The notes below the pieces were generated by a model that worked only from the letters and a program-made list of their open reading frames with translations, was not told the DNA's origin and ran no database searches. A stretch of DNA of 64,000 nucleotides from Devosia riboflavina (GTDB taxonomy: Bacteria > Pseudomonadota > Alphaproteobacteria > Rhizobiales > Devosiaceae): contig NZ_JQGC01000006.1 of NCBI RefSeq assembly GCF_000743575.1, positions 1-64,000 on the forward strand, in the 5' to 3' direction. The number at the start of each line of letters is the position of its first letter. The stretch's first letter is position 1. Shown here piece by piece: positions 1-64,000 of this stretch. A program made the translations under genes and the position numbers.

Positions 1-1047
1 GGCCGGCTCTGCCTCGATGATGTCCGAAATGTCGATCGGCGCGCGGTCTTCCATCCAGGCGGGGACCGGCAGGTCCTTGGAGCGCAGGAATTCGGGATTG
101 AAGATCTTGCTGGCGTAGCGGTTGCCGTAGTCGCAGAGCACGGTGACGATGGTCTTGCCCGGCCCGAGATCGCGCGCCATGCGTACCGCGCCGGCAATGT
201 TGATCGCGCTAGAGCCACCGAGGCACAGGCCTTCATATTCGAGCAGGTCGAAAATATAGGGCAGGGCCTCGGCGTCGGAGATGCGATAGGGCAGGTCGAC
301 CTTGAGCCCTTCGAGATTGGCCGTGATGCGCCCCTGGCCGATGCCTTCGGTGATCGAATTGCCTTCGGATTTCAACGTGCCATTGGCGTAATATTCGTAA
401 AGCGCGGCGCCTTCGGGATCGGCAAGGCCGATCTTGATATCGGGATTGCGCGAGCGCAGCGCTTCAGCCACACCCGCCAGAGTGCCGCCCGAGCCGACGG
501 CAGTAATAAAGCCGTCGATCCGGCCATTGGTCTGGTGCCAGATTTCAGGGCCCGTGGTTTCGATATGGGCGCGCTTGTTCGAGACATTGTCGAACTGGTT
601 GGCCCAGACTGCACCCTCGGGCAGTTCGCGATTGAGCTTTTCCGCCAGGCGCCCCGAAATCTTGATGTAATTATTGGGGTTCTTGTAGGGCTTTGCCGGC
701 ACTTCGATCAGTTGTGCCCCATAGAGCCGAAGGGCGTCCTTCTTTTCCTGGCTCTGCGTCTCGGGAATGACGATCACCGACTTGAAGCCCAGCGAGTTTG
801 CCACCAGCGTCAGGCCGATGCCCGTATTGCCGGCGGTGCCCTCGACAATCGTCCCGCCCGGCTTCAGCGCGCCCGATTTCACCAGATCATGGATGATGAA
901 CAGCGCCGCACGGTCTTTTACCGACTGGCCCGGATTGAGAAATTCGGCCTTGCCCCAGATTTCGCATCCCGTCAGCGCCGATACCCGGTTGAGGCGGATA
1001 AGCGGCGTATTGCCGATGGCGGAAATGAGGTCTTCGTGCTTGGCCAT
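1..1047 (-). CDS. cysK: Cysteine synthase A (C-terminus beyond left edge)
   Basis: Pyridoxal-phosphate enzyme that makes L-cysteine from O-acetylserine and sulfide in the cytoplasm. The N-terminus reads MAKHEDLISAIGNTPLIRLN, followed by the PLP lysine (about residue 44) in GQSVKDRAA. The substrate loop EGTAGNTG and the GSGGTLAG phosphate-binding stretch are present. The reading frame is open to base 1 (349 codons), already a little longer than classical CysK of about 320 residues, so only a short tail can be missing. It is transcribed away from the photolyase upstream, 151 bp away. A cystathionine beta-synthase-like enzyme is the only close alternative. Confidence 0.93.
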   Translation of the reverse strand, partial: MAKHEDLISAIGNTPLIRLNRVSALTGCEIWGKAEFLNPGQSVKDRAALFIIHDLVKSGALKPGGTIVEGTAGNTGIGLTLVANSLGFKSVIVIPETQSQEKKDALRLYGAQLIEVPAKPYKNPNNYIKISGRLAEKLNRELPEGAVWANQFDNVSNKRAHIETTGPEIWHQTNGRIDGFITAVGSGGTLAGVAEALRSRNPDIKIGLADPEGAALYEYYANGTLKSEGNSITEGIGQGRITANLEGLKVDLPYRISDAEALPYIFDLLEYEGLCLGGSSAINIAGAVRMARDLGPGKTIVTVLCDYGNRYASKIFNPEFLRSKDLPVPAWMEDRAPIDISDIIEAEPA

Positions 1048-1198
1048 GATCGTCCGGGACTCTTGTTGCTAAGCCATCAAGGTATGGGCCCCACCCGTCA
1101 CGAACAAGTGTCAAACACCGGCAATGGCACGACTTTCCGGTCTGCGGCCATGCAACGAAACCCCCGGCTGGCAGAGCCGAAAAAGGCGGTTTCTTTTT

Positions 1199-2611
1199 CT
1201 AAAGCTCTCCTTGCCGATCCAGCGCGCGCTGCCGGGATGTCTTGAGATCGACCAGGGGGCGCGGATAAGTCTTGCCGATGGAGACGCCGGCCTCCTGCAA
1301 CACGGAATCCGGGGCGCTGGACGGGTCGTGCACCCATTTGTCCGGCAGGTCTTTCAGTTCCGGCACCCATTTGCGGACATAGTCGCCGGCCGCATCGAAG
1401 CGTTCGCCCTGGGTAATGGGATTGAAAATCCGAAAATAGGGCGCCGCATCGAGCCCGCAGCCGGCCACCCATTGCCAGCTCGCCGGATTGTTGGCGACGT
1501 CCCCATCGACGAGGCAATCCCAGAACCAGCGCTCGCCATGGCGCCAGTCGATAAGCAGATTCTTCGTGAGAAGAGATGCGGCCAACATACGGACGCGATT
1601 GTGCATATAGCCGGTCTGCCACAGTTCGCGCATGCCGGCGTCAACGATCGGAATGCCCGTCCGGCCCTGCTGCCACGCCGCCTCGGCCTCGGCGTCGCTA
1701 TGCCAGCGCATCCCCTCATATTTCTCCTGCATCGGGACTGTGGCTATGTCCCGGCGATGATAGAGCTGGTGGTAGCTGAAGTCGCGCCAGGCCAATTCGG
1801 AGAGGAATTTTTCGGCGTGGGGCCTGACTTCCGGCTCTGCTTCCATCCGCGCCTGAGTGGCGTACCAAACCTGCCGCGCCGTGATCTCGCCAAAGCGCAG
1901 ATGCGGCGAAAGCCGCGATGTCATATCGCGCCCCGGAAAGTCACGCCCCTCGGGATAATCTTCGAGCCGCTCATCAAGAAAGTCATGCAGCGCCTTTTGA
2001 GCTGCCGCTTCGCCGATCGCCCATTGCCCTTCGAACTTCCGCGACCACTTTGGTGCGCCATAGTCGCGGTCGTAGCCCCTGGCGGTGAGAGCCTCGCCGA
2101 GTTTGCGTGGCGCCGGAAGCGGTTGCTCGATCCGAAAATCCCTCAGCGTCTTCCAGAAGGGCGAAAAGACCGAGTAGGGTTTGCCTTGGCCGGTGGCGAT
2201 CGTCCAGGGCTCGGCCAGCATGTTCCCGATATGAGATGCAACGCTGAGCCCGCGCTCGCGCAGGTCGCTCTTGATCTGCTGGTCGACGTCCCGTTCGCCG
2301 GGGGCATAGCGCCTGTTCCAATGAACCGACTGCACGCCTTCCTCGGCAATGGCCTTGTCGAGCACTTCTGCCGCCGTGCCGCAGCGCACGATCAGCAAAA
2401 TGCATTTTTGTCCAAGCGCCTGACCCAGCGATTCCAGACTCTGGTTCAGCCACCAGCGCGCCGCGCCACCGGGCGCGCGCACGCCTTCGTCGGTCTCGTG
2501 GATATAGAGAGCGACAATCCTGCCGCCATCCGCAGCGGCGGCCAGCAGGGCAGGGTTGTCGCTGAGGCGCAAATCATTGCGCAGCCAGACAAGACTTGTC
2601 GGTTGGTCCAC
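1199..2611 (-). CDS. phrB: Deoxyribodipyrimidine photolyase
   Basis: Light-driven flavoenzyme that splits cyclobutane pyrimidine dimers. The 470-residue length is typical of class I CPD photolyases. The N-terminal antenna-binding domain starts SLVWLRNDLRLSDNPAL. The C-terminal FAD domain carries the conserved TGIPIVDAGMRELWQTGYMHN segment shortened here to its core, then WRHGERWFWDCLVDGD and NNPASWQWVAGCG, which line the FAD and substrate pocket. A cryptochrome cannot be excluded by sequence alone but the length and these motifs favour repair. It stands alone, 50 bp downstream of the SRPBCC gene on the same strand and may be read through from it. Confidence 0.95.
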   Translation of the reverse strand: MDQPTSLVWLRNDLRLSDNPALLAAAADGGRIVALYIHETDEGVRAPGGAARWWLNQSLESLGQALGQKCILLIVRCGTAAEVLDKAIAEEGVQSVHWNRRYAPGERDVDQQIKSDLRERGLSVASHIGNMLAEPWTIATGQGKPYSVFSPFWKTLRDFRIEQPLPAPRKLGEALTARGYDRDYGAPKWSRKFEGQWAIGEAAAQKALHDFLDERLEDYPEGRDFPGRDMTSRLSPHLRFGEITARQVWYATQARMEAEPEVRPHAEKFLSELAWRDFSYHQLYHRRDIATVPMQEKYEGMRWHSDAEAEAAWQQGRTGIPIVDAGMRELWQTGYMHNRVRMLAASLLTKNLLIDWRHGERWFWDCLVDGDVANNPASWQWVAGCGLDAAPYFRIFNPITQGERFDAAGDYVRKWVPELKDLPDKWVHDPSSAPDSVLQEAGVSIGKTYPRPLVDLKTSRQRALDRQGEL

Positions 2612-2660
2612 GGGTCTGCTCCGATGCTTTCCGCCACTACGAGCGGCAGCGGCGATCGGT

Positions 2661-3125
2661 TCAGTCCAGAACCTCTTCCATCACCTCGGCCAGTTGCTCG
2701 AGCGCCGAGCTCCAGGCCTCCATGGAGAAAATGCGCGTCTGCGGATCGGCATGCGGCAGGCCGCGCTCAATCAGCGTGATTTCGGTATTGTCGTCGTCGA
2801 TGGCGCGGAAGGAGATATCGAGCACGAAGAGCAGTTCTTCGTCATTCTCCTCGTCCCGATGGATCCAGGACATTACCAGCTTCTGGTCCTCGACATATTC
2901 GAGGATTTCGCCGGTTACCTCATGGTCGGCATCATCGTCTTCATCGGCATAGGTGACGAAGCGGTATTCGCCACCCTTGACGGCGTCGAATTCTGCCTCA
3001 TCGACCTGCCATTGTTCGATCAGGGCCGGATCGGTCCAGGCGGAGAAGACATCGCTCACATTGGCGCCGATTTTTCGCGTGAGCGTGATCTGGCTTTCGT
3101 TGTCGAGATCGATGTTGTCGCTCAT
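2661..3125 (-). CDS. SRPBCC (AHSA1-like) family protein
   Basis: 154-residue acidic protein of the START/Bet v 1-like superfamily. The pattern is the AHSA1 type: an N-terminal strand (ITLTRKIGANVSDVFSAWTD), WQVDEAEFDAVKGGEYRF, and a C-terminal helix ending in LEQLAEVMEEVLD. Such proteins bind small hydrophobic ligands or act as co-chaperones; no specific ligand can be read. The start at 3125 is preceded by AAGGAGAA and overlaps the stop of the upstream MFS gene by ATGA, so the two are translationally coupled. An in-frame longer start would lie inside that gene and lacks a ribosome site. Confidence 0.8.
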   Translation of the reverse strand: MSDNIDLDNESQITLTRKIGANVSDVFSAWTDPALIEQWQVDEAEFDAVKGGEYRFVTYADEDDDADHEVTGEILEYVEDQKLVMSWIHRDEENDEELLFVLDISFRAIDDDNTEITLIERGLPHADPQTRIFSMEAWSSALEQLAEVMEEVLD

Positions 3126-4351
3126 GCCAGCTTCTCCTTCGCTTCGGGGTGCAGTTCGGCAGTTCTCGGCAGGAAGATAGTAAGAATACCAAGAACAGGC
3201 AGGAAGGCGCAAATCTGGAACACTGGAATAATGCCAATCCAGTCGGCCAGCGCCCCCATGGCGGCCGCACCAAGGGCGCCGATACCAAAGGCAAAGCCGA
3301 AGACGAAGCCGGCAATCATGCCGACCTTACCCGGCACCAGTTCCTGAGCATAAACCACCATGGCCGAGAAGGCCGACGAGAGAACGAGGCCCGTCATGAC
3401 GCTCATGGCGGCAGTGCCGTAGAGATCGAGATAGGGCAGCAGCAGCGTAAAGGGCAGGGCGCCGAGGATCGAAACCCAGATCACCGAGAGACGGCCATAA
3501 CGGTCGCCGATCGGCCCACCGATAAACGTGCCCGCAGCCACCGAGCCGAGGAACAGGAAGAGATAGAGCTGCGCTTCCGGCGCCGACAAACTGAACTTTT
3601 CCATGAGGAAAAAGGCGTAATAGCTTTTAAGGCCTTCGATATAGATGAACTTGCTAAGCAGCAGCGCACCGATGACAACGAAGGCGACGATAAGCCGATT
3701 GCGCGACAGCGCCGGCTTCTTGTGCATCACGGCGGGGCGCGTTGCCGCCTGCCGCTGGTGCTCCACGAACCACCGGCCGACATAGGTGAGCAGCGCAATA
3801 CCGGCAAAGCCGGCTATCAGGAACCATGCGGTGGTCTGCTGGCCCATGGGAATGAGGATGAGCGCCGCGGCCAACGGGCCAAAAGCGGTGCCGAGATTGC
3901 CCCCGACCTGGAATAGCGATTGGGCAAAGCCAAGCTTGCCGCCCGAAGCCATGCGCGCCACGCGCGACGCTTCCGGATGGAACAGCGCCGAACCCGTGCC
4001 CATCACCACAGCGGCGACAAAGAGCCAGGTAAAGCCATTGGCAAAGGCGAGGCCCAACACGCCGATGGTAACGATGGTGAGCGAGAGGGCGAGGCTATAG
4101 GGATTGGGCCGGAGATCACCGCGCAGCCCGAAGATCGGCTGCAGGAAGCAGGCGGTGATCTGCTGGCCGAGGGTAAGCAGGCCGATCTGCAGATAATTGA
4201 GCCCGTAATTGTCCTTGAGCAGCGGATAGAGCGCCGGTAGCAGAAACTGCAACAGGTCATTGAGGAGATGCGCCCCGCTAACGGCAAAGATGATGGTCAG
4301 GGCGGTTTGGTGGCCCGCCGTTGCGGCAGGGCTGCTCGTTTGCGTAGTCAT
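3122..4351 (-). CDS. MFS exporter, Fsr (fosmidomycin resistance) type
   Basis: 409-residue inner-membrane major facilitator protein with about 12 hydrophobic segments. The first helix segment has the HLLNDLLQFLLPALYPLL pattern of the Fsr subfamily, and GDRYGR follows helix 8 as in MFS loop 8-9. Fsr in E. coli is 406 residues, so the length matches. Family members export fosmidomycin or other small toxic compounds; the substrate here is unknown. I chose the start at MTTQTSSP because upstream codons give low-complexity, non-family sequence. The gene is followed, with a 4-bp overlap, by an SRPBCC protein. Confidence 0.82.
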   Translation of the reverse strand: MTTQTSSPAATAGHQTALTIIFAVSGAHLLNDLLQFLLPALYPLLKDNYGLNYLQIGLLTLGQQITACFLQPIFGLRGDLRPNPYSLALSLTIVTIGVLGLAFANGFTWLFVAAVVMGTGSALFHPEASRVARMASGGKLGFAQSLFQVGGNLGTAFGPLAAALILIPMGQQTTAWFLIAGFAGIALLTYVGRWFVEHQRQAATRPAVMHKKPALSRNRLIVAFVVIGALLLSKFIYIEGLKSYYAFFLMEKFSLSAPEAQLYLFLFLGSVAAGTFIGGPIGDRYGRLSVIWVSILGALPFTLLLPYLDLYGTAAMSVMTGLVLSSAFSAMVVYAQELVPGKVGMIAGFVFGFAFGIGALGAAAMGALADWIGIIPVFQICAFLPVLGILTIFLPRTAELHPEAKEKLA

Positions 4352-4801
4352 GAGAGGCAATCCAGGAGGGAAGCCCGTCCTACTCCTCCAAACCGAGGGC
4401 AGCAACCTTTGCGAGCCAAATTGCGCAAAATTTGTGCATGTCATGTCTCCTCCGAAATTTGGCCATGGCAAAATCCCGGTCGGCACAGGTGCCACCGGAT
4501 TGGACGGACCCCGGAGCGGCATTCGCCTCGAAGTTTTAGTTTAGTGAAGCGGATACCGCTCCGGAGTGCCCTCTTTTCGGGCGGGAACTATCGGCGACCT
4601 TTGATCGCTCGTCGCAGGCGGCCAGCCCCGAACGTGCATGGGAGACGATCCCCTGCCGGGCCCCCTCGCTACTGTCGTCTGCAGACCGTCCGTGCGAGGT
4701 TGGACGGCGAGAGAATAGCGCAGGTTTTTATGGCGGGGATAAAGTGAATAACTCTGCCATCCCGAAGGATGCCCGGAGAAAATCACGATGTATGGAGGAT
4801 G
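4352..4801. other. 450-bp intergenic region with no gene seen
   Basis: Between the start of the MFS gene and tRNA-Asn no reading frame has family-like sequence or a ribosome site. The stretch next to the MFS start holds an A/T-rich dyad-like sequence around 4422-4440, a possible operator. The long inverted repeat at 4511-4564 is listed separately. Nothing else is supported. Confidence 0.5.
4511..4564. repeat. Inverted repeat, 9-bp arms
   Basis: CCGGAGCGG at 4511-4519 is matched by its reverse complement CCGCTCCGG at 4556-4564. The arms continue inward, imperfectly, with TTCGC against GCGGA. The AT-rich loop contains AAGTTTTAGTTTAG. It could be an RNA hairpin, a terminator-like element or a remnant of a small repeat element. 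No T-run follows on either strand. Confidence 0.5.
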
Positions 4802-4819
4802 CGGGTCTCAAAAGACCCG
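4802..4819 (-). terminator. Hairpin just downstream of tRNA-Asn
   Basis: A perfect 7-bp stem, CGGGTCT/AGACCCG, with a 4-base loop lies 3 bp past the CCA end of tRNA-Asn. It is placed like a terminator but is not followed by a clear T-run, so it may instead be a processing signal. Confidence 0.4.
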
Positions 4820-4821
4820 AA

Positions 4822-4897
4822 TGGCTCCGCGAGCTGGACTCGAACCAGCGACCATTCGATTAACAGTCGAACGCTCTACCAACTGAGCTATCGCGGA
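4822..4897 (-). tRNA. tRNA-Asn (GTT)
   Basis: 76-nt tRNA on the minus strand. The acceptor TCCGCGA pairs with TCGCGGA. D-arm AGCTCAGTTGGTAGAG, anticodon loop CTGTTAA with GTT, T-arm GGTTCGAGTCC, and an encoded CCA are all present. Confidence 0.98.
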
Positions 4898-4934
4898 ACA
4901 CTTCGGTATGGCCCTCGGCGTCGAAGGCGAGGTC

Positions 4935-4963
4935 CGTGTACCCAAACCGATCTGGTTTGCCAA
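4935..4963 (-). promoter_or_regulatory. Possible promoter of tRNA-Asn
   Basis: On the minus strand TTGGCA (4963-4958) and TACACG (4940-4935) are 17 bp apart, about 38 bp upstream of the tRNA. The -35 is good, the -10 weak. Confidence 0.4.
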
Positions 4964-4994
4964 GCCCTTATTGCGGAGCCTGTGAATAAATGTG

Positions 4995-5594
4995 TCATCT
5001 ATCCCCGTGAAGCGCCCGGCGTTGCAGGGCGATCAGGTCGTCGAGCCTATTGATGTTAGAAAAAGGGTCGATCGTCGACTCTGCGGTCCAATCCACTGGT
5101 GTCGCTCCCAATTTGCGCAGAATCGCCTTTGGTCCGTCGGATTCGCCTGCATCTTCAAGGGCATCGCGCAGCGCGTTGAGTCGCCATGCGCTGTTCGTGG
5201 GATAGATATTTTCGCCCCAGGCGGCATAGGCCGCCCCGGCCTCCGCCACGGCGTGTTTCAGTCGCGCCACATAGTTCCGCGGTAAAAAGGGCGTATCGAC
5301 GGCCACCGAGACGAGCACATCTTCGGGCTCTGCTCGCATTTCGAGATAGCGAACGGCGGTCCTGATGCCGGCCAGCGGCCCCAGTCGCGTCGTGCTTTCG
5401 TCGCGAATGCAGGTGTACGACCCAAGTGTGTCGTCCTGGCCCGAGGCGATCAGTAACTCGGATACGTCGGGCGCAATGGCCCTGGCTACTCGCTCCAGCA
5501 ATGGCACACCGCCGATTCTGAGATCGGCTTTTCTCACCCCGCCAAGGCGCGAGCCTTCGCCACCGGCCAATATCAGGCCGAAGACCTCTCTCAT
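4995..5594 (-). CDS. mobA: Molybdenum cofactor guanylyltransferase
   Basis: Adds GMP to molybdopterin to form the bis-MGD cofactor of DMSO-reductase-type enzymes. The 199-residue protein has the nucleotidyltransferase signature FGLILAGGEGSRLGGVRKAD at the N-terminus, then GPLAGIRTAV and the metal-site VSVAVDTPFLP, where most MobA proteins have a C/TDxPF motif. The start ATG at 5594 overlaps the stop of benE by ATGA, so translation is coupled. The pairing with a benzoate transporter is unusual; no molybdoenzyme is in view. Length and motifs fit MobA better than CTP:molybdopterin cytidylyltransferase MocA. Confidence 0.88.
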   Translation of the reverse strand: MREVFGLILAGGEGSRLGGVRKADLRIGGVPLLERVARAIAPDVSELLIASGQDDTLGSYTCIRDESTTRLGPLAGIRTAVRYLEMRAEPEDVLVSVAVDTPFLPRNYVARLKHAVAEAGAAYAAWGENIYPTNSAWRLNALRDALEDAGESDGPKAILRKLGATPVDWTAESTIDPFSNINRLDDLIALQRRALHGDR

Positions 5595-6787
5595 TTTCCC
5601 GCAGGCTGGCGCAGCAGCAGCAAGAGCACGATGCCGCCAACAAGCCCCCAGAACGGCGCGCCAATGCCGAAAATGGTGATTCCCGATGCCGTGGCCACAA
5701 AGGTGAGAATCGCCGGCAATCGCGCTTCCTCCTGAGCTAGCGCGCCGGAAAGGGCCGAAGCGAGACTGGAGAGCAAAGCAAGGCCAGCGACCGCCTGAAT
5801 GAGGATGGGCGGGGAGGCAGCGATGAAGGCGGCCGCAAGGCTCGCCGCAAGACCGAGCATTATATAGACGCCGCCGGCCGCGACGGGCGCCGGCCAGCGC
5901 TTCTTCGGATCTGGATGTGCCTCGGGTCCGGCGCAGATCGCGGCGGTGATGGCAGCGAGATTTATCGTATGTCCGCCAAACAGCGCCGTCAGACCGCTGG
6001 CTATGCCGGTCATCACGAAAATCGGGGCAGGGGAAAGCGTATAGCCATTCGCCTTCATCACCGCGATCCCCGGCAGATTCTGCGAGGCCATGGTGACCAC
6101 ATAGAGCGGCAGGCCGATCCGCACGATGGCGTCCCAGGTGAATACCGGCATCACCGGCAGCAGGGTAGGCCAGGTGCCATCGAGCGCGCCTTCGGGCAGG
6201 TGCGTTGTCAGTGCCAGCACGATCCCCGTCACCACCACGGCGATCGGCACCGCATAGCGCCGCGCAAAGCGCAATCCGAGCATCCAGGCGAAGAGAATTG
6301 GCGCGGCGAGCAAAGGCGCCTCGGCCAATGCCGTAACCGGCGCAAGGCACAGCGTCAGCAGCATGCCGGCCAGCATGGCATTGGCAATGGCGGCGGGAAT
6401 GGCAGCGATCAGCCGTGCCAACGGCTTGAACAATCCGGTCAAGACGACCAGCGCGGCCGTCACGAGAAAAGCGCCGGCCACGGCCGGAAAGCCACCAACC
6501 GGCTCGCCAACCGTGAGCAGAAAGGCGACGCCCGGCGTGGTCCAGGCAAAGCTGATCGGCACTTTTGCGCGGAACGCCACGACGATATTGAGCACGCCGA
6601 GCGCAAGGCAGACCGAAAAGAGGCCCGAACCGGCCTGCTGCGGCGAAGCGCCCGCCGCAGTCAGCGCCGCGAGGACAAGCGTAAAAGTGCTGGCATAGCC
6701 GACTATGGCCGCGAGCGTGCCCGCCATGATGGGCTGCAAGAATTCCCTGCGCCCGGTCGGCGCGGCGGCCTCGATGCCCCCATGCAT
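5591..6787 (-). CDS. benE: BenE family benzoate/H+ symporter-like protein
   Basis: 398-residue inner-membrane protein with about 12 hydrophobic helices and the BenE layout. Family-typical segments are GYASTFTLVLAALTAAGAS and FAWTTPGVAFLL in the N-terminal half. In the C-terminal half FGGHTINLAAITAAICAGPE is a BenE hallmark. Family members import benzoate or related aromatic acids with protons. No benzoate-degradation genes are nearby, so the substrate is uncertain. It is the first gene of a two-gene unit with mobA. Confidence 0.85.
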   Translation of the reverse strand: MHGGIEAAAPTGRREFLQPIMAGTLAAIVGYASTFTLVLAALTAAGASPQQAGSGLFSVCLALGVLNIVVAFRAKVPISFAWTTPGVAFLLTVGEPVGGFPAVAGAFLVTAALVVLTGLFKPLARLIAAIPAAIANAMLAGMLLTLCLAPVTALAEAPLLAAPILFAWMLGLRFARRYAVPIAVVVTGIVLALTTHLPEGALDGTWPTLLPVMPVFTWDAIVRIGLPLYVVTMASQNLPGIAVMKANGYTLSPAPIFVMTGIASGLTALFGGHTINLAAITAAICAGPEAHPDPKKRWPAPVAAGGVYIMLGLAASLAAAFIAASPPILIQAVAGLALLSSLASALSGALAQEEARLPAILTFVATASGITIFGIGAPFWGLVGGIVLLLLLRQPAGK

Positions 6788-6971
6788 GGCGATTCCCCTC
6801 AGAAAGACAGAGGCACGCTAACGTTTTTTCGGGTCGGGTCTACCCGTTTCCCCTTTGTCTGGAGGGGCATGGCGAGACTAACCCTCTGATCGGTAAGCTC
6901 TTCTTAAGTTTTCGCGAGGGGAAAATTAACCATAATCGCAAATTCTCGCGCTCAGATTCATGTGATGTTGA

Positions 6972-7862
6972 GTGCTCATCGTGTTGCCCTCCCGCCTTCT
7001 GCTCTGCCTTCTGGTGTCCGGCATCATGCTGGGCGGCTGTGCCAAGCCGGTAAACCCGCAAGCGCGTCTCACGGCGACCCCGGCCATCGACACGATGAAG
7101 ACCTCCGCCATCGCTGTTCCGGCAGTGCTCAAGATGGAGCAGCCGCTGCCGGACGAAGTGTTTGCGCCGCGCAATATCGGGGGCCGCACGCTCGCCGTCT
7201 CGACCACGGCCGATATCATTCTGAAGCCCGGCGAAGTTGTCCTCACCTTCGATGACGGCCCGCGCGCCGGCAAGACCGAGGCCATTCTCTCCACTTTGTC
7301 CGACTATGGCGTGAAAGCCACCTTCCTCATGCTCGGCTCTTCCGCCGCTGCCAATCCGCGTCTGGCGCAACGCGTCGCCATTGCCGGCCATACCGTGGGC
7401 AGCCACACCTATGGCCACGTCAATCTAGCCGATCTGACGCGCCAAGAGGCGATCGAGGAAATCGTGAAAGGTGAGGAGGCTGTTTCGGCGGCACTGGCCG
7501 GCGGCGGCCAAAAACTCTCGCCCTTCTTCCGCTTTCCCTATCTTTCCCAGACCGGCTTCCTGCGCACCGGCCTCATCCAGAGCGGTGCGGTGGTGCTCGA
7601 TGTCGATATCGACAGCAAGGACTATTTCAAGGACACCCCGGCCGCGGTGGCCACCCGCACGCTGAGCCGCCTCGAAGCCCGCGGCAGCGGCATCATCCTC
7701 TTCCACGACATCCATCAGCGCACGGTCGACATGCTGCCGATCTTCCTCGACCAACTCGCCCGCCGCGGCTACAGCGTCGTCCGCCTCGTGCCGCGCGACA
7801 ACTCGATCTTCGGCCGCGACCTCATCACCGCCGGCTTTGCGGAAGACGGCGCCGTCCTCTGA
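6972..7862 (+). CDS. Polysaccharide deacetylase (NodB-type) lipoprotein
   Basis: Carbohydrate esterase family 4 domain (residues about 90-280) behind a lipoprotein signal. The N-terminal signal ends LVSGIMLGGC, a lipobox, so the protein is probably anchored in a membrane of the envelope. Catalytic motifs are in order: TFDDGP (catalytic base and metal Asp), SHTYGH (metal His pair), RFPY, and LFHDIH (catalytic His). The enzyme would remove acetyl groups from N-acetylated glycans such as peptidoglycan or an exopolysaccharide. The start is a GTG at 6972; an out-of-frame ATG lies just upstream. It stands alone between oppositely or separately transcribed genes. Confidence 0.87.
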   Translation: MLIVLPSRLLLCLLVSGIMLGGCAKPVNPQARLTATPAIDTMKTSAIAVPAVLKMEQPLPDEVFAPRNIGGRTLAVSTTADIILKPGEVVLTFDDGPRAGKTEAILSTLSDYGVKATFLMLGSSAAANPRLAQRVAIAGHTVGSHTYGHVNLADLTRQEAIEEIVKGEEAVSAALAGGGQKLSPFFRFPYLSQTGFLRTGLIQSGAVVLDVDIDSKDYFKDTPAAVATRTLSRLEARGSGIILFHDIHQRTVDMLPIFLDQLARRGYSVVRLVPRDNSIFGRDLITAGFAEDGAVL

Positions 7863-8103
7863 GCTAGTTGCGCTGCTGGGGCTTTATCGCGATGATTTTC
7901 TTCGCGTCTCCGACACTGTTTCGGGAGAGCGAAACCGCTAAGTCGGCATCCCTGGAAAGGCCGGAATTGGCCCTTCCAACGGGGCGAATTCAAAGTCCCT
8001 AATGCCCGCCAAAGTATTTTAAATTTGCCGCTCCGGCCCTCGCGTCCGACAATCACCTACGAACAAGCAAGGCAAAAAAGCCTGCAATTCGGAGGAGATA
8101 CTC

Positions 8104-9648
8104 ATGTCGAGGCTTCACGCCCTCACACTGTCCCGTCGTGCCTTTTTGGCAGCAGCGGGCGCCGGCATCGTGGCGACGCAACTGCCGGGCTCGGTCCTTG
8201 CCCAGGCCGATTCCGGCGTTCTGCGCTATGCGCTTTCCGCCTTCCCGCCGAGCCTCAGCCCCTGGCTGAATAGCGGCGCTGCCGCGTCGACGGTGAAGAC
8301 GCTGATCATGCGTGGCCTGCTCGGCTACGACACCGACGGCCAACTGATCGGCGAGATCGCCGAAAGCTGGAGCTCGGTCGATCCGGTCACCTATGAATTC
8401 AAGCTCCGCGGCAATGCCGTGTTCAGCAACGGCAGCCCGGTGCGTGCCCAGGATGTCATCTGGACCATCGACCAAATCCGGGCCGCTGAATCGACTGCTT
8501 ATCTGCGTACCACCCTGAACCAGGTCGACAGCATGGAGGCGATCGATGACCACACGGTTCGTCTGACCCTGACCAAGCCCAATGCTGCACTGCCCTTCGC
8601 TCTCGCCAGCCCGAACGCGGCCATTCTAGCCGAAGGCAGCACCGAAGACGCACCGATCGCCTGCGGTCCCTTCCGCCTGGCCCAGCAGGAGCGCGGTGTT
8701 TTCATCGAAGTCGAGCGCAATCCCGACTACTACAAGGACGGCTCGCCGCATGTCGAAAAGATCCGGCTGACTGCCTATGCCGACGAGAACCTGCGCATGG
8801 CGGCTTTGGAATCGGGCGATGTCGACATCATCGAATATGTGCCCTGGTCGGCCTATTCCCGCTTCGAAAACAGCGACCGCATGAAGCTGTCGGGTTCCCT
8901 CGGGCCCTTCCACGTCGTCCTGTTCAACACGACCAAGGCGCCGTTCGACAATCCGCTGGTGCGGCAGGCCATCGGTTATGCCATCAAGCGCGAAGACATC
9001 GTCGCAGCCGCCTTCGCCGGCCAGGGCCAGCCGCTCTATGGCTTCCCCAATCCTCCCGGCTCGGCCTACGAGGCATCCACGCCCGAAAACAGCTATACCT
9101 ACGATCCCGAGAAGGCCAAGGCGCTGCTCGCCGAGGCCGGCTATCCCAACGGCTTTAGCTGCACGCTGCTCGCCACCTCCACCTATGGCATGCTCCAGGA
9201 TACGGCGGTGGTGGTAGCAGCCTATCTCCAGGCCGTCGGCATCAATGCCGAGCTCAAACTTCCAGAATGGGCGAGCCGCATCACTGCCGGCAATGAAGGC
9301 CAATATGACATGGCCATCCACGGCACGGTGGGCGAATACAACGATCCGGACTCGCTCTATTCCCTTCTCCACTCGTCGGTGAAGACGTTTCAGAACTCGT
9401 TCGGTTTTGCCAGCGAGCGCATCGATAGCCTTCTCGAACAGGGCCGGGGCGAACTTGATCCCACCAAGCGCGAGGAAATCTACAAGCAACTGGCCCAGGC
9501 CTATTTTGAGGAAGTGCCGCAAGCCCCGCTGGTCTGGCGGGTTCAGTCCTTCGGCCTTGGCAGCAATGTTGAAGGCTTCCAGTGTCTGCCCGGCTTCCTC
9601 GGGGTAACGAGCACGGCCATCCTGCTCGATCAGGCCAGGTTCGTCTGA
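8104..9648 (+). CDS. ABC importer substrate-binding protein, family 5 (DppA/OppA type)
   Basis: 514-residue periplasmic receptor for a peptide, opine or similar solute. It has a twin-arginine-like signal (LSRRAFLAAAGAGIVATQL) ending near VLAQA. Family motifs include LRYALSAFPPSLSPW, PFDNPLVRQAIGYAIKREDI and the C-terminal EEVPQAPLVWRVQ region. The start follows a strong GGAGGAGA site at 8091-8099. It opens a six-gene operon with permeases, ATPases and two hydrolases, whose activities suggest the ligand is an amide, cyclic amide or modified amino acid. The ligand itself cannot be read from sequence. Confidence 0.92.
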   Translation: MSRLHALTLSRRAFLAAAGAGIVATQLPGSVLAQADSGVLRYALSAFPPSLSPWLNSGAAASTVKTLIMRGLLGYDTDGQLIGEIAESWSSVDPVTYEFKLRGNAVFSNGSPVRAQDVIWTIDQIRAAESTAYLRTTLNQVDSMEAIDDHTVRLTLTKPNAALPFALASPNAAILAEGSTEDAPIACGPFRLAQQERGVFIEVERNPDYYKDGSPHVEKIRLTAYADENLRMAALESGDVDIIEYVPWSAYSRFENSDRMKLSGSLGPFHVVLFNTTKAPFDNPLVRQAIGYAIKREDIVAAAFAGQGQPLYGFPNPPGSAYEASTPENSYTYDPEKAKALLAEAGYPNGFSCTLLATSTYGMLQDTAVVVAAYLQAVGINAELKLPEWASRITAGNEGQYDMAIHGTVGEYNDPDSLYSLLHSSVKTFQNSFGFASERIDSLLEQGRGELDPTKREEIYKQLAQAYFEEVPQAPLVWRVQSFGLGSNVEGFQCLPGFLGVTSTAILLDQARFV

Positions 9649-9651
9649 CCC

Positions 9652-10602
9652 ATGGCCCGGTCCGTGATCTCCCGGCTGGCGTCGGCCCTGACCATGCTTT
9701 TCGTGGTCGCGACGTTGGTCTTTGCCATCCAGGTCGTCATCCCGGGCGACCCAGCCGAGCTCTTGCTGAGCTCGGCTGGGAGTACCCCGACACGAGAGAA
9801 TATCGAGGCCCTGCGCGTCGAGATGGGCCTCGATCGACCGCTCGCCCAGCAATATGCCGAGTTCCTGTGGGGCGCGGTTCGCCTCGATTTCGGTTCTTCG
9901 CTTATCGACAATTCGTCGATTGGCCAAACCATTGCGGCCAGACTCCCGCGCACCCTCGAACTGATCGCCGTAGCGATGACCATCGCTGTCGCCGTGGCAG
10001 TGCCATTCGGCACCCAGGCCGCATTGCGCGTCGGCGGGCGTCTCGATACGGCAGGGTCCGGGGTGTCGGCGATATTTGCGGCCGTCCCGGTCTTCGTCAT
10101 CGGCACATTGCTGATCCTTCTCTTCGCGCAGACGCTCAAGCTCACGCCTGCTGGCGGCTACGCCGATTTTGTCACTGCGCCCATGCAGCACCTGACAAAT
10201 CTCATCCTCCCCGCAGTCACGGTCGCCATGAGCATTTTCCCGATCATCTTCCGCATGACGCGCTCGTCGGTACTCGACAGCCTTTCCAATGAATGGGTGC
10301 GCACCGCGCTGGCCAAGGGCCTGCCACGGCGGGCTGTGGTCCGTCGGCATGTCCTGCGCAATGCGCTAGGCCCCGTCGTCACCGTCATCGGCCTGCAATT
10401 GGGCATTCTGCTGGGCTCCACCGTGCTGGTCGAGTTCGTTTTCAACTGGCCGGGATTGAGCGGCTATCTCGTCACCGCCGTCGAGCAGCGCGACTACCCC
10501 ACCGTTCGAGCCATTATTCTCGTCGTGGCCGCGCTCTTCATCTTCATCAACCTGCTCATCGAACTCCTGCAGATGAAGCTCGATCCCAGGGTGCAGCTAT
10601 GA
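9652..10602 (+). CDS. ABC importer permease, DppB type
   Basis: 316-residue inner-membrane permease with about six helices. The N-terminal IPGDPAELLL and the permease EAA-like loop (NEWVRTALAKGLPRRAVVRRHVLRNALGP) are typical of DppB/OppB. It starts 4 bp after the binding-protein stop and its own stop overlaps the next start by ATGA, so the operon is tightly coupled. It should pair with the permease domain of the fused protein that follows. Confidence 0.92.
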   Translation: MARSVISRLASALTMLFVVATLVFAIQVVIPGDPAELLLSSAGSTPTRENIEALRVEMGLDRPLAQQYAEFLWGAVRLDFGSSLIDNSSIGQTIAARLPRTLELIAVAMTIAVAVAVPFGTQAALRVGGRLDTAGSGVSAIFAAVPVFVIGTLLILLFAQTLKLTPAGGYADFVTAPMQHLTNLILPAVTVAMSIFPIIFRMTRSSVLDSLSNEWVRTALAKGLPRRAVVRRHVLRNALGPVVTVIGLQLGILLGSTVLVEFVFNWPGLSGYLVTAVEQRDYPTVRAIILVVAALFIFINLLIELLQMKLDPRVQL

Positions 10603-12535
10603 CCATGACCTCTGCCTCCGTCAGCCCTGCTTCATCTTCGCGCCTGCAACTGCCGCGCATTCATCCAAGGTTGCGCCTGCCGCTGATCCTGGTGGCCGTG
10701 GTTCTCGTCGCGCCGTTCGCGGTGCCGCCACTGCTGGGCATCGACCCCAATGCCATGTCGGTCATGGAGCGTTTTGCCGGCCCCTCGCTGAACCATCCTC
10801 TCGGGCTCGACGAATTCGGCCGCGACCGCCTGGCGCGCGTTCTCATCGGCGCCCAGGCATCGTTGCGCGTCGCAGTCATCTCCGCTCTGATTTCGTGCAC
10901 CATCGGCAGCCTGATTGGCCTCTTCGGCGCTTATTTCCGCGGCTTCGCCGGGTTTCTCTCGACCAAGACGGCCGATGTCGTCCTCTGTTTTCCGCCCATC
11001 CTGCTGGCGCTTTTGGTGGTCACCCTCATGGGACCGGGTACCAAAACGCTGATCTGGGTGCTCTCGATCATCTATTTCCCGGCCTTTGCGCGCATCGTCT
11101 ATCTCGAAGCATCCCGCGTCAGCCAGCTCGACTATGTCATTGCCGCCGAAGCGCTCGGCGCACGGCCGCGTCGCGTGATGTTCCGCACGATCCTGCCCAA
11201 TATTTCGGGCCCGATCATCGTGCAGTTCTCGTTGACCACGGCGGCCGCCATCATCACCGAAAGCGGCCTCTCCTATCTCGGGCTCGGTGTCGTGCCGCCC
11301 GATCCGTCCTGGGGCCAGATGATCCGCGGCGCTCGCGCCTATATGGAGCAGGATCCGCTCGGGATCGTCATTCCCTGCGTGGCCATCTCGCTCACGATCT
11401 ATGGCGTCAACCTCTTGACCGACCGCCTGCGCGATGTTCTCGACCCCAAGGGCCTGAGCGGCGGCATTCCGATCCTCTCGCCGCGCCGCCGCAAGACACC
11501 GGCCGCTACCGTCCCCGCTACGCTCGAGGCCGATACCGTGTTGCGTATCGATAATCTCGATGTGACGACCAATCGCAATGGCGTCGCCATCAAGCTGATC
11601 GAGGACGTCAACCTGCGGGTCCGTCGTGGCCGCTGCACCGCCCTCGTGGGCGAGAGCGGCTCGGGCAAGTCGCTCACGGCCTCCTCGGTCATGGGGTTGC
11701 TGCCACGCGGCGTGACCGTCACTTCCGGAGACATCATGCTGCGGGGACAGCATGGGCAAGCCATCCAGGTCACGACGCTCTCCGGTGAAGGTCTAGAAGC
11801 CATCCGCGGCCGCGATGCAGCGATGATCTTCCAGGAACCAATGACCGCACTCAATCCAGTCTACAAGGTCGGCGACCAGTTGATCGAGGCGGCAAAGGTG
11901 CATCGTCCGGTATCTGCGAACCAGGCCCGCGATGAGGGCATAGCCTTCCTCAAGCGCGTGGGCGTCAACGATCCCGAGCGCCGCTTCGACAGCTTCCCCC
12001 ATATGCTTTCGGGCGGTCTGCGGCAGCGCGTCATGATCGCCATGGCCCTGTCGATGGAGCCCGGTCTGCTGCTTGCCGACGAGCCTACGACGGCACTTGA
12101 TGTGACGGTACAGGCAGAAATTATCGACCTGCTCATCGCACTAAAGGCTTCTGCCGGGGCGCCAGGGATACTTTTTATCAGCCACGATCTGGGCGTTGTT
12201 GCCCAACTCGCCGACGAGATCGCCGTCATGTATGCCGGCCGCGTCGTTGAGCAGGGACCGGCGGCAACGGTGCTGGGCAATGCCCGCCATCCCTATACGC
12301 GCGCCTTGTTGCAGAGCATGCCGGCCGCGCATGAGGAGCTGCATGCCAGCCGCAGCGACACGCTGCCCTCCATCGGTGGCACGCCGCCCCTGCCTCATGA
12401 GCGCCCGGCGGGCTGCGCCTTCCGCGATCGCTGTCCCCACGCCGTGCCCGTCTGCGCGGATGAACGGCCGGACCTGACCGCCGTCGATGGCCCCGCTCAC
12501 CTGGCAGCCTGCCACCTCGCTACGGGACGTGCCGC

Positions 12536-12539
<4 letters not shown>
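10599..12539 (+). CDS. Fused ABC permease (DppC type) and ATPase (DppD type)
   Basis: A single 646-residue polypeptide with two parts normally encoded by separate genes. Residues about 1-285 are a DppC permease: LNHPLGLDEFGRDRLARVL, then the EAA-like loop ending RRVMFRTILPN. Residues about 310-646 are a DppD ATPase with Walker A GESGSGKS, signature LSGGLRQR, Walker B LLLADEPT and the oligopeptide-importer C-terminal cysteine pattern CAFRDRCPH...C...C. The linker (about SPRRRKTPAATVPATLEAD) is short and no stop or second ribosome site interrupts it. Start overlaps the previous stop by ATGA. Such fusions occur sporadically in this family; a sequencing error seems unlikely because the frame is clean. 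Confidence 0.9.
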
Positions 12540-13515
<976 letters not shown>

Positions 13516-13519
<4 letters not shown>

Positions 13520-14319
13520 AGACCGAACTCGCTCAACTCACCAGCCAGGAAGGCCGCCAGCTCCTCACCGACGATGCGGTGATCCTCATTCCCATGGGGT
13601 CGCTCGAGGATCAGGGCGTCCATGCGCCGATGGGTGACTATCTTGCTGCCAAGCTGATTGCCGACCGGATTGCCGCAGCAGCGACGGCCGAGGGCACGCC
13701 GACCTTTACCGCGCCGGTCATTCCCTTTGGTGCCGAGGACTATTTCGGTCTGACCCATGGCGGCATCGCCCTGCGCTCCAGCACCCTGCGCGCGCTGATG
13801 GACGACATGATCGGCTCCCTGCATCGCCGCGGCCTCAAGCGCATCGTGCTCATCAACGGCCATGGCGGCAATGTTCCAGTCATCACCGAACTGGCGCTGA
13901 AGTGGCGGCGCGACGAGGGCATGTTCATCACCTCGCTTTATCTCTGGCAGATGGCCTATGGCATCCTGCGCAAGGAACTGGGGGATGCCGAAGCCGGGCG
14001 GGCCAGTGGCCATGGCGCCGACCCGCTAACCTCTGTCGGGCTCTACCTCTATCCCGAAATCCTGCGCATGGACCTCGCCAAGGGGCCGCCGACCAACCCC
14101 ATGCTGAAGGGCCTCAAGATCCAGCAATATGGCTATCTCGAATATGAGGGCTCGCCGGTGCAGGCGCCCATCGAGGCGGCCGAATGCGGACCGGACGGCA
14201 TTTGGGGCGGCGATCCCAAGTACAGCTCGCCCGAACGCGGCAAGATGCTGGTCGACCGCCTTACCGCACTGGGCGCCGGCTATATCCGCGAACATGTCAG
14301 CACGAACTTTGCCGCCTGA
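13516..14319 (+). CDS. Creatininase family amidohydrolase
   Basis: 267-residue metal-dependent hydrolase of the creatininase fold. Metal-binding landmarks are MGSLEDQGVHAPMGDY (the usual E...H and D), LTHGGIALRS, and VLINGHGGNVPV. Family enzymes open cyclic amides (creatinine) or deformylate; residues alone do not fix the substrate. SLEDQG replaces the more common S.EqHG, so a His is displaced by Gln-Gly-Val-His; this may change metal ligation. The start overlaps the ATPase stop by 4 bp, so it is a true member of the importer operon and probably acts on the imported solute. Confidence 0.88.
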
Positions 14320-14343
14320 TCGGCGTGACGCCAAGGATAGAAA

Positions 14344-15162
14344 ATGAAGAAGATCACCGTAATCCAGATCAATTCGCGCGATGACAAGGCAGCAAACCTT
14401 GCCAAGCTCGAAACCCTGATCCGCGCAGCGCACCAGGCCGATCACGCCGACTATATCCTCACCCCCGAACACAGCTTCTGCATGACCGCCGACAAGGCGA
14501 CCATGCACGCTGCCGCCGAGACTCTGGAAGACGGCGAAGGATTGCGCCGCATGGCGGACCTGGCGCGCGAACTGAACACCACGATCCACATCGGCAGCAT
14601 CCTCACCAAGCGCGATGGTCGCTACTACAATACTTCGGTGGTGATCGGTCCCGATGGCAATCAGTTGGCCAGCTACGACAAGATGCACCGCTATGACGTC
14701 GATCTGCCAAGCGGTCTGTCATATCGGGAATCCGACACCAACGATGCCGGTGACGCCGCCGTGACCTACGATCACAACGGCATCAGCGTAGGCATGTCCG
14801 TCTGCTACGATGTGCGCTTCGGCGCGCTCTATCTCGCGCTGGCCGCGCGCGGCGCCCAAGTGATCACCATTCCGGCTGCCTTCACCTTCGAGACTGGCGC
14901 GGCACACTGGGATACGCTGGTTCGCGCACGCGCCATCGAGACGCAATGCTATGTCGCGGCAGCCGGCCAGGTGGGCAGCTTCCCTGCACCGGGTGGCGAT
15001 CGTGCCAATTTCGGCAACTCTCAGATTGTCGATCCCTGGGGCAAGGTGCTTGCCCGCTGCAGCGACGTCGAAGGCTGGGCTTCGGCCTCGATCGACCAGG
15101 CCTATCAGAGCCGTGTCCGGCAAAACCTCCCGGTTGCCAGGCACCGCCGCGCCATTGCCTGA
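14344..15162 (+). CDS. Carbon-nitrogen hydrolase (nitrilase superfamily)
   Basis: 272-residue cytoplasmic hydrolase with the Glu-Lys-Cys triad of the family: Glu in ILTPEHSFCM, Lys in SYDKMHRYDVDL, Cys in GMSVCYDVRFGALY. The pattern is closest to the Nit2/omega-amidase and NLP/P60-like amidase branches, which hydrolyse amides and carbamoyl groups. It begins 24 bp after the creatininase-like gene and is the last gene of the operon. A two-step route, ring opening followed by amide or carbamoyl cleavage, is a plausible joint role but is inference. Confidence 0.88.
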   Translation: MKKITVIQINSRDDKAANLAKLETLIRAAHQADHADYILTPEHSFCMTADKATMHAAAETLEDGEGLRRMADLARELNTTIHIGSILTKRDGRYYNTSVVIGPDGNQLASYDKMHRYDVDLPSGLSYRESDTNDAGDAAVTYDHNGISVGMSVCYDVRFGALYLALAARGAQVITIPAAFTFETGAAHWDTLVRARAIETQCYVAAAGQVGSFPAPGGDRANFGNSQIVDPWGKVLARCSDVEGWASASIDQAYQSRVRQNLPVARHRRAIA

Positions 15163-15174
15163 GGCAGGCGCGTT

Positions 15175-16086
15175 TTAGGCTGGTAGGAATGTGGCGTAGG
15201 TCGGGTGCTGTTCGCACCAGTCCTGCGCCACATCCGCTGCGATGCCATAGATCTCGCGCGCCATTTTGCGGCGCGAGGCGTTCATGTAGTAGCAACGGAT
15301 TTCCATCAGCGGCAGCGGCACGGACGTGTTCAGGGGGCGGACATCGCCCTCGGCAATCGCCCGGGTGAATGGTGCAAGCACCAGCGGCGCCACACCAAAG
15401 CCGCGATAGACCATCTGCGCAGCCGTGGAGAGGGTGGCCGCCGTATCCTCCAGGTGGTCCAGTGCTCGAACTTCGGCTACGGCTTCGAGCCTTGGGGCCG
15501 CTTGCGAGGCGTCGCGCGGGTAAAAGACCAGGGGCAGACGGGCCAGTGCCTGCGCATCGAGCGGTTCGCTGTCGTCGATATCGAGTTTTGTACTGGCTAC
15601 CCAGCCCATGACGGCCCGCATGGCAAAGCTTTGCGGCACGGGGTCGCTGCTGACGGTCGCGGTGGCAAAAACCAGGTCGATGGTCTGCTCGGCGACGAGA
15701 TTGCGCATGGCCGCATTACCCGTTACCCGAAACTCCACATTGGGATAGGCAGTCTTGACCTGACGGACGAATTCCTGGCCCCAGCTATAGAGCACGGGTT
15801 CGATGATACCGATGACGAACGCGCCGCGCTCGCGCTTGACCAGCGACTTCTGCATCCGCTCATAGAGCTGCATGAATTCGTCCGCGAATTCGGCAACTTC
15901 ATAACCTCTTTCGGTGAGCACGACACCGGGTTGGTCGCGTTGCAGCAGGGGCGCGCCGAGTTCGGATTCGAGACTGCCTACACGGATCGATACGGCCGGC
16001 TGCGTCAGGTTGATCTGCTTGGCAACCCTTTGATAGCTGCCTAGCTTGGCCAACCAGTAGAACGCCTCCAACTGCTTGAAATTCAC
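15175..16086 (-). CDS. LysR family transcriptional regulator
   Basis: 303-residue regulator. The winged HTH is at residues about 1-60 (LEAFYWLAKLGSYQRVAKQINLTQPAVSIRV), followed by a substrate-binding domain. I set the start at GTG 16086 because it is preceded by GAGGAGA and begins VNFKQLEAF, the usual LysR N-terminus; an upstream ATG adds 17 unlike residues. It faces the importer/hydrolase operon tail to tail (12 bp apart) and is divergent from the NmrA-like gene, so either could be its target. Confidence 0.9.
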   Translation of the reverse strand: MNFKQLEAFYWLAKLGSYQRVAKQINLTQPAVSIRVGSLESELGAPLLQRDQPGVVLTERGYEVAEFADEFMQLYERMQKSLVKRERGAFVIGIIEPVLYSWGQEFVRQVKTAYPNVEFRVTGNAAMRNLVAEQTIDLVFATATVSSDPVPQSFAMRAVMGWVASTKLDIDDSEPLDAQALARLPLVFYPRDASQAAPRLEAVAEVRALDHLEDTAATLSTAAQMVYRGFGVAPLVLAPFTRAIAEGDVRPLNTSVPLPLMEIRCYYMNASRRKMAREIYGIAADVAQDWCEQHPTYATFLPA

Positions 16087-16357
16087 AACGTTTCTCCTCG
16101 AATCCCCTTCTGAGGGGATCTTGTATTCGCAGGGCAATATGCGCCCGCCGTATGACGACTTCGAGCAACTTGTCGCTACCGGTCTTTCCTTCGAATGGTG
16201 TCACCAAAGGCGTTCGCATACGCGAGGTCAATCTAGCCTTTTGGCGATGCAGCACCGGGTCGGATCGTCGCAACTGCCGGCGCGTTAGGGCTGATGCTGA
16301 CGCAAATTGTCAGACGCAAGCCTTACCGAATTTGTCGGACCGATCGGAGGATAGCAG

Positions 16358-17215
16358 ATGCACATTGTCATGGGAGCAAGCGGGAACGTTGGTGGCGCGG
16401 TGGCGGATGCGCTCTTGGCGAGAGGCGAGCCGGTAACCGTCCTCACCCGCAAGCCTGAAAGTGCAAACATCTGGCGCGACAAGGGTGCTTTAGTGTTGCA
16501 GGCGGATGCCGAGGACGTTGCATCGCTCAGGGCGGCCTTCCGGACGGGCAGACGAGCCTTCCTGCTCAATCCTCCCGCTGATCCCACAGGCGACACGGAT
16601 AAGACGGAGCGACGGACAATCGCGAATATCCTGGCCGCGATCGATGGATCGGGACTGGAAAAGGTCGTCGCGGCCTCCACCTATGGCGCGCAGCCCGGCG
16701 AGAATATCGGCGATCTGTCAACGCTGTGGACATTGGAACAGGGGCTCAAGAACCAGCCCATCCCTGCCGCGATCAACCGTGGCGCCTACTACATGACCAA
16801 TTGGACCGGCCTTGTTGAAAGCGTCCGACAGTCCGGCACGCTTTTGAGCATGTTTCCGGCTGATACGCTGATGCCGATGGTATCGCCCCGCGACCTGGGA
16901 GAGGCGGCCGCGGCACGGCTGGTCAGCCCTCTTGACGATGTCGGCATCGCCTATGTCGAGGGTCCTCATCGCTACACGCCGCAGGAGGTGGCTGATGCCT
17001 TCGCCGCTGCACTTGGCCAGGAAGTCGCCCTCAGCGTCGCGGCGCGCGACGAGTGGGAGGGCATATTCAAGAGTTTTGGCTTCTCCGATGCGGCGGCGCG
17101 CTCCTATACAAGGATGACGGCCGCAAGTCTCGACGACGGCTTCGCCACGCCGCAAGCGCCCCGACGCGGCGGGGTTTCGCTGGCTCAGTTCGTGTCCTCG
17201 GCCATAGCAAGCTGA
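16358..17215 (+). CDS. NmrA-like NAD(P)-binding protein
   Basis: 285-residue atypical short-chain dehydrogenase. The N-terminal dinucleotide motif is GASGNVGGAVADALL, with TRKPESA after the second strand. The middle and C-terminal parts resemble NmrA/QOR2-type redox sensors and reductases, with no Tyr-xxx-Lys catalytic pair apparent. Start has GAGGATAG upstream. It is divergent from LysR across a 271-bp gap, in which I saw no further gene. Substrate unknown. Confidence 0.83.
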   Translation: MHIVMGASGNVGGAVADALLARGEPVTVLTRKPESANIWRDKGALVLQADAEDVASLRAAFRTGRRAFLLNPPADPTGDTDKTERRTIANILAAIDGSGLEKVVAASTYGAQPGENIGDLSTLWTLEQGLKNQPIPAAINRGAYYMTNWTGLVESVRQSGTLLSMFPADTLMPMVSPRDLGEAAAARLVSPLDDVGIAYVEGPHRYTPQEVADAFAAALGQEVALSVAARDEWEGIFKSFGFSDAAARSYTRMTAASLDDGFATPQAPRRGGVSLAQFVSSAIAS

Positions 17216-17240
17216 TCAGCACTAGCTAGGTCCCGAATTC

Positions 17241-17840
17241 TCACGAGCGACGGTCCACGCCGCGTGCCCCCGCAACCAGCACGGCAACGAACCGCTCGAG
17301 ATCAGGTGCAAACACGTCCGGCGGCGGAGGGGGGAGTGTGTTTTTGAGGCTTTTGGCGCCGAGAAACAGATAGCGCGCGAGGGTTTCGGGCGTCATTCCA
17401 TTGGCAAGTACCTGGCCATGGCGGCCCATCTCCTCGCCGATGCGCTCAGCCAGCGCCGCTTCGAAGCGGCGCCCATATTCCGCGGTGACCGCGCCGCAAT
17501 GGCGATCATGCTCTTCGAGCAGCTCCACCGCATAGGGCGAGACCGCCAGCTTGCCCAGGATATGGCCGAACCGCGCCTGCAATCCCGCAACTGCGATGCT
17601 GGTCAAGCCCTCGTTCTCTTCCGCCGCTCCGTCCATCGCGGCGATTGCCGTGTCCAGCGCCCCGGCATGCAGCATCTCCGCCACGGCAGCAAAGAGCGCG
17701 TCCTTGCTCGCATAGTGCCGGTACAGCGCCTGGCGCGTAACGCCGACCGTTTCCGCCACCAGTTCCATGCTGGTCTGGCGGAATCCGTGATGGCTGAAAA
17801 CGCCGAGGGCGGTGTCGAGAATGCGTGATTTGGCGCTCAT
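17241..17840 (-). CDS. TetR family transcriptional repressor
   Basis: 199-residue regulator with the TetR HTH at residues about 5-50 (LDTALGVFSHHGFRQTSMEL then VGVTRQALYRHYASKDALF). The C-terminal ligand domain is not assignable. It is divergent from the MMPL transporter, with a perfect operator-like dyad between them, so it almost certainly represses itself and that transporter. Confidence 0.9.
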   Translation of the reverse strand: MSAKSRILDTALGVFSHHGFRQTSMELVAETVGVTRQALYRHYASKDALFAAVAEMLHAGALDTAIAAMDGAAEENEGLTSIAVAGLQARFGHILGKLAVSPYAVELLEEHDRHCGAVTAEYGRRFEAALAERIGEEMGRHGQVLANGMTPETLARYLFLGAKSLKNTLPPPPPDVFAPDLERFVAVLVAGARGVDRRS

Positions 17841-17848
17841 AAGCGAAT

Positions 17849-17875
17849 GTTGACAGAATATACGAATCTGTCAAC
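17849..17875. promoter_or_regulatory. TetR operator-like dyad
   Basis: GTTGACAGA (17849-17857) and its exact reverse complement TCTGTCAAC (17867-17875) are separated by 9 bp. Each arm contains TTGACA, a perfect -35 hexamer on either strand, so a bound TetR dimer would block both divergent promoters. Confidence 0.75.
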
Positions 17876-17931
17876 TTGGAAACGAACCTTTCCTTTGTGC
17901 CCCAGGTCGGCGGATCAGCCACGAGGTCGTC

Positions 17932-20118
17932 ATGTCCAGTTCCATTGCTCTGCCCCTTCCACCTTCGCCCCGTCTGGGTGCTGCACTCGTGCGGTATCGC
18001 TGGCTCGTCATCGCTGCCGGCATTGTCTTGCTGATAGTTGCCGGCCTTCTGGCCTCCGGCGCGCTAAGGGCGCTTTCCCTGTCGCGTTTCGAGGCGCCGG
18101 GATCGGAGTCTCGCCTTGCCGCCGCCGAATTGCTCGAAACTTTTGATGTCGGCGCGGCCAATATGCTTCTGCTGGTCACTGCCCGCGAGGGGACGATTGA
18201 CGATCCGGCCACCAGCGCCGAGGCGCAGGCCATCGCCGGGCGCCTTGCCGCAGAGCCCGCCGTTGCGGCGGTCGAAACGCCCTGGACCTCCCCGGGCAAG
18301 CTCGGCCTTGTTTCCGCAGATCGAAAACATGCGCTCATTCTGGCGCGCCTGCCCGGAAGCGCCACGGAAACCCGCTCCCTGATGGGCGAGCTTTCTCCGC
18401 GCTATACGATGGAGACCGAGCGCCTCACCGTTGGTGTAGGCGGTGGCGACGAAGTGTTCCGCCAGGTCGGCCACGAGGCCGCCGAGGATTTCGTGCGCGC
18501 CGAATTGATCATCTTTCCCGGCGTTTTCGCGCTGCTCCTGCTGTTCTTCCGCAATGTGGCAGCGGCGATACTGCCAGTCGCGGTCGGGCTTTTTGCCATG
18601 GTCTCGACCCTGGCCGTTCTTCGCCTGCTGGCCGGCGTCACCGAGGTTTCGACCTTTGCACTCAACCTGACCCTGGTTCTCGGCCTCGGTCTCGGCGTCG
18701 ACTATGGCCTCTTCATCCTGGCGCGTTTTCGCGAGGCATTGGGGCGCGGAAAGCCGGTGCCCGATGCCGTCGCCGAAAGCGTCGCCACGGCGGGGCGCAC
18801 CGTGCTGTTCAGCGGCATCACGGTCGCTGTGTCCCTCGCAGCCCTGCTGGTTTTTCCATCATCGTTCCTGCGCTCCTTCGCTTATGCCGGTGTCACCGTC
18901 GTGCTCTTCGGCGTGATCGGCGCAACCGTGCTTCTGCCGGCCCTATTGGCAGTCGTGGGCCGCTGGATCTCCCCCGCCAAGCAGAGCACCGCCGCCGGCC
19001 TCTGGCACCGAACTGCGCTTGCCGTCATGCGGCGTCCGCTGGTCTTCGGCACCGGCGCAATCGCTATCCTCTTGCTGCTTGGTTCGCCCGTTCGAGACAT
19101 CGCCTTCGGCTTGCCCGATGACCGGGTTCTGCCCGAAGGCGTATCGAGCCGGTCAGTGCATGAGGTCATCCGGCAGAATTTTGCTGCCGAAGTAACGGAC
19201 TCCTTCATGATCCTCGGCTCCGGCGACAATGGCGCCGCTCCCCATGCCGCCGCGATCGCAGCCTATGCCGCTGCCTTGTCCCTGGTTCCGGGCATAGCCG
19301 AAGTGGAGTCGGCCGTCGGAACTTTTGCTGCGGGCGAACAAGTACGCCCGGCTCCGGCCGACGCCGACGGCTGGCTCAGGGGCGAAAAGACCTGGCTTGC
19401 CGCCACGCCGCTCTCGGAGCGCCTTGAGGGCGACCCGCTGGCCTTTGTTCAGGACATGCGGGCGGTCCCGGCATCTTTCGATACGCTGGTTGGCGGCTAT
19501 CCGGCCGATCTGGCCGATTTCCGGCTGATGGTGATGGATTGGCTGCCGCTAGCCGCGACGATCATCTTCGGGGCGACCATCGTCATCCTGTTCCTGATGA
19601 CCGGCAGTGTCTTGCTTCCGCTCAAGGCGACGGTGCTCAATCTCGTCAGCCTCTCGGCCCTGTTCGGCGCCCTGGTTTTTGTCTTCCAGCAGGGACATTT
19701 CGCCGATCTACTGGGCTTTACGCCCACCGGCACGCTCGAAAGCTCGATCCCCATCCTGATGTTCTGCATCGCCTATGGGCTGTCGATGGACTACGAGGTT
19801 TTCATGCTCTCCCGCATCAAGGAAGAGCACGATCACGGCCGCGACAATGCCAGCTCGGTCGCCATCGGCCTCGAGCGTAGCGGCCCGCTGATCACGGCCG
19901 CCGCCTTGATCCTCGCCTTCTCCTTCCTCGCTTATTTGAGTTCCGGCGTGGTCTTCCTGAAAATGCTGGGCCTAGGTCTGGCGCTGGCCATCATCGTCGA
20001 CGCGACGCTTATCCGGGCCGTGCTTGTCCCCGTGTTTATGCGGTTGGCCGGCGAACTCAATTGGTGGGCGCCAGGACCCCTGCGCCGCTTCTATGAGCGG
20101 TTTGGTCTTCGGGAATAA
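17932..20118 (+). CDS. MMPL/RND family membrane transporter
   Basis: 728-residue inner-membrane protein with two repeats of one helix, a periplasmic domain and five or six helices. Repeat 1 has GLGLGVDYGLFILARFREAL and repeat 2 has AYGLSMDYEVFMLSRIKEEH; these carry the GxxxDY proton-relay motif typical of MMPL proteins. Members export lipids or hydrophobic drugs. Its divergent TetR partner and dyad suggest drug- or lipid-induced expression. No membrane-fusion partner gene is adjacent. Confidence 0.9.
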   Translation: MSSSIALPLPPSPRLGAALVRYRWLVIAAGIVLLIVAGLLASGALRALSLSRFEAPGSESRLAAAELLETFDVGAANMLLLVTAREGTIDDPATSAEAQAIAGRLAAEPAVAAVETPWTSPGKLGLVSADRKHALILARLPGSATETRSLMGELSPRYTMETERLTVGVGGGDEVFRQVGHEAAEDFVRAELIIFPGVFALLLLFFRNVAAAILPVAVGLFAMVSTLAVLRLLAGVTEVSTFALNLTLVLGLGLGVDYGLFILARFREALGRGKPVPDAVAESVATAGRTVLFSGITVAVSLAALLVFPSSFLRSFAYAGVTVVLFGVIGATVLLPALLAVVGRWISPAKQSTAAGLWHRTALAVMRRPLVFGTGAIAILLLLGSPVRDIAFGLPDDRVLPEGVSSRSVHEVIRQNFAAEVTDSFMILGSGDNGAAPHAAAIAAYAAALSLVPGIAEVESAVGTFAAGEQVRPAPADADGWLRGEKTWLAATPLSERLEGDPLAFVQDMRAVPASFDTLVGGYPADLADFRLMVMDWLPLAATIIFGATIVILFLMTGSVLLPLKATVLNLVSLSALFGALVFVFQQGHFADLLGFTPTGTLESSIPILMFCIAYGLSMDYEVFMLSRIKEEHDHGRDNASSVAIGLERSGPLITAAALILAFSFLAYLSSGVVFLKMLGLGLALAIIVDATLIRAVLVPVFMRLAGELNWWAPGPLRRFYERFGLRE

Positions 20119-20132
20119 TAACTGGGCATGCT

Positions 20133-20166
20133 TGAGGCGCGCGACCCAATAGGGGCCGCGCGCTCA
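20133..20166. terminator. Hairpin between convergent MMPL and cupin genes
   Basis: TGAG...CGCGCG...CCC pairs with GGG...CGCGCG...CTCA around an AATA loop, with one bulge. It sits between two gene ends and could end transcription in both directions; there is no long T-run. Confidence 0.55.
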
Positions 20167-20170
20167 GAAA

Positions 20171-20734
20171 CTAAACCGGGTCCAACCCATCGCGGAAATC
20201 ATTGAGGTCGGCATCGACTGAAGATGGCGTGTCGATCCAGGGATGAACCGGCTCGCCATTGACCGGATCGAGCGTGGGAATAGGCAGCATCATGATGCGC
20301 TTGGCAGCGGCCCTTCGCCCTTCTTCGGTGAGGTGATCTTCCTGAATATTGTCCCAGTCGCGCCCATCGGGATAGCCGCCGACCAGCATGACGTCGTCTG
20401 AGTTCGCGACCATGACATGGGACACGCCGGCCGGCATGACGACGAAATCGCCTGCCGAAGCGCGAATGCGGATGCCACCGCGACCGAAGACGTCAAGCTC
20501 CAGCCAGCCCACGGCCACGCCAAGACATTCATGGGTGGTCGAGTGGAAATGGGGATAGGTATAAACGCCGGGATATTGCCAGTTATTATGCCAGCCATTG
20601 CGCTTGAGGCGCGCCCGGACGGCATCGACGCCGCCGCCTTCGACACCATTGCGATAGACCAGCAGCGGAAAGCGGCTGTTTGGCAGCATCCCATTGGGCT
20701 TCGACCAATAGAGTTCGGGCTCTATTTTGGGCAT
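20171..20734 (-). CDS. Cupin domain protein
   Basis: 187-residue single-domain cupin of the YML079/WbuC-like or sugar-sensing kind. The metal motif is seen as HFHSTTHECLG, with the second motif ASAGDFVVMPAGVSH. It begins MPKIEPELYWSKPNG. Likely a metal-dependent isomerase, oxygenase or ligand sensor; nothing fixes the reaction. It stands apart from the sugar genes downstream and is convergent with the MMPL gene. Confidence 0.75.
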   Translation of the reverse strand: MPKIEPELYWSKPNGMLPNSRFPLLVYRNGVEGGGVDAVRARLKRNGWHNNWQYPGVYTYPHFHSTTHECLGVAVGWLELDVFGRGGIRIRASAGDFVVMPAGVSHVMVANSDDVMLVGGYPDGRDWDNIQEDHLTEEGRRAAAKRIMMLPIPTLDPVNGEPVHPWIDTPSSVDADLNDFRDGLDPV

Positions 20735-20916
20735 TTTGTCTCCTCTCCATTTTATCGAGCGAAGATAGGACGCTGTTCCGCCTACGAAATCTTCAAGTGG
20801 GCCGCCCAGTCCAGCATGTGAGCCAGAACGGGTAGCAGCAGCGTTTCGTCTCCGGCCGCCCTTGCCCTCAGCAGCAAGGCATGGAAGCTCTGGTATAGGG
20901 CAGGGGAGCAGATGCC

Positions 20917-21732
20917 GTGACCGATCTTTTCCGCACGCGGGATCACGTTCCCGACTTCGACGCCATCTCAGCCGACTACCGGGTCGCCAGCGCGGCCACT
21001 CGCGCCCAGATTTCTCATCGGCTCGACCTCGCCTATGGCGCGGAGCCTGATGAACGGCTGGATATTTTCTTGCCGGGCGAGGGGGCCAAGGCCGCGCCTA
21101 TCCATCTTTTCGTGCATGGCGGCTATTGGCGGGCGAACCGCAAGGACGACTATAATTTCATCGCCGATGTGGTGACATCGGCGGGTGCTATTGCCGCCAT
21201 CGTGGACTACAGCCTCATGCCCAAGGTGCGCATGGCGAGGCTTGTCGACCAAGTGCGCCGGGCCGCCGTCTGGTTGCAGGAAAACGCGGAGACCTTCGGC
21301 GGCGATCCCGCCCGGATCAGCGCCAGCGGCCACTCAGCCGGCGCGCATCTCGCCTTCTATCTCGTCGGCAAGGGGCCGCATGAGCCGGACTTTGCGCCAA
21401 ATGTAGTGTCCAGCGTTCTGCTGGTCAGCGGTCTCTATGATCTCGCTCCAATCAGCCGGAGTTTTTTGCAGGCCGAGATCGGCCTGACGCCAGACGAAAT
21501 AGCGCAATGGTCTCCACTCGGCGCAACGGTTCGCGCGGATACAAATCTCAGCGCCGTGGTCGGAGCGCTCGAAACTGCGCCTTTCCACGAACAGGCCAAG
21601 GCTCTAGCCGCGCAGCACGGCGCGAGCCTCGCTACGTTGGCGGGGCTCAATCACATGAGCATCGTGCGGGCATTAGGCCAACCCGGCACGCCTGCCGCTG
21701 CGGCACTAACCGCGCTGATAGTCGGATCATAA
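20917..21732 (+). CDS. Alpha/beta hydrolase, arylformamidase-like
   Basis: 271-residue hydrolase with the oxyanion motif FVHGGYWRANRKDD, nucleophile elbow SGHSAGAHLAF (catalytic Ser), and a late Asp/His region (LNHMSIVRAL). HGGYW is characteristic of kynurenine formamidase and related esterases. It starts at GTG 20917, behind GGGGAGCAG. No tryptophan-catabolic genes are near, so formamidase activity is not asserted. Confidence 0.82.
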   Translation: MTDLFRTRDHVPDFDAISADYRVASAATRAQISHRLDLAYGAEPDERLDIFLPGEGAKAAPIHLFVHGGYWRANRKDDYNFIADVVTSAGAIAAIVDYSLMPKVRMARLVDQVRRAAVWLQENAETFGGDPARISASGHSAGAHLAFYLVGKGPHEPDFAPNVVSSVLLVSGLYDLAPISRSFLQAEIGLTPDEIAQWSPLGATVRADTNLSAVVGALETAPFHEQAKALAAQHGASLATLAGLNHMSIVRALGQPGTPAAAALTALIVGS

Positions 21733-21740
21733 GGGGCTAT

Positions 21741-21761
21741 CGGGCCCGCAGCGCGGGCCCG
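21741..21761. terminator. Strong hairpin between convergent genes
   Basis: A perfect 9-bp GC stem, CGGGCCCGC/GCGGGCCCG, with an AGC loop lies between the hydrolase and isomerase stops. It is followed by AAAAAG on the plus strand. Position suggests a shared terminator; the U-run is missing in either sense. Confidence 0.6.
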
Positions 21762-21768
21762 AAAAAGC

Positions 21769-22530
21769 TTAGCCCACCAGCGCCTTGATATAGTCGACCG
21801 AACGCTTGGCCAGTGCCTTCCAATCGCTGGGCCGGTCGTGCTCGACCACCAGCAGATTGGCCCGCGTGCCGTCAAATAGCGGTCGCAGGCTCGGCCAGTC
21901 GATGATGCCATCGCCCGTGGGTGTCCAGCCCTGGTCGAAATCGGTGCCGGCCAGCGCCGTGTCCTTGAGTTGGATGGCGGTGATCCGGTCGGCATAGCGG
22001 GTGAGTTCCTTGGCCGGGTCGGCCCAGCCCCGCGTTACCCAGCCGATATCGATCTCGAATTCGACGTCCGGTCCGGCCGCATCCATGATGTGGTCGATAG
22101 GCCGGCTATAGTCTTCGAGCCGCACATATTCGAAATCGTGATTGTGCCAGGCAACCTTAAGCCCCTCGGCCTTGGCGAGCTCGGCACCGACACGCAACCT
22201 GTCGCCCACGCTGCGCCAGAAGTCGGCGGTGGGCACGCGCTCGGCCTGTGGCACATAGGGCGGAATGAGCGTCTTCGTGCCCACTTCATGCGCATAGTCG
22301 AAATAGCGCCTGGGTTCGGCAACAAGCCCCGCCAGCGGCATGTGCATGCCGGAAACTTCAAGTCCTGCAGCATCGACCTGGCGGCGGAAGGTTTTTGCGT
22401 CTTCCTCGTAATTGGGCGGCCAAAGCTCGACCGCGTCATAGCCGACCTCCTTGAGATAGGCCAGTTGCGGCTCGACCGGCAGGAAGAAGCGCGCCGAATA
22501 GAGCTGGAACGAAACGGAATAGCGGGACAT
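21769..22530 (-). CDS. Sugar phosphate isomerase/epimerase (xylose isomerase-like TIM barrel)
   Basis: 253-residue TIM-barrel protein of the AP-endonuclease family 2 fold. Metal-site landmarks are AVELWPPNYEED, WHNHDFEY, FEIDIGWVTRG and IQLKDTA, with a terminal VVEHDRP. Family members epimerise or isomerise sugars and inositols. It lies 20 bp downstream of a Gfo/Idh dehydrogenase on the same strand, a pairing common in inositol or keto-sugar catabolism. The pair is divergent from the sugar ABC importer. Confidence 0.88.
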   Translation of the reverse strand: MSRYSVSFQLYSARFFLPVEPQLAYLKEVGYDAVELWPPNYEEDAKTFRRQVDAAGLEVSGMHMPLAGLVAEPRRYFDYAHEVGTKTLIPPYVPQAERVPTADFWRSVGDRLRVGAELAKAEGLKVAWHNHDFEYVRLEDYSRPIDHIMDAAGPDVEFEIDIGWVTRGWADPAKELTRYADRITAIQLKDTALAGTDFDQGWTPTGDGIIDWPSLRPLFDGTRANLLVVEHDRPSDWKALAKRSVDYIKALVG

Positions 22531-22550
22531 GAAAAAATCCTTGGCTGAAA

Positions 22551-23717
22551 TCAGGAAGCAAATTCGAGCGGTGCATTGGCTGCGATGAGCCGGCTGGCCT
22601 CATCGGCCGGCAGCGGCGCGGGCCGCTCCACCGTGCTCGCAATATCGACGAAGCGTGCTTCGGCGGCCGATTGCACGATGGCGAGCAGCACTTCGAGCAC
22701 ATGCAACGCCAGTTCGCCCGAAGCACGCGCCTTGCGGCCCTCGGCAACCCCGGCCAGCATGTCCGCCAGCCCCAGGCCGCGATAATTGCCGATATAGGCG
22801 CCCGCCGGCTCGCGCCAGTTGAGCCGGCCGAAGGGGCGGCCATCGGTTTCGATGCGGCGGCGGCCAGTGCCGTCGATCAGTTCGAGCGGCCCGCCGAAAT
22901 AATTGGGATCGGGCACCATTAGCGACGCCTTGGTGCCGTGGATTTCGATGGGGTTGGTGTGGCCATGCCCCCAGGTGTCATAGCTGACCGAGACATGCAC
23001 CTGCGCACCCGAATGGAATTCGAGCAGCGACTGGCTGGTGGTCGGGGTATTGACCGGCACGAGCGTATTCTGGTTCGGCCCGGGCGCAGTCACCAGCCGC
23101 TCGTCGAAGAATTGCTGCGCCAGCGCCACAACACGCTTGATAGGCCCCAGAAGGCTCACGAGAACCGTGACGTAATAGGGCCCCATGTCGAGCACCGGTC
23201 CGGCCCCAACCTGGAAATAGGGGTGGGGATTGGGATGCCAGGCTTCCATGCCGTGATTCATGAAATGGGCGGAACCGCTCTTTGCCGTGCCGATCGCGCC
23301 TTCGTCGATCACCGTTCGCGCACTTTGGTGCGCCCCACCAAGGAAGGTATCGGGCGCTCCTGCGAGACCGAGACCATGCCGGTTCGCCAGTTCCACCAGA
23401 AGCCGTCCATCGGCAAGACTGAGCGCCAGCGGCTTTTCGGTATAGGTGTGCTTGCCGGCCTTAAGCGCGGCGGCGCTGATCTCGACATGGCTCGCCGGAT
23501 TAGTGAGGTTGATCACCGCATCGATGGCCGGATCGGCCAGCAGGTCGCTCACGCTCATGGCGCGCAGGCCATATTGCTGGGCCCGTCGCTCGGCCGTGGC
23601 CGGGTCGATATCGGCGCAGGCGACGATGCGCAGCGGCGCGAAAACCTGCGAAAGCCTGGCATAGGCGTCGAAGATATGTCCGCAGCCGATAATGCCGACG
23701 GACCATTGCTTGGTCAT
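22551..23717 (-). CDS. Gfo/Idh/MocA family oxidoreductase
   Basis: 388-residue NAD(P)-dependent sugar or inositol dehydrogenase. Rossmann motif GIIGCGHIFDAYARL at the N-terminus, EKPLALS with the conserved Lys-Pro, then a C-terminal beta-sheet domain with DMGPYYVTVLVSLLG. Start ATG 23717 is preceded by GAGGAGAG; a longer in-frame start has no family sequence. It is divergent from the first sugar-binding protein, and with the isomerase probably processes the imported carbohydrate. Confidence 0.92.
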   Translation of the reverse strand: MTKQWSVGIIGCGHIFDAYARLSQVFAPLRIVACADIDPATAERRAQQYGLRAMSVSDLLADPAIDAVINLTNPASHVEISAAALKAGKHTYTEKPLALSLADGRLLVELANRHGLGLAGAPDTFLGGAHQSARTVIDEGAIGTAKSGSAHFMNHGMEAWHPNPHPYFQVGAGPVLDMGPYYVTVLVSLLGPIKRVVALAQQFFDERLVTAPGPNQNTLVPVNTPTTSQSLLEFHSGAQVHVSVSYDTWGHGHTNPIEIHGTKASLMVPDPNYFGGPLELIDGTGRRRIETDGRPFGRLNWREPAGAYIGNYRGLGLADMLAGVAEGRKARASGELALHVLEVLLAIVQSAAEARFVDIASTVERPAPLPADEASRLIAANAPLEFAS

Positions 23718-23958
23718 GTGTGCTCTCCTCGTCGAGGCTTTCATGCCGCCTCGTTCTTCGCATGGCGGGCACTCTATGGGCTCGTCGGCGAGGGGGCCGG
23801 GGCGCATTGGGGGCAGGAGTCCAGAATGTGGATCAGATGGGCCCGATTGGTCTGGCCGGGGCCTTGGCCGGGCGGCCGGTCATGTTCCTATTAGGCATGG
23901 CTCAAGGGCGGCAGAGGACGAAAACAGTCCAGCCCGCGCCGATGCCGAGGAGGAGACT

Positions 23959-25269
23959 ATGGCAATGCAATCGAATAACGGGCGCGGCTTGGACCGCCGC
24001 CAGTTTCTCAAGGCCGGGGCGGCGCTCGGCGCCATGACCGCCCTGCCCATGGGTCGGGCCCTGGCCCAGGAACCGGTCAACCTGACCGTCTGGGCCTGGA
24101 CGCCCAAGACGCAGGACATGGCCAACCGCTTCATGGAAAAATATCCCCATGTCACGGTGACGGTGGAAAATGTCGGGCAGGGCGCCCCGCACTACGTCAA
24201 GCTGCGCAATGCCGTCACCGCCGGCACCGGCCTGCCGGATCTCGCGCAGATGGAATTCAACTCCATCCCCAGCTTCCGCGCCCTCAATGCCCTGGCCGAT
24301 ATCGGTCCCTTGGGCGGCAATGCCGTCAAGGACGCCTTCATCGACTGGACCTGGTCGGCCGTCAGCGATGGCGAACAGGTCTATGGCATGCCCTGGGACA
24401 GCGGCCCCATGGCCCTACTGTACCGCGCCGACATTTTTGAAAAGCACGGCCTTACCGTGCCCGAGACCTGGGACGATTTCGCCGAACAGGCCATAAAGCT
24501 CTCCCAGGCTGCCCCCGGCACCTATCTCACCAATTTCGGCGTCGATTCCGGCTGGACGGCGGCGGTGCTCTGGCAGGCGGGCTGGCGCCCGTTCAAGACC
24601 GAGGGCACCAATATCCAGATCCGCATCAATGACGACATTGCCAAGAACTGGGCCAACTACTGGCAGAAGCTGATCGACGCCAAGGCGGTCGATACCAAGC
24701 CCGCCTGGACCAGCGAATGGTTCGCCGCGTTCGATGATGGCACCTATGCCTCCTGGGTCACGGCGGGCTGGGCTCCGGTGCTCATGCAGCAATCGATGAA
24801 GAAGAGCTTTGGCCAGTGGCGTGCCTCGCCCATGCCGCAATGGGAAAAGGGCGGCAAGATCGCCTCCAACTGGGGTGGCTCGACCTTCGCCACTTTCAAC
24901 ACCACGCCGCACCTTCAGGAAGCCACAGACTTTGCCGTCTTCATGGCGACCGATCCGGAAGTCGCCAGGTTCTGGAACACCGATGCCTATCTTTTCCCGG
25001 TGCTCAAGGAACTCATCAACGATCCCACGCTGATGGGCAATGAATACGAGTTCTATGGCGGCCAGGCGGTCAACACCATCTTCGCCGAAGCCGAGGGACA
25101 GGTCGATCCGAGCTTCGAATTCGCACCCTTCCAGGACTACGTGAATTCCCAGATCGAGGACAATTTCGCCATGGCCATCGGCGGCAACGGCACTCTGGCC
25201 GATGCTTTCGACCGCATCCAGGACGCTGTCGTCGCCTATGCCAATGACCAGGGCTACACCGTAACCTGA
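23959..25269 (+). CDS. Sugar ABC importer binding protein, copy 1
   Basis: 436-residue family-1 (MalE-type) periplasmic receptor with a twin-arginine-like signal (DRRQFLKAGAALGAM) cleaved near ALAQE. The start follows GAGGAGGA. The mature part begins NLTVWAWTPKTQDMAN and ends AYANDQGYTVT. It is followed by a closely similar second copy, sharing long identical blocks such as VENVGQGAPHYVKLRNAVTA and TEGTNIQIRIND. Both copies feed one permease pair, which suggests either broadened ligand range or recent duplication. Confidence 0.92.
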   Translation: MAMQSNNGRGLDRRQFLKAGAALGAMTALPMGRALAQEPVNLTVWAWTPKTQDMANRFMEKYPHVTVTVENVGQGAPHYVKLRNAVTAGTGLPDLAQMEFNSIPSFRALNALADIGPLGGNAVKDAFIDWTWSAVSDGEQVYGMPWDSGPMALLYRADIFEKHGLTVPETWDDFAEQAIKLSQAAPGTYLTNFGVDSGWTAAVLWQAGWRPFKTEGTNIQIRINDDIAKNWANYWQKLIDAKAVDTKPAWTSEWFAAFDDGTYASWVTAGWAPVLMQQSMKKSFGQWRASPMPQWEKGGKIASNWGGSTFATFNTTPHLQEATDFAVFMATDPEVARFWNTDAYLFPVLKELINDPTLMGNEYEFYGGQAVNTIFAEAEGQVDPSFEFAPFQDYVNSQIEDNFAMAIGGNGTLADAFDRIQDAVVAYANDQGYTVT

Positions 25270-25329
25270 CACCGCGACCGGTCATGGCGAAACCCTCCCA
25301 GGTCGTCATGGCCGCCGCGCCGGGCGGGC

Positions 25330-25367
25330 GGCTCCCCATGGATAGTTCCTCCCAAGGCATGGGGGCC
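25330..25367 (+). terminator. Hairpin between the two binding-protein copies
   Basis: GGC-CCCCATG (from 25330) pairs with CATGGGG-GCC (to 25367), each arm with one bulged base. It could attenuate transcription or protect the 3' end of the first message. Confidence 0.45.
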
Positions 25368-25394
25368 GTCCCGTCACAATTCATGGAGCAGATG

Positions 25395-26720
25395 ATGAAG
25401 ACCACTTTGCCGTCGGCCCTCGGCCGCGTGCTGCTGAACCGTCGCCGCCTGCTGCAGGGCGGGGTCGCTGCCGGCGCTGCCCTTGCCCTTGGCGGGCCCA
25501 TGGGCCGTGCCATGGCCCAGGACAAGGTCAACCTGACCGTCTGGGCCTGGACGCCCAAGACGCAGGATATGGCCAACCTGTTCATGCAGAAATACCCGCA
25601 CATTTCCGTCACCGTCGAAAATGTCGGGCAGGGCGCGCCCCACTATGTCAAATTGCGCAATGCCGTCACCGCGGGCACTGGCCTCCCCGATGTGGCACTG
25701 ATCGAGTTCAATTCGATTTCGAGTTTCAAGGCGCTCAATGCCCTGGCAGATCTCGGACCCCATATCGATCCCGCCATTGCCGAAAAGTTCATCGACTGGA
25801 CCTGGACCTCCGTCACCGAGGGCGACAAGGTCTATGGGCTGCCCTGGAATACCGGGCCGATGGCCTTGCTCTATCGCGCCGACATCTTCGAGCAATATGG
25901 CCTCACCGTCCCCGAAACCTGGGACGACTATGCCGAACAGGCCATCAAGCTGGCCCAGGCCGCTCCCGGCAAATATCTCGCCGATTTCGCGGTGGACTCA
26001 GGCTGGACGGCCGCCGTGCTCTGGCAGGCCGGCTGGCGTCCCTTCAAGACCGAAGGCACCAATATCCAGATCCGCATCAATGACGAGATCGCCAAAAGCT
26101 GGGCAAATTACTGGCAACGGCTGATCGATGCGAAGGCGGTGGACACCAAGCCCGGCTGGACCACGGAATGGTTCGCTGCGCTCGATGATGGCACCTATTC
26201 CTCCTGGGTCACTGCGGCCTGGGCACCGGTGCTGATGGAACAGTCCATGACCAAGAGCTTTGGCAAATGGCGCGCCGCGCCCATGCCGCAATGGCAGCCT
26301 GGCGGCAAGGTGGCCTCCAATTGGGGTGGCACGGTCTTTTCCGCCTTCTCCACCTCGCCCCAACTCAAGGAAGCGGCCGAGTTCGCCACCTTCATGTCCA
26401 CCGATCCCGAAGCCGCCCGCTTCTGGCTCACCGATGTCTTCCTCTTCCCCGTGCTCGACGAATTGATCGAGGACGAGACCCTGATGGGGCATCCCTACGA
26501 GTTCTATGGCGGCCAGGCGGTCAATACCATCTTCGCCGAGGCGGAAGCGCAGGTGGACCCGAGCTTCGAATTCGCGCCCTTCCAGGACTATGTGAATTCC
26601 CAGATCGAGGACAATTTCGCCATGGCCGTGGCCGGCAATGGCACCCTGGCCGACGCCTTTGACCGCGTGCAGGACGCCGTTGTCATCTATGCCCGCGACC
26701 AGGGCTATACCGTTACCTGA
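25395..26720 (+). CDS. Sugar ABC importer binding protein, copy 2
   Basis: 441-residue paralogue of the preceding gene. Its signal region differs (NRRRLLQGGVAAGAALALGG) but the mature part is nearly colinear with no large gaps, and the C-terminal block FEFAPFQDYVNSQIEDNFAM is identical. I start at ATG 25395, 6 bp after GGAG; ATG 25392 and 25383 are also in frame. Differences cluster around residues such as NALADLGPHIDPAIAEKF versus the corresponding segment of copy 1. Confidence 0.9.
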   Translation: MKTTLPSALGRVLLNRRRLLQGGVAAGAALALGGPMGRAMAQDKVNLTVWAWTPKTQDMANLFMQKYPHISVTVENVGQGAPHYVKLRNAVTAGTGLPDVALIEFNSISSFKALNALADLGPHIDPAIAEKFIDWTWTSVTEGDKVYGLPWNTGPMALLYRADIFEQYGLTVPETWDDYAEQAIKLAQAAPGKYLADFAVDSGWTAAVLWQAGWRPFKTEGTNIQIRINDEIAKSWANYWQRLIDAKAVDTKPGWTTEWFAALDDGTYSSWVTAAWAPVLMEQSMTKSFGKWRAAPMPQWQPGGKVASNWGGTVFSAFSTSPQLKEAAEFATFMSTDPEAARFWLTDVFLFPVLDELIEDETLMGHPYEFYGGQAVNTIFAEAEAQVDPSFEFAPFQDYVNSQIEDNFAMAVAGNGTLADAFDRVQDAVVIYARDQGYTVT

Positions 26721-26728
26721 ACCTGAGC

Positions 26729-26755
26729 GGCCCGGATGCTTGACGCATTCGGGCC
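26729..26755 (+). promoter_or_regulatory. 11-bp stem hairpin between binding protein and permease genes
   Basis: GGCCCGGATGC and GCATTCGGGCC form eleven pairs (one G-U) around a 5-base loop, 8 bp past the binding-protein stop. Hairpins in this position in other sugar importers protect the abundant upstream message and reduce read-through. An in-frame ATG at 26736 lies inside the stem, an argument against its use as a start. Confidence 0.65.
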
Positions 26756-26780
26756 TGTCCCTCTCGTGGAGTTCAACGCC

Positions 26781-27683
26781 GTGTCAAACACGCTTTCGGG
26801 GCAAAAGCCTCGCGTGATCGTCAGCAAGAAAGTAGCGCCCTATGTGCTGCTGCTGCCATTCCTGCTCGTCTTCGTAGGCTTTCTGATCGTGCCCATGGGC
26901 TATGCCTTTGGGCTTAGCCTCTTCAAGACGGCCCTGGTCGGCGGCACCCGCTTTGTCGGGCTCGAAAACTATGCCCGCGCCGTGGTCGATCCCAAATTCT
27001 GGGATGGCGTCTGGCTGCTGGTGCGCTTCGGGCTCATCCAGATGCCGATCATGCTGTCCCTGGCGCTGATCTTCGCCCTCATTCTCGATAGCGGCATGGT
27101 CTATGCCCGCAGCTTCTTCCGCGTCAGCTTCTTCCTGCCCTATGCCGTGCCGGCAGTGATCGCCACCTTGCTCTGGGGCTATCTCTATGGGCCCTCCTAT
27201 GGCCCGGTGGCACAGTTAGCCACGGCCCTCTCCCTGCCCAAGCCAGATTTCTTCTCGCCCGGCGCCATTCTCGGGTCGTTAGCAAACATAACCATATGGG
27301 AATATACAGGCTATAATATGATCATCTATTTCGCGGCGCTGCAGGCCATACCGGGCGACCTCGAAGAAGCAGCCAAGATGGATGGCGCCAGCGCGCTCAC
27401 CTATGCGCTGCGGGTCAAGCTGCCCATGATCGTTCCCATGATCGTGGTCACGGTGATCTTCTCCATCATCGGCACCCTGCAGCTCTTCAGCGAGCCCTAT
27501 CTCATCACCAATCTGGCGCGCAGCGTCATCAACTCCAACTTCACGCCCAACTACTACGCCTACACGCTTGCCTTCGTCGCCCAGCAATACAATTACTCGG
27601 CGGCCATTTCCTTCCTCCTCGGCGCAGTGGTGGCGGTCTTTTCCTACGCCTTCATGCTGCTCGCCAATCGGGGAGGCCGCTGA
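26781..27683 (+). CDS. Sugar ABC importer permease, MalF type
   Basis: About 300 residues, six helices. The EAA loop LEEAAKMDGASALTYALRVKLP is classic. I chose GTG 26781 (VSNTLSGQ), 9 bp after GGAG; ATG 26736 lies in the hairpin stem and would add 15 residues. The stop overlaps the next start (TGATG). It should pair with the following permease. Confidence 0.9.
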   Translation: MSNTLSGQKPRVIVSKKVAPYVLLLPFLLVFVGFLIVPMGYAFGLSLFKTALVGGTRFVGLENYARAVVDPKFWDGVWLLVRFGLIQMPIMLSLALIFALILDSGMVYARSFFRVSFFLPYAVPAVIATLLWGYLYGPSYGPVAQLATALSLPKPDFFSPGAILGSLANITIWEYTGYNMIIYFAALQAIPGDLEEAAKMDGASALTYALRVKLPMIVPMIVVTVIFSIIGTLQLFSEPYLITNLARSVINSNFTPNYYAYTLAFVAQQYNYSAAISFLLGAVVAVFSYAFMLLANRGGR

Positions 27684-28564
27684 TGGGTATCGTGGGCAAT
27701 ACCACCCGCTCGCCGAATTTTCGGCGCAACCGCATCCTGCTCACCGCAGTGCTCTGCATCTACCTCGTTTATACGCTGGTGCCGCTGTTTTACGTGGTCA
27801 CCGCCTCGACCAAGACCAATGCCGATCTCTTCGGCACCTTCGGCCTCTGGTTCGCCGGCGAATTCAACCTCTGGCAGAACCTCGTCGACCTCTTTACCCA
27901 CCAGAACGGCGTGTTTTCGCGCTGGCTAGGTAATACCTTCTTTTATTCCCTCACCTCGGCGGTGGGCGCGGCCATCTTCGCGCTATTGGCCGGCTATGCC
28001 TTCGCTAAATACGAGTTCAGGGGCAAGAAGCTGCTTTTCGCTTTGGTGCTGGGGGCAGTGATGATCCCGCAGACCGCACTCGTCATTCCGCTCTATCTCA
28101 TGCTGAGCAAGATCGGCCTGCTCAACACCCCGCTCGCCGTCATCCTCCCCTCGCTGGTCTTCCCGCCTGGCGTCTTCCTCATGCGCGTCTATGTCGACGA
28201 GGCCGTTTCCAACGAAATCATCGATGCCGGGCGCGTCGACGGGGCAGGGGAATTGCACATTCTCTCGAGCCTCACCTTCCGCCTGCTGATGCCCGGTTTT
28301 GCCACGGTCTTCATCCTCGCCTTCGTCGCCGCCTGGAACAATTACTTCCTGCCGCTCGTCGTGCTCAGTACCTCGGAAAACTTCCCCGTCACCGTGGGGC
28401 TTTCCATCTGGTACGCCTCGGCAACGCTGGGTAGCGGCGGCAACCTGCTCTTCACCGTGGTGATGACCGGGGCCCTGGTCTCGATCCTGCCCGTCATCCT
28501 CGCCTTCCTCATCATGCAACGTTTCTGGCAGGGCGGGCTCAGCGCCGGCGCCGTCAAGGCCTAG
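27683..28564 (+). CDS. Sugar ABC importer permease, MalG type
   Basis: 293-residue inner-membrane permease. After the first helix it has [12 protein letters not shown], and the EAA loop reads [23 protein letters not shown] shortened to the usual EAA/DGA core. Start overlaps the upstream stop by one base, giving coupled translation of the permease pair. Confidence 0.92.
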
Positions 28565-28574
28565 GAGATCCTTC

Positions 28575-29639
28575 ATGGCTGTCATCACCCTTTCGGGCAT
28601 CACCAAATCCTTCGGCACCGTCCACATCATCCGCGGCGTCGACCTCACCATCGGCGATGGCGAATTCGTCATCTTCGTCGGACCCTCGGGCAGTGGCAAA
28701 TCGACCCTGCTGCGGCTCATCGCCGGGCTCGAGGAAACCACGGGCGGCCGCATTCTCATCGATGGCACCGATGTGACCGATCGGGGCCCGGCCGAGCGCG
28801 CCCTTTCCATGGTCTTCCAGTCCTATGCGCTCTATCCCACCAAGACCGTTCGGCAGAACATGAGCTTTGGCCTCGAAGTGGCCCGTCTGCCGCGCGCTGA
28901 AATCGACCGCCGCGTCAATGCGGCTGCCGCTGCCCTGAAACTCGAAGCATATATGGACCGCAAGCCTGCCGCCCTTTCGGGCGGTCAGCGCCAGCGCGTC
29001 GCCATTGGCCGCGCCATCGTGCGCGAGCCGGTCGCCTTCCTCTTCGACGAGCCCCTGTCCAATCTCGATGCGGCCCTCCGCGTCGATATGCGCGTCGAGA
29101 TCGCCAAGCTCCATCAGCGCCTCAAGGCCACGATGATCTATGTGACGCATGACCAGGTCGAGGCCATGACCCTGGCTGACAAGATCGTGGTTCTCGACGG
29201 CGGTGTCATCCAGCAGGTGGGCGCACCGCTCGAACTCTATGAGCGTCCGGTCAATCTCTTCGTCGCCCAGTTCATCGGCTCGCCCAAGATGAATGTCCTT
29301 GCCGCCCGCCGCGAAGGCGAGTTGATCCGCGTTGGCTCGGGCGCTGTCCCCCTGCCTTTCGCCACGTCCCGGCCGATCGCCCATATCGGCATCCGTCCCG
29401 AGGGCCTCGAAGTGGTTTCCTCCGGCGAGGGTCATATTGAGGGTAAGGTTGACGTGGTCGAGCGCCTTGGCTCGGACACCTTTGCCTATGTCATCGTGCC
29501 CGAGCTGGGCACGCTCACCATCCGCATCGTCGGCAATGCGGCGGGCATTGCCCTCGATCAGAGTATCGGCCTTCGCCTCGCGGCCGGGCAAATCCATCTG
29601 TTCGATACCGAGGGGCGGCGGATCGCCGAAGGCGACTGA
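28575..29639 (+). CDS. Sugar ABC importer ATPase, UgpC/MalK type
   Basis: 354-residue ATPase with Walker [11 protein letters not shown]-loop [10 protein letters not shown], signature [14 protein letters not shown], Walker [12 protein letters not shown], and H-loop YVTHDQ. The C-terminal TOBE/OB regulatory domain (from about residue 235) has [10 protein letters not shown]. Such ATPases are often shared between importers. It begins 10 bp after the second permease. Confidence 0.94.
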
Positions 29640-29728
29640 AGGCGCCAGTCCAAAATATGAGACATCGACGTTGACTCTCTTCTTCGCCGGTCCGACACTC
29701 CCTCTGCTCATGGTTCTGGGAGGAGCGG

Positions 29729-31096
29729 GTGGGCAGTCAGAAAAACGGCGTTGAAGCCGCCATGGATATTCTCGAGGCGCTGTCGCAATCCGGCGCGGGG
29801 TCGGGCTCGGCTCTTGCAAAGGGGCTGGGCATTCCGCGCGCCAGTTTCTTCCGCCTCACCCGGCAGCTCGAGCGGCATGGCCTCGTGCAATGCGGGCGCG
29901 GCACGGTCGAGCCCGGCACGCTGGCCTTGAACCTGCTCGAAGGCCACAAGGCCCGTTCCGAGGCCGAGGAATCCCGGCGCCGCATGGTGCTGGGCGAAAT
30001 CGCGCCAGCCTTGCCCGGTGCTTTGCCGGCCGAGCCGCCGCCCCTGGCCCGCCCGGCCCGTATCGTTGCGCGGCGGCGCTTCCGCATCGGCTTTGCCAAT
30101 GGCGACCTGACCAATGCCTGGCAGGTGGCGCTGGTCCACAGCGTCGAATTCGCCGCCTCGCGCCAGTTCGAGAGCCTTGAATCGGTGACGGTGATGAATG
30201 CGGGCGGCGACGCGGACCTGCAGAACGAGCAGATCCGCCAGATGATCGCCGATGGCGCCGATGGCATATTGGTGAGCGCGGTTTCCCCACGGAAGCTAGC
30301 GCCCCTGTCGGCCGATCTTCTCTCCCATGGCGTGCCGGTGGTGCTGGTCGAGCGCGGCGGCTTTGCCGACATGGCCTATACCAGTTTCGTCACCAGCAAT
30401 AATTTCGCCATCGGCCAGACCACGGCCCAGTGGCTGGCCAATCGCATCAATCACCGCGGCATCGTGCTGATGCTCTGGGGCCATGCCGATGCCGAGGCGA
30501 GCCAAAGCCGCGACCGGGCCGCAAGAGAAGTTTTCGCGCGCTATCCCGACATCAGCGTGGTCACGGCCGAGCCCACCAGTTTCCAGCGCGACAATGCCTA
30601 CGCGGCCACGCTCGCTTCGATCAATCGCTATGGCAGCGACATCGCCGGGGTCTGGTGCGATAGCGGTCTCAACAGCGCTGGATCCATCGCTGCCTTCATC
30701 GATGCCAAATTCGACGCCGGCAAGGTGCCGCCCCATACCGGGGTCGATATCAATCTCAGCTACAAGCTGGCAGTGGAGCGGCGCGTCTCGCTCGCTTCGG
30801 TAGACTACCCCCCGGCCATGGGCATGCGTGCCTTTTCCGTGCTGCTCGAAGCCCTGCGCGGCAATCCCGTGCCGCAATATCTCGATGTCTGGGGCAAGCT
30901 CGTCACCACGCGCGGCGTGGCTCGCCCGCCCGGCATTGCTGCCATTTCGGCCGAACAGCGCGTGCGCTGGGACATGCCGGACGATCTCGTCTTCGGCACC
31001 GGCCTCGGCCCCTCCTATAGCCCCGAGGCTTTTCGGGTCAATTATCCCGGCAATGTCCGCAATCGCTCGGCCGCTACCCTCGGGGCGGTGCGATGA
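29729..31096 (+). CDS. Regulator: IclR-like HTH fused to a periplasmic-binding-protein-like sensor
   Basis: 455-residue protein. Residues about 1-70 are an IclR-type winged HTH (AAMDILEALS, IPRASFFRLTRQLERHGLV). Residues about 105-420 are a type-1 periplasmic-binding fold as in RbsB and LacI (RFRIGFANGDLTNAWQVAL, MIADGADGILVSAVSP, VLVERGG, GVDINLSYKLA). There is no signal peptide, so it is cytoplasmic. LacI proteins have a different HTH and IclR proteins a different sensor, so this combination is unusual. GTG start behind GGAGGAGC. It probably senses the sugar imported by the genes just upstream. Confidence 0.75.
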   Translation: MGSQKNGVEAAMDILEALSQSGAGSGSALAKGLGIPRASFFRLTRQLERHGLVQCGRGTVEPGTLALNLLEGHKARSEAEESRRRMVLGEIAPALPGALPAEPPPLARPARIVARRRFRIGFANGDLTNAWQVALVHSVEFAASRQFESLESVTVMNAGGDADLQNEQIRQMIADGADGILVSAVSPRKLAPLSADLLSHGVPVVLVERGGFADMAYTSFVTSNNFAIGQTTAQWLANRINHRGIVLMLWGHADAEASQSRDRAAREVFARYPDISVVTAEPTSFQRDNAYAATLASINRYGSDIAGVWCDSGLNSAGSIAAFIDAKFDAGKVPPHTGVDINLSYKLAVERRVSLASVDYPPAMGMRAFSVLLEALRGNPVPQYLDVWGKLVTTRGVARPPGIAAISAEQRVRWDMPDDLVFGTGLGPSYSPEAFRVNYPGNVRNRSAATLGAVR

Positions 31097-31647
31097 GCAC
31101 GAGCCAGGAAGCCGCCGGCATGGCCGTTCTCTGCCGCATTCTGGCGCAGCTTTCCGCGGGCGAGCCCATGTCGGTCTCGGACCTCATCAAGGCCGAAGAC
31201 CTGCCGCGTTCGACAACCTTCGATGTCGTCAAGCGCATGGAAGAGCGCGGCTTCGTCGCGCGCGTCCCGGATGGGCGGCTGGCGCTGGGCCTGCGCGCCG
31301 GTGCCTTCGGCTATGCCTATTATGGTCTCGGGCGCCTCTTCAACACGGCCCAGGCCATGTTGCCCTGGCTGCGCGACGAAACCGGCGCCACTGTCGCGCT
31401 CGACGCCAATGATGGCGTGCATTTCGTCACCATCGGTCTCTGGGCGGCGCCATGGTATCGCTCGGACATGCCGGGTCACCGCCTCACGACCATCCCGATC
31501 TATCGCTCCCTCGGAAATCAGCCAGCCCGCCTGCGCTTATTGCAGGAGGCCCGCACCGAAGAAGGCGGGGTCGCAGAAGCCAGCCGGTTGGCCGAAGGCA
31601 TAGCTCGTCGACTGGCCGAGGCACTGGTCGCCGAGACCGCCTCCTGA
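31093..31647 (+). CDS. Short IclR-like regulator
   Basis: 184-residue protein whose N-terminal wHTH (VLCRILAQLSAGEPMSVSDLI, LPRSTTFDVVKRMEERGFV) matches IclR. The following effector domain starts as in IclR (LGLRAGAFGYAYYGLGRLF) but ends about 60-70 residues early compared with the usual 250. Its start overlaps the previous regulator's stop by ATGA, so two different regulators are co-translated. It may be a truncated regulator or a heteromeric partner. Confidence 0.7.
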   Translation: MSTSQEAAGMAVLCRILAQLSAGEPMSVSDLIKAEDLPRSTTFDVVKRMEERGFVARVPDGRLALGLRAGAFGYAYYGLGRLFNTAQAMLPWLRDETGATVALDANDGVHFVTIGLWAAPWYRSDMPGHRLTTIPIYRSLGNQPARLRLLQEARTEEGGVAEASRLAEGIARRLAEALVAETAS

Positions 31648-31724
31648 GCCTATCCTCCAAGCCGCCCCGAGGAACCAGACCGAACGCTCCTGCATTCACA
31701 CCTTGATGTTTGGTGGAGGTCAGC

Positions 31725-32168
31725 GTGCGCTCGAAGATAATTCACGAAGCGAATGGCGAAAGGACTTTTGCCGTCATCCTTGAAACAGGCGACGAGGTGA
31801 TGGCCTCGCTCAATGCCTTCGCAATCGAGAACAATCTCAACGCCGCCAACTTCAGGGCCATCGGCGCGCTCTCCCGAGCGACCCTCGCATTCTTCGATTG
31901 GGACCAGAAGGAATACCTGCCCATTCCCGTGCACGAACAGGTGGAAGTCGCCTCCCTGATTGGTGATATTGCCATGGGTCCGGATGGAAAGCCGGCTGTC
32001 CATGCTCACGCCGTACTCGGAAAATCGAGTGGAGCCGCCGTCGCCGGCCACCTGCAGGCCGCGACGGTGCGGCCGACACTCGAGATCATCCTGACCGAAT
32101 CCCCCGGCCACCTGCGAAAACGCTTTGATCCCGCCAACGGCATCGCCCTTGTCGATCCGGGGCTTTGA
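31725..32168 (+). CDS. PPC/DUF296 domain protein
   Basis: 147-residue single-domain protein of the plants-and-prokaryotes-conserved family. Seen are ANFRAIGALSRATLAFFDW, GKPAVHAHAVLG (metal-binding His pair) and HLQAATVRPTLEIILTE. Prokaryotic members are trimers of unknown role, sometimes called DNA-binding by analogy with plant AHL proteins. GTG start at 31725 follows GGAGGT; TTG 31710 is an in-frame alternative. Stands alone. Confidence 0.82.
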   Translation: MRSKIIHEANGERTFAVILETGDEVMASLNAFAIENNLNAANFRAIGALSRATLAFFDWDQKEYLPIPVHEQVEVASLIGDIAMGPDGKPAVHAHAVLGKSSGAAVAGHLQAATVRPTLEIILTESPGHLRKRFDPANGIALVDPGL

Positions 32169-32181
32169 GCCACTCAGCAGT

Positions 32182-32388
32182 TCACAGCGCCCGATAGAGC
32201 CTGACCATGTTCGTTTGCCCGTCCTGGCTCCAATAGACCCGGCAGATCAGCCGGTTGCGGTTCTGGCCGCCCCGCACGCCTTTCTCACCCAAAGCCTGCA
32301 GCGCCGCATCCTCTGGAGAGCGGGCATCCACCACACTTTCTGGTTCGATAGTCCCCGAGCGCAGGTCGATCACGCGGAACAGAGGCAA
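32182..32388 (-). CDS. Small hypothetical protein
   Basis: 68-residue basic protein, if the TTG at 32388 is used; it lies 5 bp after AAGGAG. An ATG further up (32457) has no ribosome site. Sequence resembles no family I recognise (LFRVIDLRSGTIEPESVVDA, then NRLICRVYWSQDGQ). It shares strand with a row of other small genes up to 33654 and may be in their transcript. Confidence 0.5.
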   Translation of the reverse strand: MPLFRVIDLRSGTIEPESVVDARSPEDAALQALGEKGVRGGQNRNRLICRVYWSQDGQTNMVRLYRAL

Positions 32389-32481
32389 GGCTTCTCCTTC
32401 GGCTGCTGGCAAAAAGAAGCCCCAGCGGCGAGCTGGGGCACGATCAGACAATGGCAAAACGTGTTTGGCAAAACCCCGGTT

Positions 32482-32709
32482 TCATTGGGCCCAGGTGATC
32501 CGCTGCTTCTGTCTCCGCTTCATCTGCAACAATTGGCCCGTAATGAGGGCCTTTACCGTCTTTGCTGCCGGGACCGTGCCCAGCGGGCTGACGATCAGTT
32601 TTCCCTCGATCTGGGCATGGATGATGTCATTTTCGACAAAATACGCCGCTTTGTGCATCCGCCCGTCGAACTCGACCTCTACGTCGAAGACCTGAGATTG
32701 CATTTCCAT
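32482..32709 (-). CDS. Small hypothetical protein
   Basis: 75 residues starting MEMQSQVFDVEVEFDGRMHK, behind a strong AGGAGG site 7 bp upstream. The pattern of alternating strands (AAYFVENDIIHAQIEGKLIV) suggests a small beta-rich fold. No family recognised. Second of several short genes on this strand. Confidence 0.65.
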   Translation of the reverse strand: MEMQSQVFDVEVEFDGRMHKAAYFVENDIIHAQIEGKLIVSPLGTVPAAKTVKALITGQLLQMKRRQKQRITWAQ

Positions 32710-32784
32710 CTGTGATCCTCCTGCATGCACCTTAGGCGCATGAGAGGGCACGGCGCATTTAACTTTGACGCGACCCGCGCAAGA

Positions 32785-33024
32785 TCAGTTTTGCACCTTC
32801 TGGCTGCTCGGCGGGTTGGCTTCGAGGCGTTCAAGCGCCCATCCGACACGGTCGGCGACGTCCAGATCGAAGTCCTGATCGGGCGAAGTCAGCTCATAGG
32901 CCCGCAATTGCTCGGGGGTAATTCCCGCCGCTGCGGCAAAGGCTTCGGGATCCATGCCAAGGGGCAGCCGGCGGTTATGATCGCCTTTCGGCTCTCGCAT
33001 GGTGGGTGGCACATGCTGGGTCAT
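32785..33024 (-). CDS. Small HTH-like protein
   Basis: 79 residues. The stretch PEAFAAAAGITPEQLRAYE looks like a helix-turn-helix, followed by VADRVGWALERLE. A tiny XRE-like DNA-binding protein is likely but not certain. It starts 5 bp inside the spacing after the 41-residue membrane gene stop, so the two are probably co-translated. Confidence 0.65.
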   Translation of the reverse strand: MTQHVPPTMREPKGDHNRRLPLGMDPEAFAAAAGITPEQLRAYELTSPDQDFDLDVADRVGWALERLEANPPSSQKVQN

Positions 33025-33026
33025 TT

Positions 33027-33152
33027 TCAGCTCCCCGCATTGCCCAGAACGACCAGCGTAAGCAGAAATGCTGCGCCGCCGACCCAGAGCGCAATCGCCA
33101 GCAGCGAAAAGCCCTCCATGAATTCCAGACCAGTCTTGTCGTGCTCGTACAT
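33027..33152 (-). CDS. 41-residue single-pass membrane protein
   Basis: Reads MYEHDKTGLEFMEGFSLLAI then a hydrophobic helix ALWVGGAAFLLTLVVLGNAGS. It has a GGAGGACG site upstream, a clean stop, and ends 2 bp before the start of the HTH-like gene. One transmembrane helix with a charged N-terminus. Coupled placement with a small DNA-binding-like protein supports that it is real. Role unknown. Confidence 0.65.
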   Translation of the reverse strand: MYEHDKTGLEFMEGFSLLAIALWVGGAAFLLTLVVLGNAGS

Positions 33153-33261
33153 CGCGTCCTCCTTCTCGTCTGAAAGGAGAACGCGGCAATTTCTAGCTGG
33201 TTGCTACTGAGCCCCAGCTTCGCCCGGCATCGCAGAGTCATCGCCAGCGCGACACGGCGAG

Positions 33262-33654
33262 CTAGTAGTCCTCGTCATCCTCGACATCGGTCAGGTAGAC
33301 CGAAAACTCGATGTCGATGCCATGCTTGGCAATCGCTGCCGCCGCGTGAGCGGGCAGCCGCGCCGACATGGCTTCGCCTTCCTGCGGATAGTCGAAGGCC
33401 AGATCGAGCACGGCGCGACCCAGCCGGCGATCCGCCAGCATCGCTTCGATCACTGGCCCGGTGCGATCCGCCAGCTCCAGCATCGCGCGAATGGCATTTT
33501 CGACCGGCACATCGACTTGCCCGTAAAAGCTGCCTTCGGCATCTTCGGGCTCATAGCGCACCAAAAGCTGCTTGAGCGCCTTTTCGGCCTCGAACTGGGG
33601 CAGGGTGAGACCAGACAGCCTCAGGGCAATGGCGAAGGGCTCGAACGTACTCAT
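33262..33654 (-). CDS. Hypothetical protein coupled to rlmB
   Basis: 130-residue acidic protein (MSTFEPFAIALRLSGLTLPQ, ending DIEFSVYLTDVEDDEDY). Its start overlaps the rlmB stop by ATGA. No motif I can name. Predicted mostly helical with an acidic tail. Confidence 0.7.
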   Translation of the reverse strand: MSTFEPFAIALRLSGLTLPQFEAEKALKQLLVRYEPEDAEGSFYGQVDVPVENAIRAMLELADRTGPVIEAMLADRRLGRAVLDLAFDYPQEGEAMSARLPAHAAAAIAKHGIDIEFSVYLTDVEDDEDY

Positions 33655-34406
33655 CCCTGCCTACCAGCCGTGGCAGCAAACAGCGCAATGGCGGCGGCGT
33701 TGGACACGTTGAGCGACTTGATCGGCCCCGGCATGTCGAGACGGACCATTTCGTCGCAGAGTTCGCGCGTGCGCTGCCGCAAACCCTTGCCTTCGGCGCC
33801 AAGCACAACGGCCAATGGCCGGTCGTCCGTGCGGGGGCGCAGCGGGGCAGGGGCATCGGAATCAAAGCCGAGCACGGTCAGCCCGCGCTCCTTGAGCGTC
33901 TCGATCGCATCGCCCAGATTGCGCACCTCGATCATCGGCACGAGATCGAGCGCGCCGGAGGCGGCCTTGGCCATGACCCCCGTTTCCCGAGGCGAGTGGC
34001 GTGCCGTGGTGATGACGGCATCGGCGCCAAAGGCGCAGGCGGTGCGCAGGATCGCTCCGACATTATGCGGATCGGTCAACTGATCGAGCACCACGACCAG
34101 GCGCAACTGCTTGATATCGGCCAGCCCAAAGCGGCTCACCGGATCGACTTCCAGCGCTGCGCCCTGGTGCACGGCTTCGCCGCCAAGCAACCGGTCGAGT
34201 TCCTTCGGCGTCGTTTCCTTCACCGAAACCTTGCCGATATCGCCACTTTCCTTCAACCGATTGAGGGCATTGGGCGTGACCAGCAATTCCTTCTTCTGCC
34301 GCAGCGGATTGTCCAGCGCGGCGCGAACGGTGTGGATGCCGTAGAGATAGACCGGCCCGGTATCGGGGTCATATTTGGGCTTGGGCGGAAACTTGTTGCG
34401 GCTCAT
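33651..34406 (-). CDS. rlmB: 23S rRNA (guanosine-2'-O)-methyltransferase, RlmB/TrmH family
   Basis: 251-residue SPOUT methyltransferase. The N-terminal substrate domain starts at YLYGIHTVRAALDN. Motif 1 is DQLTDPHNVGAILRTA, motif 2 VVLGAEGKGL, and motif 3 PGPIKSLNVSNAAAIALF, which forms the trefoil-knot SAM site. Such enzymes methylate G2251 of 23S rRNA. Start at MSRNKFPP; a second ATG three codons upstream is possible. Confidence 0.92.
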   Translation of the reverse strand: MSRNKFPPKPKYDPDTGPVYLYGIHTVRAALDNPLRQKKELLVTPNALNRLKESGDIGKVSVKETTPKELDRLLGGEAVHQGAALEVDPVSRFGLADIKQLRLVVVLDQLTDPHNVGAILRTACAFGADAVITTARHSPRETGVMAKAASGALDLVPMIEVRNLGDAIETLKERGLTVLGFDSDAPAPLRPRTDDRPLAVVLGAEGKGLRQRTRELCDEMVRLDMPGPIKSLNVSNAAAIALFAATAGRQG

Positions 34407-34441
34407 AAAAAGCACCTTTCCGCAACTGAATGAGGGGAAAT

Positions 34442-34515
34442 TGGAGCGGGTAGCGGGAATCGAACCCGCGTATTCAGCTTGGAAGGCTGCTGCTCTACCA
34501 TTGAGCTATACCCGC
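34442..34515 (-). tRNA. tRNA-Gly (TCC)
   Basis: 74-nt tRNA. Acceptor GCGGGTA pairs with TACCCGC; D-arm AGCTCAATGGTAGAG; anticodon loop TTCCAA with TCC; T-arm GGTTCGATTCC; encoded CCA. Confidence 0.97.
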
Positions 34516-34639
34516 CCTTACGAGGCTAAAGCCGAAATTGGCTTATCCCGAACGCGGACAGCAAGGCAAGTGGGGCTTGGGGATAGCGCCAGTTTTTTCA
34601 CCTATCACAAGATTTCTGCACAAGGGTGGCGGAAGGGTG

Positions 34640-34668
34640 TTGACACCTTTGCGACAGCCAACCATAAA
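34640..34668 (+). promoter_or_regulatory. Promoter of tRNA-Tyr
   Basis: TTGACA (34640-34645) and CATAAA (34663-34668) are 17 bp apart, about 47 bp upstream of tRNA-Tyr on its strand. A perfect -35 and an acceptable -10. Confidence 0.6.
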
Positions 34669-34715
34669 CCGCCCCGACGAAACGCCTAGCGCTTCGTTGT
34701 CTCACCCGAGAATGT

Positions 34716-34800
34716 GGAGGGGTGGGAGAGTGGTTAAATCCATCAGACTGTAAATCTGACCGCTTAGCGTACACTGGTTCGAATCCAGTCCCCTCCACCA
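34716..34800 (+). tRNA. tRNA-Tyr (GTA)
   Basis: 85-nt class II tRNA with a long variable arm. Acceptor GGAGGGG pairs with CCCCTCC; anticodon loop CTGTAAA with GTA; T-arm GGTTCGAATCC; encoded CCA at 34798-34800. Confidence 0.97.
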
Positions 34801-34886
34801 CCCGGCCCCGGCGGGCCGCCGCCCCCAAAGAACAGGTCTAGGTCGTTGGCCGCCCCAAGGTGGGCGTCACCATCGCTCCCCCTGCC

Positions 34887-35486
34887 TCATTGGCTCAAGA
34901 TCGGGCCCGATACCTGGCCGATCCTTCGCGCACCCTCCAACGCAGATTCTGTCACATCGAAGTATGCGGGCAGCCAAGGTGCGCCATCGATGTCGATGGC
35001 GTCGCCATGGATATGAACTTTCCAGCCCATCAGGCGCCATAGGGCGAGCCATTTTCGGTCCTGGATACCGCCGACCTGCCGGTGGCCCATAAGCATCCAG
35101 TATTCCAGCACGGCAGCGCAGCACTGGGCCATGAGTATCTTGCTGCGCTCATCTCGACGATGCCTGACGATAAATCCTCGCGTCCATTCCGCTACATGAG
35201 GATCGCGAGGCATGGATTTACGGTTGCAGATTGTCGGAAAGACCTCGCTAAGCAGATGCGGAAGGTTGGTCTGTATCAATCGCGATCCAGCGACCACTTC
35301 TTCTCCATCGGTAACGACCAGATAGGCGGCTGCGCACGTGTCAAAAGCATCGCGCTCAAGACCATCTTCAGAGCGCGGAACCCAGCCGAGCTCCTCCGCA
35401 TAGACAACATGCCGTGCGCGAAAAAGCGCATCGAGTTGCGGCAGGTGTTCGGGTTCATGCGGTCGAGTAATGAATCGAAATTGCAT
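34887..35486 (-). CDS. Acyl-homoserine-lactone synthase, LuxI family
   Basis: 199-residue enzyme that makes N-acyl-homoserine lactone signals from SAM and acyl-ACP. The family's invariant residues are present: Arg25 and Trp35 (FRARHVVYAEELGW), Asp46 and Asp49 (ERDAFD), Arg69 (VAGSRL), Phe83 (SEVFP), Glu100 and Arg103 (AEWTRGF). Phe28 of LuxI is replaced by Val/Tyr. The start at MQFRFITR is placed after GGGGGA; an upstream frame extension lacks family sequence. No LuxR regulator is within the window, so the gene is an orphan here. Its ribosome site is inside a perfect dyad. Confidence 0.88.
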   Translation of the reverse strand: MQFRFITRPHEPEHLPQLDALFRARHVVYAEELGWVPRSEDGLERDAFDTCAAAYLVVTDGEEVVAGSRLIQTNLPHLLSEVFPTICNRKSMPRDPHVAEWTRGFIVRHRRDERSKILMAQCCAAVLEYWMLMGHRQVGGIQDRKWLALWRLMGWKVHIHGDAIDIDGAPWLPAYFDVTESALEGARRIGQVSGPILSQ

Positions 35487-35493
35487 AGGCGTC

Positions 35494-35511
35494 CCCCAAC
35501 GATAATTGGGG
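35494..35511 (-). promoter_or_regulatory. Dyad overlapping the luxI-type ribosome site
   Basis: CCCCAA and TTGGGG, 6 bp apart, form a perfect inverted repeat. It ends 7 bp before the synthase start codon and its right arm is the Shine-Dalgarno GGGGGA. It may be a protein operator, or an RNA hairpin that hides the ribosome site. Confidence 0.55.
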
Positions 35512-35597
35512 AACGATAACGTGACCGACCCATACGCGATATCGGGCAATCTCTCGATCACCACCATCGCGCGGCGGGCGCCCGCGGAGTCCCGCGT

Positions 35598-35990
35598 TCA
35601 GCGCCAGGCCAGGTTCCGCTGTCCATCGACGCTCCAGGCGCCGGGACCCGCAAATACCAGGTAGAGATAGATAAAGCAGAACAGGATCGCGCCTGTGCCC
35701 ATGTTTTCGGCTGGAAAGAAGCCCATGGGAAAATGCCCGATCCAATAGCCCACTGCCATCATGCCCGAGAGGATGAAGGCCGCGGGGCGCGTGAGAAAGC
35801 CAACCGTCACCAGCGCCCCGCCGACAAGTTCCAGCACCCCTGCCGTAGTCGTCAGCGCATCGAGCGGCACGGGGAAGGGCACCGGGAAGTTGAAAAGCTT
35901 CTGCAGTCCAAAATGCACGAACAATAGGCCGGTCACGATCCGCAAAATGCCAAGTACGGCCGGCGCAAGACTGTTCAAACGATCGATCAT
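35598..35990 (-). CDS. DoxX family membrane protein
   Basis: 130 residues, four hydrophobic helices, with the DoxX pattern LRIVTGLLFVHFGLQKLF, LELVGGALVTVGFLTRPAAFI and MGFFPAENMGTGAILFCFIY shortened here to its landmarks. DoxX proteins are small quinone- or redox-associated membrane proteins. It stands alone between the AHL synthase and the kinase. Confidence 0.85.
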   Translation of the reverse strand: MIDRLNSLAPAVLGILRIVTGLLFVHFGLQKLFNFPVPFPVPLDALTTTAGVLELVGGALVTVGFLTRPAAFILSGMMAVGYWIGHFPMGFFPAENMGTGAILFCFIYLYLVFAGPGAWSVDGQRNLAWR

Positions 35991-36075
35991 TCTGGTTCTC
36001 CTCTCTTGTTGCTCTCAGGGGGCAAAGCCCTCGCTTACGCAACGAATGAGGGAGATCAGCTTCGACACGGCTGGT

Positions 36076-37533
36076 CTAAAACCGCGCGTTGAACGGTTTT
36101 AGCGTTTCATAAAGCGACTGGAACAACTCGAACCGTTCGGCATAAGGCCCTGCCAACCGCACATCCGGCTCAAAAGTCCGTTCGAACCGCACCAACTGTC
36201 GCACTGCCGGCGCGAGGGCTTCGAAGGCTCCGCTGCCCGCACCTGCAAGAATCGCGGCGCCGAGCGCCGCAGCGTCCGGCACCACGGTGCGCTTTAGCGT
36301 CATTCCCAGCACATCGGCCCTGATCTGGCACCAGACATCCGAACGCGAGCCGCCGCCACCGATATTGGCGACGTCAATTTTTGTCCCCGCCGACCGGCTC
36401 AACGCCTCGAAAGCCCAGCGCACCGAGAAGGCGACGCCTTCCATCACCGAACGCGAAATTTGTGCCGGTCCGGCATTGGCATCGAGCCGGGCAAAAGTGC
36501 CCCGCGAAGCGCTGTCCCAGATCGGCGCGCGCTCCCCTGCCAGATGCGGCAGGAATAGCGGCAGGCCCGCGCTCGGTTCGCAAGTTCCTGCCAGCGCGGA
36601 AAGCTCAGCGGGGCTGCGCCCCAAAAGCGTCGACAGCCAGGTCAGCGCCGCGCCACCCGACTGGGTTGGAGCCGCATGCATGCGAATACCCTCATAGGGC
36701 GGAAAGAGGATCACACCGGGCGTCGGCACGACCGCACTCGAGACCACACCTGGAATTTCGCTCGTTCCCGACTGATACATGGCATCGCCATCCGCAACCA
36801 CGCCGCAGCCGAACATGCCCGCCCAGGCATCCATCGCCCCCACCGTCACCGGCAGTCCGGCAAAAGGCAGCCCCGCCCGAACACGGCCGGCAATGTGGTG
36901 GAATGGAAAGAGCGGGGGCAACCTCCCGGCGCTGCCCGGCAGCAGATCGAGTAGCTCGCTCACATAGGCGCCCGAAGCGCTCACGAGCCCAACAGCCGCG
37001 ACCGGGTCGCTCGACACCGCGCCCGTCAGTTTCAGCGCCACGAAATCCTTGGGCAATAGCACATGCCGCGTCGCCGCCCAGTTTGCGGGCTCCGTCCGCG
37101 CCACAAAAGCCATGCGCGACAGGGCATGGCTGGCATCGATGGGCACCGGCCCGCCAAACCAGGCCGTCTTCTGCTCGACGGTCACCTGTTGATCGAGCTT
37201 TGCAGCGTCTCCCGCCGCCCGCGTATCCTGCCAGATGATCCCCGGACGCACCGCCTCGCCGCGCGCATCGACGAACACATGCGAATTGACTTGCGAAGTC
37301 AGCCCGATCCCGATCACCCGCCTGGGATCGACCGCCTGCGAAAACTGCGTGAGCGCGTCCAGCACGCCATTCATCCAGTCCTGCGGGTCCTGGTCAGCCA
37401 TGCCGGGAGAGGTGCGAACCGTCGGATGCGGACGCACAAAACTTGCCAATTGCGCGCCCGTGCCATCGATCAGCGTCGCCTTGGTCGCCGTCGTCCCGAC
37501 ATCGATTCCGATCAGGCAAAAATCCACGCCCAT
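36076..37533 (-). CDS. FGGY family carbohydrate kinase (xylulokinase-like)
   Basis: 485-residue sugar kinase. N-terminal ATP/phosphate loop IGIDVGTTATKATLID, substrate Asp in VGAMDAWAGMFGCG, and C-terminal adenosine motif ANIGGGGSRSDVWCQI. PHLAGERAPIWD is the usual xylulokinase-type motif 2. It is divergent from the rbsB-like gene, so it likely phosphorylates the sugar imported by that system. Start ATG 37533 follows GGGGGAGA. Xylulokinase is the nearest common match, but specificity is not fixed. Confidence 0.87.
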   Translation of the reverse strand: MGVDFCLIGIDVGTTATKATLIDGTGAQLASFVRPHPTVRTSPGMADQDPQDWMNGVLDALTQFSQAVDPRRVIGIGLTSQVNSHVFVDARGEAVRPGIIWQDTRAAGDAAKLDQQVTVEQKTAWFGGPVPIDASHALSRMAFVARTEPANWAATRHVLLPKDFVALKLTGAVSSDPVAAVGLVSASGAYVSELLDLLPGSAGRLPPLFPFHHIAGRVRAGLPFAGLPVTVGAMDAWAGMFGCGVVADGDAMYQSGTSEIPGVVSSAVVPTPGVILFPPYEGIRMHAAPTQSGGAALTWLSTLLGRSPAELSALAGTCEPSAGLPLFLPHLAGERAPIWDSASRGTFARLDANAGPAQISRSVMEGVAFSVRWAFEALSRSAGTKIDVANIGGGGSRSDVWCQIRADVLGMTLKRTVVPDAAALGAAILAGAGSGAFEALAPAVRQLVRFERTFEPDVRLAGPYAERFELFQSLYETLKPFNARF

Positions 37534-37608
37534 TCTCCCCCAAATCCCGCTTGCTGTCCGGCAGGCGCCCCTTATAGTGCCTTGAAGCACAAGGAAAACA
37601 ACCGTCGG

Positions 37609-37630
37609 CTATCCCCGCCGGCGGGGATAG
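37609..37630. promoter_or_regulatory. Perfect 22-bp palindrome upstream of rbsB-like gene
   Basis: CTATCCCCGCC and its exact reverse complement GGCGGGGATAG meet with no spacer. It ends 2 bp before the AGGAGG ribosome site of the binding-protein gene. A dimeric repressor operator, or a hairpin affecting expression, is likely; no regulator gene is adjacent. Confidence 0.7.
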
Positions 37631-37645
37631 CAGGAGGGCTGTTTC

Positions 37646-38578
37646 GTGTCGCTCAATAAATCTGCCCTGGCGTTTGCCGGCATTCTTCTCGCAACCACCG
37701 TTCTGGGCACCGGCGCCGCGCTGGCTCAGGCCAAGGTTGCCATCGTCACCCCCTACATGGCGCAGCCGGGCACTCAGTTCTACGTCGAAGCTTTTGAAGC
37801 CGTCGCCGCCGAGAACGATTGGGAAGTCAACGTCATCGACACCGCCGGCGACGTCGCCGCCGTCATCAGCCGCATCGAAGACCTCGTGGTCCAGAACGTC
37901 GATGCCATCGTCATCAATGTCGATCCGACCCAGGTGACCGCGGGCTTGCAATCCGCCAAGGATGCCGGCATTCCCGTCTTCGGCATGGATGCCGGTGCCG
38001 ATCCGCTGCTGGTCACCAATGTCACCTCCAACGGCTATGCCATGGCCGCCGAAACTTCCACTTATGTCGCCGATCGCATCAAGGGCGAAGGCAATGTGGT
38101 GATGTTCGTCTTCGACGCTTTTCCGCCCGTGCAGGTGCGCGGCGTCGTCGCAGATGCCGTGTTCGGCAATTTCCCTGACATCAAGGTGCTCGACCGCGTG
38201 ACGCCAGACGTCTCCGACGGCGGCATTGCCGATAGCCGCGCCAAGATGGAGGCCATCCTTGCCGCCAATCCCGAGCCGGGCAGCATCAAGGCTGTCTGGG
38301 CGGCCTGGGACCAGCCGGCCCTCGGCGCCCTGCAGGCCATTGAAGACGCTGGCCGCTCCGGCGAAGGCATCGTCATCACCGGCATCGACGCCAATCCCCA
38401 GGCCCGCGAAGCCATCGCTGCCGGTGGCAATTTCGAAGCCTCAGTCGCCCAGGATTTTGCCGGCATCGGTGCCACAACGGCCGAAGCTGTCGCCCGTGTC
38501 CTCGCTGGCGAAGAAATCCTCCAGTCGGTCACCTACGTGCCGACCAAGCTGGTGACTGCGGCAAACGCAGCAGAATAA
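37646..38578 (+). CDS. Ribose-type ABC importer binding protein (RbsB-like)
   Basis: 310-residue periplasmic receptor of the type-1 fold. A Sec signal peptide (KSALAFAGILLATTVLGTG) ends near ALAQA. Family motifs are AKVAIVTPYMAQPGTQFYVE and VVQNVDAIVINVDPTQVTAG. GTG start 8 bp after GGAGG. First gene of an rbsBAC-type operon with a divergent sugar kinase. Ligand unknown; a pentose or hexose is likely. Confidence 0.92.
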   Translation: MSLNKSALAFAGILLATTVLGTGAALAQAKVAIVTPYMAQPGTQFYVEAFEAVAAENDWEVNVIDTAGDVAAVISRIEDLVVQNVDAIVINVDPTQVTAGLQSAKDAGIPVFGMDAGADPLLVTNVTSNGYAMAAETSTYVADRIKGEGNVVMFVFDAFPPVQVRGVVADAVFGNFPDIKVLDRVTPDVSDGGIADSRAKMEAILAANPEPGSIKAVWAAWDQPALGALQAIEDAGRSGEGIVITGIDANPQAREAIAAGGNFEASVAQDFAGIGATTAEAVARVLAGEEILQSVTYVPTKLVTAANAAE

Positions 38579-38620
38579 CTTGCCGTCTTGCCAGAAAATC
38601 CAATAGGGAAGGGGCCAACC

Positions 38621-40141
38621 ATGGCCCCTTCTGTCCCTCTGCTGTCCGCCACCTCTGTCACCAAGGCGTATGCTGGTGTCCCGGCATTGTCCGGGGCCAG
38701 CCTCGTCGTTGCCCCAGGTGAAATTCACGCCCTGATGGGCGAGAACGGCGCGGGCAAATCGACGCTCATCAAGATTCTGGCCGGTGTTGTGGCCGCCGAT
38801 ACTGCCGAAATCACCGTTAACGGCGAACGCGTCAGCATCGACTCGACCAAAGCCGCATACCGTCTCGGCCTTCGCTTCATCCATCAGGAATTCAACGTCG
38901 TCCCGACCCTTTCGGTGGCCGAAAACATCTTCATGGGCCGCCGCTATCCGCGCCGCGCCGGTCTCCTCGTCGATTGGGCAGAGCTCAACCGAGAAGCCCA
39001 GCGTGCCCTCGATCGCCTCGGCATCGACCATATCGACCCCAGCCAAAATCTCGGCGCACTCAGCCTCGGCGACCAGATGCTCGTCCGCATCTCTGCCGCG
39101 CTCCTCGACGACGCCAAACTCTACGTCATGGACGAGCCAACTGCTGCACTTACCCGCGACGAAAGCGAACGCCTGTTCCGCGTCCTGCGCGAAATCCGCG
39201 CCTCCGGCAGCTCCGTCCTCTACGTTTCGCACCGTCTCGACGAGATCATGGCCCTTTGCGACAAGGCGACGGTCCTGCGCGATGGTCGCTCCATCGACAG
39301 CGGCGCCCTGACCAATATCACTCACGATGACCTCGTCGCGCTGATGATCGGACGCAAGGTCGAAGAGGCCTACCCCAAGGCCACGGCGAAACCACGCGAA
39401 ACCACCGTCTTTGCCGCCTCCCGCCTCGCAACCGTCGGCCTCAATCCAGTCAGCTTCTCGTTACGCGAAGGCGAAGTTCTGGGCATTGCCGGCCTCTCCG
39501 GCTCGGGCCAAGCCGAACTCATCCGGTCCATCTTCGGCGACGCCAAAGTGACTGCCGGCACCATGACGCTCTCCGGCGCGCCATACACACCATCAACCCC
39601 CGCCGCCGCCTGGCAGAGCAGGGTGGCCTACGTCCCCCGCGAGCGCCGCGCCGAAGGCCTCGTCATGCGCAGGCCGATCTTTGAAAACATCACGCTGGCC
39701 CATTTGAAGCGGCAGAGCCGCGCCGGCACCTGGCTCACGCCCAACCGAGAAAAACGCTTCGCCGCCGAACTCGGCGCCAATATGCGCCTCAAGGCTGTCG
39801 GCCCCGCGCAAGACGTGCTCGAACTCAGCGGCGGCAATCAGCAGAAGGTCGTTTTCGCCAAGGCAGTTGCCGGCAATCCGCGCCTGCTCCTCCTCGAAGA
39901 ACCCACCCGCGGCGTCGACGTTGGCGCCAAGTACGACATCTATTCCATTGTCCGCGAGCTCACCGCCAAGGGCGCCGCCGTCATCCTGGTCTCCTCCGAT
40001 CTCCCCGAGTTGATCGGCATCAGCGACCGCATCGCGGTCATGCGCCAGGGCGAAATCACCACCATTGTCGACGCTGCGGGTCTGCGCGAAGACGATCTCA
40101 TCAATCTCTGTTACGGCCGGGCTACCGGCATGGTTGCCTGA
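38621..40141 (+). CDS. Ribose-type ABC importer double ATPase (RbsA-like)
   Basis: 506-residue protein with two ATPase halves. The first has Walker A GENGAGKST and Walker B LYVMDEPTAALT; the second has a degenerate Walker A (GLSGSGQAEL), as in RbsA/MglA, and LLLLEEPTRGVDVGAKYDIY. Signature LSGGNQQK in half two. Start ATG at 38621; the frame is open upstream from a TTG at 38588. Confidence 0.93.
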   Translation: MAPSVPLLSATSVTKAYAGVPALSGASLVVAPGEIHALMGENGAGKSTLIKILAGVVAADTAEITVNGERVSIDSTKAAYRLGLRFIHQEFNVVPTLSVAENIFMGRRYPRRAGLLVDWAELNREAQRALDRLGIDHIDPSQNLGALSLGDQMLVRISAALLDDAKLYVMDEPTAALTRDESERLFRVLREIRASGSSVLYVSHRLDEIMALCDKATVLRDGRSIDSGALTNITHDDLVALMIGRKVEEAYPKATAKPRETTVFAASRLATVGLNPVSFSLREGEVLGIAGLSGSGQAELIRSIFGDAKVTAGTMTLSGAPYTPSTPAAAWQSRVAYVPRERRAEGLVMRRPIFENITLAHLKRQSRAGTWLTPNREKRFAAELGANMRLKAVGPAQDVLELSGGNQQKVVFAKAVAGNPRLLLLEEPTRGVDVGAKYDIYSIVRELTAKGAAVILVSSDLPELIGISDRIAVMRQGEITTIVDAAGLREDDLINLCYGRATGMVA

Positions 40142-40143
40142 AC

Positions 40144-41106
40144 ATGCAGCTCTTCGTCAGACGCTACGGCACGCTGATCGGCTTCGTCGCCATTCTGGTC
40201 TTCTTCTCCGCCGTGCTGCCCGGAACATTCCCGACGGCCCGCAACTGGCTCAACATCACCCAGCAGGTCTCCATGCTGATGGTGGTTGCCGCGGGCATGA
40301 CCATCGTCATGGTCATGGGCGATTTTGATCTCTCGGTCGGCTCAGCCGCCAGCCTTGCCGGCATCGTCGCCGCCCTGATGATGGCCGCCGGTCAACCCAT
40401 CTGGGCCGCAGTCGCCGTCGCGCTCCTCGTCGGCCTCCTGGGCGGCGCCTTCAATGGCGCCATGGTCAGCCTCGTCGGCATTTTGCCTTTCATAGCCACG
40501 CTCGCGACCATGACCATGTTTTCCGGCCTCGCCTTCGTCGTCAGCGGCGGCAAGACCATTTCCGGCCGCGCCATCCCCGAAGATTTCGGCAATTTCGCCC
40601 GCGGCGGCATCCCACTCGGCGAATGGGGCGGGGTAGCCATCAGCCTGCCCAACCTCTCCATCATCGCCATAGTCGTCGTTCTGGCCGTCTGGGTTCTCCT
40701 CGAACAGACCACCTACGGCCGCCGCCTCTATGCCATCGGCGGCAATATGGAAGCGGCCCATCTTAGCGGTATCGCCGTAAAGCGCCTGCGCCTCATCGCC
40801 TTCTCGCTCACCGGCCTCGCCGCCGCGGCGGGCGGTCTGATGTATGCCAGCCGCGTTGCCTCGGCCAATCCGGTGCAGGGCAGCGGCCTCATGCTCAACG
40901 CCATAGCCGCCGTCTTCCTCGGCACAACCATGAGCCGCCATGGCGAACCGCGCATCCTCGCAACTGTCGTCGGCGTCATTGTCCTAGGCGTCCTCGACAA
41001 TGGCCTGACGCAGATGAGCGTCGACAGCTATGTCCGCCAGGTCCTTGTCGGCGCACTGATCCTGCTCGCCGTCGCGGCAAGCTCCGTCACACAGGGCCGG
41101 CGCTAA
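40144..41106 (+). CDS. Ribose-type ABC importer permease (RbsC-like)
   Basis: 320-residue inner-membrane permease, about 8-10 helices. The RbsC motif is GDFDLSVGSAASLAG followed later by GRRLYAIGGNMEAAHLSGIA. Begins 3 bp after the ATPase stop. Its last codons overlap the convergent glycosidase stop by 4 bp. Confidence 0.93.
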   Translation: MQLFVRRYGTLIGFVAILVFFSAVLPGTFPTARNWLNITQQVSMLMVVAAGMTIVMVMGDFDLSVGSAASLAGIVAALMMAAGQPIWAAVAVALLVGLLGGAFNGAMVSLVGILPFIATLATMTMFSGLAFVVSGGKTISGRAIPEDFGNFARGGIPLGEWGGVAISLPNLSIIAIVVVLAVWVLLEQTTYGRRLYAIGGNMEAAHLSGIAVKRLRLIAFSLTGLAAAAGGLMYASRVASANPVQGSGLMLNAIAAVFLGTTMSRHGEPRILATVVGVIVLGVLDNGLTQMSVDSYVRQVLVGALILLAVAASSVTQGRR

Positions 41107-41891
41107 TCGGCAATCCCGAACATCGGCCCATAGCCGCCATGCCAGGAAAAGTCATTGCGCCGTAGCTCGGGCGAATAAAGGCCCACGCCGCGCCCACCAT
41201 CAAGGAATAGAGCGTTGGCGCAGCCAAGCTGGTCCCGGAACAGTCGCGCAAACTCATGAAAATTCACGCGCCCATCGCTGACTGCAAAGCGCACCACGCC
41301 ATTCTCGCAAACGCCCACGCCACTGCGCGCAGTCTTGTCGGTCGAATTGGGGATCAGCATGGGATGCAATGCCCCATCGATCACCAGCATCGGCCCTGAC
41401 TGGGTGGCAATCCGCGGCTCCAAGTCCGCCGCGACAAACTCCTCTGTCGTCAGGATGCCGGCTTTGCCGTCCTGGCCGACATAGAAAACGCCATTGGGCT
41501 TCTTCAGAAAGTTCGGCACCGGCTGAGAGCCCGCAGTCGCCTCCGCGGTACTGATCCCAACCCTCTCGCTGCCCTCTTCGACATAAAGCCCCAGCGGCCT
41601 GAAATTCGTATCGTACATGCCGGCATTCATGGCGAAGCGCAGCTCTTCGCCACCCGACTTCAACGCCTCCGAGAGAGCGGAAAATGACCGATAGGGCCCA
41701 TCCTCGCCATCCCAGAACAAGCGAATATCCCCGGCATCGCCGACTTCACAAACAGTGTAGCGCGCGCCCTCGAACTCCTCCTTCGCGCAACTTGGCGCGG
41801 CGGCGAGGGCAGGGGTGACGGGAAGGATGACAAAGGCGCCGAAGAGCAGCGAAACGGCTGCGGTTCGGAGCGAAGCAGAGGAAATAAACAT
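41103..41891 (-). CDS. Phosphodiester glycosidase family protein (NAGPA/DUF2233)
   Basis: 262 residues with a signal peptide (SLLFGAFVILPVTPALA). Family landmarks: RFAMNAGMYDTNFRPLG, KKPNGVFYVGQDG, QSGPMLVIDG, and ANALFLDGGRGVGLYSPE. Members hydrolyse or rearrange phosphodiester-linked sugars in the envelope, or are of unknown role. Start chosen at MFISSASL because the upstream in-frame ATG adds residues that do not look like a signal peptide. Convergent with the permease; the last chromosomal gene before the prophage. Confidence 0.82.
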   Translation of the reverse strand: MFISSASLRTAAVSLLFGAFVILPVTPALAAAPSCAKEEFEGARYTVCEVGDAGDIRLFWDGEDGPYRSFSALSEALKSGGEELRFAMNAGMYDTNFRPLGLYVEEGSERVGISTAEATAGSQPVPNFLKKPNGVFYVGQDGKAGILTTEEFVAADLEPRIATQSGPMLVIDGALHPMLIPNSTDKTARSGVGVCENGVVRFAVSDGRVNFHEFARLFRDQLGCANALFLDGGRGVGLYSPELRRNDFSWHGGYGPMFGIAD

Positions 41892-42014
41892 ACCGGGATT
41901 GTCGCCGCCCGGCGCCCAACGCACAAGTGCGACGCATTTTCGCGGGCGCGCCAACAAACGACGAAAACCGCCAGACGGCGGTCAAAGGAATAAAAATGTC
42001 GGAAAATTATTGCC

Positions 42015-42059
42015 TGGCAGGGGCTGGGGGACTCGAACCCACGACCCTCGGTTTTGGAG
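42015..42059 (-). other. tRNA-Trp 3' fragment, prophage attachment site
   Basis: Read on the minus strand this is the 3' part of tRNA-Trp from the anticodon loop (CTCCAAA) to the encoded CCA, with T-loop TTCGAGT and acceptor AGCCCCT. No D-arm or 5' acceptor precedes it, so the gene is incomplete here. The integrase lies 50 bp away. A prophage that carries the 3' part of the tRNA leaves exactly such a fragment on one side. The intact tRNA-Trp should lie at the other end, right of this window. Confidence 0.75.
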
Positions 42060-42108
42060 GAGTAGGGCAAATCCCGGTTTTGTTGGGGTCTGCCAAAATC
42101 CGGAGCGT

Positions 42109-43311
42109 CTAACCTTGCCCGTTTTCGGCGGAACGAACCGGGAAGGTGTCTAACCCGACAACAGTGCTTTGGCCAGCATTTCGATAGGCCATTTGCACGG
42201 CGTCGGTCATATCCTTGAGCATGCCGCGGCGCTTCGCCCGGCGCTGATAATGCTCGGTCATGGTCTCGCTGCCATGGCCCAGAAGGTGCTTCACCTGCTG
42301 CGGCTCATATCCGCATTCAGCGAGAACAGTTGCCACGCCATGCCGCGCGCCATGGAACGTGATGCCGGGGGCGACCTTCTTGGCCTCCTCAACTTCGTCG
42401 CGCCATTTCCCCCATGAAGTCCTGAACCCATCCGAGGTCCATGCCTTGCCCCGTGTGTTGACGAACATCGTCATCACCAGGTCTTGGATATCCTCGCGAG
42501 AGTTCTTCGCGGCCGCCTTCCGGCGCCGCTCCTCCCATAGCGCCTCCCGCCATGCGTTGTAGCGCTTCAGGATTGCCCAGAGATCGTCACAGACGGGCAA
42601 TTCGAGCGCCCGGCGGGTCTTGCTCGTCGTGAGGCTCAAAAGCCGCTCAGTGATCGCGCCCTTTGACATTTTGATGATGTCGCCCTCGCGCAATCCCAGA
42701 TAGGCGGCCATTGCTATTGGTGCTGCCAGATGGATAGGCGCGGCAAGAATGGTGACGGCTTCCTCTGGCATCCACGGACGGTTCGCATCGGGTAGGTCCG
42801 TAGGTCTTGCGACGGAAGAGATGTCGGAAACCGGATTGCTCTGACAGTGCCCATACTCCACGCCGTAGGCGAAAACTTTGCTGAGCGTGATCAGTAGCTG
42901 ATTGGCATGCTTGAAACCGCTTAGCTCGCTCGCAATGTCTCGCAACTCCGTAATCACCTTAGGCTTGAAGCGATCAAGCATGTGGTTTTGCACGTCACCT
43001 AGCGAGTCGAATATCCGCTGATAGTCCTTCTGGGTTCTCTCCCTCAGGCCTTTCCAATGGGCCGACTTCTCCTGGTATTCTGCGATCAGGACGCGCAGCG
43101 TGCCGGCGCGCATGGCGTGGGGCTTGTAGAGGGCATCGAGGCGGGCGACTTCGGCGGCCAACTGCGCACCGGTCAGGCTGGGATCAATAGCCACCTGCGG
43201 ACAGCCCTTGCGACGGTAGTAGCGCCTGAGCTTACCGTGCCGGTCGGTGTATTGCTTTATGCCCACGATCTTTACCAGCACGGAAGGCGGCTCCGATGAT
43301 GTCACTGTCAT
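42109..43311 (-). CDS. int: Phage integrase (tyrosine recombinase)
   Basis: 400-residue site-specific recombinase. Catalytic residues: Arg near 207 (AYLGLREGD), HxxR near 319-322 (FHGARHG), His near 343 (LLGHGSETM) and Tyr near 353 (TEHYQRR). The N-terminal half is a core-binding SAM-like domain. It probably recombines at the adjacent tRNA-Trp. An excisionase-like gene overlaps its start by 80 bp in another frame. Confidence 0.95.
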   Translation of the reverse strand: MTVTSSEPPSVLVKIVGIKQYTDRHGKLRRYYRRKGCPQVAIDPSLTGAQLAAEVARLDALYKPHAMRAGTLRVLIAEYQEKSAHWKGLRERTQKDYQRIFDSLGDVQNHMLDRFKPKVITELRDIASELSGFKHANQLLITLSKVFAYGVEYGHCQSNPVSDISSVARPTDLPDANRPWMPEEAVTILAAPIHLAAPIAMAAYLGLREGDIIKMSKGAITERLLSLTTSKTRRALELPVCDDLWAILKRYNAWREALWEERRRKAAAKNSREDIQDLVMTMFVNTRGKAWTSDGFRTSWGKWRDEVEEAKKVAPGITFHGARHGVATVLAECGYEPQQVKHLLGHGSETMTEHYQRRAKRRGMLKDMTDAVQMAYRNAGQSTVVGLDTFPVRSAENGQG

Positions 43312-43507
43312 CAGATGCCGGTGATTGGGTCATCGTGTCCAGCCATTCGTCGAGGCGGACGCGATCATAGCGGACGCAGTTGCCATAATTCACAGGCTGG
43401 ACGTGCGGTCGCGCGGCGGATTCGAAGCGGGCTGTCGATGTGAAGCCGCAGTAGCTCGCGGCCTCATCTTTGCTCAACATTCGCTTGGGCGGTGCGCTTA
43501 ATCGCAT
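43232..43507 (-). CDS. Excisionase-like HTH protein
   Basis: 91 residues with a winged HTH (LSKDEAASYCGFTSTARF, then VRYDRVRLDEWLDTMT) as in AlpA/Xis proteins. It overlaps the integrase start by 80 bp. Likely directs excision by binding the attachment arms. Gene and position together make this assignment probable. Confidence 0.8.
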   Translation of the reverse strand: MRLSAPPKRMLSKDEAASYCGFTSTARFESAARPHVQPVNYGNCVRYDRVRLDEWLDTMTQSPASDDSDIIGAAFRAGKDRGHKAIHRPAR

Positions 43508-43827
43508 TTATTCGCCTCCCCCAAGCAATCGCCAGAGAGCAGTGCGGATGGCTCAAGAGAGCCAACCAGTATCCGCCTGCGGTAAAGCTGGGCCAGCGCA
43601 TTTGCAGCCGTCCCTTCCTGGTCCTCGGCGAGCGACACCGGGTATTTGTCGCCCAGCACCAACAGAAGTTCTTCCGCCTGGTTGCGGCGCGGGAGCAGCG
43701 TCACGAACTCGGGGACCACGCGCTCATCGAGCAGGACCACCTGAACGTGCTCGTCCTGCAGGATGCTGAGACAACTGTTCTGGTCGATCCGGACGAGCAC
43801 TGCTGGCACCATCGGAGCGGCACTCAT
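43498..43827 (-). CDS. Hypothetical phage protein
   Basis: 109 residues (PMVPAVLVRIDQNSCLSILQ, later NALAQLYRRRILVGSLEPS). Start overlaps the HD-domain gene stop by ATGA, and its end overlaps the excisionase start by 10 bp. No motif recognised. Confidence 0.65.
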   Translation of the reverse strand: MSAAPMVPAVLVRIDQNSCLSILQDEHVQVVLLDERVVPEFVTLLPRRNQAEELLLVLGDKYPVSLAEDQEGTAANALAQLYRRRILVGSLEPSALLSGDCLGEANKCD

Positions 43828-44429
43828 AGCTTGCCACCCAGTTCTTCGTACCGCTGAAGGAAAGCCTCTGCTGCAACATCAGGCGCCCATGGGATGATCT
43901 TGAACGAATAGGGCTGCGCGCCTCTAGACCATTCCCATTCTTCACCACCCCATCGCATCAGATCGCGCCGCTCAGTTGCGAGCATGCGAAGATCCATCAG
44001 CTTGATTGCGTCTGGGTCTGCGATAGCAACACCGAAGCGTGCTGCATTCGCAGCCTCGCAGCGCTTCTCGACAGTCTTATACTCAGGGCAAAGCGACTTC
44101 AGGGGGCCCGTCATGTCGCCACACACCGGTTCGCCAAGCTCATGCATCAGGAAGTCGTGTGCCAGATCAAGACGGTCATCGTCTTCCGCCTGATAGCTCC
44201 CACGAACGCAGTGTTCGGCCACGCTATAGAAGACGCGTCGCTGAAGGATCGGGCTCCAACATTGGCCTGCAAAGCGACAAGCATAGGCAAGGCCGTAGGC
44301 TACATCCTCAATAGTAATCTCGGACGTCTCGGGAGCCTCGAAATCGTAATAGGTGCCGGATCCGAGCAAGATCGTCGGTCCTTTGATCCTACGAATGGAC
44401 GTCTGCTTCATCTCGTCGATCGTTGCCAT
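43824..44429 (-). CDS. HD-domain phosphohydrolase, YfbR-like nucleotidase type
   Basis: 201-residue metal-dependent phosphohydrolase. The HD signature is visible as FYSVAEHCVRG and LAHDFLMHELGEPVCGD, the YfbR/phage nucleotidase pattern, where metal is held by His...His-Asp...Asp. Phage members act on deoxynucleotides and supply replication precursors. Start has GGGAGAAG upstream. One-base overlap with the J-domain gene stop. Confidence 0.82.
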   Translation of the reverse strand: MATIDEMKQTSIRRIKGPTILLGSGTYYDFEAPETSEITIEDVAYGLAYACRFAGQCWSPILQRRVFYSVAEHCVRGSYQAEDDDRLDLAHDFLMHELGEPVCGDMTGPLKSLCPEYKTVEKRCEAANAARFGVAIADPDAIKLMDLRMLATERRDLMRWGGEEWEWSRGAQPYSFKIIPWAPDVAAEAFLQRYEELGGKL

Positions 44430-45010
44430 CAGCTTCTCCCAACTTCGGCGAGCGCTTCGTCGCGAGCACGGTTCAGCGCGGCCATCAGTTCATTGCTCCC
44501 GCCGCGGTCAGGGTGCGCTGTCTTCGCCTTGTCGCGGAAATGCGATTCCACCAGGTTGGATGTCGGCTTGTCGTTGGGGCCGAAGCCAAGCTCTTCGCGC
44601 CACGTCCGCGTGGTGCTTGGCGACGGGAGTGCGGCGAACCCCGTGAAGGTTGCCCGCACCAGCGCCAGCGTGCCGTGGCGCAGTTCGGTGCGCCGAGCCT
44701 CGATGATGTGGTGGATGGCCTGCAGGTTGGCCTCCACCTTCGAGTAGCGATCCACGGGAATGCAGACCGACAGGCCATCCCAGGTGAACCAGACCGACAC
44801 GCCCGGATCCTGCGGGTTGTTGATGCCCAGCGTCACGTTGCTGCTGATGACGATGTCGCCCAGCGGCTTTCCGCTGTCGGCAGCAAACCGGCGCAGGCTG
44901 TCCTGCACGTTCTTGATGGCACCGGCGAGGGTGGTCTTAAACTGGCCGGCCTGGCGGGCGGCCTTGTACCGAGGCATGGTTTCGGGCCAGGCGAGGGGGT
45001 ATGGGGTCAT
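44429..45010 (-). CDS. Phage protein with a C-terminal J domain
   Basis: 193 residues. The last 45 or so residues look like a DnaJ J domain, with the diagnostic HPD in FRDKAKTAHPDRGGSNELMA. The N-terminal 140 residues are of no recognised family (IVISSNVTLGINNPQDPG). J domains recruit host DnaK; here probably for phage replication or assembly. ATG 45010 with GGAG 6 bp upstream and the preceding stop overlapping (TGATG) is preferred to GTG 45013. Confidence 0.75.
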   Translation of the reverse strand: MTPYPLAWPETMPRYKAARQAGQFKTTLAGAIKNVQDSLRRFAADSGKPLGDIVISSNVTLGINNPQDPGVSVWFTWDGLSVCIPVDRYSKVEANLQAIHHIIEARRTELRHGTLALVRATFTGFAALPSPSTTRTWREELGFGPNDKPTSNLVESHFRDKAKTAHPDRGGSNELMAALNRARDEALAEVGRS

Positions 45011-45369
45011 CACAGGCTCCGTATCTTCGAACGCTCGAATGCGTCGCTATCGGCATGGTCTTGGGATGCGCGGTATTCGCGGATCAGGTCATCGCGGATG
45101 TGGCCTAGGACGAACCCGGTAAAGGGCCGCAGGAACTCGTCCGGATCGTCGCCGTCGCCATACCCAAGGTCGCCGGCCCACTCATTGGCGAAGTCGGTGG
45201 TGATGTCCTTGGCGTCCTGCTCTTCGGCGAAAACCCGGTAAACCTGAAAGCTCTCACCGTGCTCCTCGAGGATGTCGGCAAGGAAGTCGCGGGCATCGAC
45301 GACCTCGTAGGCGAAACGGACTGGCGCCCCCTCGAAGAGGATAACCAGCACTTCAATCGGAAGCGTCAT
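45010..45369 (-). CDS. Hypothetical acidic phage protein
   Basis: 119 residues (MTLPIEVLVILFEGAPVRFA, many Asp/Glu). ATG 45369 follows AGGAGG; a longer start lies inside the upstream gene. Start overlaps the DUF968-like stop by ATGA. No family recognised. Confidence 0.65.
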   Translation of the reverse strand: MTLPIEVLVILFEGAPVRFAYEVVDARDFLADILEEHGESFQVYRVFAEEQDAKDITTDFANEWAGDLGYGDGDDPDEFLRPFTGFVLGHIRDDLIREYRASQDHADSDAFERSKIRSL

Positions 45370-45770
45370 GCGGCCCTCCTGCTGATTTGACGTGCGTTGC
45401 GAATGATTTGGGTGCCGGCGCTTGTGTCGCCGGAAACCGCGTAGAGCAGGGCCGCAATCAAGATCGGATCGATCCCGACTGCCTCCCAATATTGGCGCTC
45501 GTTCATGCTGTGCTGCCGGCGGTGCTGGTCCGCTGCCAGCGGCACCGTCCAGCAGTCCGAGGGCTTCAGCCCCGTGCCGGCCGATCGCTTGCCATACCGG
45601 TCGTCGGCATAGCGGATGTGGGCGACCTGCACTGGCTCGTGGCCGGGCACGACGGACGGCAGTTCATGCAGCCAAGCCATGTGCTGCTTATCGTGCCGCC
45701 TGGGTTGCTTCTGGCGCAGCCCGTCCAGCGAGAAGGCGGTGTCCGGACGGTTGACACGGGAAGCAGTCAT
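45366..45770 (-). CDS. DUF968-like (HNH-fold) phage protein
   Basis: 134 residues. The core VAHIRYADDRYGK, GLKPSDCWTVPL and DQHRRQHSMNERQYWE follows the phage DUF968 pattern, an HNH-like nuclease fold with paired His residues. The usual N-terminal CxxC zinc motif is absent, so it may lack zinc. In lambdoid phages such proteins accompany recombination genes. Start overlaps the downstream gene's stop region by ATGA. Confidence 0.65.
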   Translation of the reverse strand: MTASRVNRPDTAFSLDGLRQKQPRRHDKQHMAWLHELPSVVPGHEPVQVAHIRYADDRYGKRSAGTGLKPSDCWTVPLAADQHRRQHSMNERQYWEAVGIDPILIAALLYAVSGDTSAGTQIIRNARQISRRAA

Positions 45771-46159
45771 AGCCCCACACTCCGCTCGATCGCCGCTCGC
45801 TTAAGGCGCTTCCATAGGCGCCACTGAGCAGCGTCGGCTCGCCGCGCCGTTTCGTGGACGGTCGTCCATGCCTCAACCATGGCAACAGTCGCCAGTATCG
45901 ATTCCGCGCGGCGCAGGCGGCGTCTAGCGCGGTTGCGGGCGGCCTTCATCCATCGCGGGACCAGCTTCCAATGGTCAGCGCAGATCCATTCGATGTACGG
46001 ACCGAGGACGTCACCTTTGCGATCGCCACGGGTCCGCGTGCAGCCTGGCACGCTGCAGTTCAAGCGCTGCTTCATCTGAACGTCACCCGGCCGCGAACCG
46101 ACCATAGGAAGGTGTTGCTCCGGCCATAGGTCCACCGGAGGAAGAAGGGAACGGGACAC
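45767..46159 (-). CDS. Hypothetical phage protein with Cys/His cluster
   Basis: 130 basic residues. CSVPGCTRTRG followed by WICADHWKLVPR gives a possible C-x4-C...C-x2-H zinc site; the rest is a basic helix-rich segment (ARNRARRRLRRAES). GTG start at 46159 is uncertain; ATG 46105 and 46075 are alternatives. Possibly nucleic-acid binding. Confidence 0.55.
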   Translation of the reverse strand: MSRSLLPPVDLWPEQHLPMVGSRPGDVQMKQRLNCSVPGCTRTRGDRKGDVLGPYIEWICADHWKLVPRWMKAARNRARRRLRRAESILATVAMVEAWTTVHETARRADAAQWRLWKRLKRAAIERSVGL

Positions 46160-46166
46160 CTGGGCA

Positions 46167-47261
46167 TCACGCTACCACCGTGATTTTCTCGGCCGCTCGA
46201 GTCACCGCCGTGTAGAGGTGACGATCGCGGTCATCGCGGAAGACGGTGCTCTCGTCGAAGAGATAGACGTTTTCCCATTGGCTCCCCTGGGCCTTGTGGA
46301 CCGTCAGCGCGTAGCCGAAGTAGAACTCGTCGTACCGGCGTCGATCCTTCCAATCGAACTCCTCTTCCCGGCCCTGGAACCACTTTTCGTGAGTGAAGAC
46401 CAAGGCGTCACCGGCGCGTGCGCCAGCGTCGTCTGGGCGAAGCAAAAGCTCCATATTGCCGCGACCTTTGGGGAAGGTCTGCTTTACGAGCCATAACTGG
46501 CCGTTGAGGAGGTTCTTCTGGTGATTGTTCCGCAGGCAAACGAGGCGGTCGCCCGGCACAGGCTCGCGGTGCGGCATCCCCTTCAGTTGACGGATGCGAT
46601 CATTGTAGATGATGCGGGTGGCGTTCTTGCCGCATAGCACCTGGTCGGCAGTCAGAACGTCATCGCGGTCGACATTGGCTGCGCGGATCACCTTGCTCTC
46701 GCCATAGGTGCCGAAATCGAGCCCGTTGCCCTCTCGAATGTCCATCGACATGCGGATGATCGGATTGTCGGCGGCCTGACGGTGGATCTCGGTGAGCATG
46801 ATGTCTGGCCGGACGTCGGTGAAATAGCCGGCGTCCTTGACTGGCGGTAGCTGGAACGGATCGCCCAGCACCAGAACCTTTTTCCCGAATGAGAGGAGGT
46901 CGCGCGCCAGCTCGGCGCCGACCATCGACACCTCGTCGATGACCACGAGATCCGCGTCGACTATTTCACTATCGGGGTTGAGGACGAACTTCGGCTCCCC
47001 GCCGATTTCGTTGACCATTGTGTAGATAAGGCTGTGGATCGTGCTGGCGCCGAAACAGCCACGCTTGCGCATCACCAAGGCGGCCTTGCCTGTGAAGGCG
47101 GCGAATACGACCGTGTTCACCTCTTCGGCCAGGTGCACCGCGAGCGTTGACTTGCCGGTACCAGCCCAGCCGAACAGCCGGAATACCTGCTGTCCCTGCG
47201 GGTCACGTAGCCAGGTCGACACCTGCTTCAGGGCGCCGTCTTGCTGGGGAGACCACTGCAT
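46167..47261 (-). CDS. RecD/Dda-like superfamily 1 helicase
   Basis: 364-residue ATPase. Walker A GWAGTGKSTLAVHL, motif II VVIDEVSMVG, motif III LVLGDPFQLPPV, motif V-like YALTVHKAQGSQWENVYLF and motif VI YTAVTRAAEKITVV are in the SF1 order, as in RecD and phage T4 Dda. A 5'-3' helicase for recombination or replication is likely. Start ATG 47261 overlaps the previous stop (TAATG). Confidence 0.87.
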   Translation of the reverse strand: MQWSPQQDGALKQVSTWLRDPQGQQVFRLFGWAGTGKSTLAVHLAEEVNTVVFAAFTGKAALVMRKRGCFGASTIHSLIYTMVNEIGGEPKFVLNPDSEIVDADLVVIDEVSMVGAELARDLLSFGKKVLVLGDPFQLPPVKDAGYFTDVRPDIMLTEIHRQAADNPIIRMSMDIREGNGLDFGTYGESKVIRAANVDRDDVLTADQVLCGKNATRIIYNDRIRQLKGMPHREPVPGDRLVCLRNNHQKNLLNGQLWLVKQTFPKGRGNMELLLRPDDAGARAGDALVFTHEKWFQGREEEFDWKDRRRYDEFYFGYALTVHKAQGSQWENVYLFDESTVFRDDRDRHLYTAVTRAAEKITVVA

Positions 47262-47983
47262 TAGGCAGTCCTCGCCAACTGGTCGATGTTGCCGTGCTCG
47301 ACGGTGAAGGTGTAGGCGGCGACCCAAGGGTTTCCGTACCAGGAGCCGTCCTGTGTGGTCGCATCCATTTCACCGTTTACGTAGGCCCAAAGAACGCTGT
47401 AGGCGGTCCTCGCCGATGAGCCGACACACCACTCGTCGTCTTTGACTTTGACGCCAAACTGCTCGTTGCGATCGGTGAAATCGGTCTTGGCGATGCCCTC
47501 AGCCAAGGCATCGGCCTCGCTGATATCCTGCAGCCGCTCGACCCGCACATCGGTGACGGTGAGTGTCATGCGAGAGGCCCAGCGGGGCATGTGCATGGCC
47601 TGCCGATGCTTGCCCAACCAAAGGTCTGTCGGTTCGTCCGCCAGGTAGCGGAGGGCACATTCCTTTTGTCGAAGGACCGGACCGCCGCGTTTCGAGTTCG
47701 CCGGCGCCCAATCGTCGAATACGCGCTGCACCTTCCAAGCTTCACGGACATAGAGCCGGTCGCCAGGCTGGATGCTGCACTTCACCAGCACCTGCAAGTT
47801 GAGGGTCTGGTCATGGAACGCAAAGTGGGGAGCGCCCGGCCCGGAGACGATGCCAAGAAAGCGATACCGACCTGGGTTCTTGTTTATCTCGCCAAGGCCA
47901 CCGACGCGCCGCGTCTGCGTCTTGGTGCCGGCGAGCAACGCGCGGACCATGGGGCCAGAGAAGAGGAAGGGTTTGTCAGCCAT
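47261..47983 (-). CDS. Phage protein, possible ASCH-type fold
   Basis: 240 residues. The start KPFLFSGPMVRALLAGTKTQTRR is typical of a widespread phage family often given a morphogenetic or ASCH label. It has the later pair VREAWKV and MPRWASRMTLTVTDVRVERL, typical of the PUA-like ASCH fold, which binds RNA. Specific role unknown. Its start overlaps the exonuclease stop by 8 bp. Confidence 0.6.
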   Translation of the reverse strand: MADKPFLFSGPMVRALLAGTKTQTRRVGGLGEINKNPGRYRFLGIVSGPGAPHFAFHDQTLNLQVLVKCSIQPGDRLYVREAWKVQRVFDDWAPANSKRGGPVLRQKECALRYLADEPTDLWLGKHRQAMHMPRWASRMTLTVTDVRVERLQDISEADALAEGIAKTDFTDRNEQFGVKVKDDEWCVGSSARTAYSVLWAYVNGEMDATTQDGSWYGNPWVAAYTFTVEHGNIDQLARTA

Positions 47984-48713
47984 TGGACTTCTCCAGCCAC
48001 CACTGCGCCGAGAACTTGACGTCCTCGTCCATGTCGGATTTGTCGATGATCCACGAGAGGTAACCGCGGTCGCTCTGGGCGACCTCTTTGAAGGACTTGC
48101 CGCGGTGCTTGCCGAACGTGATGTTCGTCAGGAAGGCGGGCTCCTTGGAGATCTCCACCAAGCGGCCGAGCGGCCGCAGGCGCAGCAACGCTTGCAGGAT
48201 GTGCGCGGTCACGTAGGCGTCGGGCAAGGCCCGGTGCGGCGGGTCTGAGAGCTTGCGGTCGCACGGAAGTTGCAGATGATACCGCAGGCCCTGATTGGTG
48301 TGGTTCGGCGCATCCGGCCAGGCGCGCAGGGCGCACTTGTAGGTGCAAATGTAACTGCGGCCCCGGCCGTTGAAGAAATGCTGTTCGAACTTGGCGTTGT
48401 GGGCCGCGTAGACATCGGCCTCGGTCATGCCGCGAAGCAGGTGCGGGAACACCGTCATGCTCGGCGGCGCGTCGGCGACGTCGGCGTCCATGATGTGGTG
48501 GATTGCCATAGTGGCCGCCGGGATAAAGCCGGAAGGCTTGAACAGCGAAGTCCAGCAGCTTTCCATAACGATGGGGAAGCCCTCGGCGAGGAGGTCGACG
48601 TCGATGGTGCCGGCTTCGATGATCTCGGAGCTTTCATCTTCGGGGTAGCCAGTCGTCTCGAAGTCGAGGACTCGAGCGATGGCGGGGGAGTGGCTGAGGT
48701 CGAGTTCGGTCAT
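47976..48713 (-). CDS. DEDD exonuclease with ExoX-like C-terminal domain
   Basis: 245 residues. The N-terminal DnaQ-fold has VLDFETTGYP (motif I), VYAAHNAKFEQHF (motif II) and the HRALPDAYVTAHIL (motif III with catalytic Asp/His). Residues about 195-235 (ITFGKHRGKSFKEV, DRGYLSWIIDK) match the C-terminal extension of exodeoxyribonuclease X. Probably a 3'-5' exonuclease in phage recombination or repair. Confidence 0.82.
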   Translation of the reverse strand: MTELDLSHSPAIARVLDFETTGYPEDESSEIIEAGTIDVDLLAEGFPIVMESCWTSLFKPSGFIPAATMAIHHIMDADVADAPPSMTVFPHLLRGMTEADVYAAHNAKFEQHFFNGRGRSYICTYKCALRAWPDAPNHTNQGLRYHLQLPCDRKLSDPPHRALPDAYVTAHILQALLRLRPLGRLVEISKEPAFLTNITFGKHRGKSFKEVAQSDRGYLSWIIDKSDMDEDVKFSAQWWLEKSNG

Positions 48714-49090
48714 GCCACGAAACCCTGCAACCCTTTGCCCTCAGGGGACGGCTGCTGTCTAAGCGCGGCCAAGGCTGCCTCCCGAACGAAGTCGGTTGAG
48801 CTATGGCCCGGCCTAGCGGCACAGTACTCGTCGATCTGGTGCAACCAGCGACGCAAACGTGCGATCTCCCGGTCGCTCTCAGTAAGGATGTTGGTGTCGA
48901 AGTCCGAAATCGCTCCCTTCAAAGCAATGTTGATGTCCTGGAGCTGGGAGATACCCATCGGCGCGTAGAATGGGCGATCGTCCGCCGGCATTCCGCAGGT
49001 GTAACCGCGCGCCCAACAGGCGAGGTCGGAAAGACCGTCTTGGATATGGCGAGCGGCCTCGGGGGAAAGGTTGATTTGAACGCCGGCCAT
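48710..49090 (-). CDS. Hypothetical phage protein
   Basis: 126 residues (MAGVQINLSPEAARHIQDGL, later SDREIARLRRWLHQIDEYCA). No recognised family. It lies between recT and the exonuclease with overlaps on both sides (4 bp and one base), so it belongs to the recombination operon. ATG 49090 is preferred to GTG 49093. Confidence 0.65.
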   Translation of the reverse strand: MAGVQINLSPEAARHIQDGLSDLACWARGYTCGMPADDRPFYAPMGISQLQDINIALKGAISDFDTNILTESDREIARLRRWLHQIDEYCAARPGHSSTDFVREAALAALRQQPSPEGKGLQGFVA

Positions 49091-50223
49091 CACCCATTCG
49101 TCTCCGCGTCAGCGAGCACTTCGTCGTACCTGGCAAGCCAGAACCCGGTCTGAGCCTCATTGAGGCCTTCGGGCGCTTCACGCTCGGCGCCGGACAGCGC
49201 CGTTGAGGTCGCATCCCGCAGCACTTCTGGGTCTGCCTGCTCGTCGCTTGGTGGGTTCTTGGTCTTCAAGACGGCACCGGAGGAGGAGCGGATTTCGCTG
49301 AAGAGCGCCGTGATGGCGGTATGGCCATTCACGTGCTGCCCCGCGTCAGCGGGAACGATCAGCTCGCCCGCGCCGCCGCGGGAGTAGCCAGTGGGCAGGA
49401 TCCCAGACTTGATGGCACGAATGGCATACTCGCGGTTAAGCCAGTCCACTGCGCTGGGATCCGTGATCGGTGAGGCCACCGTCTCGGAAACCTCTGGCTT
49501 TCGTTCCTGGGCCTGCGGCGCCAGCTCTGCGGCAACGGTGTCAGCATTGAAGCCCGTCGATGACTGGGATGCCGCAAGGCGTGCGGCCAGGCCGGATCCA
49601 GCGGGAGGCGTGACGTCGCGCATCTGCTGCGCCCCCTCCATCTCGTCGATGTCGTAGATGCCGAGGAGGACGTCCGGGAAATGCCGGCGGCAAAGGGCCC
49701 GACCGGAGTAATAGCAAAACTGCTGGTCCGGATCGTTCTTCCACAGCGGCGAGTTCTTCGGCGTGATGACCGAAAACTTCGGCGACTTGTATTCGACCTC
49801 TTCACCTTCCAGGGTGGTCGCCGATGCGATGCAGAGGCGGTCGTTGCCTTCGCCTTCAAACCGGTACCGGATGCGCCCCTTGATCGGCGCACGGCGGAGG
49901 ATGACGGCTTGAATCAACTGGCTTTCATAGGCGAGCTGGTCGTTGACCTCATAGCTCTTGTTGGCCACGGCATAGGGCGACATGCCCCACTCGACGGCTT
50001 GGATAACGATGCCGAAGCATGCGCCAGGGTTGTTGCGCAGGTGCTTGCGGACCGCCTTGTCCGATCCGGCCATGAGATAGGCGATATCGCGCGCTTCAGC
50101 GACGGTGTGGAAGACGATGCCGCCACCTTCAGATGAAAGGCGCGTCAGGGTGTTGCGTGCCTGCGCTGGCGCCGGCAATGCGGCCTGGTCGGTGGTGGGG
50201 TGCTCGGTAAGGTCGATGGTCAT
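49090..50223 (-). CDS. recT: RecT family single-strand annealing protein
   Basis: 377 residues with a RecT core at about 30-240: VFHTVAEARDIAYLMA, VIQAVEWGMSPYAVAN, YEVNDQLAYESQLIQAVI and GEGNDRLCIASATTL. The last 130 residues are an unconserved acidic tail. It anneals single strands made by the partner exonuclease next door, and its stop-start overlaps with that gene (4 bp) fit a RecE/RecT pair. Start MTIDLTEH at 50223. Confidence 0.88.
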   Translation of the reverse strand: MTIDLTEHPTTDQAALPAPAQARNTLTRLSSEGGGIVFHTVAEARDIAYLMAGSDKAVRKHLRNNPGACFGIVIQAVEWGMSPYAVANKSYEVNDQLAYESQLIQAVILRRAPIKGRIRYRFEGEGNDRLCIASATTLEGEEVEYKSPKFSVITPKNSPLWKNDPDQQFCYYSGRALCRRHFPDVLLGIYDIDEMEGAQQMRDVTPPAGSGLAARLAASQSSTGFNADTVAAELAPQAQERKPEVSETVASPITDPSAVDWLNREYAIRAIKSGILPTGYSRGGAGELIVPADAGQHVNGHTAITALFSEIRSSSGAVLKTKNPPSDEQADPEVLRDATSTALSGAEREAPEGLNEAQTGFWLARYDEVLADAETNG

Positions 50224-51182
50224 GCAAACTGCCTTTCGAGCATGTCGAGACGCTTGTCGAAGTTCTGACGGCCGGTGTCGGGAAGGGAGAGGGGCTGGGC
50301 ATCCGCCTGGCTGGCCGTGGGGCCCGGCCAATAGCCGCTCTTCATGCAGTGCTTGAAAATCTGAATGGCGGTGAACACAGCGCGCTCACCCCGAATGATG
50401 TCTTCGTCGAGCAGGGTGCGGATCGACACTGCGTGCGTGTTGCCGGTATCGACGAAGACGAGATGGAAGCCTTCCATGTGACGGCCAAGCACGGCGGCAG
50501 AGCCCATCCCGACAAGGGCGGCCTGCACGAAGTATCCGCGGTCCATCACGGTCCAGCTCAGATCCCGGTCTTCGACGCCGGAGCTGGTGGTCTTGAGGTC
50601 GGCAAAGTCGTTGCTGTCGCCGGGGATTGCGTCGGGGCGGGCCTTCAGCCAGACCCCGTCATATTCCCAGATCAGCGAGCGTTCGATTTCGCCCGAGAGC
50701 GCGCCGCCTTGCGCGACCAGCGGCGTATTGGCCAGGCCGCAATTGGTCATGCCCTTCTGCCAATCGAGAACGCCAGCCATCCCCCTGATTTGCTCGACCT
50801 GAGTGGGTGAGAGGACGGCGCGGCCTTCCTCGGCGCGAGCTTTCAGCCAGTCCTTACAAACGGTGCGGTTGCCGTGCCACTTCTCGCCTCCCAACGTTTC
50901 GGGGCGCGCGACAAAGTGCTTGCCGAAGTCGGCTTCGCCGAGCGCAAGGTGGTGCGCAGCGCGGCCGAGAACATAAGCCTCCTTCTCCGGCTCTTCCGCA
51001 CGGTTAGGGTTGAGTTCGGAGTGCTTCCAGAATTCTGCCGGGCTGCGGAGCAGCCGACGGATGCCGGTACTGGAGAGCGATGGGCCTTCGGTACACTGGC
51101 GGTGATACCAGTCGTTCGACATGTCATAATAGCCTAGCGACGTGATGATCTCGCCGTCTTCGACTTTACGAAGTTCGGTCAT
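50220..51182 (-). CDS. RecE-like PD-(D/E)XK exonuclease
   Basis: 320 residues of the phage RecE/DUF3799 exonuclease VIII kind. Nuclease landmarks: EKEAYVLGRAAHHLAL, WLKARPDAIPG, DFADLKTTSSGVED and DRGYFVQAALVG, giving the D...(D/E)xK...Q active site. It resects double-stranded ends to supply RecT. Start ATG at 51182; upstream frame extension is implausible. Confidence 0.85.
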   Translation of the reverse strand: MTELRKVEDGEIITSLGYYDMSNDWYHRQCTEGPSLSSTGIRRLLRSPAEFWKHSELNPNRAEEPEKEAYVLGRAAHHLALGEADFGKHFVARPETLGGEKWHGNRTVCKDWLKARAEEGRAVLSPTQVEQIRGMAGVLDWQKGMTNCGLANTPLVAQGGALSGEIERSLIWEYDGVWLKARPDAIPGDSNDFADLKTTSSGVEDRDLSWTVMDRGYFVQAALVGMGSAAVLGRHMEGFHLVFVDTGNTHAVSIRTLLDEDIIRGERAVFTAIQIFKHCMKSGYWPGPTASQADAQPLSLPDTGRQNFDKRLDMLERQFA

Positions 51183-51189
51183 GGGTGCC

Positions 51190-52386
51190 TCAAAATTTGA
51201 TGGTGGTGTGGGGGATGCTGCCGGCGGCGATCGCGGTGATGATCTTCCACGCCTTGTCCTTGCCGATACCGGCCGCCCGCATGACAGCTTCCTCGGCATC
51301 GAGCATGATTGTGGTGCGGTGCCGCTGATCGGCCGCGCGAGCATCGGCCTCTTCTTCCTCGCGAAGACGTTGGGCTTCCGCCTCGTCCAAGACGCGCTGA
51401 GCGGCTTCGCGCTCACGCCGCTGGGCGTCTGCCTCCGCTTCGGCGGCACGCGCTTCTTCCGCGGCGACCTGTTCTACGCGCTGCCTTTCTTCGACATCAT
51501 CGAGTGATTTCAGGGCGGCCAGCTTAGCGGCCTCGGCTTCCTCGCGGCGATCGCCAAAGGATTCGTCGATGACGACCTTCTCCTGCAGCTCCCGCCGAAG
51601 GATGATTATGGGGTAGGGGCGGCCGTCTATCAGGCCGAGGCCGCAATTGACGATGTGTTTGATCTGGGCATCGACATAGGCTGCCTTGCGTTCCGCGTCC
51701 TCGCGCGCCTTCCTCTCGGCCGCCTCCGCCGCGTTGCGGCGCTCCGCCTCCTCCCTAAGACGCGCAAGTTCGATGCGCTCTTCGTCGAGATGGATCTGGC
51801 GCTGGAGGGCAGAGTTCAGGATGGCAAGGCTGGTGTCGCGTGCGTCGGAGGCGACGTCGAAGAAATCGCCGAGGTAGTCCAGATGGAGCTCGGTGTTCTG
51901 AACCTGCTTGATGCGGGCCCGCAGGGTCTCGGTCGTGTCCTCGATCGTTACCTTGCCGGCTTGCTTCAGGCCGTCGACGATGGCCTGACACTGGGTCTTC
52001 CGCTTGGCTTGCTCGGCCTCCCAGTCGTCGAGGGGCTTGCGAGCCTTGTCCCGAAGGGCATCAAGCCGGTTGCGCAACTTCCGGCGTTCAGCATTGACCG
52101 ACTGGACCTTCTTGTTCGCTTCCTGGATCAGTTCGGCGCCGGCGTCGTCGATTGCGGTCTTGGTCCGGCTGATTTTGTAGGCGAGCGAGGCCACGGCCTT
52201 GCGGCCCTTATCACTTGCCAGGTCAACTGGGGCCGTCGTGATTTCCTGCTCGATGTGAGCAAACAGCTCGTCTGCCTTGGCGGGATCGTTGAACACCAGG
52301 GCAGGGGTAGTCTCTACCAGCACGGCGATGCTGGTGGTGGCGCTCGACATGGCGCTCTCTCCGATGCTTGGGGTGGCGTCCGTCAT
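51190..52386 (-). CDS. Coiled-coil phage protein
   Basis: 398 residues. Residues about 190-260 and 285-340 are charged heptad-rich coiled coils (ERIELARLREEAERRNAAEA and similar). The N-terminal part (IAVLVETTPALVFNDPAKAD) resembles a phage family seen beside RecE/RecT genes. Its start overlaps the small membrane protein's stop by ATGA. Role unknown; maybe a scaffold for the recombination proteins. A second start at MSSATTSI is possible. Confidence 0.65.
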   Translation of the reverse strand: MTDATPSIGESAMSSATTSIAVLVETTPALVFNDPAKADELFAHIEQEITTAPVDLASDKGRKAVASLAYKISRTKTAIDDAGAELIQEANKKVQSVNAERRKLRNRLDALRDKARKPLDDWEAEQAKRKTQCQAIVDGLKQAGKVTIEDTTETLRARIKQVQNTELHLDYLGDFFDVASDARDTSLAILNSALQRQIHLDEERIELARLREEAERRNAAEAAERKAREDAERKAAYVDAQIKHIVNCGLGLIDGRPYPIIILRRELQEKVVIDESFGDRREEAEAAKLAALKSLDDVEERQRVEQVAAEEARAAEAEADAQRREREAAQRVLDEAEAQRLREEEEADARAADQRHRTTIMLDAEEAVMRAAGIGKDKAWKIITAIAAGSIPHTTIKF

Positions 52387-52547
52387 GGCTGAACCACCAA
52401 AACGAGGACAAAGAGGGCGACGAGGAAAGCCAGCACCGCCCAGTAGTAGGGAGGAGCGTCAGCCGACAGCACCCAAAGGGCGTAGACGAAGAAGGCCGCG
52501 AGACCGGCACTTGCGCCCCAAGCGATAATCGTCATTGGGCGGTTCAT
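52383..52547 (-). CDS. 54-residue two-helix membrane protein
   Basis: Reads MNRPMTIIAWGASAGLAAFF, then VYALWVLSADAPPYYWAVLA and a hydrophobic C-terminus ending VVQP, i.e. two membrane helices joined by a short loop. It overlaps the acyl carrier gene stop and the coiled-coil gene start by 4 bp each. Too short for most gene callers; the tight coupling on both sides supports it. Role unknown. Confidence 0.72.
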   Translation of the reverse strand: MNRPMTIIAWGASAGLAAFFVYALWVLSADAPPYYWAVLAFLVALFVLVLVVQP

Positions 52548-52783
52548 GACTTGCCGCCGATCAAGCGCTCGACGTCCTCGACGACAGCTTCAATGGTGGT
52601 GTCGACCGTCCAGCCGTCATCAGGGATCTGGATTTGAAACTCGACCTCGATCTCCATAAGCACATCGAGAATGTCGAGGCTGTCCATTTGGAGGTCGCCC
52701 AGTGTCGTCGAGCCCGGCTTGGAATCGGCGGAGTGCGCGAGAATTTCGAGGATGCGGTTCTGGTTCGGGGTTAGGGTGCTCAT
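52544..52783 (-). CDS. Acyl carrier protein-like, prophage-borne
   Basis: 79-residue acidic protein with the ACP helix layout and the phosphopantetheine site DSL at Ser35 (LGDLQMDSLDILDVLMEIEV). Helix III and the tail follow (FQIQIPDDGWTVDTTIEAVV). The unusual point is its place in a phage recombination operon, not beside fatty acid genes. It is coupled on both sides by 4-bp overlaps. Could feed acyl-transfer to a membrane or protein target; the host's phosphopantetheine transferase would be needed. Confidence 0.78.
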   Translation of the reverse strand: MSTLTPNQNRILEILAHSADSKPGSTTLGDLQMDSLDILDVLMEIEVEFQIQIPDDGWTVDTTIEAVVEDVERLIGGKS

Positions 52784-53274
52784 TTCGGCGCTCCGACGAA
52801 CATGGCGAGCGTCGCGGCGACTGGCATTTCCTTCAATGCAGGGCTTGCAGCAGCCGCCACCCGCTCAAGGGCTTTCCCCGTCGTCATCATCGCTATGGAA
52901 GCCATCACCGACACCTGGGCGGTAAACTTCGCCTGTGTCTGACGCGGCAAGCGGGAGAAGTCCGCCTTCATCTGCCGCTCAAACGACCGGTTCGCCTTGC
53001 GCCGGATTGCCTCAGCGGCATTACCGCCTTCGGCAACGATCTCTTCGTCGTTGAGACGCTTCACGCCTTCGCCGATGAGGGTGCCGAACACCATTCCTTC
53101 GTCGCGAAGAAGCCGGCGCAGGGCTGTTCGCAGGGGGCCTGATGACCCGTCGACGTCACGAGAAATCACGGCACCCAGTTCTTTGTAGGTGAACGTCTGG
53201 CCGACAGTCGCCGATGACATGTGCTGCATCAGCAAGCGCGCATCAGCGGACATCTGGAAGGTTGGGCTGGTCAT
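52780..53274 (-). CDS. Hypothetical phage protein
   Basis: 164 residues, helix-rich, beginning MTSPTFQMSADARLLMQHMS, with YKELGAVISRDVDGSSGPLRTA suggesting a winged HTH near residues 25-75. Start follows AAGGAGACCCC and a leader similar to that upstream of the gene at 53350. It overlaps the ACP start by ATGA. Possibly DNA-binding. Confidence 0.65.
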   Translation of the reverse strand: MTSPTFQMSADARLLMQHMSSATVGQTFTYKELGAVISRDVDGSSGPLRTALRRLLRDEGMVFGTLIGEGVKRLNDEEIVAEGGNAAEAIRRKANRSFERQMKADFSRLPRQTQAKFTAQVSVMASIAMMTTGKALERVAAAASPALKEMPVAATLAMFVGAPK

Positions 53275-53349
53275 GGGGTCTCCTTTTGGTGGCTGTTGCT
53301 ATGCGCAGCACTGAGGGGTGGTGCGTGGCGGATCGACGAGGTGCGGGGA

Positions 53350-53922
53350 CTAGACCGTGGACCACTGGAAGCCGGTGACGTGGAAGCGGCCGAGGAAGCC
53401 GCCCTTCTCCGGGCGGAAGCGGCCAATACCGACGAGGCGTCCAGCCTCAGTGATCGCCTGTTCGAAAATCGCTTCGGGGATGATGTCGTCGAGGATCGCA
53501 AAGCGAGCGACCGCCTCGTATTCCTTGATGATCGGGAAGCGGCGACGGACGCGCTTTCCCGACCCGCGAACGCCGTCGGCATTCGCCCAAATATCAATCT
53601 GTTCAAGATCGTCTTTATGGATGCCGAGCGAGACGTCGGCCTCGCATATCTGGCCGGCTGTGAAGAACTTGGTGTAAGTGGACTTGCCGCGACCCGGGAT
53701 GCCGATGTTGAGGCGCTTCACCGCTTCGTCCACGGACATCTTGAGTGCCATCGCGGGGATGCACACGATGCCACTGCTATCGTAGGTGGCTTTCTCGCGC
53801 CAAAGACGCTTGTCCCAACCGTCCGCGCTTTCTTTCTCGAGCTTCGGAAACTGATCCGGGTCGACCGCCTTCGATTGGCTGTAGGGAGTGGCGGACTTAA
53901 TGGTGACGAGACAGATTTTCAC
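53350..53922 (-). CDS. Hypothetical phage protein
   Basis: 190 residues (MKICLVTIKSATPYSQSKAV, FQWSTV end), no family I can name. Contains GIPGRGKSTYTKFF, which resembles but does not match a Walker A motif. GTG start behind AGGAGGTC; the same upstream leader (GCATCGCAACAGCCA) appears before the gene at 52780. It is preceded by the repeat block. Confidence 0.6.
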   Translation of the reverse strand: MKICLVTIKSATPYSQSKAVDPDQFPKLEKESADGWDKRLWREKATYDSSGIVCIPAMALKMSVDEAVKRLNIGIPGRGKSTYTKFFTAGQICEADVSLGIHKDDLEQIDIWANADGVRGSGKRVRRRFPIIKEYEAVARFAILDDIIPEAIFEQAITEAGRLVGIGRFRPEKGGFLGRFHVTGFQWSTV

Positions 53923-54344
53923 GATGACCTCCTATTTGGCTGTTGCGATGCGGAGCGGAGCGTAGAGCTGCGTTACGAAGCGTGGCGCTGCGCCATGATG
54001 TGATGCGGCTCGGCGATCGGGGCTTGCCCGGCGCCTGACGCGGTCAAGCGTCTGGAACGAGACAAGCTGTGGCTGGTGAGTGGCAGAGATGAGCGTAGCG
54101 AGGCGTTGCGTAGCGTCGCGCCGAGCAGCGGCGTGTTGCGCCGTTTTCGAACAACCGTCCGGAGACCAGCACCACGCGGGTGCTGGCGACCTGAAGGTTG
54201 GGGCTGGTGAGTGGTGATGCGGCGAGATGCGCCGCGTAGAGCGGCAGAGCTGCGCGGAGAGACGCGTCGTAGAGGTTCCCCTCCCCAAGCCGGTCCACGC
54301 GGAATCAGCCAAGCAAGGGAACGAGTGATGGTTGACAGCAGCGC
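53923..54344. repeat. Block of 10-bp-period degenerate repeats
   Basis: About 420 bp without a convincing gene. Three arrays, at about 53951-53995, 54088-54145 and 54212-54268, are made of units near 10 bp rich in GCGTAG and GCGG, for example CGTAGAGCTG, CGTTACGAAG, CGTGGCGCTG in the first array. Arrays two and three are preceded by GGCTGGTGAGTGG; the first is preceded by a related TTGGCTGTTGCG. No CRISPR spacers are present. Possible roles: replication origin iterons, protein binding array, or a decayed repetitive gene. Confidence 0.7.
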
Positions 54345-54743
54345 TCACGCCACCTCTCCCACAAAACGGGTCCAGAGGGCGTCGAGCCAGCCGTGCATGA
54401 CAGCAATCATCGCCTCGTAGGGGCGAAGCTCTGTCCACGCCGAGCGATCAGCGACGACCCCGGGGGCGGACGAGCGGGCGGCATTCCAAGCAGTGTCGAG
54501 CCGCCGCTGGTGGACGATGATGGCGGCGGTGAGCACCGCCATCGAATGTGTTGGTGGGAAGTAGGGGGCGGGAGACGCGACAGCGGAAAAGAGCTTTGCC
54601 AAGATCGCATCTTCATCGACTGCGCCTACGCCATCACATGGCGGCGCTGCCAGCGGAAAGTCGGTAGGGGCGCGGCCGTGCCACTCCTCAAATGCCTTGA
54701 GGAAAGACGCTTGGGCCGCCGAGGATGGTGGTAGGGGCTGCAT
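54345..54743 (-). CDS. Hypothetical phage protein, first gene of the leftward operon
   Basis: 132 residues (MQPLPPSSAAQASFLKAFEE, later MAVLTAAIIVHQRRLDTAWN). No family recognised. It lies directly behind the proposed left promoter with GGAGCAACCG as ribosome site, so it would be among the first genes expressed when the prophage is induced. Candidate early regulator or antiterminator, on position only. Confidence 0.6.
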   Translation of the reverse strand: MQPLPPSSAAQASFLKAFEEWHGRAPTDFPLAAPPCDGVGAVDEDAILAKLFSAVASPAPYFPPTHSMAVLTAAIIVHQRRLDTAWNAARSSAPGVVADRSAWTELRPYEAMIAVMHGWLDALWTRFVGEVA

Positions 54744-54769
54744 CGGTTGCTCCGGTTCGGGACAACCAA

Positions 54770-54798
54770 TGCATAACCAATCAATTTGTGATCAGCAA
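54770..54798 (-). promoter_or_regulatory. Left early promoter with repressor operator
   Basis: On the minus strand TTGCTG and TATGCA are 17 bp apart, 26 bp upstream of the first leftward gene. The spacer contains CACAAAT (54790-54784), the same half-site found in the right operator. A partner GACAAATC lies at 54817-54824, and GCATAACC (54771-54778) is matched by GGTTATGC (54809-54816). Confidence 0.6.
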
Positions 54799-54840
54799 CA
54801 AAAAAGATGGTTATGCGACAAATCTTTTGGTTTTTTGCCA

Positions 54841-54871
54841 TTGACAGAGGCATGGCAAATCCCCCTATAAC
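54841..54871 (+). promoter_or_regulatory. Possible rightward promoter antisense to the repressor operon end
   Basis: A perfect TTGACA (54841-54846) and TATAAC (54866-54871) on the plus strand, but 19 bp apart, longer than ideal. There is no plus-strand gene nearby. A short RNA ending at the hairpin at 54927 would be about 65 nt. Confidence 0.35.
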
Positions 54872-54926
54872 CCCCTTGGGAGTTCTGGGTGAAATCGAGT
54901 CACACTGAGGATCTGGAGATAGTTTA

Positions 54927-54942
54927 GGGGCCGTAAGGCCCC
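54927..54942. terminator. GGGGCC/GGCCCC hairpin after the repressor operon
   Basis: A perfect 6-bp GC stem with a GTAA/TTAC loop, 48 bp past the stop of the secreted-protein gene. Followed by TAAACTATC on the minus strand, a weak U-run. Confidence 0.5.
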
Positions 54943-54989
54943 CTATGTACATACCTAGTAGATATACCGCGCGAGGCTTACGCCGCGCT

Positions 54990-55586
54990 TTATTCCTCGA
55001 AAAACTCTAGCTGAAAACAAAACTGGGGTGGAGTGATGCCGCCCCATTCCGGCGTCGTATAGGCCCTGGCGAACCAGCCTTGGGCAAGAACGAGGTCGTC
55101 GGAGGTGCCGTGAGGAATGTTGTCTCCTCGTACCAGGGCATTCTGCAGGTCTGCGGCAGCTTGTGCAAACAAGGGCTCGGCTTCGACATCTGGGATGTTC
55201 AGCTTGTTCTCAACAGCGTTCAGCAGGGTCGCAATGACCTGCTCAAATCTACTCACCAGGTACTTATCGTCACTTTCCGGGACCAGGTTGGCGCAGATAT
55301 CCAGAAGTGCAAAGGAGCCGTCTGGCCTGCAGTCGAGATAGCCAGTGTGGTTCTTGATCGCTATTTGAGGTTGCTCCATCCGGTCTTCCAGGACCGCCTC
55401 GCCGACTGTCGCGTGGCGCAGTTCATCAAAGTGAAACGGCTTGTCGAATAAGGCCGGGACCGTCGAGCGCGTGGATCGGAGATCTTCGAACTCATCGACC
55501 AATGCTTGGCAAGACAAGCCGGCATCACTTGCAACGGCCGGGGTTGCGAAAATAACCAAGCATACCAGCCAATGTGCTCGCATCAT
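54990..55586 (-). CDS. Secreted protein encoded behind the phage repressor
   Basis: 198 residues with a Sec signal peptide (RAHWLVCLVIFATPAVASDA). The mature part has Cys residues at the start and near the C-terminus (LSCQALVD, LDCRPDG, LLDICANL, PQFCFQLEFF), suggesting disulfides. Start ATG 55586 overlaps the previous stop (ATGATG). Being in the repressor operon it would be made in the lysogen, as is typical of superinfection exclusion or host-conversion genes. No family recognised. Confidence 0.65.
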   Translation of the reverse strand: MMRAHWLVCLVIFATPAVASDAGLSCQALVDEFEDLRSTRSTVPALFDKPFHFDELRHATVGEAVLEDRMEQPQIAIKNHTGYLDCRPDGSFALLDICANLVPESDDKYLVSRFEQVIATLLNAVENKLNIPDVEAEPLFAQAAADLQNALVRGDNIPHGTSDDLVLAQGWFARAYTTPEWGGITPPQFCFQLEFFEE

Positions 55587-55834
55587 TCGATCTCCGGTAT
55601 CTCGCCTTCAGAAAATAGCGTGACCGGCTCCCCGAATTCACCGTTGATCAGGTCAGCCTCGCGGGACCAAGCGATCACGCCTTCATATTTTCCGCTCGCC
55701 CAAAGTAGCCTTGCCTGTTGCTTCGCTCCAGATTCGGACTGAGCTTCCCGGGCTTCAAATGCGGGCCGAAGTTCGCCCTCTTCGTCACGAGCAAACGCTA
55801 CATAAACGATGAGTTTCGTTGGCAAAGGGCTCAA
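55583..55834 (-). CDS. Small hypothetical protein coupled to the repressor
   Basis: 83 residues from TTG 55834, whose TTGA overlaps the repressor stop; GGAAG lies 6 bp before it. A GTG at 55894 would give 103 residues and overlap the repressor by 64 bp. Sequence LPTKLIVYVAFARDEEGELR, later WASGKYEGVIAWSREADLIN is unfamiliar and may be a small alpha/beta domain. Confidence 0.55.
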   Translation of the reverse strand: MSPLPTKLIVYVAFARDEEGELRPAFEAREAQSESGAKQQARLLWASGKYEGVIAWSREADLINGEFGEPVTLFSEGEIPEIE

Positions 55835-56622
55835 TTGATTCTTCCAAATCTCCAGAGCACCGCTCCAATAATTTGGACCTCGTCCAAATTCCACTCGCGG
55901 GGAGCGTGTTTGGGGTTGTCCGAAATAATCCGAACGGTCTGGATTTCGTCGTTAGGCTTGCTCGTAAGCTCGAGGCGCTTGATGACAATCCCGCCAAAGG
56001 CGTCTGTGAGAGCATAGATCCCGTCCGGCGAGGGAAGGCGATGCTTCGTGTTCACCACAACGAACTCCCCATCCAGAACGGTGGGCGACATGCTGTCGCC
56101 CGAAGACGGAAGTATCGCTAAGTCCTCAGGGCTAACGCCTGCGGCCCGGAGTAGTGCAAGGGGAAAGCGCCAAAAGTCGCTTACCGCTTCGGCTGAGAAG
56201 GTCATTCCATTGCGGCCGGGCACTCCTTCGTGGACCAGCGTTAGGCCGCCCCCGCCCATTCCAGCAATGACATCGATCTGAGGGACAGTGCCTTCGGGTA
56301 TGCCTTGGCGGCCCGTTTCAGAGCCGACTGTCATTCCCTCGGGCAGGGCTGCATCGACTGCATCCGGGTCGAAGCTCTCAAAGACTCTAGGTCGCGGGGC
56401 CCGGGGCATCTCCTGTTCGTCGTAAAGATAGAGAACATCGACCTGCAAGGATCTAGCCAGAACGTCCGTGTAGGTGGGGTTCTTCGTTACACCCATCTCA
56501 ACCGCGGCAATTGCCTGCTGTGTCTTTCCTACACGTTTGGCCAGCTCTTGCTGAGATAGCCCCATTGCTTCTCTGGCCTGGATTACACGTTTCGGATTTA
56601 TCGATCTCTGAGACTTTTTCAT
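55831..56622 (-). CDS. CI-type repressor, self-cleaving (LexA/S24)
   Basis: 263 residues. HTH at about 15-60 (MGLSQQELAKRVGKTQQAIA). Then a linker with the LexA-like cleavage pair in IAGMGGGG, the catalytic Ser in SSGDSMSPTVLDGEFVVV and Lys in GIVIKRLEL. Stress-activated RecA would trigger self-cleavage, so the prophage is likely SOS-inducible. It should bind operators next to the left and right promoters. Two coupled genes follow. Confidence 0.9.
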   Translation of the reverse strand: MKKSQRSINPKRVIQAREAMGLSQQELAKRVGKTQQAIAAVEMGVTKNPTYTDVLARSLQVDVLYLYDEQEMPRAPRPRVFESFDPDAVDAALPEGMTVGSETGRQGIPEGTVPQIDVIAGMGGGGLTLVHEGVPGRNGMTFSAEAVSDFWRFPLALLRAAGVSPEDLAILPSSGDSMSPTVLDGEFVVVNTKHRLPSPDGIYALTDAFGGIVIKRLELTSKPNDEIQTVRIISDNPKHAPREWNLDEVQIIGAVLWRFGRIN

Positions 56623-56707
56623 GCGGCAAACCTAGGCTGTCGCTCACAAATCGTCCCCACAAAGAAAATGGTTGAAACCAACCAATTCATTTGTTATTGA
56701 TTTGTGC
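56623..56707. promoter_or_regulatory. Right operator and divergent promoter region
   Basis: Between the repressor and the Cro-like start. TGGTTG-AAAC-CAACCA (56669-56684) is a perfect dyad. CACAAAT (56645-56651) and ATTTGTG (56700-56706) are inverted half-sites, and CATTTGTTATTG lies between. A rightward promoter is TTGAAA (56672-56677), 17 bp, TATTGA (56695-56700), so repression and activation sites overlap it. The predicted start of transcription falls within a few bases of the Cro start codon. Confidence 0.68.
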
Positions 56708-56941
56708 ATGGAACCAAAAACAGCACTCGAAAAAGCGATTGAAGCCGCTGGAAGCCAGCGAGCACTCGCCGCGATCCTGAAGGTCTCTCAGCAGGTGGTC
56801 TCGTACCGGGTGCAGTCCGGCAAAGGTCTATCCGCTGAAGACGCGCTCAAGGTGGAAGCATCGACCGGCATGTCCAGGCATGAATTGCGGCCGGACATCT
56901 TTGGTCCACCACCAGAGCCGGCGCTTCAGGCGACCGGCTAA
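56708..56941 (+). CDS. Cro/YdaS-like antirepressor
   Basis: 77 residues with a YdaS-type HTH (LEKAIEAAGSQRALAAILKV, then VVSYRVQSGKGLSAEDA). ATG 56708 begins MEPKTALEKAI; a longer frame adds unlike residues. There is no Shine-Dalgarno sequence, and the predicted transcript would start close to the ATG, so the mRNA may be leaderless. As lambda Cro it would repress the CI-type gene and promote lytic genes. Confidence 0.8.
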   Translation: MEPKTALEKAIEAAGSQRALAAILKVSQQVVSYRVQSGKGLSAEDALKVEASTGMSRHELRPDIFGPPPEPALQATG

Positions 56942-57028
56942 CTACCACGCTTTCCATCATCTCCGAGCCCTCCGAGCAGCACCCCGTGGTGCGCTGACGG
57001 CTCCTCTTTGCCTGAAGGATGTTCTGAA

Positions 57029-57352
57029 GTGTCAGAAAAGATCAAAGCCAGCTCAGAACTGCCCCGCGCCGAACTCCGCGGTCGTATCCAGAAAATCGCT
57101 GCCCGCGTTGCCCCCGGCCTCAAGCTGTCCCGTCAGCTCGCCATCCTTGCCAACCTCATCTCCACCCAGTCGGGCAAGGAAGTCGGGGCAGGGACCGTCA
57201 AGGACTGGTGGTACGCGCTCGACGATGACGACCGTGCCGTCGACAGCCGCCACATGGACTGGGCGCGTCAGCGCGACCGCCAGGTTGCCGCGAACGACAA
57301 CGGCTACCGCCTTCCATGCCCTCTGAATTTTCCCGCGGCTGCGGCCGCATGA
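57029..57352 (+). CDS. Hypothetical phage protein
   Basis: 107 residues with a helix-turn-helix-like middle (LSRQLAILANLISTQSGKEV), GAGTVKDWWYALDDDDRAVD. GTG start at 57029 is uncertain (AAGGA 10 bp upstream); a TTG at 57008 is also in frame. Possibly a regulator of the rightward operon. Confidence 0.55.
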   Translation: MSEKIKASSELPRAELRGRIQKIAARVAPGLKLSRQLAILANLISTQSGKEVGAGTVKDWWYALDDDDRAVDSRHMDWARQRDRQVAANDNGYRLPCPLNFPAAAAA

Positions 57353-57400
57353 CGACCCCGTCGGCAATGGCGCCGGCGGGGATTTTTATTGGAGTGACCA

Positions 57401-57670
57401 ATGCCCCTTAAATCGCTTTCCCAGCGTGGGTTGATCCGCATTCCCCGCAATGCCCTTCAGCGGCAATTTCTTGAAGGCGGCACCAAGCCGAGCCGAAAGA
57501 CCCTCGAGTCTTTTAACGAGCACCAGGAAGATCGTCAGCTCCACCCGACAAAGGGCTTTCGGGGCCTCAGCGTTCGTCGTGGCCGCGCCCAGTATTTGAT
57601 GGCGCACATCTTCGACGGTGGCACCGCCGACACGGCCACAATGCGCCGTTTCCTGCAGCACGGCTACTGA
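57401..57670 (+). CDS. Small hypothetical phage protein
   Basis: 89 basic residues (MPLKSLSQRGLIRIPRNALQ, LMAHIFDGGTADTATMRRFL). Start follows TTGGAGTGACCA. No family recognised. Confidence 0.6.
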   Translation: MPLKSLSQRGLIRIPRNALQRQFLEGGTKPSRKTLESFNEHQEDRQLHPTKGFRGLSVRRGRAQYLMAHIFDGGTADTATMRRFLQHGY

Positions 57671-57681
57671 GGAGCAGCGCG

Positions 57682-58020
57682 ATGTCAGAACAGCGCCCAA
57701 ATACCTATGACGACGACGATCTCGCCGCCAAGCTCGAAGAGATCGAAGCACTGGTAGCGCAGAAGGCCTCCATTATGGCCACGGCAATGGCCGAGTGCGG
57801 CAAGATCTCCGAGAAGATCAAGACCGCCAAGAAGGAAGCGAAGGACGACCTCAGCATTCCGCTGAAGGTGCTGAACCCGCTCCTCAAGCGCCGCAAGCTC
57901 GAGCGTGAGATCGAAAAGATCGACGAGGGCATCGACGAGGACTTCGCGGATATTTGGGCCGACGCCTCCGGCCAGTTCTGCATGTTCGCCCCCGTCGAAT
58001 CCGAAGCCGAGGCGGCGTAG
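57682..58020 (+). CDS. Small coiled-coil phage protein
   Basis: 112 residues, charged, with a coiled coil over residues about 12-90 (LAAKLEEIEALVAQKASIMA, KISEKIKTAKKEAKDDL). Start follows GAGGAGCAGCG. Positioned right before the RuvC-like gene (2 bp gap) so a role in replication or recombination is possible. Confidence 0.6.
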   Translation: MSEQRPNTYDDDDLAAKLEEIEALVAQKASIMATAMAECGKISEKIKTAKKEAKDDLSIPLKVLNPLLKRRKLEREIEKIDEGIDEDFADIWADASGQFCMFAPVESEAEAA

Positions 58021-58022
58021 CC

Positions 58023-58535
58023 ATGACTACGATCGGCATGGACCCCGGCGTCACTGGCGCCATCGCTTTTCTCACCGATGACGGCGACCTGCTCTCGGTC
58101 GTGGACATGCCGGTCTTCGCCGTCAAGAAGATGGTGAAGGGTAAGGAGCGGACCCGCAACCACATCAACGTGCACTCCCTCGGCGACATTCTGCGCCCGT
58201 ATGCCGGTGCGCAGGCTGTCATCGAAGATGTCCATTCGCGCCCTGACGACGGCGGTGTGCAGGCTTTCTCCTTTGGCTTTGGCACTGGAACGCTTCACGG
58301 CGCTGTTGGCGCGCTGGGGATGCAACTCGATACGGTGGCCCCCGCCAGGTGGAAGAAGCACCACAGGTTGACCGCTGACAAGGATGAAGCCCGCAGGCTG
58401 GCCACCCGCCTTTGGCCGCAGCACTCGTCGCTTTTCGCCCGAAAAATGGACGCCGGCCGCGCCGAGGCGGCGCTGATCGGTCGTTTCCGGATCGACGTTC
58501 AGCGCCAGGTCCGCAACGCCGACGTGGTGTTCTGA
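58023..58535 (+). CDS. RuvC-like Holliday junction resolvase
   Basis: 170 residues of the RNase H/RuvC fold. Acidic motifs in order: Asp in GMDPGVTGAIAF, Glu in QAVIEDVHSRPDDGG, and Asp/Glu in RKMDAGRAEAALIG. This is the phage RuvC-like kind that resolves branched DNA before packaging. Start ATG 58023. Its stop overlaps the next start (TGATG). Confidence 0.8.
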   Translation: MTTIGMDPGVTGAIAFLTDDGDLLSVVDMPVFAVKKMVKGKERTRNHINVHSLGDILRPYAGAQAVIEDVHSRPDDGGVQAFSFGFGTGTLHGAVGALGMQLDTVAPARWKKHHRLTADKDEARRLATRLWPQHSSLFARKMDAGRAEAALIGRFRIDVQRQVRNADVVF

Positions 58536-58735
58536 TGAAGGTCGCAGTTCCCCCGCAATACCGCCACGACCTTTTCAATTTCGTCTGGTCGCTCGCGCAA
58601 ATGGATCGCCTTGCGGACCTAATCCGCGCCGGCAACAGCCCTGTCGAAATCGCCCGCGTGTTCGCGGTCACTCCCCAAGAAATCCGCGACGTTGTCGCCC
58701 GCAACGCGGCCTATCTGCCGCAGATGAAAGCATAG
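58535..58735 (+). CDS. Small HTH-like phage protein
   Basis: 66 residues (MKVAVPPQYRHDLFNFVWSL, then LIRAGNSPVEIARVFAVTPQ). The last 35 residues look like a homeodomain-type HTH. Sits between RuvC-like and SSB genes with a 1-base overlap before and 2 bp after. Possibly a DNA-binding partner. Confidence 0.6.
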   Translation: MKVAVPPQYRHDLFNFVWSLAQMDRLADLIRAGNSPVEIARVFAVTPQEIRDVVARNAAYLPQMKA

Positions 58736-58737
58736 TC

Positions 58738-59256
58738 ATGGCTGGAGATCTCAATCGCGGCACTCTTATTGGCCGCCTGGGCAAAGACCCAGAAATCCGC
58801 AACACCGGCGCCGGCAAACCCGTCGCCAGCTTCTCGATCGCAACGTCTGACAAATGGAAGGACCGCGACGGGAATGAGAAGGAGACCACCGAGTGGCACA
58901 ACATCGTTGTGTTCCGAGAGTCGACGGCACGCTTCTGCGAGCACTACCTGAATAAGGGTGACCAGGTCTACGTCGAGGGCGCGATCAAGACGCGCTCGTG
59001 GGAAAAGGACGGCGTAAAGCGCTACTCGACTGAGATCGTCGTCTCCGACTTCAATGGCGAGGTGCGCAAGCTCGGCAGTGCTGGCGAAGGCAAAGGCAGC
59101 CGCGACGAAAGCCAGTATGGCTCCACGCGTGACCGCGACCACGGCGGCAGCTTGACCGGAGGATACTCCGGTGGCGGACGGCCGTCCGGCAACCGCCCAG
59201 CGTTCGACACAGGTGGGCTGGACGATGACATTCCGTTCGCTCCGGAATGGCGGTGA
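58738..59256 (+). CDS. ssb: Single-stranded DNA-binding protein
   Basis: 172 residues. OB-fold at about 1-110 (NRGTLIGRLGKDPEIRNTGA, FSIATSDKWKDRDGNEKE, WHNIVVFRES). A Gly-rich linker then the acidic tip DDDIPFAPEWR; host SSB usually ends DIPF, so the terminal extension APEWR may change partner contact. Coats single strands in replication or recombination. Confidence 0.93.
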   Translation: MAGDLNRGTLIGRLGKDPEIRNTGAGKPVASFSIATSDKWKDRDGNEKETTEWHNIVVFRESTARFCEHYLNKGDQVYVEGAIKTRSWEKDGVKRYSTEIVVSDFNGEVRKLGSAGEGKGSRDESQYGSTRDRDHGGSLTGGYSGGGRPSGNRPAFDTGGLDDDIPFAPEWR

Positions 59257-59264
59257 GGGCCGCC

Positions 59265-59450
59265 ATGAACCTCTACAGCCTTGTGCTCCACTGCGAGATA
59301 GCCACGGTACCTGTGAAGGTCTTGCCGAGGACGCTGCATGATCCGCAGATCCTAAAGTCGGATCCTGTCGCTTTCATTTTCGCCTCTCCGCCCTGCGTCG
59401 CATATGCTCGCCCCAAGGGCGGCGAAGCACCATCGGCAGGTGCAAAATGA
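59265..59450 (+). CDS. Uncertain small protein between ssb and the methyltransferase
   Basis: 61 residues from ATG 59265 (MNLYSLVLHCEIATVPVKVL, later FASPPCVAYARPK). The SPPC could be chance. It ends 4 bp inside the next start (ATGA), which is the only support. No recognised family. Confidence 0.4.
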   Translation: MNLYSLVLHCEIATVPVKVLPRTLHDPQILKSDPVAFIFASPPCVAYARPKGGEAPSAGAK

Positions 59451-61720
59451 ACGCCATCCTCCACAATTCCTTCCTGTCTTTCGCCGAGGCGCATGGCTTC
59501 GACGTCAACCAAGAGCTGATCATCGACTGCTTCGCAGGTGGCGGCGGAGCGAGCGAGGGTATGGAGATGGCTATGCGCGACATGCGCGCGGCTGGGCTTC
59601 TTCCTGACGACCACCGTTGCGCTGTCGACATAGCCATCAACCATGATCCCAAGGCCATTGCGATGCACGCCGCCAATCACCCGCGGACTATGCATCTCAC
59701 GGCCGATATCTGGACCGCTGATCCGCTGACTGTGACGGGCGGCATTGCCGTCGGCGCTCTCTGGGCTTCTCCCGACTGCCGCGGCTTCTCCAAGGCCAAG
59801 GGCGGCGCTCCTGTCAGCAAGTCGGTGCGTTCGCTCGCTTGGGTGGTGGCGCACTGGGCCGACCAAGTGCGGCCGCGCGAAATCTACATGGAGAACGTCG
59901 AGGAGTTCCAGGATTGGTGCGATCTCGACATGACGAGCCGGCCCGACAAGAACCTCAAGGGCAAAGAGTTCAAGCGCTGGGTGAAGCGCTTCAAGAAGAT
60001 GGGCTACACGGTCGAATGGCGAGTGCTGCGCGCGAACTTCTTCGGCGCCCCCACGATCCGGAAACGCCTCTACATCATGATGCGCTGCGACGGCGAGCAG
60101 ATCATCTGGCCGGCCGAAACCCATGCGGACCGCAAGTCGGAACAGGTGGCCAGCGGTGAGATGCAGGCTTGGCCGGTGGCTGCCGATATTCTCGATTTCA
60201 ATAGGCCTTGCCCGTCCATCCTGATGACGAAGGAAGAGGCCAAGGCCTACACCAAGGCGACGGGAACCCGCATCATCCGTCCCCTGGCGCGCAACAGTGA
60301 GGCGCGCATCGCCATGGGCACTCTGCGCTATGTGCTGGAGCGGGAAGAGCCGTTCATCGTTACCCTCAATCATGGCGGAGACTGGTTCCGCGGGCAGGGC
60401 GGGCTAGACCGGCCGTTCAATACCGTCGCCGCTGCGCGTGACGCCCACGGGCTCGTCGTTCCCCACCTCAGCGCCTACCACAGCCCCGGTGCTGGCGGCC
60501 TCGACCGCTCGTCGGATGTGAACGAGCCGATCCGCACGATCGATACGGCCCCGCGCCATGCTTTGATCGGTGCGACGGTCGCGCCGCATCTGATGACGAT
60601 GCGGAACTCGGGCAAGCCGTTTGCTGGGGCCGACGAACCAACCCACACCGTGACCGCCGGCGGTGCGGGTCTGAGTGTTGTGGAAGCGGAACTCGCTCCA
60701 TTCCTTTCTCATGGCCAGCACGGAGGTCGGAGCCGGTCGGCTGAGGATCCTGCGCACACAATCGAAGCGTCGACCAAGGACACCAACCAGGTTGTGGCCG
60801 TTTACCTGAACAAGCACACGTCAGGCGGTGTAGGGACTGCGGCCGACGAAGCGGTTCCAACAGTCACGGCCAATAGCTTCATCAAGCGCCCGGGCGGCGC
60901 GTCGCCGCTTGGCGCGACGGCCGTCTACCTGGCCCAGCATAACGGAGGCCCGAGGGCGCCTATCGGTCGTGAGGTTACCGATCCGCTGTCAACTGCAGCG
61001 ACGACGGGATCTCAACAGGCGGTAATCGCCGCGCACCTAGGTCGCCAGTTCGGAAACTCGGTCGGCAGCGACATGGAAGAGCCGGTCGGCGCGATCATGC
61101 CTGGTGGCGGGGGAAAGACGCAGGTTGTTTCCGCGCATATGATTTCGATGAAGGGCAGCGATCGTCGCGCCTCGTCTGTTGAAGAGCCGGCACCGGCTAC
61201 CACTGCGCAAGGTCAGCATACCGGCGTCGTTATGCCTTTCATGACGGCGTATTTCGGTTCCGACGAGGTTGGTGGTGCCCCAGACGCGCCTGTTCGAACC
61301 GTCACCGTCAAGCCGCGCTTCGGTCATGTCGAAGCCGAGGTGGAGGTCGCGCCGCTTACTGACGCTCATCTCGATAGTGCGCGCAAGGTCGCGGCTTTCC
61401 TGCGCAAATACGGCTGCTGGGATGATCGCGAGTTCGTAACCGTCGGCCCGTGGATCGTAATCGACATCGGCATGCGCATGCTGACGCCCCGCGAACTCGC
61501 TCGGGCGCAGGGTTTCCGTGAAAGCTACATCCTGGCCGCCCCCTTCAATGGCGGCTTCCTCACCGAAACCGACCAGCGGCACAAGATCGGCAACTCGGTC
61601 TGCCCCGACATGGCCTATGTGCTCTTCCGGAACAATTACCGCCCAAGGCCCCGCCTTGTCGTCAACAACGATCAAGGGTGGCTGTTCTCGGCGCCCTCGA
61701 CCCAGAGGGCCGCAGCATGA
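59447..61720 (+). CDS. C5 cytosine methyltransferase with repeat-filled insert
   Basis: 757 residues, long for the family. Motif I is LIIDCFAGGGGASEGMEMA; motif IV has the catalytic Cys in WASPDCRGFSKAKGG (the usual PPCQ is PDCR); motif VI is YMENVEEF; motif VIII-like is NFFGAPTIRKRLYIMM. The last part (RMLTPRELARAQGF, HKIGNSVCPDMA) holds motifs IX and X. Between them, residues about 302-633 are nine imperfect repeats of about 35 residues with a core like DEPTHTVTAGGAG, DPAHTIEA, EPIRTIDTA. They sit where the target-recognition domain is expected. Overlaps the next gene by ATGA. Confidence 0.88.
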   Translation: MNAILHNSFLSFAEAHGFDVNQELIIDCFAGGGGASEGMEMAMRDMRAAGLLPDDHRCAVDIAINHDPKAIAMHAANHPRTMHLTADIWTADPLTVTGGIAVGALWASPDCRGFSKAKGGAPVSKSVRSLAWVVAHWADQVRPREIYMENVEEFQDWCDLDMTSRPDKNLKGKEFKRWVKRFKKMGYTVEWRVLRANFFGAPTIRKRLYIMMRCDGEQIIWPAETHADRKSEQVASGEMQAWPVAADILDFNRPCPSILMTKEEAKAYTKATGTRIIRPLARNSEARIAMGTLRYVLEREEPFIVTLNHGGDWFRGQGGLDRPFNTVAAARDAHGLVVPHLSAYHSPGAGGLDRSSDVNEPIRTIDTAPRHALIGATVAPHLMTMRNSGKPFAGADEPTHTVTAGGAGLSVVEAELAPFLSHGQHGGRSRSAEDPAHTIEASTKDTNQVVAVYLNKHTSGGVGTAADEAVPTVTANSFIKRPGGASPLGATAVYLAQHNGGPRAPIGREVTDPLSTAATTGSQQAVIAAHLGRQFGNSVGSDMEEPVGAIMPGGGGKTQVVSAHMISMKGSDRRASSVEEPAPATTAQGQHTGVVMPFMTAYFGSDEVGGAPDAPVRTVTVKPRFGHVEAEVEVAPLTDAHLDSARKVAAFLRKYGCWDDREFVTVGPWIVIDIGMRMLTPRELARAQGFRESYILAAPFNGGFLTETDQRHKIGNSVCPDMAYVLFRNNYRPRPRLVVNNDQGWLFSAPSTQRAAA

Positions 61721-62811
61721 CCCTGTTCCCCCAGCATACGCAGCGTGACATCCGCAACCTGGCGACGGCCTCCTTGTCGATGATCGCCTATTTTTACCAG
61801 TGCGAGGTCTCTGACGTCCTCGGCACCTTGATTACGCAGCCGACCTCCCATGCACCGGCTGCGGCGGCGCCCGTTCCTCCAGCGGACGCCACGGCGGAGG
61901 ACGACGCCCTCTCGTCCTCCGCCGATCAATCCCAAGCGAAAGCTGCTGATGACGCAACCTCAGGGTCTGCGATGTCCGAACCGTCGGCACCGGCCGGCGG
62001 ACCTCAGGAAGCCGAGGCAGTGAGTAGGGTTGGCGGTGACCGGGCACCGTCTGCAACGTCTGAGGGTATGGACGTGACGGCGGGAGAGACCGCACCCAAT
62101 TCGCCAGAAACGGCACCGAGTGGCGAGGAACGGGAAACCGGCTCCGCGGCGGGTGAAAGCCCCGTCATCCGAGCTGCCGGGGATACCGGAGCGCAACCCG
62201 CGGGAGGAGAAAATGTAGCCCCGAAGAAAAGTAGGCGTACGAAAAACTTGGACGCCGCCTTGGCCGGCGGCACCCGAACTGGCGGGACGACCAGTAGCGC
62301 CGTGGGATCCGGCGCGCTCACCGACTTCGACAAGGCCGTGCTGGCGCTGCACACGGCCGATCCGCAGCTTACACGACGGGAGATTGCCGCTCGGCTTGGA
62401 AAGTCTGTCCACTACACCTCGGCTTCCGTGCGCAAGCAGAAGCTGCCCGTTATGACGGGTCGAGCGGGCGACGTCGTCCCAGAGCCACCGATCGATATAT
62501 CGAAACTGCAGCGGGCCCAGCCCAAGAAGCCAGGGCCGATCGATGGCTTCACGCTGAAATACCGCGTCCAGAAGATCCACGAGCAGCACCCGAACCTTAC
62601 TGCGTCGCTCATCGCGAAGCAGCTCGGGGCGAAGGTCTCTAGCGTGTCGACCTACCTGGTGCAGTTTCGCACCGCGCCCGGCGTTGAGGTGACAGACGAG
62701 AGCATGGCGCAGGCGGCCCGGGTGCTGCCGAATGGAGTGGCAGGCGAGGTCGAAGCCCGCATGAGGTCCGACGCGCAAGCCCGCAAAGCTCGGCTCGGGA
62801 AGACCTCTTAA
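61717..62811 (+). CDS. Double-HTH protein of unknown role
   Basis: 364 residues. Residues about 45-195 are low-complexity, Ala/Ser/Pro/Glu rich. Then two homeodomain-like HTH segments: near 199-245 (LTRREIAARLGKSVHYTSAS) and near 277-318 (LTASLIAKQLGAKVSSVSTY). Encoded between two methyltransferases with 4-bp and 1-bp overlaps. Possibly a DNA-binding partner of one of them or a phage regulator. Confidence 0.6.
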   Translation: MTLFPQHTQRDIRNLATASLSMIAYFYQCEVSDVLGTLITQPTSHAPAAAAPVPPADATAEDDALSSSADQSQAKAADDATSGSAMSEPSAPAGGPQEAEAVSRVGGDRAPSATSEGMDVTAGETAPNSPETAPSGEERETGSAAGESPVIRAAGDTGAQPAGGENVAPKKSRRTKNLDAALAGGTRTGGTTSSAVGSGALTDFDKAVLALHTADPQLTRREIAARLGKSVHYTSASVRKQKLPVMTGRAGDVVPEPPIDISKLQRAQPKKPGPIDGFTLKYRVQKIHEQHPNLTASLIAKQLGAKVSSVSTYLVQFRTAPGVEVTDESMAQAARVLPNGVAGEVEARMRSDAQARKARLGKTS

Positions 62812-63479
62812 TGGCCCAGAATACCTCTTCCGCCGTGATGCAGCAGCGTCTGGATCACGGCGACAAGCTCAACTACTTCCCAACGCCGCTTTGGGCCACG
62901 CGCGCTCTTATCCGCTGGATCATTGAGAATATCGGCCCGGTCGAGGGCTTGACGTGTCTGGAGCCCGCGTGCGGTCAAGGGCATATGGCGCGGGCACTGG
63001 CGGAGTTCTTTCAGTCGGTGTCGGCGTCGGATTTGGTCGATCGCGGATACGGCACCCAAGCAGACTTCCTCTTCCCAGACGACACTAGCGAGTTCGACTG
63101 GATCATCACCAACCCGCCGTTCTCGCTCGCCGAGGAATTCATCTTGCGCGCGCTGCTGCGCGCCAGAGTGGGCGTGGCGATGCTCGTCCGCACGGCGTTC
63201 ATCGAAGGGGAAGGGCGCTACCTGAAGCTCTTCCGTCCGGCACCGCCTCGAGCATTTCTACAGTTCGTAGAACGCGTTCCGATGTTCAAAGGGGTGGTCC
63301 GCAACCCTGCAGAACTCTACTGGGACGAAGAAGCACAGAAGTGGCGGCGTCCGTCGTCTGCGACGGCCTATTCGTGGGTGGTCTGGGTCAAAGACCATGA
63401 CGGACGGCCCGAACTGGCCTGGATCCCGCCCAGCCGGCGCAAGCTTGAGCGGCCCGGCGACTATGAGGTGACGCCATGA
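62811..63479 (+). CDS. DNA adenine-type methyltransferase (NPPF)
   Basis: 222 residues. SAM motif LEPACGQGHMARALAEFF at about 50, and NPPF near residue 100 (DWIITNPPFSLAEEF), typical of N6-adenine methyltransferases. N-terminal NYFPTPLWATRALIRWI is common in phage members. Target unknown. Third-domain residues suggest a stand-alone enzyme without restriction partner. Confidence 0.8.
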   Translation: MAQNTSSAVMQQRLDHGDKLNYFPTPLWATRALIRWIIENIGPVEGLTCLEPACGQGHMARALAEFFQSVSASDLVDRGYGTQADFLFPDDTSEFDWIITNPPFSLAEEFILRALLRARVGVAMLVRTAFIEGEGRYLKLFRPAPPRAFLQFVERVPMFKGVVRNPAELYWDEEAQKWRRPSSATAYSWVVWVKDHDGRPELAWIPPSRRKLERPGDYEVTP

Positions 63480-63775
63480 GCCTCGGCGTGTCCCAACTCT
63501 TCGACCTCGAGCACAAGATCCGTGCCGAGGCCGAGCGCATCCGCTTCCGCTGGCCCGCCGAGATGCTTGCAGACCCAAAGGTAGCGGGCGAAGTCAAAGT
63601 CCACGTCCGGAACAAGCGGGCCTTCGCCGACGACCTCGATCAGGTCGGCAACCTGCTGTGCGGCATGCAGGCAGATTGGCCGCTGGTTGGGCCGCTGCTG
63701 CGCAAGGGCTACCTGGCTATGCAGCCGCCCGCACCCATGGACGACAGCCCCACCGAAGAGGATAGCGCGGCATGA
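63476..63775 (+). CDS. Hypothetical phage protein
   Basis: 99 residues ([20 protein letters not shown], later [20 protein letters not shown]). No recognised family. Overlaps the genes on both sides by 4 bp. Confidence 0.6.
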
Positions 63776-64000
63776 CCGTTCCTCGTCCTACGCTTCGTTG
63801 GCACGGGGGGAAATGGCTGCTCGCGCCCTGGATCATCGGTCATTTCCCTGCGCACAGGGTATATGTCGAGCCCTATGGTGGGGCCGCGTCAGTCCTCATG
63901 CGCAAGCAGCGCTCATATGCCGAGATCTACAATGACCTCGACGATGACGCCGTGAACCTATTTCGCGTGCTGCAGGACGACACCCTTGCCGGCGCGCTCA
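63772..64000 (+). CDS. Dam-type DNA adenine methylase (C-terminus beyond right edge)
   Basis: First 76 residues of a D12-class methylase. The N-terminus has [19 protein letters not shown] (as in Dam LKWAGGK...), then [16 protein letters not shown] and [15 protein letters not shown], all characteristic of Dam. Would methylate adenine, probably in a phage-specific context. Cut by the window edge. Confidence 0.85.

Follow-up and report, generated by a model that had tools for sequence, protein, structure and literature searches.

An acyl carrier protein gene in the recombination operon of a Devosia riboflavina prophage

The initial 64 kb of a Devosia riboflavina contig of 387 kb (genome size 5.05 Mb) were analysed; this whole stretch is referred to as the window. 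Positions 52544-52783 of its minus strand were found to encode a genuine acyl carrier protein (ACP) of type II, 79 aa in length, and not a chance open reading frame. The gene and its phosphopantetheine serine are real, its pairing with a small membrane protein is not general, and its context in a prophage recombination operon recurs in a few lineages. Phage ACPs have already been published and are present in PHROGs; their recurrence inside a recombination operon is what this analysis adds.

Identity of the acyl carrier protein

The protein matched PF00550 with 24.3 bits (gathering score 20.8) and the phrog_5934 'acyl carrier protein' profile with an E-value of 6.3e-12. The match to TIGR00517, the housekeeping AcpP model (PRK00982 was also named), had an E-value of 5e-11, yet its 42.2 bits stayed below the cut-off of 70.45, and the score was under the cut-off in each of the 15 NCBIfam models matched. 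The protein is therefore an ACP, but not a housekeeping AcpP. A sequence search of the PDB matched ACPs, with a best E-value of 7e-7. In the AlphaFold model (pLDDT 83.4) helices span residues 6-18, 28-31, 35-49, and 64-76, and helix III is absent; the best 50 Foldseek matches were nearly all carrier proteins, with query TM-scores of 0.59-0.76 and none at E <= 0.001.

A preliminary description, made from the sequence alone, had announced an ACP with Ser35 in a DSL motif, and the gene was found where it had been placed, with Ser35 in MDSLD (...DLQMDSLD...). A profile scan of IMG/VR yielded 292 ACP relatives, of which 80 were kept; after removal of 4 loci with fab genes and collapsing of near-copies, 60 viral relatives remained, some of which may still be host DNA. 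Serine was conserved in 59 of these 60 non-redundant relatives (60 of 61 rows with the window included), so that the conservation check proposed in the preliminary description came out in its favor; the exceptional row has tyrosine at this position in the automatic alignment.

AcpS and most acyl enzymes recognise an ACP by the face that helix II forms, and the acids of helix III serve many Fab enzymes. In the window ACP, helix II retains the serine and most acids, and the segment PDDGWTVD replaces the acidic helix III of AcpP. As the helix III acids are replaced, ordinary fatty-acid enzymes may not recognise this protein. The D. riboflavina genome contains two further PF00550 genes, each adjoining a ketosynthase gene, and one PF01648 gene, located outside the prophage.

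The left operon of the prophage and the 54-aa membrane protein

The tailed-phage prophage begins at the tyrosine integrase gene (42109-43311, minus strand) and extends beyond the end of the window. It contains a repressor, recombination genes, primase and helicase-type domains, and terminase, portal, capsid, and tail genes, and is also present in IMG/VR as a viral record of 76.6 kb. Starting from the phage repressor gene (55831-56622; read as such from an HTH and an S24 peptidase domain), the minus strand carries genes for a 132-aa protein (54345-54743), a 190-aa protein (53350-53922), a 164-aa protein (52780-53274), the ACP, a 54-aa two-helix protein (52383-52547), a 398-aa protein (51190-52386), a RecE-type exonuclease VIII (50220-51182; PF12684, phrog_412), and the ssDNA-annealing protein RecT (49090-50223; PF03837, phrog_561). 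RecT is followed by a 127-aa gene, an ExoX/DnaQ-like exonuclease (47976-48713, minus strand; Pfam and PHROGs), a 240-aa gene, a RecD-like helicase (46167-47261, minus strand; AAA_30, UvrD_C_2), further genes, and finally the integrase.

RecE and RecT genes had been reported beside the ACP cluster, and both indeed lie downstream of it. The 4-bp overlaps described between the ACP and membrane protein genes, and between the latter and the gene of a coiled-coil protein (51190-52386), were also found, each being ATGA. However, the coupled run comprises four genes and not three, because the upstream 164-aa gene also shares 4 bp with the start of the ACP gene, which the preliminary description had missed. 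This first gene of the run is preceded by a strong ribosome-binding site (AAAGGAGA), and GC3 was 0.71-0.78 across the seven operon genes measured.

The 398-aa protein, a coiled coil by reading, belongs to the phrog_1376 family (E 2e-56), and its gene is two genes away from that of the ACP; in phages D3 and phiLM21 a phrog_1376 gene precedes the gene of the annealing protein. A PADLOC search of the operon genes returned a weak match to the 398-aa protein as its sole result (E 0.03). For the 164-aa protein a Pfam match to carbonic anhydrase was below the cut-off and was set aside. The 190-aa protein gave a weak match to phrog_4652 and no match in Pfam, NCBIfam, or PADLOC; its glycine-rich end is reminiscent of RAMP proteins. 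The 190-aa and 164-aa genes are also adjacent in two further genomes of the order (G476 and G432; L074, L075), and ACP was absent from the stretches fetched there.

Several other genes of the prophage were observed. A 201-aa protein is encoded in two prophage copies (window 43824-44429; G000:C6 74375-74980, L071:10375-10980; E 1e-106). Beyond the window, a gene for a HerA-like ATPase (G000:C6 69171-70568, L071:5171-6568) adjoins a 256-aa gene; it was recognised by the PADLOC mad8 and HerA models, and PF05872 was reported among these ORFs. By reading, a PemK/MazF-like toxin gene is located at 79281-79706 of G000:C6 (L071:15281-15706).

The 54-aa protein, described beforehand as a two-helix membrane protein, was likewise found as such, with two hydrophobic stretches and two helices (residues 3-29 and 34-52) in a single-sequence model. 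A Pfam match to P21 holin was below the cut-off and was set aside. Neither 50,697 phage records nor 296 further genomes of the order yielded a relative, a 54-aa hydrophobic query being a weak probe, and an exact-peptide scan of IMG/VR matched only the protein itself.

The preliminary description had also regarded the ACP and the membrane protein as a set and had suggested searching related prophages for their adjacency. This adjacency was not observed elsewhere. A membrane helix was predicted in 11 of 98 immediate same-strand neighbours of viral ACP genes, compared to 73 of all 589 locus genes (neighbours included), and small membrane proteins (<=120 aa) made up 3 of the 98 neighbours and 23 of the 589 locus genes; none of the 98 was a small two-helix protein. 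As these counts show no excess, there is no association between ACPs and membrane proteins among these loci. The nearest relative of the window operon, in the IMG/VR record L203 (helicase 83% identical), was informative in this respect. Its order is a homologue of the 132-aa protein (36% over 118 residues, E 8e-19), a 51-aa two-helix protein, a phrog_1376-type protein (45% over 205 residues to that of the window), RecE, RecT (phrog_561), ExoX, and helicase. L203 lacks the genes for the 190-aa protein, the 164-aa protein, and the ACP, and the 51-aa protein, the positional counterpart of the 54-aa protein, has no detectable similarity to the latter. The ACP therefore belongs to a block present in one operon and absent in the other, and the two-helix protein would go with the phrog_1376/RecET core instead of with the ACP. 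Given a two-helix gene without ACP in L203, no relatives of the 54-aa protein in the collections searched, and no excess of adjacency, we rejected the ACP and the membrane protein as a unit.

Recurrence of ACP genes in recombination operons

We searched 50 whole viral records carrying the same helicase (L260 and L272 were left out; the records may be fragments). Eight of them, the prophage's own record included, matched PF00550, with one ACP each, located 1.6-5.3 kb from the helicase match, always in the recombination operon and nowhere else in the record. Six of the eight form one lineage, with helicases 80-100% identical to that of L111, and the independent cases are therefore few.

The ACP occupies three different sites of the operon across records. 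In L111 it is downstream of RecT and upstream of ExoX; in L101 it is upstream of ExoX and downstream of a phrog_3657 gene occupying the place of RecT; and in L213-L215, L286, and L287 it precedes ExoX and follows RecT or the gene at its place. Mesorhizobium loti DSM 2626 (L362) and M. ventifaucium STM4922 likewise have an ACP before ExoX; L362 is not independent of L101, as the gene pattern is the same. In the IMG/VR record L204 and in L192, from the host's genus, the ACP follows a beta-clamp gene downstream of ExoX, and in L204 a phrog_85 thymidylate-synthase gene comes after it. In L106 and L126 the ACP adjoins, or is two genes from, a phrog_10477 'exonuclease' protein, and in L106 it is downstream of a RecT-like gene. 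A relationship of this neighbour to phrog_1376, and so to the 398-aa protein, was not borne out on closer comparison. No phrog_1376 relative was detected by phmmer in the Mesorhizobium-type loci examined.

RecT (PF03837) was matched in 7 of 52 ACP records. With the near-copy L124 dropped, the ACP was within 4 kb of RecT in three of six records, and the distances in the others were 12, 16, and 25 kb (Fisher p = 0.035 without and 0.017 with the window, uncorrected for the clustering of early genes). We regard this closeness as suggestive only, because a strict rule would not allow the three distant cases and early genes tend to cluster in any event.

The ExoX-like gene was detected in 11 of the family's 136 genomes. 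Eleven regions were fetched: in seven this gene stands without the other recombination genes of the window, in L188 and L189 recombination genes are present but an ACP is not, in L192 both are present, and among the genes called in L198 nothing matched. ACP was also absent from 42 of the 50 helicase-type viral records and from L349, a Rhizobiales MAG with other genes before a helicase relative of 82% identity. As most relatives (42/50; L188, L189, L203, L349) do without one, the ACP is dispensable. In many Devosiaceae genomes (L301-L354) a helicase related to that of the prophage was observed (62-73% identity); relatives of the window RecT, RecE, and ExoX were not found in the stretches fetched, of up to 9 kb on each side. 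These helicase relatives perhaps reflect gene exchange between phage and host.

In a phylogenetic tree that was poorly supported for the most part, the window ACP grouped with that of L204 (97/81), and the Mesorhizobium-type ACP was placed beside the host AcpP with weak support (83/72). Two ACP lineages seem to be involved, and one origin would be compatible with the tree; two are likelier, because the L101 ACP scores as an ordinary AcpP (103.5 bits against the cut-off of 92) and the window ACP does not. In the Mesorhizobium-type ACPs dN (0.09-0.44) was lower than dS (0.47-1.35) in 15 of 15 pairs; this lineage is under purifying selection.

Proposed role and comparison with other phage ACPs

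We propose, at about even chances, that the protein is a host-loaded accessory ACP of the early recombination operon that engages host ACP partners during infection. This reading builds on the ACP fold, the serine, the operon position, the recurrence, and the lack of an acyl enzyme in the prophage, all provided by the sequence and the model. A Pfam scan of 83 prophage ORFs (10 + 74, one counted twice) detected no ketosynthase, acyltransferase, AMP-ligase, or PPTase at E <= 1e-5; a further 13 called ORFs lay outside the scan (3 split at the ends of the stretches, 8 shorter than 100 aa, 2 longer). PHROG scans of 189 neighbours of viral ACPs also gave no acyl enzyme among the matches listed (the first 25 of 144 and of 81 families). 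Having no enzymes of its own, a free-standing ACP has to act either on proteins of the host or on phage proteins of a different kind. Host partners are favored, because helix II is kept, the serine is conserved, and dN is below dS in the Mesorhizobium-type lineage. The ACP would be made on derepression of the left operon, a host AcpS-type transferase would probably load phosphopantetheine onto it, and the free-standing protein may then engage host ACP-binding enzymes or regulators and compete with or redirect the host AcpP during phage replication. Its altered helix III points to a narrower choice of partners.

A membrane unit of ACP, membrane protein, and coiled-coil protein with a lipid- or acyl-linked function would agree with the 4-bp overlaps running through the three genes. 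It is nevertheless very improbable, as L203 has two-helix and phrog_1376 genes without ACP, as seven records (L101, L111, L192, L204, L213, L286, L287) have an ACP without an adjacent two-helix gene, and as membrane proteins are no commoner beside viral ACP genes than across their loci. Possible, though doubtful, is an auxiliary metabolic gene, the extra ACP boosting fatty-acid or phospholipid synthesis of the host for membrane supply or fluidity. Such a boost was proposed for Rhodobacteraceae prophages and Alteromonas phage R22Y, in passages that report no experiment (PMC8224337, PMC11705849), and the serine conserved in viral relatives and the AcpP-like score of the L101 ACP are consistent with it. 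On the other side, the prophage ORFs scanned contain no fab gene, and the window ACP has only 26-27% identity to the AcpP of its own genome, stays below the NCBIfam cut-offs for ACPs, and has lost the helix III acids.

Alternatively, the ACP could belong to the recombination machinery of the phage as a subunit or regulator, either by binding one of its proteins (the 398-aa coiled-coil protein, for instance, in analogy to the binding of the MukB coiled coil by E. coli AcpP; PMC8602292) or by coupling recombination to the acyl status of the host. This would explain why ACPs of seemingly two lineages are confined, in these records, to one operon, though at varying positions within it; it would fit the ACPs at three sites within the operon, the phrog_10477 'exonuclease' near the ACP in L106 and L126, the RecT-like gene upstream in L106, and the SbcC-like phrog_77 among 4 of 93 upstream ACP neighbours. 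We consider it improbable, since a relationship of the neighbour in L106 and L126 to the 398-aa protein was not borne out, the closeness of ACP and RecT is modest, the Mesorhizobium-type loci examined gave no phrog_1376 relative by phmmer, and most relatives of the operon lack an ACP. The protein may also act by binding alone, with no acyl chemistry, because the ACP of Serratia phage Kevin has lost the serine and both apo- and holo-AcpP stimulate the MukB ATPase, according to a section heading of PMC8602292. There is likewise a small chance that the ACP is a neutral passenger being lost, as its absence from L203, L188, and L189 would allow; its intact frame, coupled starts, and GC3 similar to that of core genes, the serine kept in nearly all viral relatives examined, and the purifying selection in the Mesorhizobium-type lineage argue against this.

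The recurrence points to a concrete site, the RecE/RecT-exonuclease-helicase operons of alphaproteobacterial temperate phages, including those of Mesorhizobium loti and M. ventifaucium. If the ACP acts on recombination, the AcpP-MukB link would extend to phages; if it acts on lipid or stringent-response partners of the host, a route of takeover would be defined.

The preliminary description had stated that known phages rarely carry ACPs. This was not supported, as phage ACPs are found in PHROGs and in print. ACPs are known from papers on Vibrio phage R16F and Alteromonas phage R22Y, an Erythrobacter phage ACP was described with its function unclear (PMC5463345), acpP was reported in eight phages in a study of Rhodobacteraceae prophages (PMC8224337), and PMC10152775 has a section on a phage ACP. 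Passages of PMC9769523 list fab genes and cite a RecT paper, with nothing further on ACP and RecT. Open-access literature screened by title and abstract start gave no tested function or recombination-operon context for phage ACPs. The window ACP itself gave weak matches in 3 of 50,697 phage records, and the related ACP L078 matched 48, several of them short fragments that lack annotation and are perhaps of host origin. IMG/VR scans with the window ACP found only itself, L005 (41%), L006 (38%), and the L204 record (36%), and a GTDB scan gave no match; when a profile of three rows was run against 397 genomes of the order, the window scored 129 bits and the next hits, read as host ACPs, at most 46. 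In other phages we observed that in the Kevin ACP (L088:3944-4216) glutamate replaces the phosphopantetheine serine and that its gene overlaps the end of a gene for a 107-aa hydrophobic protein. Pseudomonas phage HRDY3 has two adjacent, overlapping ACP genes (L093:3277-3987 and 3974-4246), one of the two ACPs being at the end of a 236-aa protein.

The host AcpP shares fold, serine, and helix II acids with the window ACP, but differs in overall sequence and has the helix III acids where the window ACP has DDGWT. The phrog_5934 and phrog_4154 ACPs (Erythrobacter phage vB_EliS-R6L, Vibrio phage eugene 12A10, Serratia phage Kevin, and others) have the ACP fold in common with it. Like the window ACP, annotated phage ACPs have the DSL serine and are encoded by a single small gene among small phage genes, with no annotated acyl enzyme adjacent (14 loci); 13 of them, when aligned, were 25-33% identical to it. 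Unlike the window, the eight such records tested had no RecT (PF03837), and among the 14 loci only the related pairs eugene/1.187.O and XbC2/GAP32 share neighbours. The ACPs of Rhodobacteraceae (PMC8224337) and Mesorhizobium prophages come, as here, from alphaproteobacterial prophages, although three Rhodobacteraceae prophages with fabG-acpP-fabF, as described in passages of that source, may be host DNA. The Mesorhizobium ACPs are in the same type of recombination operon, but that of L101, with the gene pattern of M. loti L362, is close to an ordinary AcpP and stands before ExoX, unlike the window ACP. L204 and L192 differ from the window in the position of the ACP after the beta clamp and in having no two-helix gene beside it; their operons contain relatives of the window RecE, RecT, and ExoX, and their ACPs share with the window ACP a DDxW motif, the tryptophan of which is also present in phage eugene.
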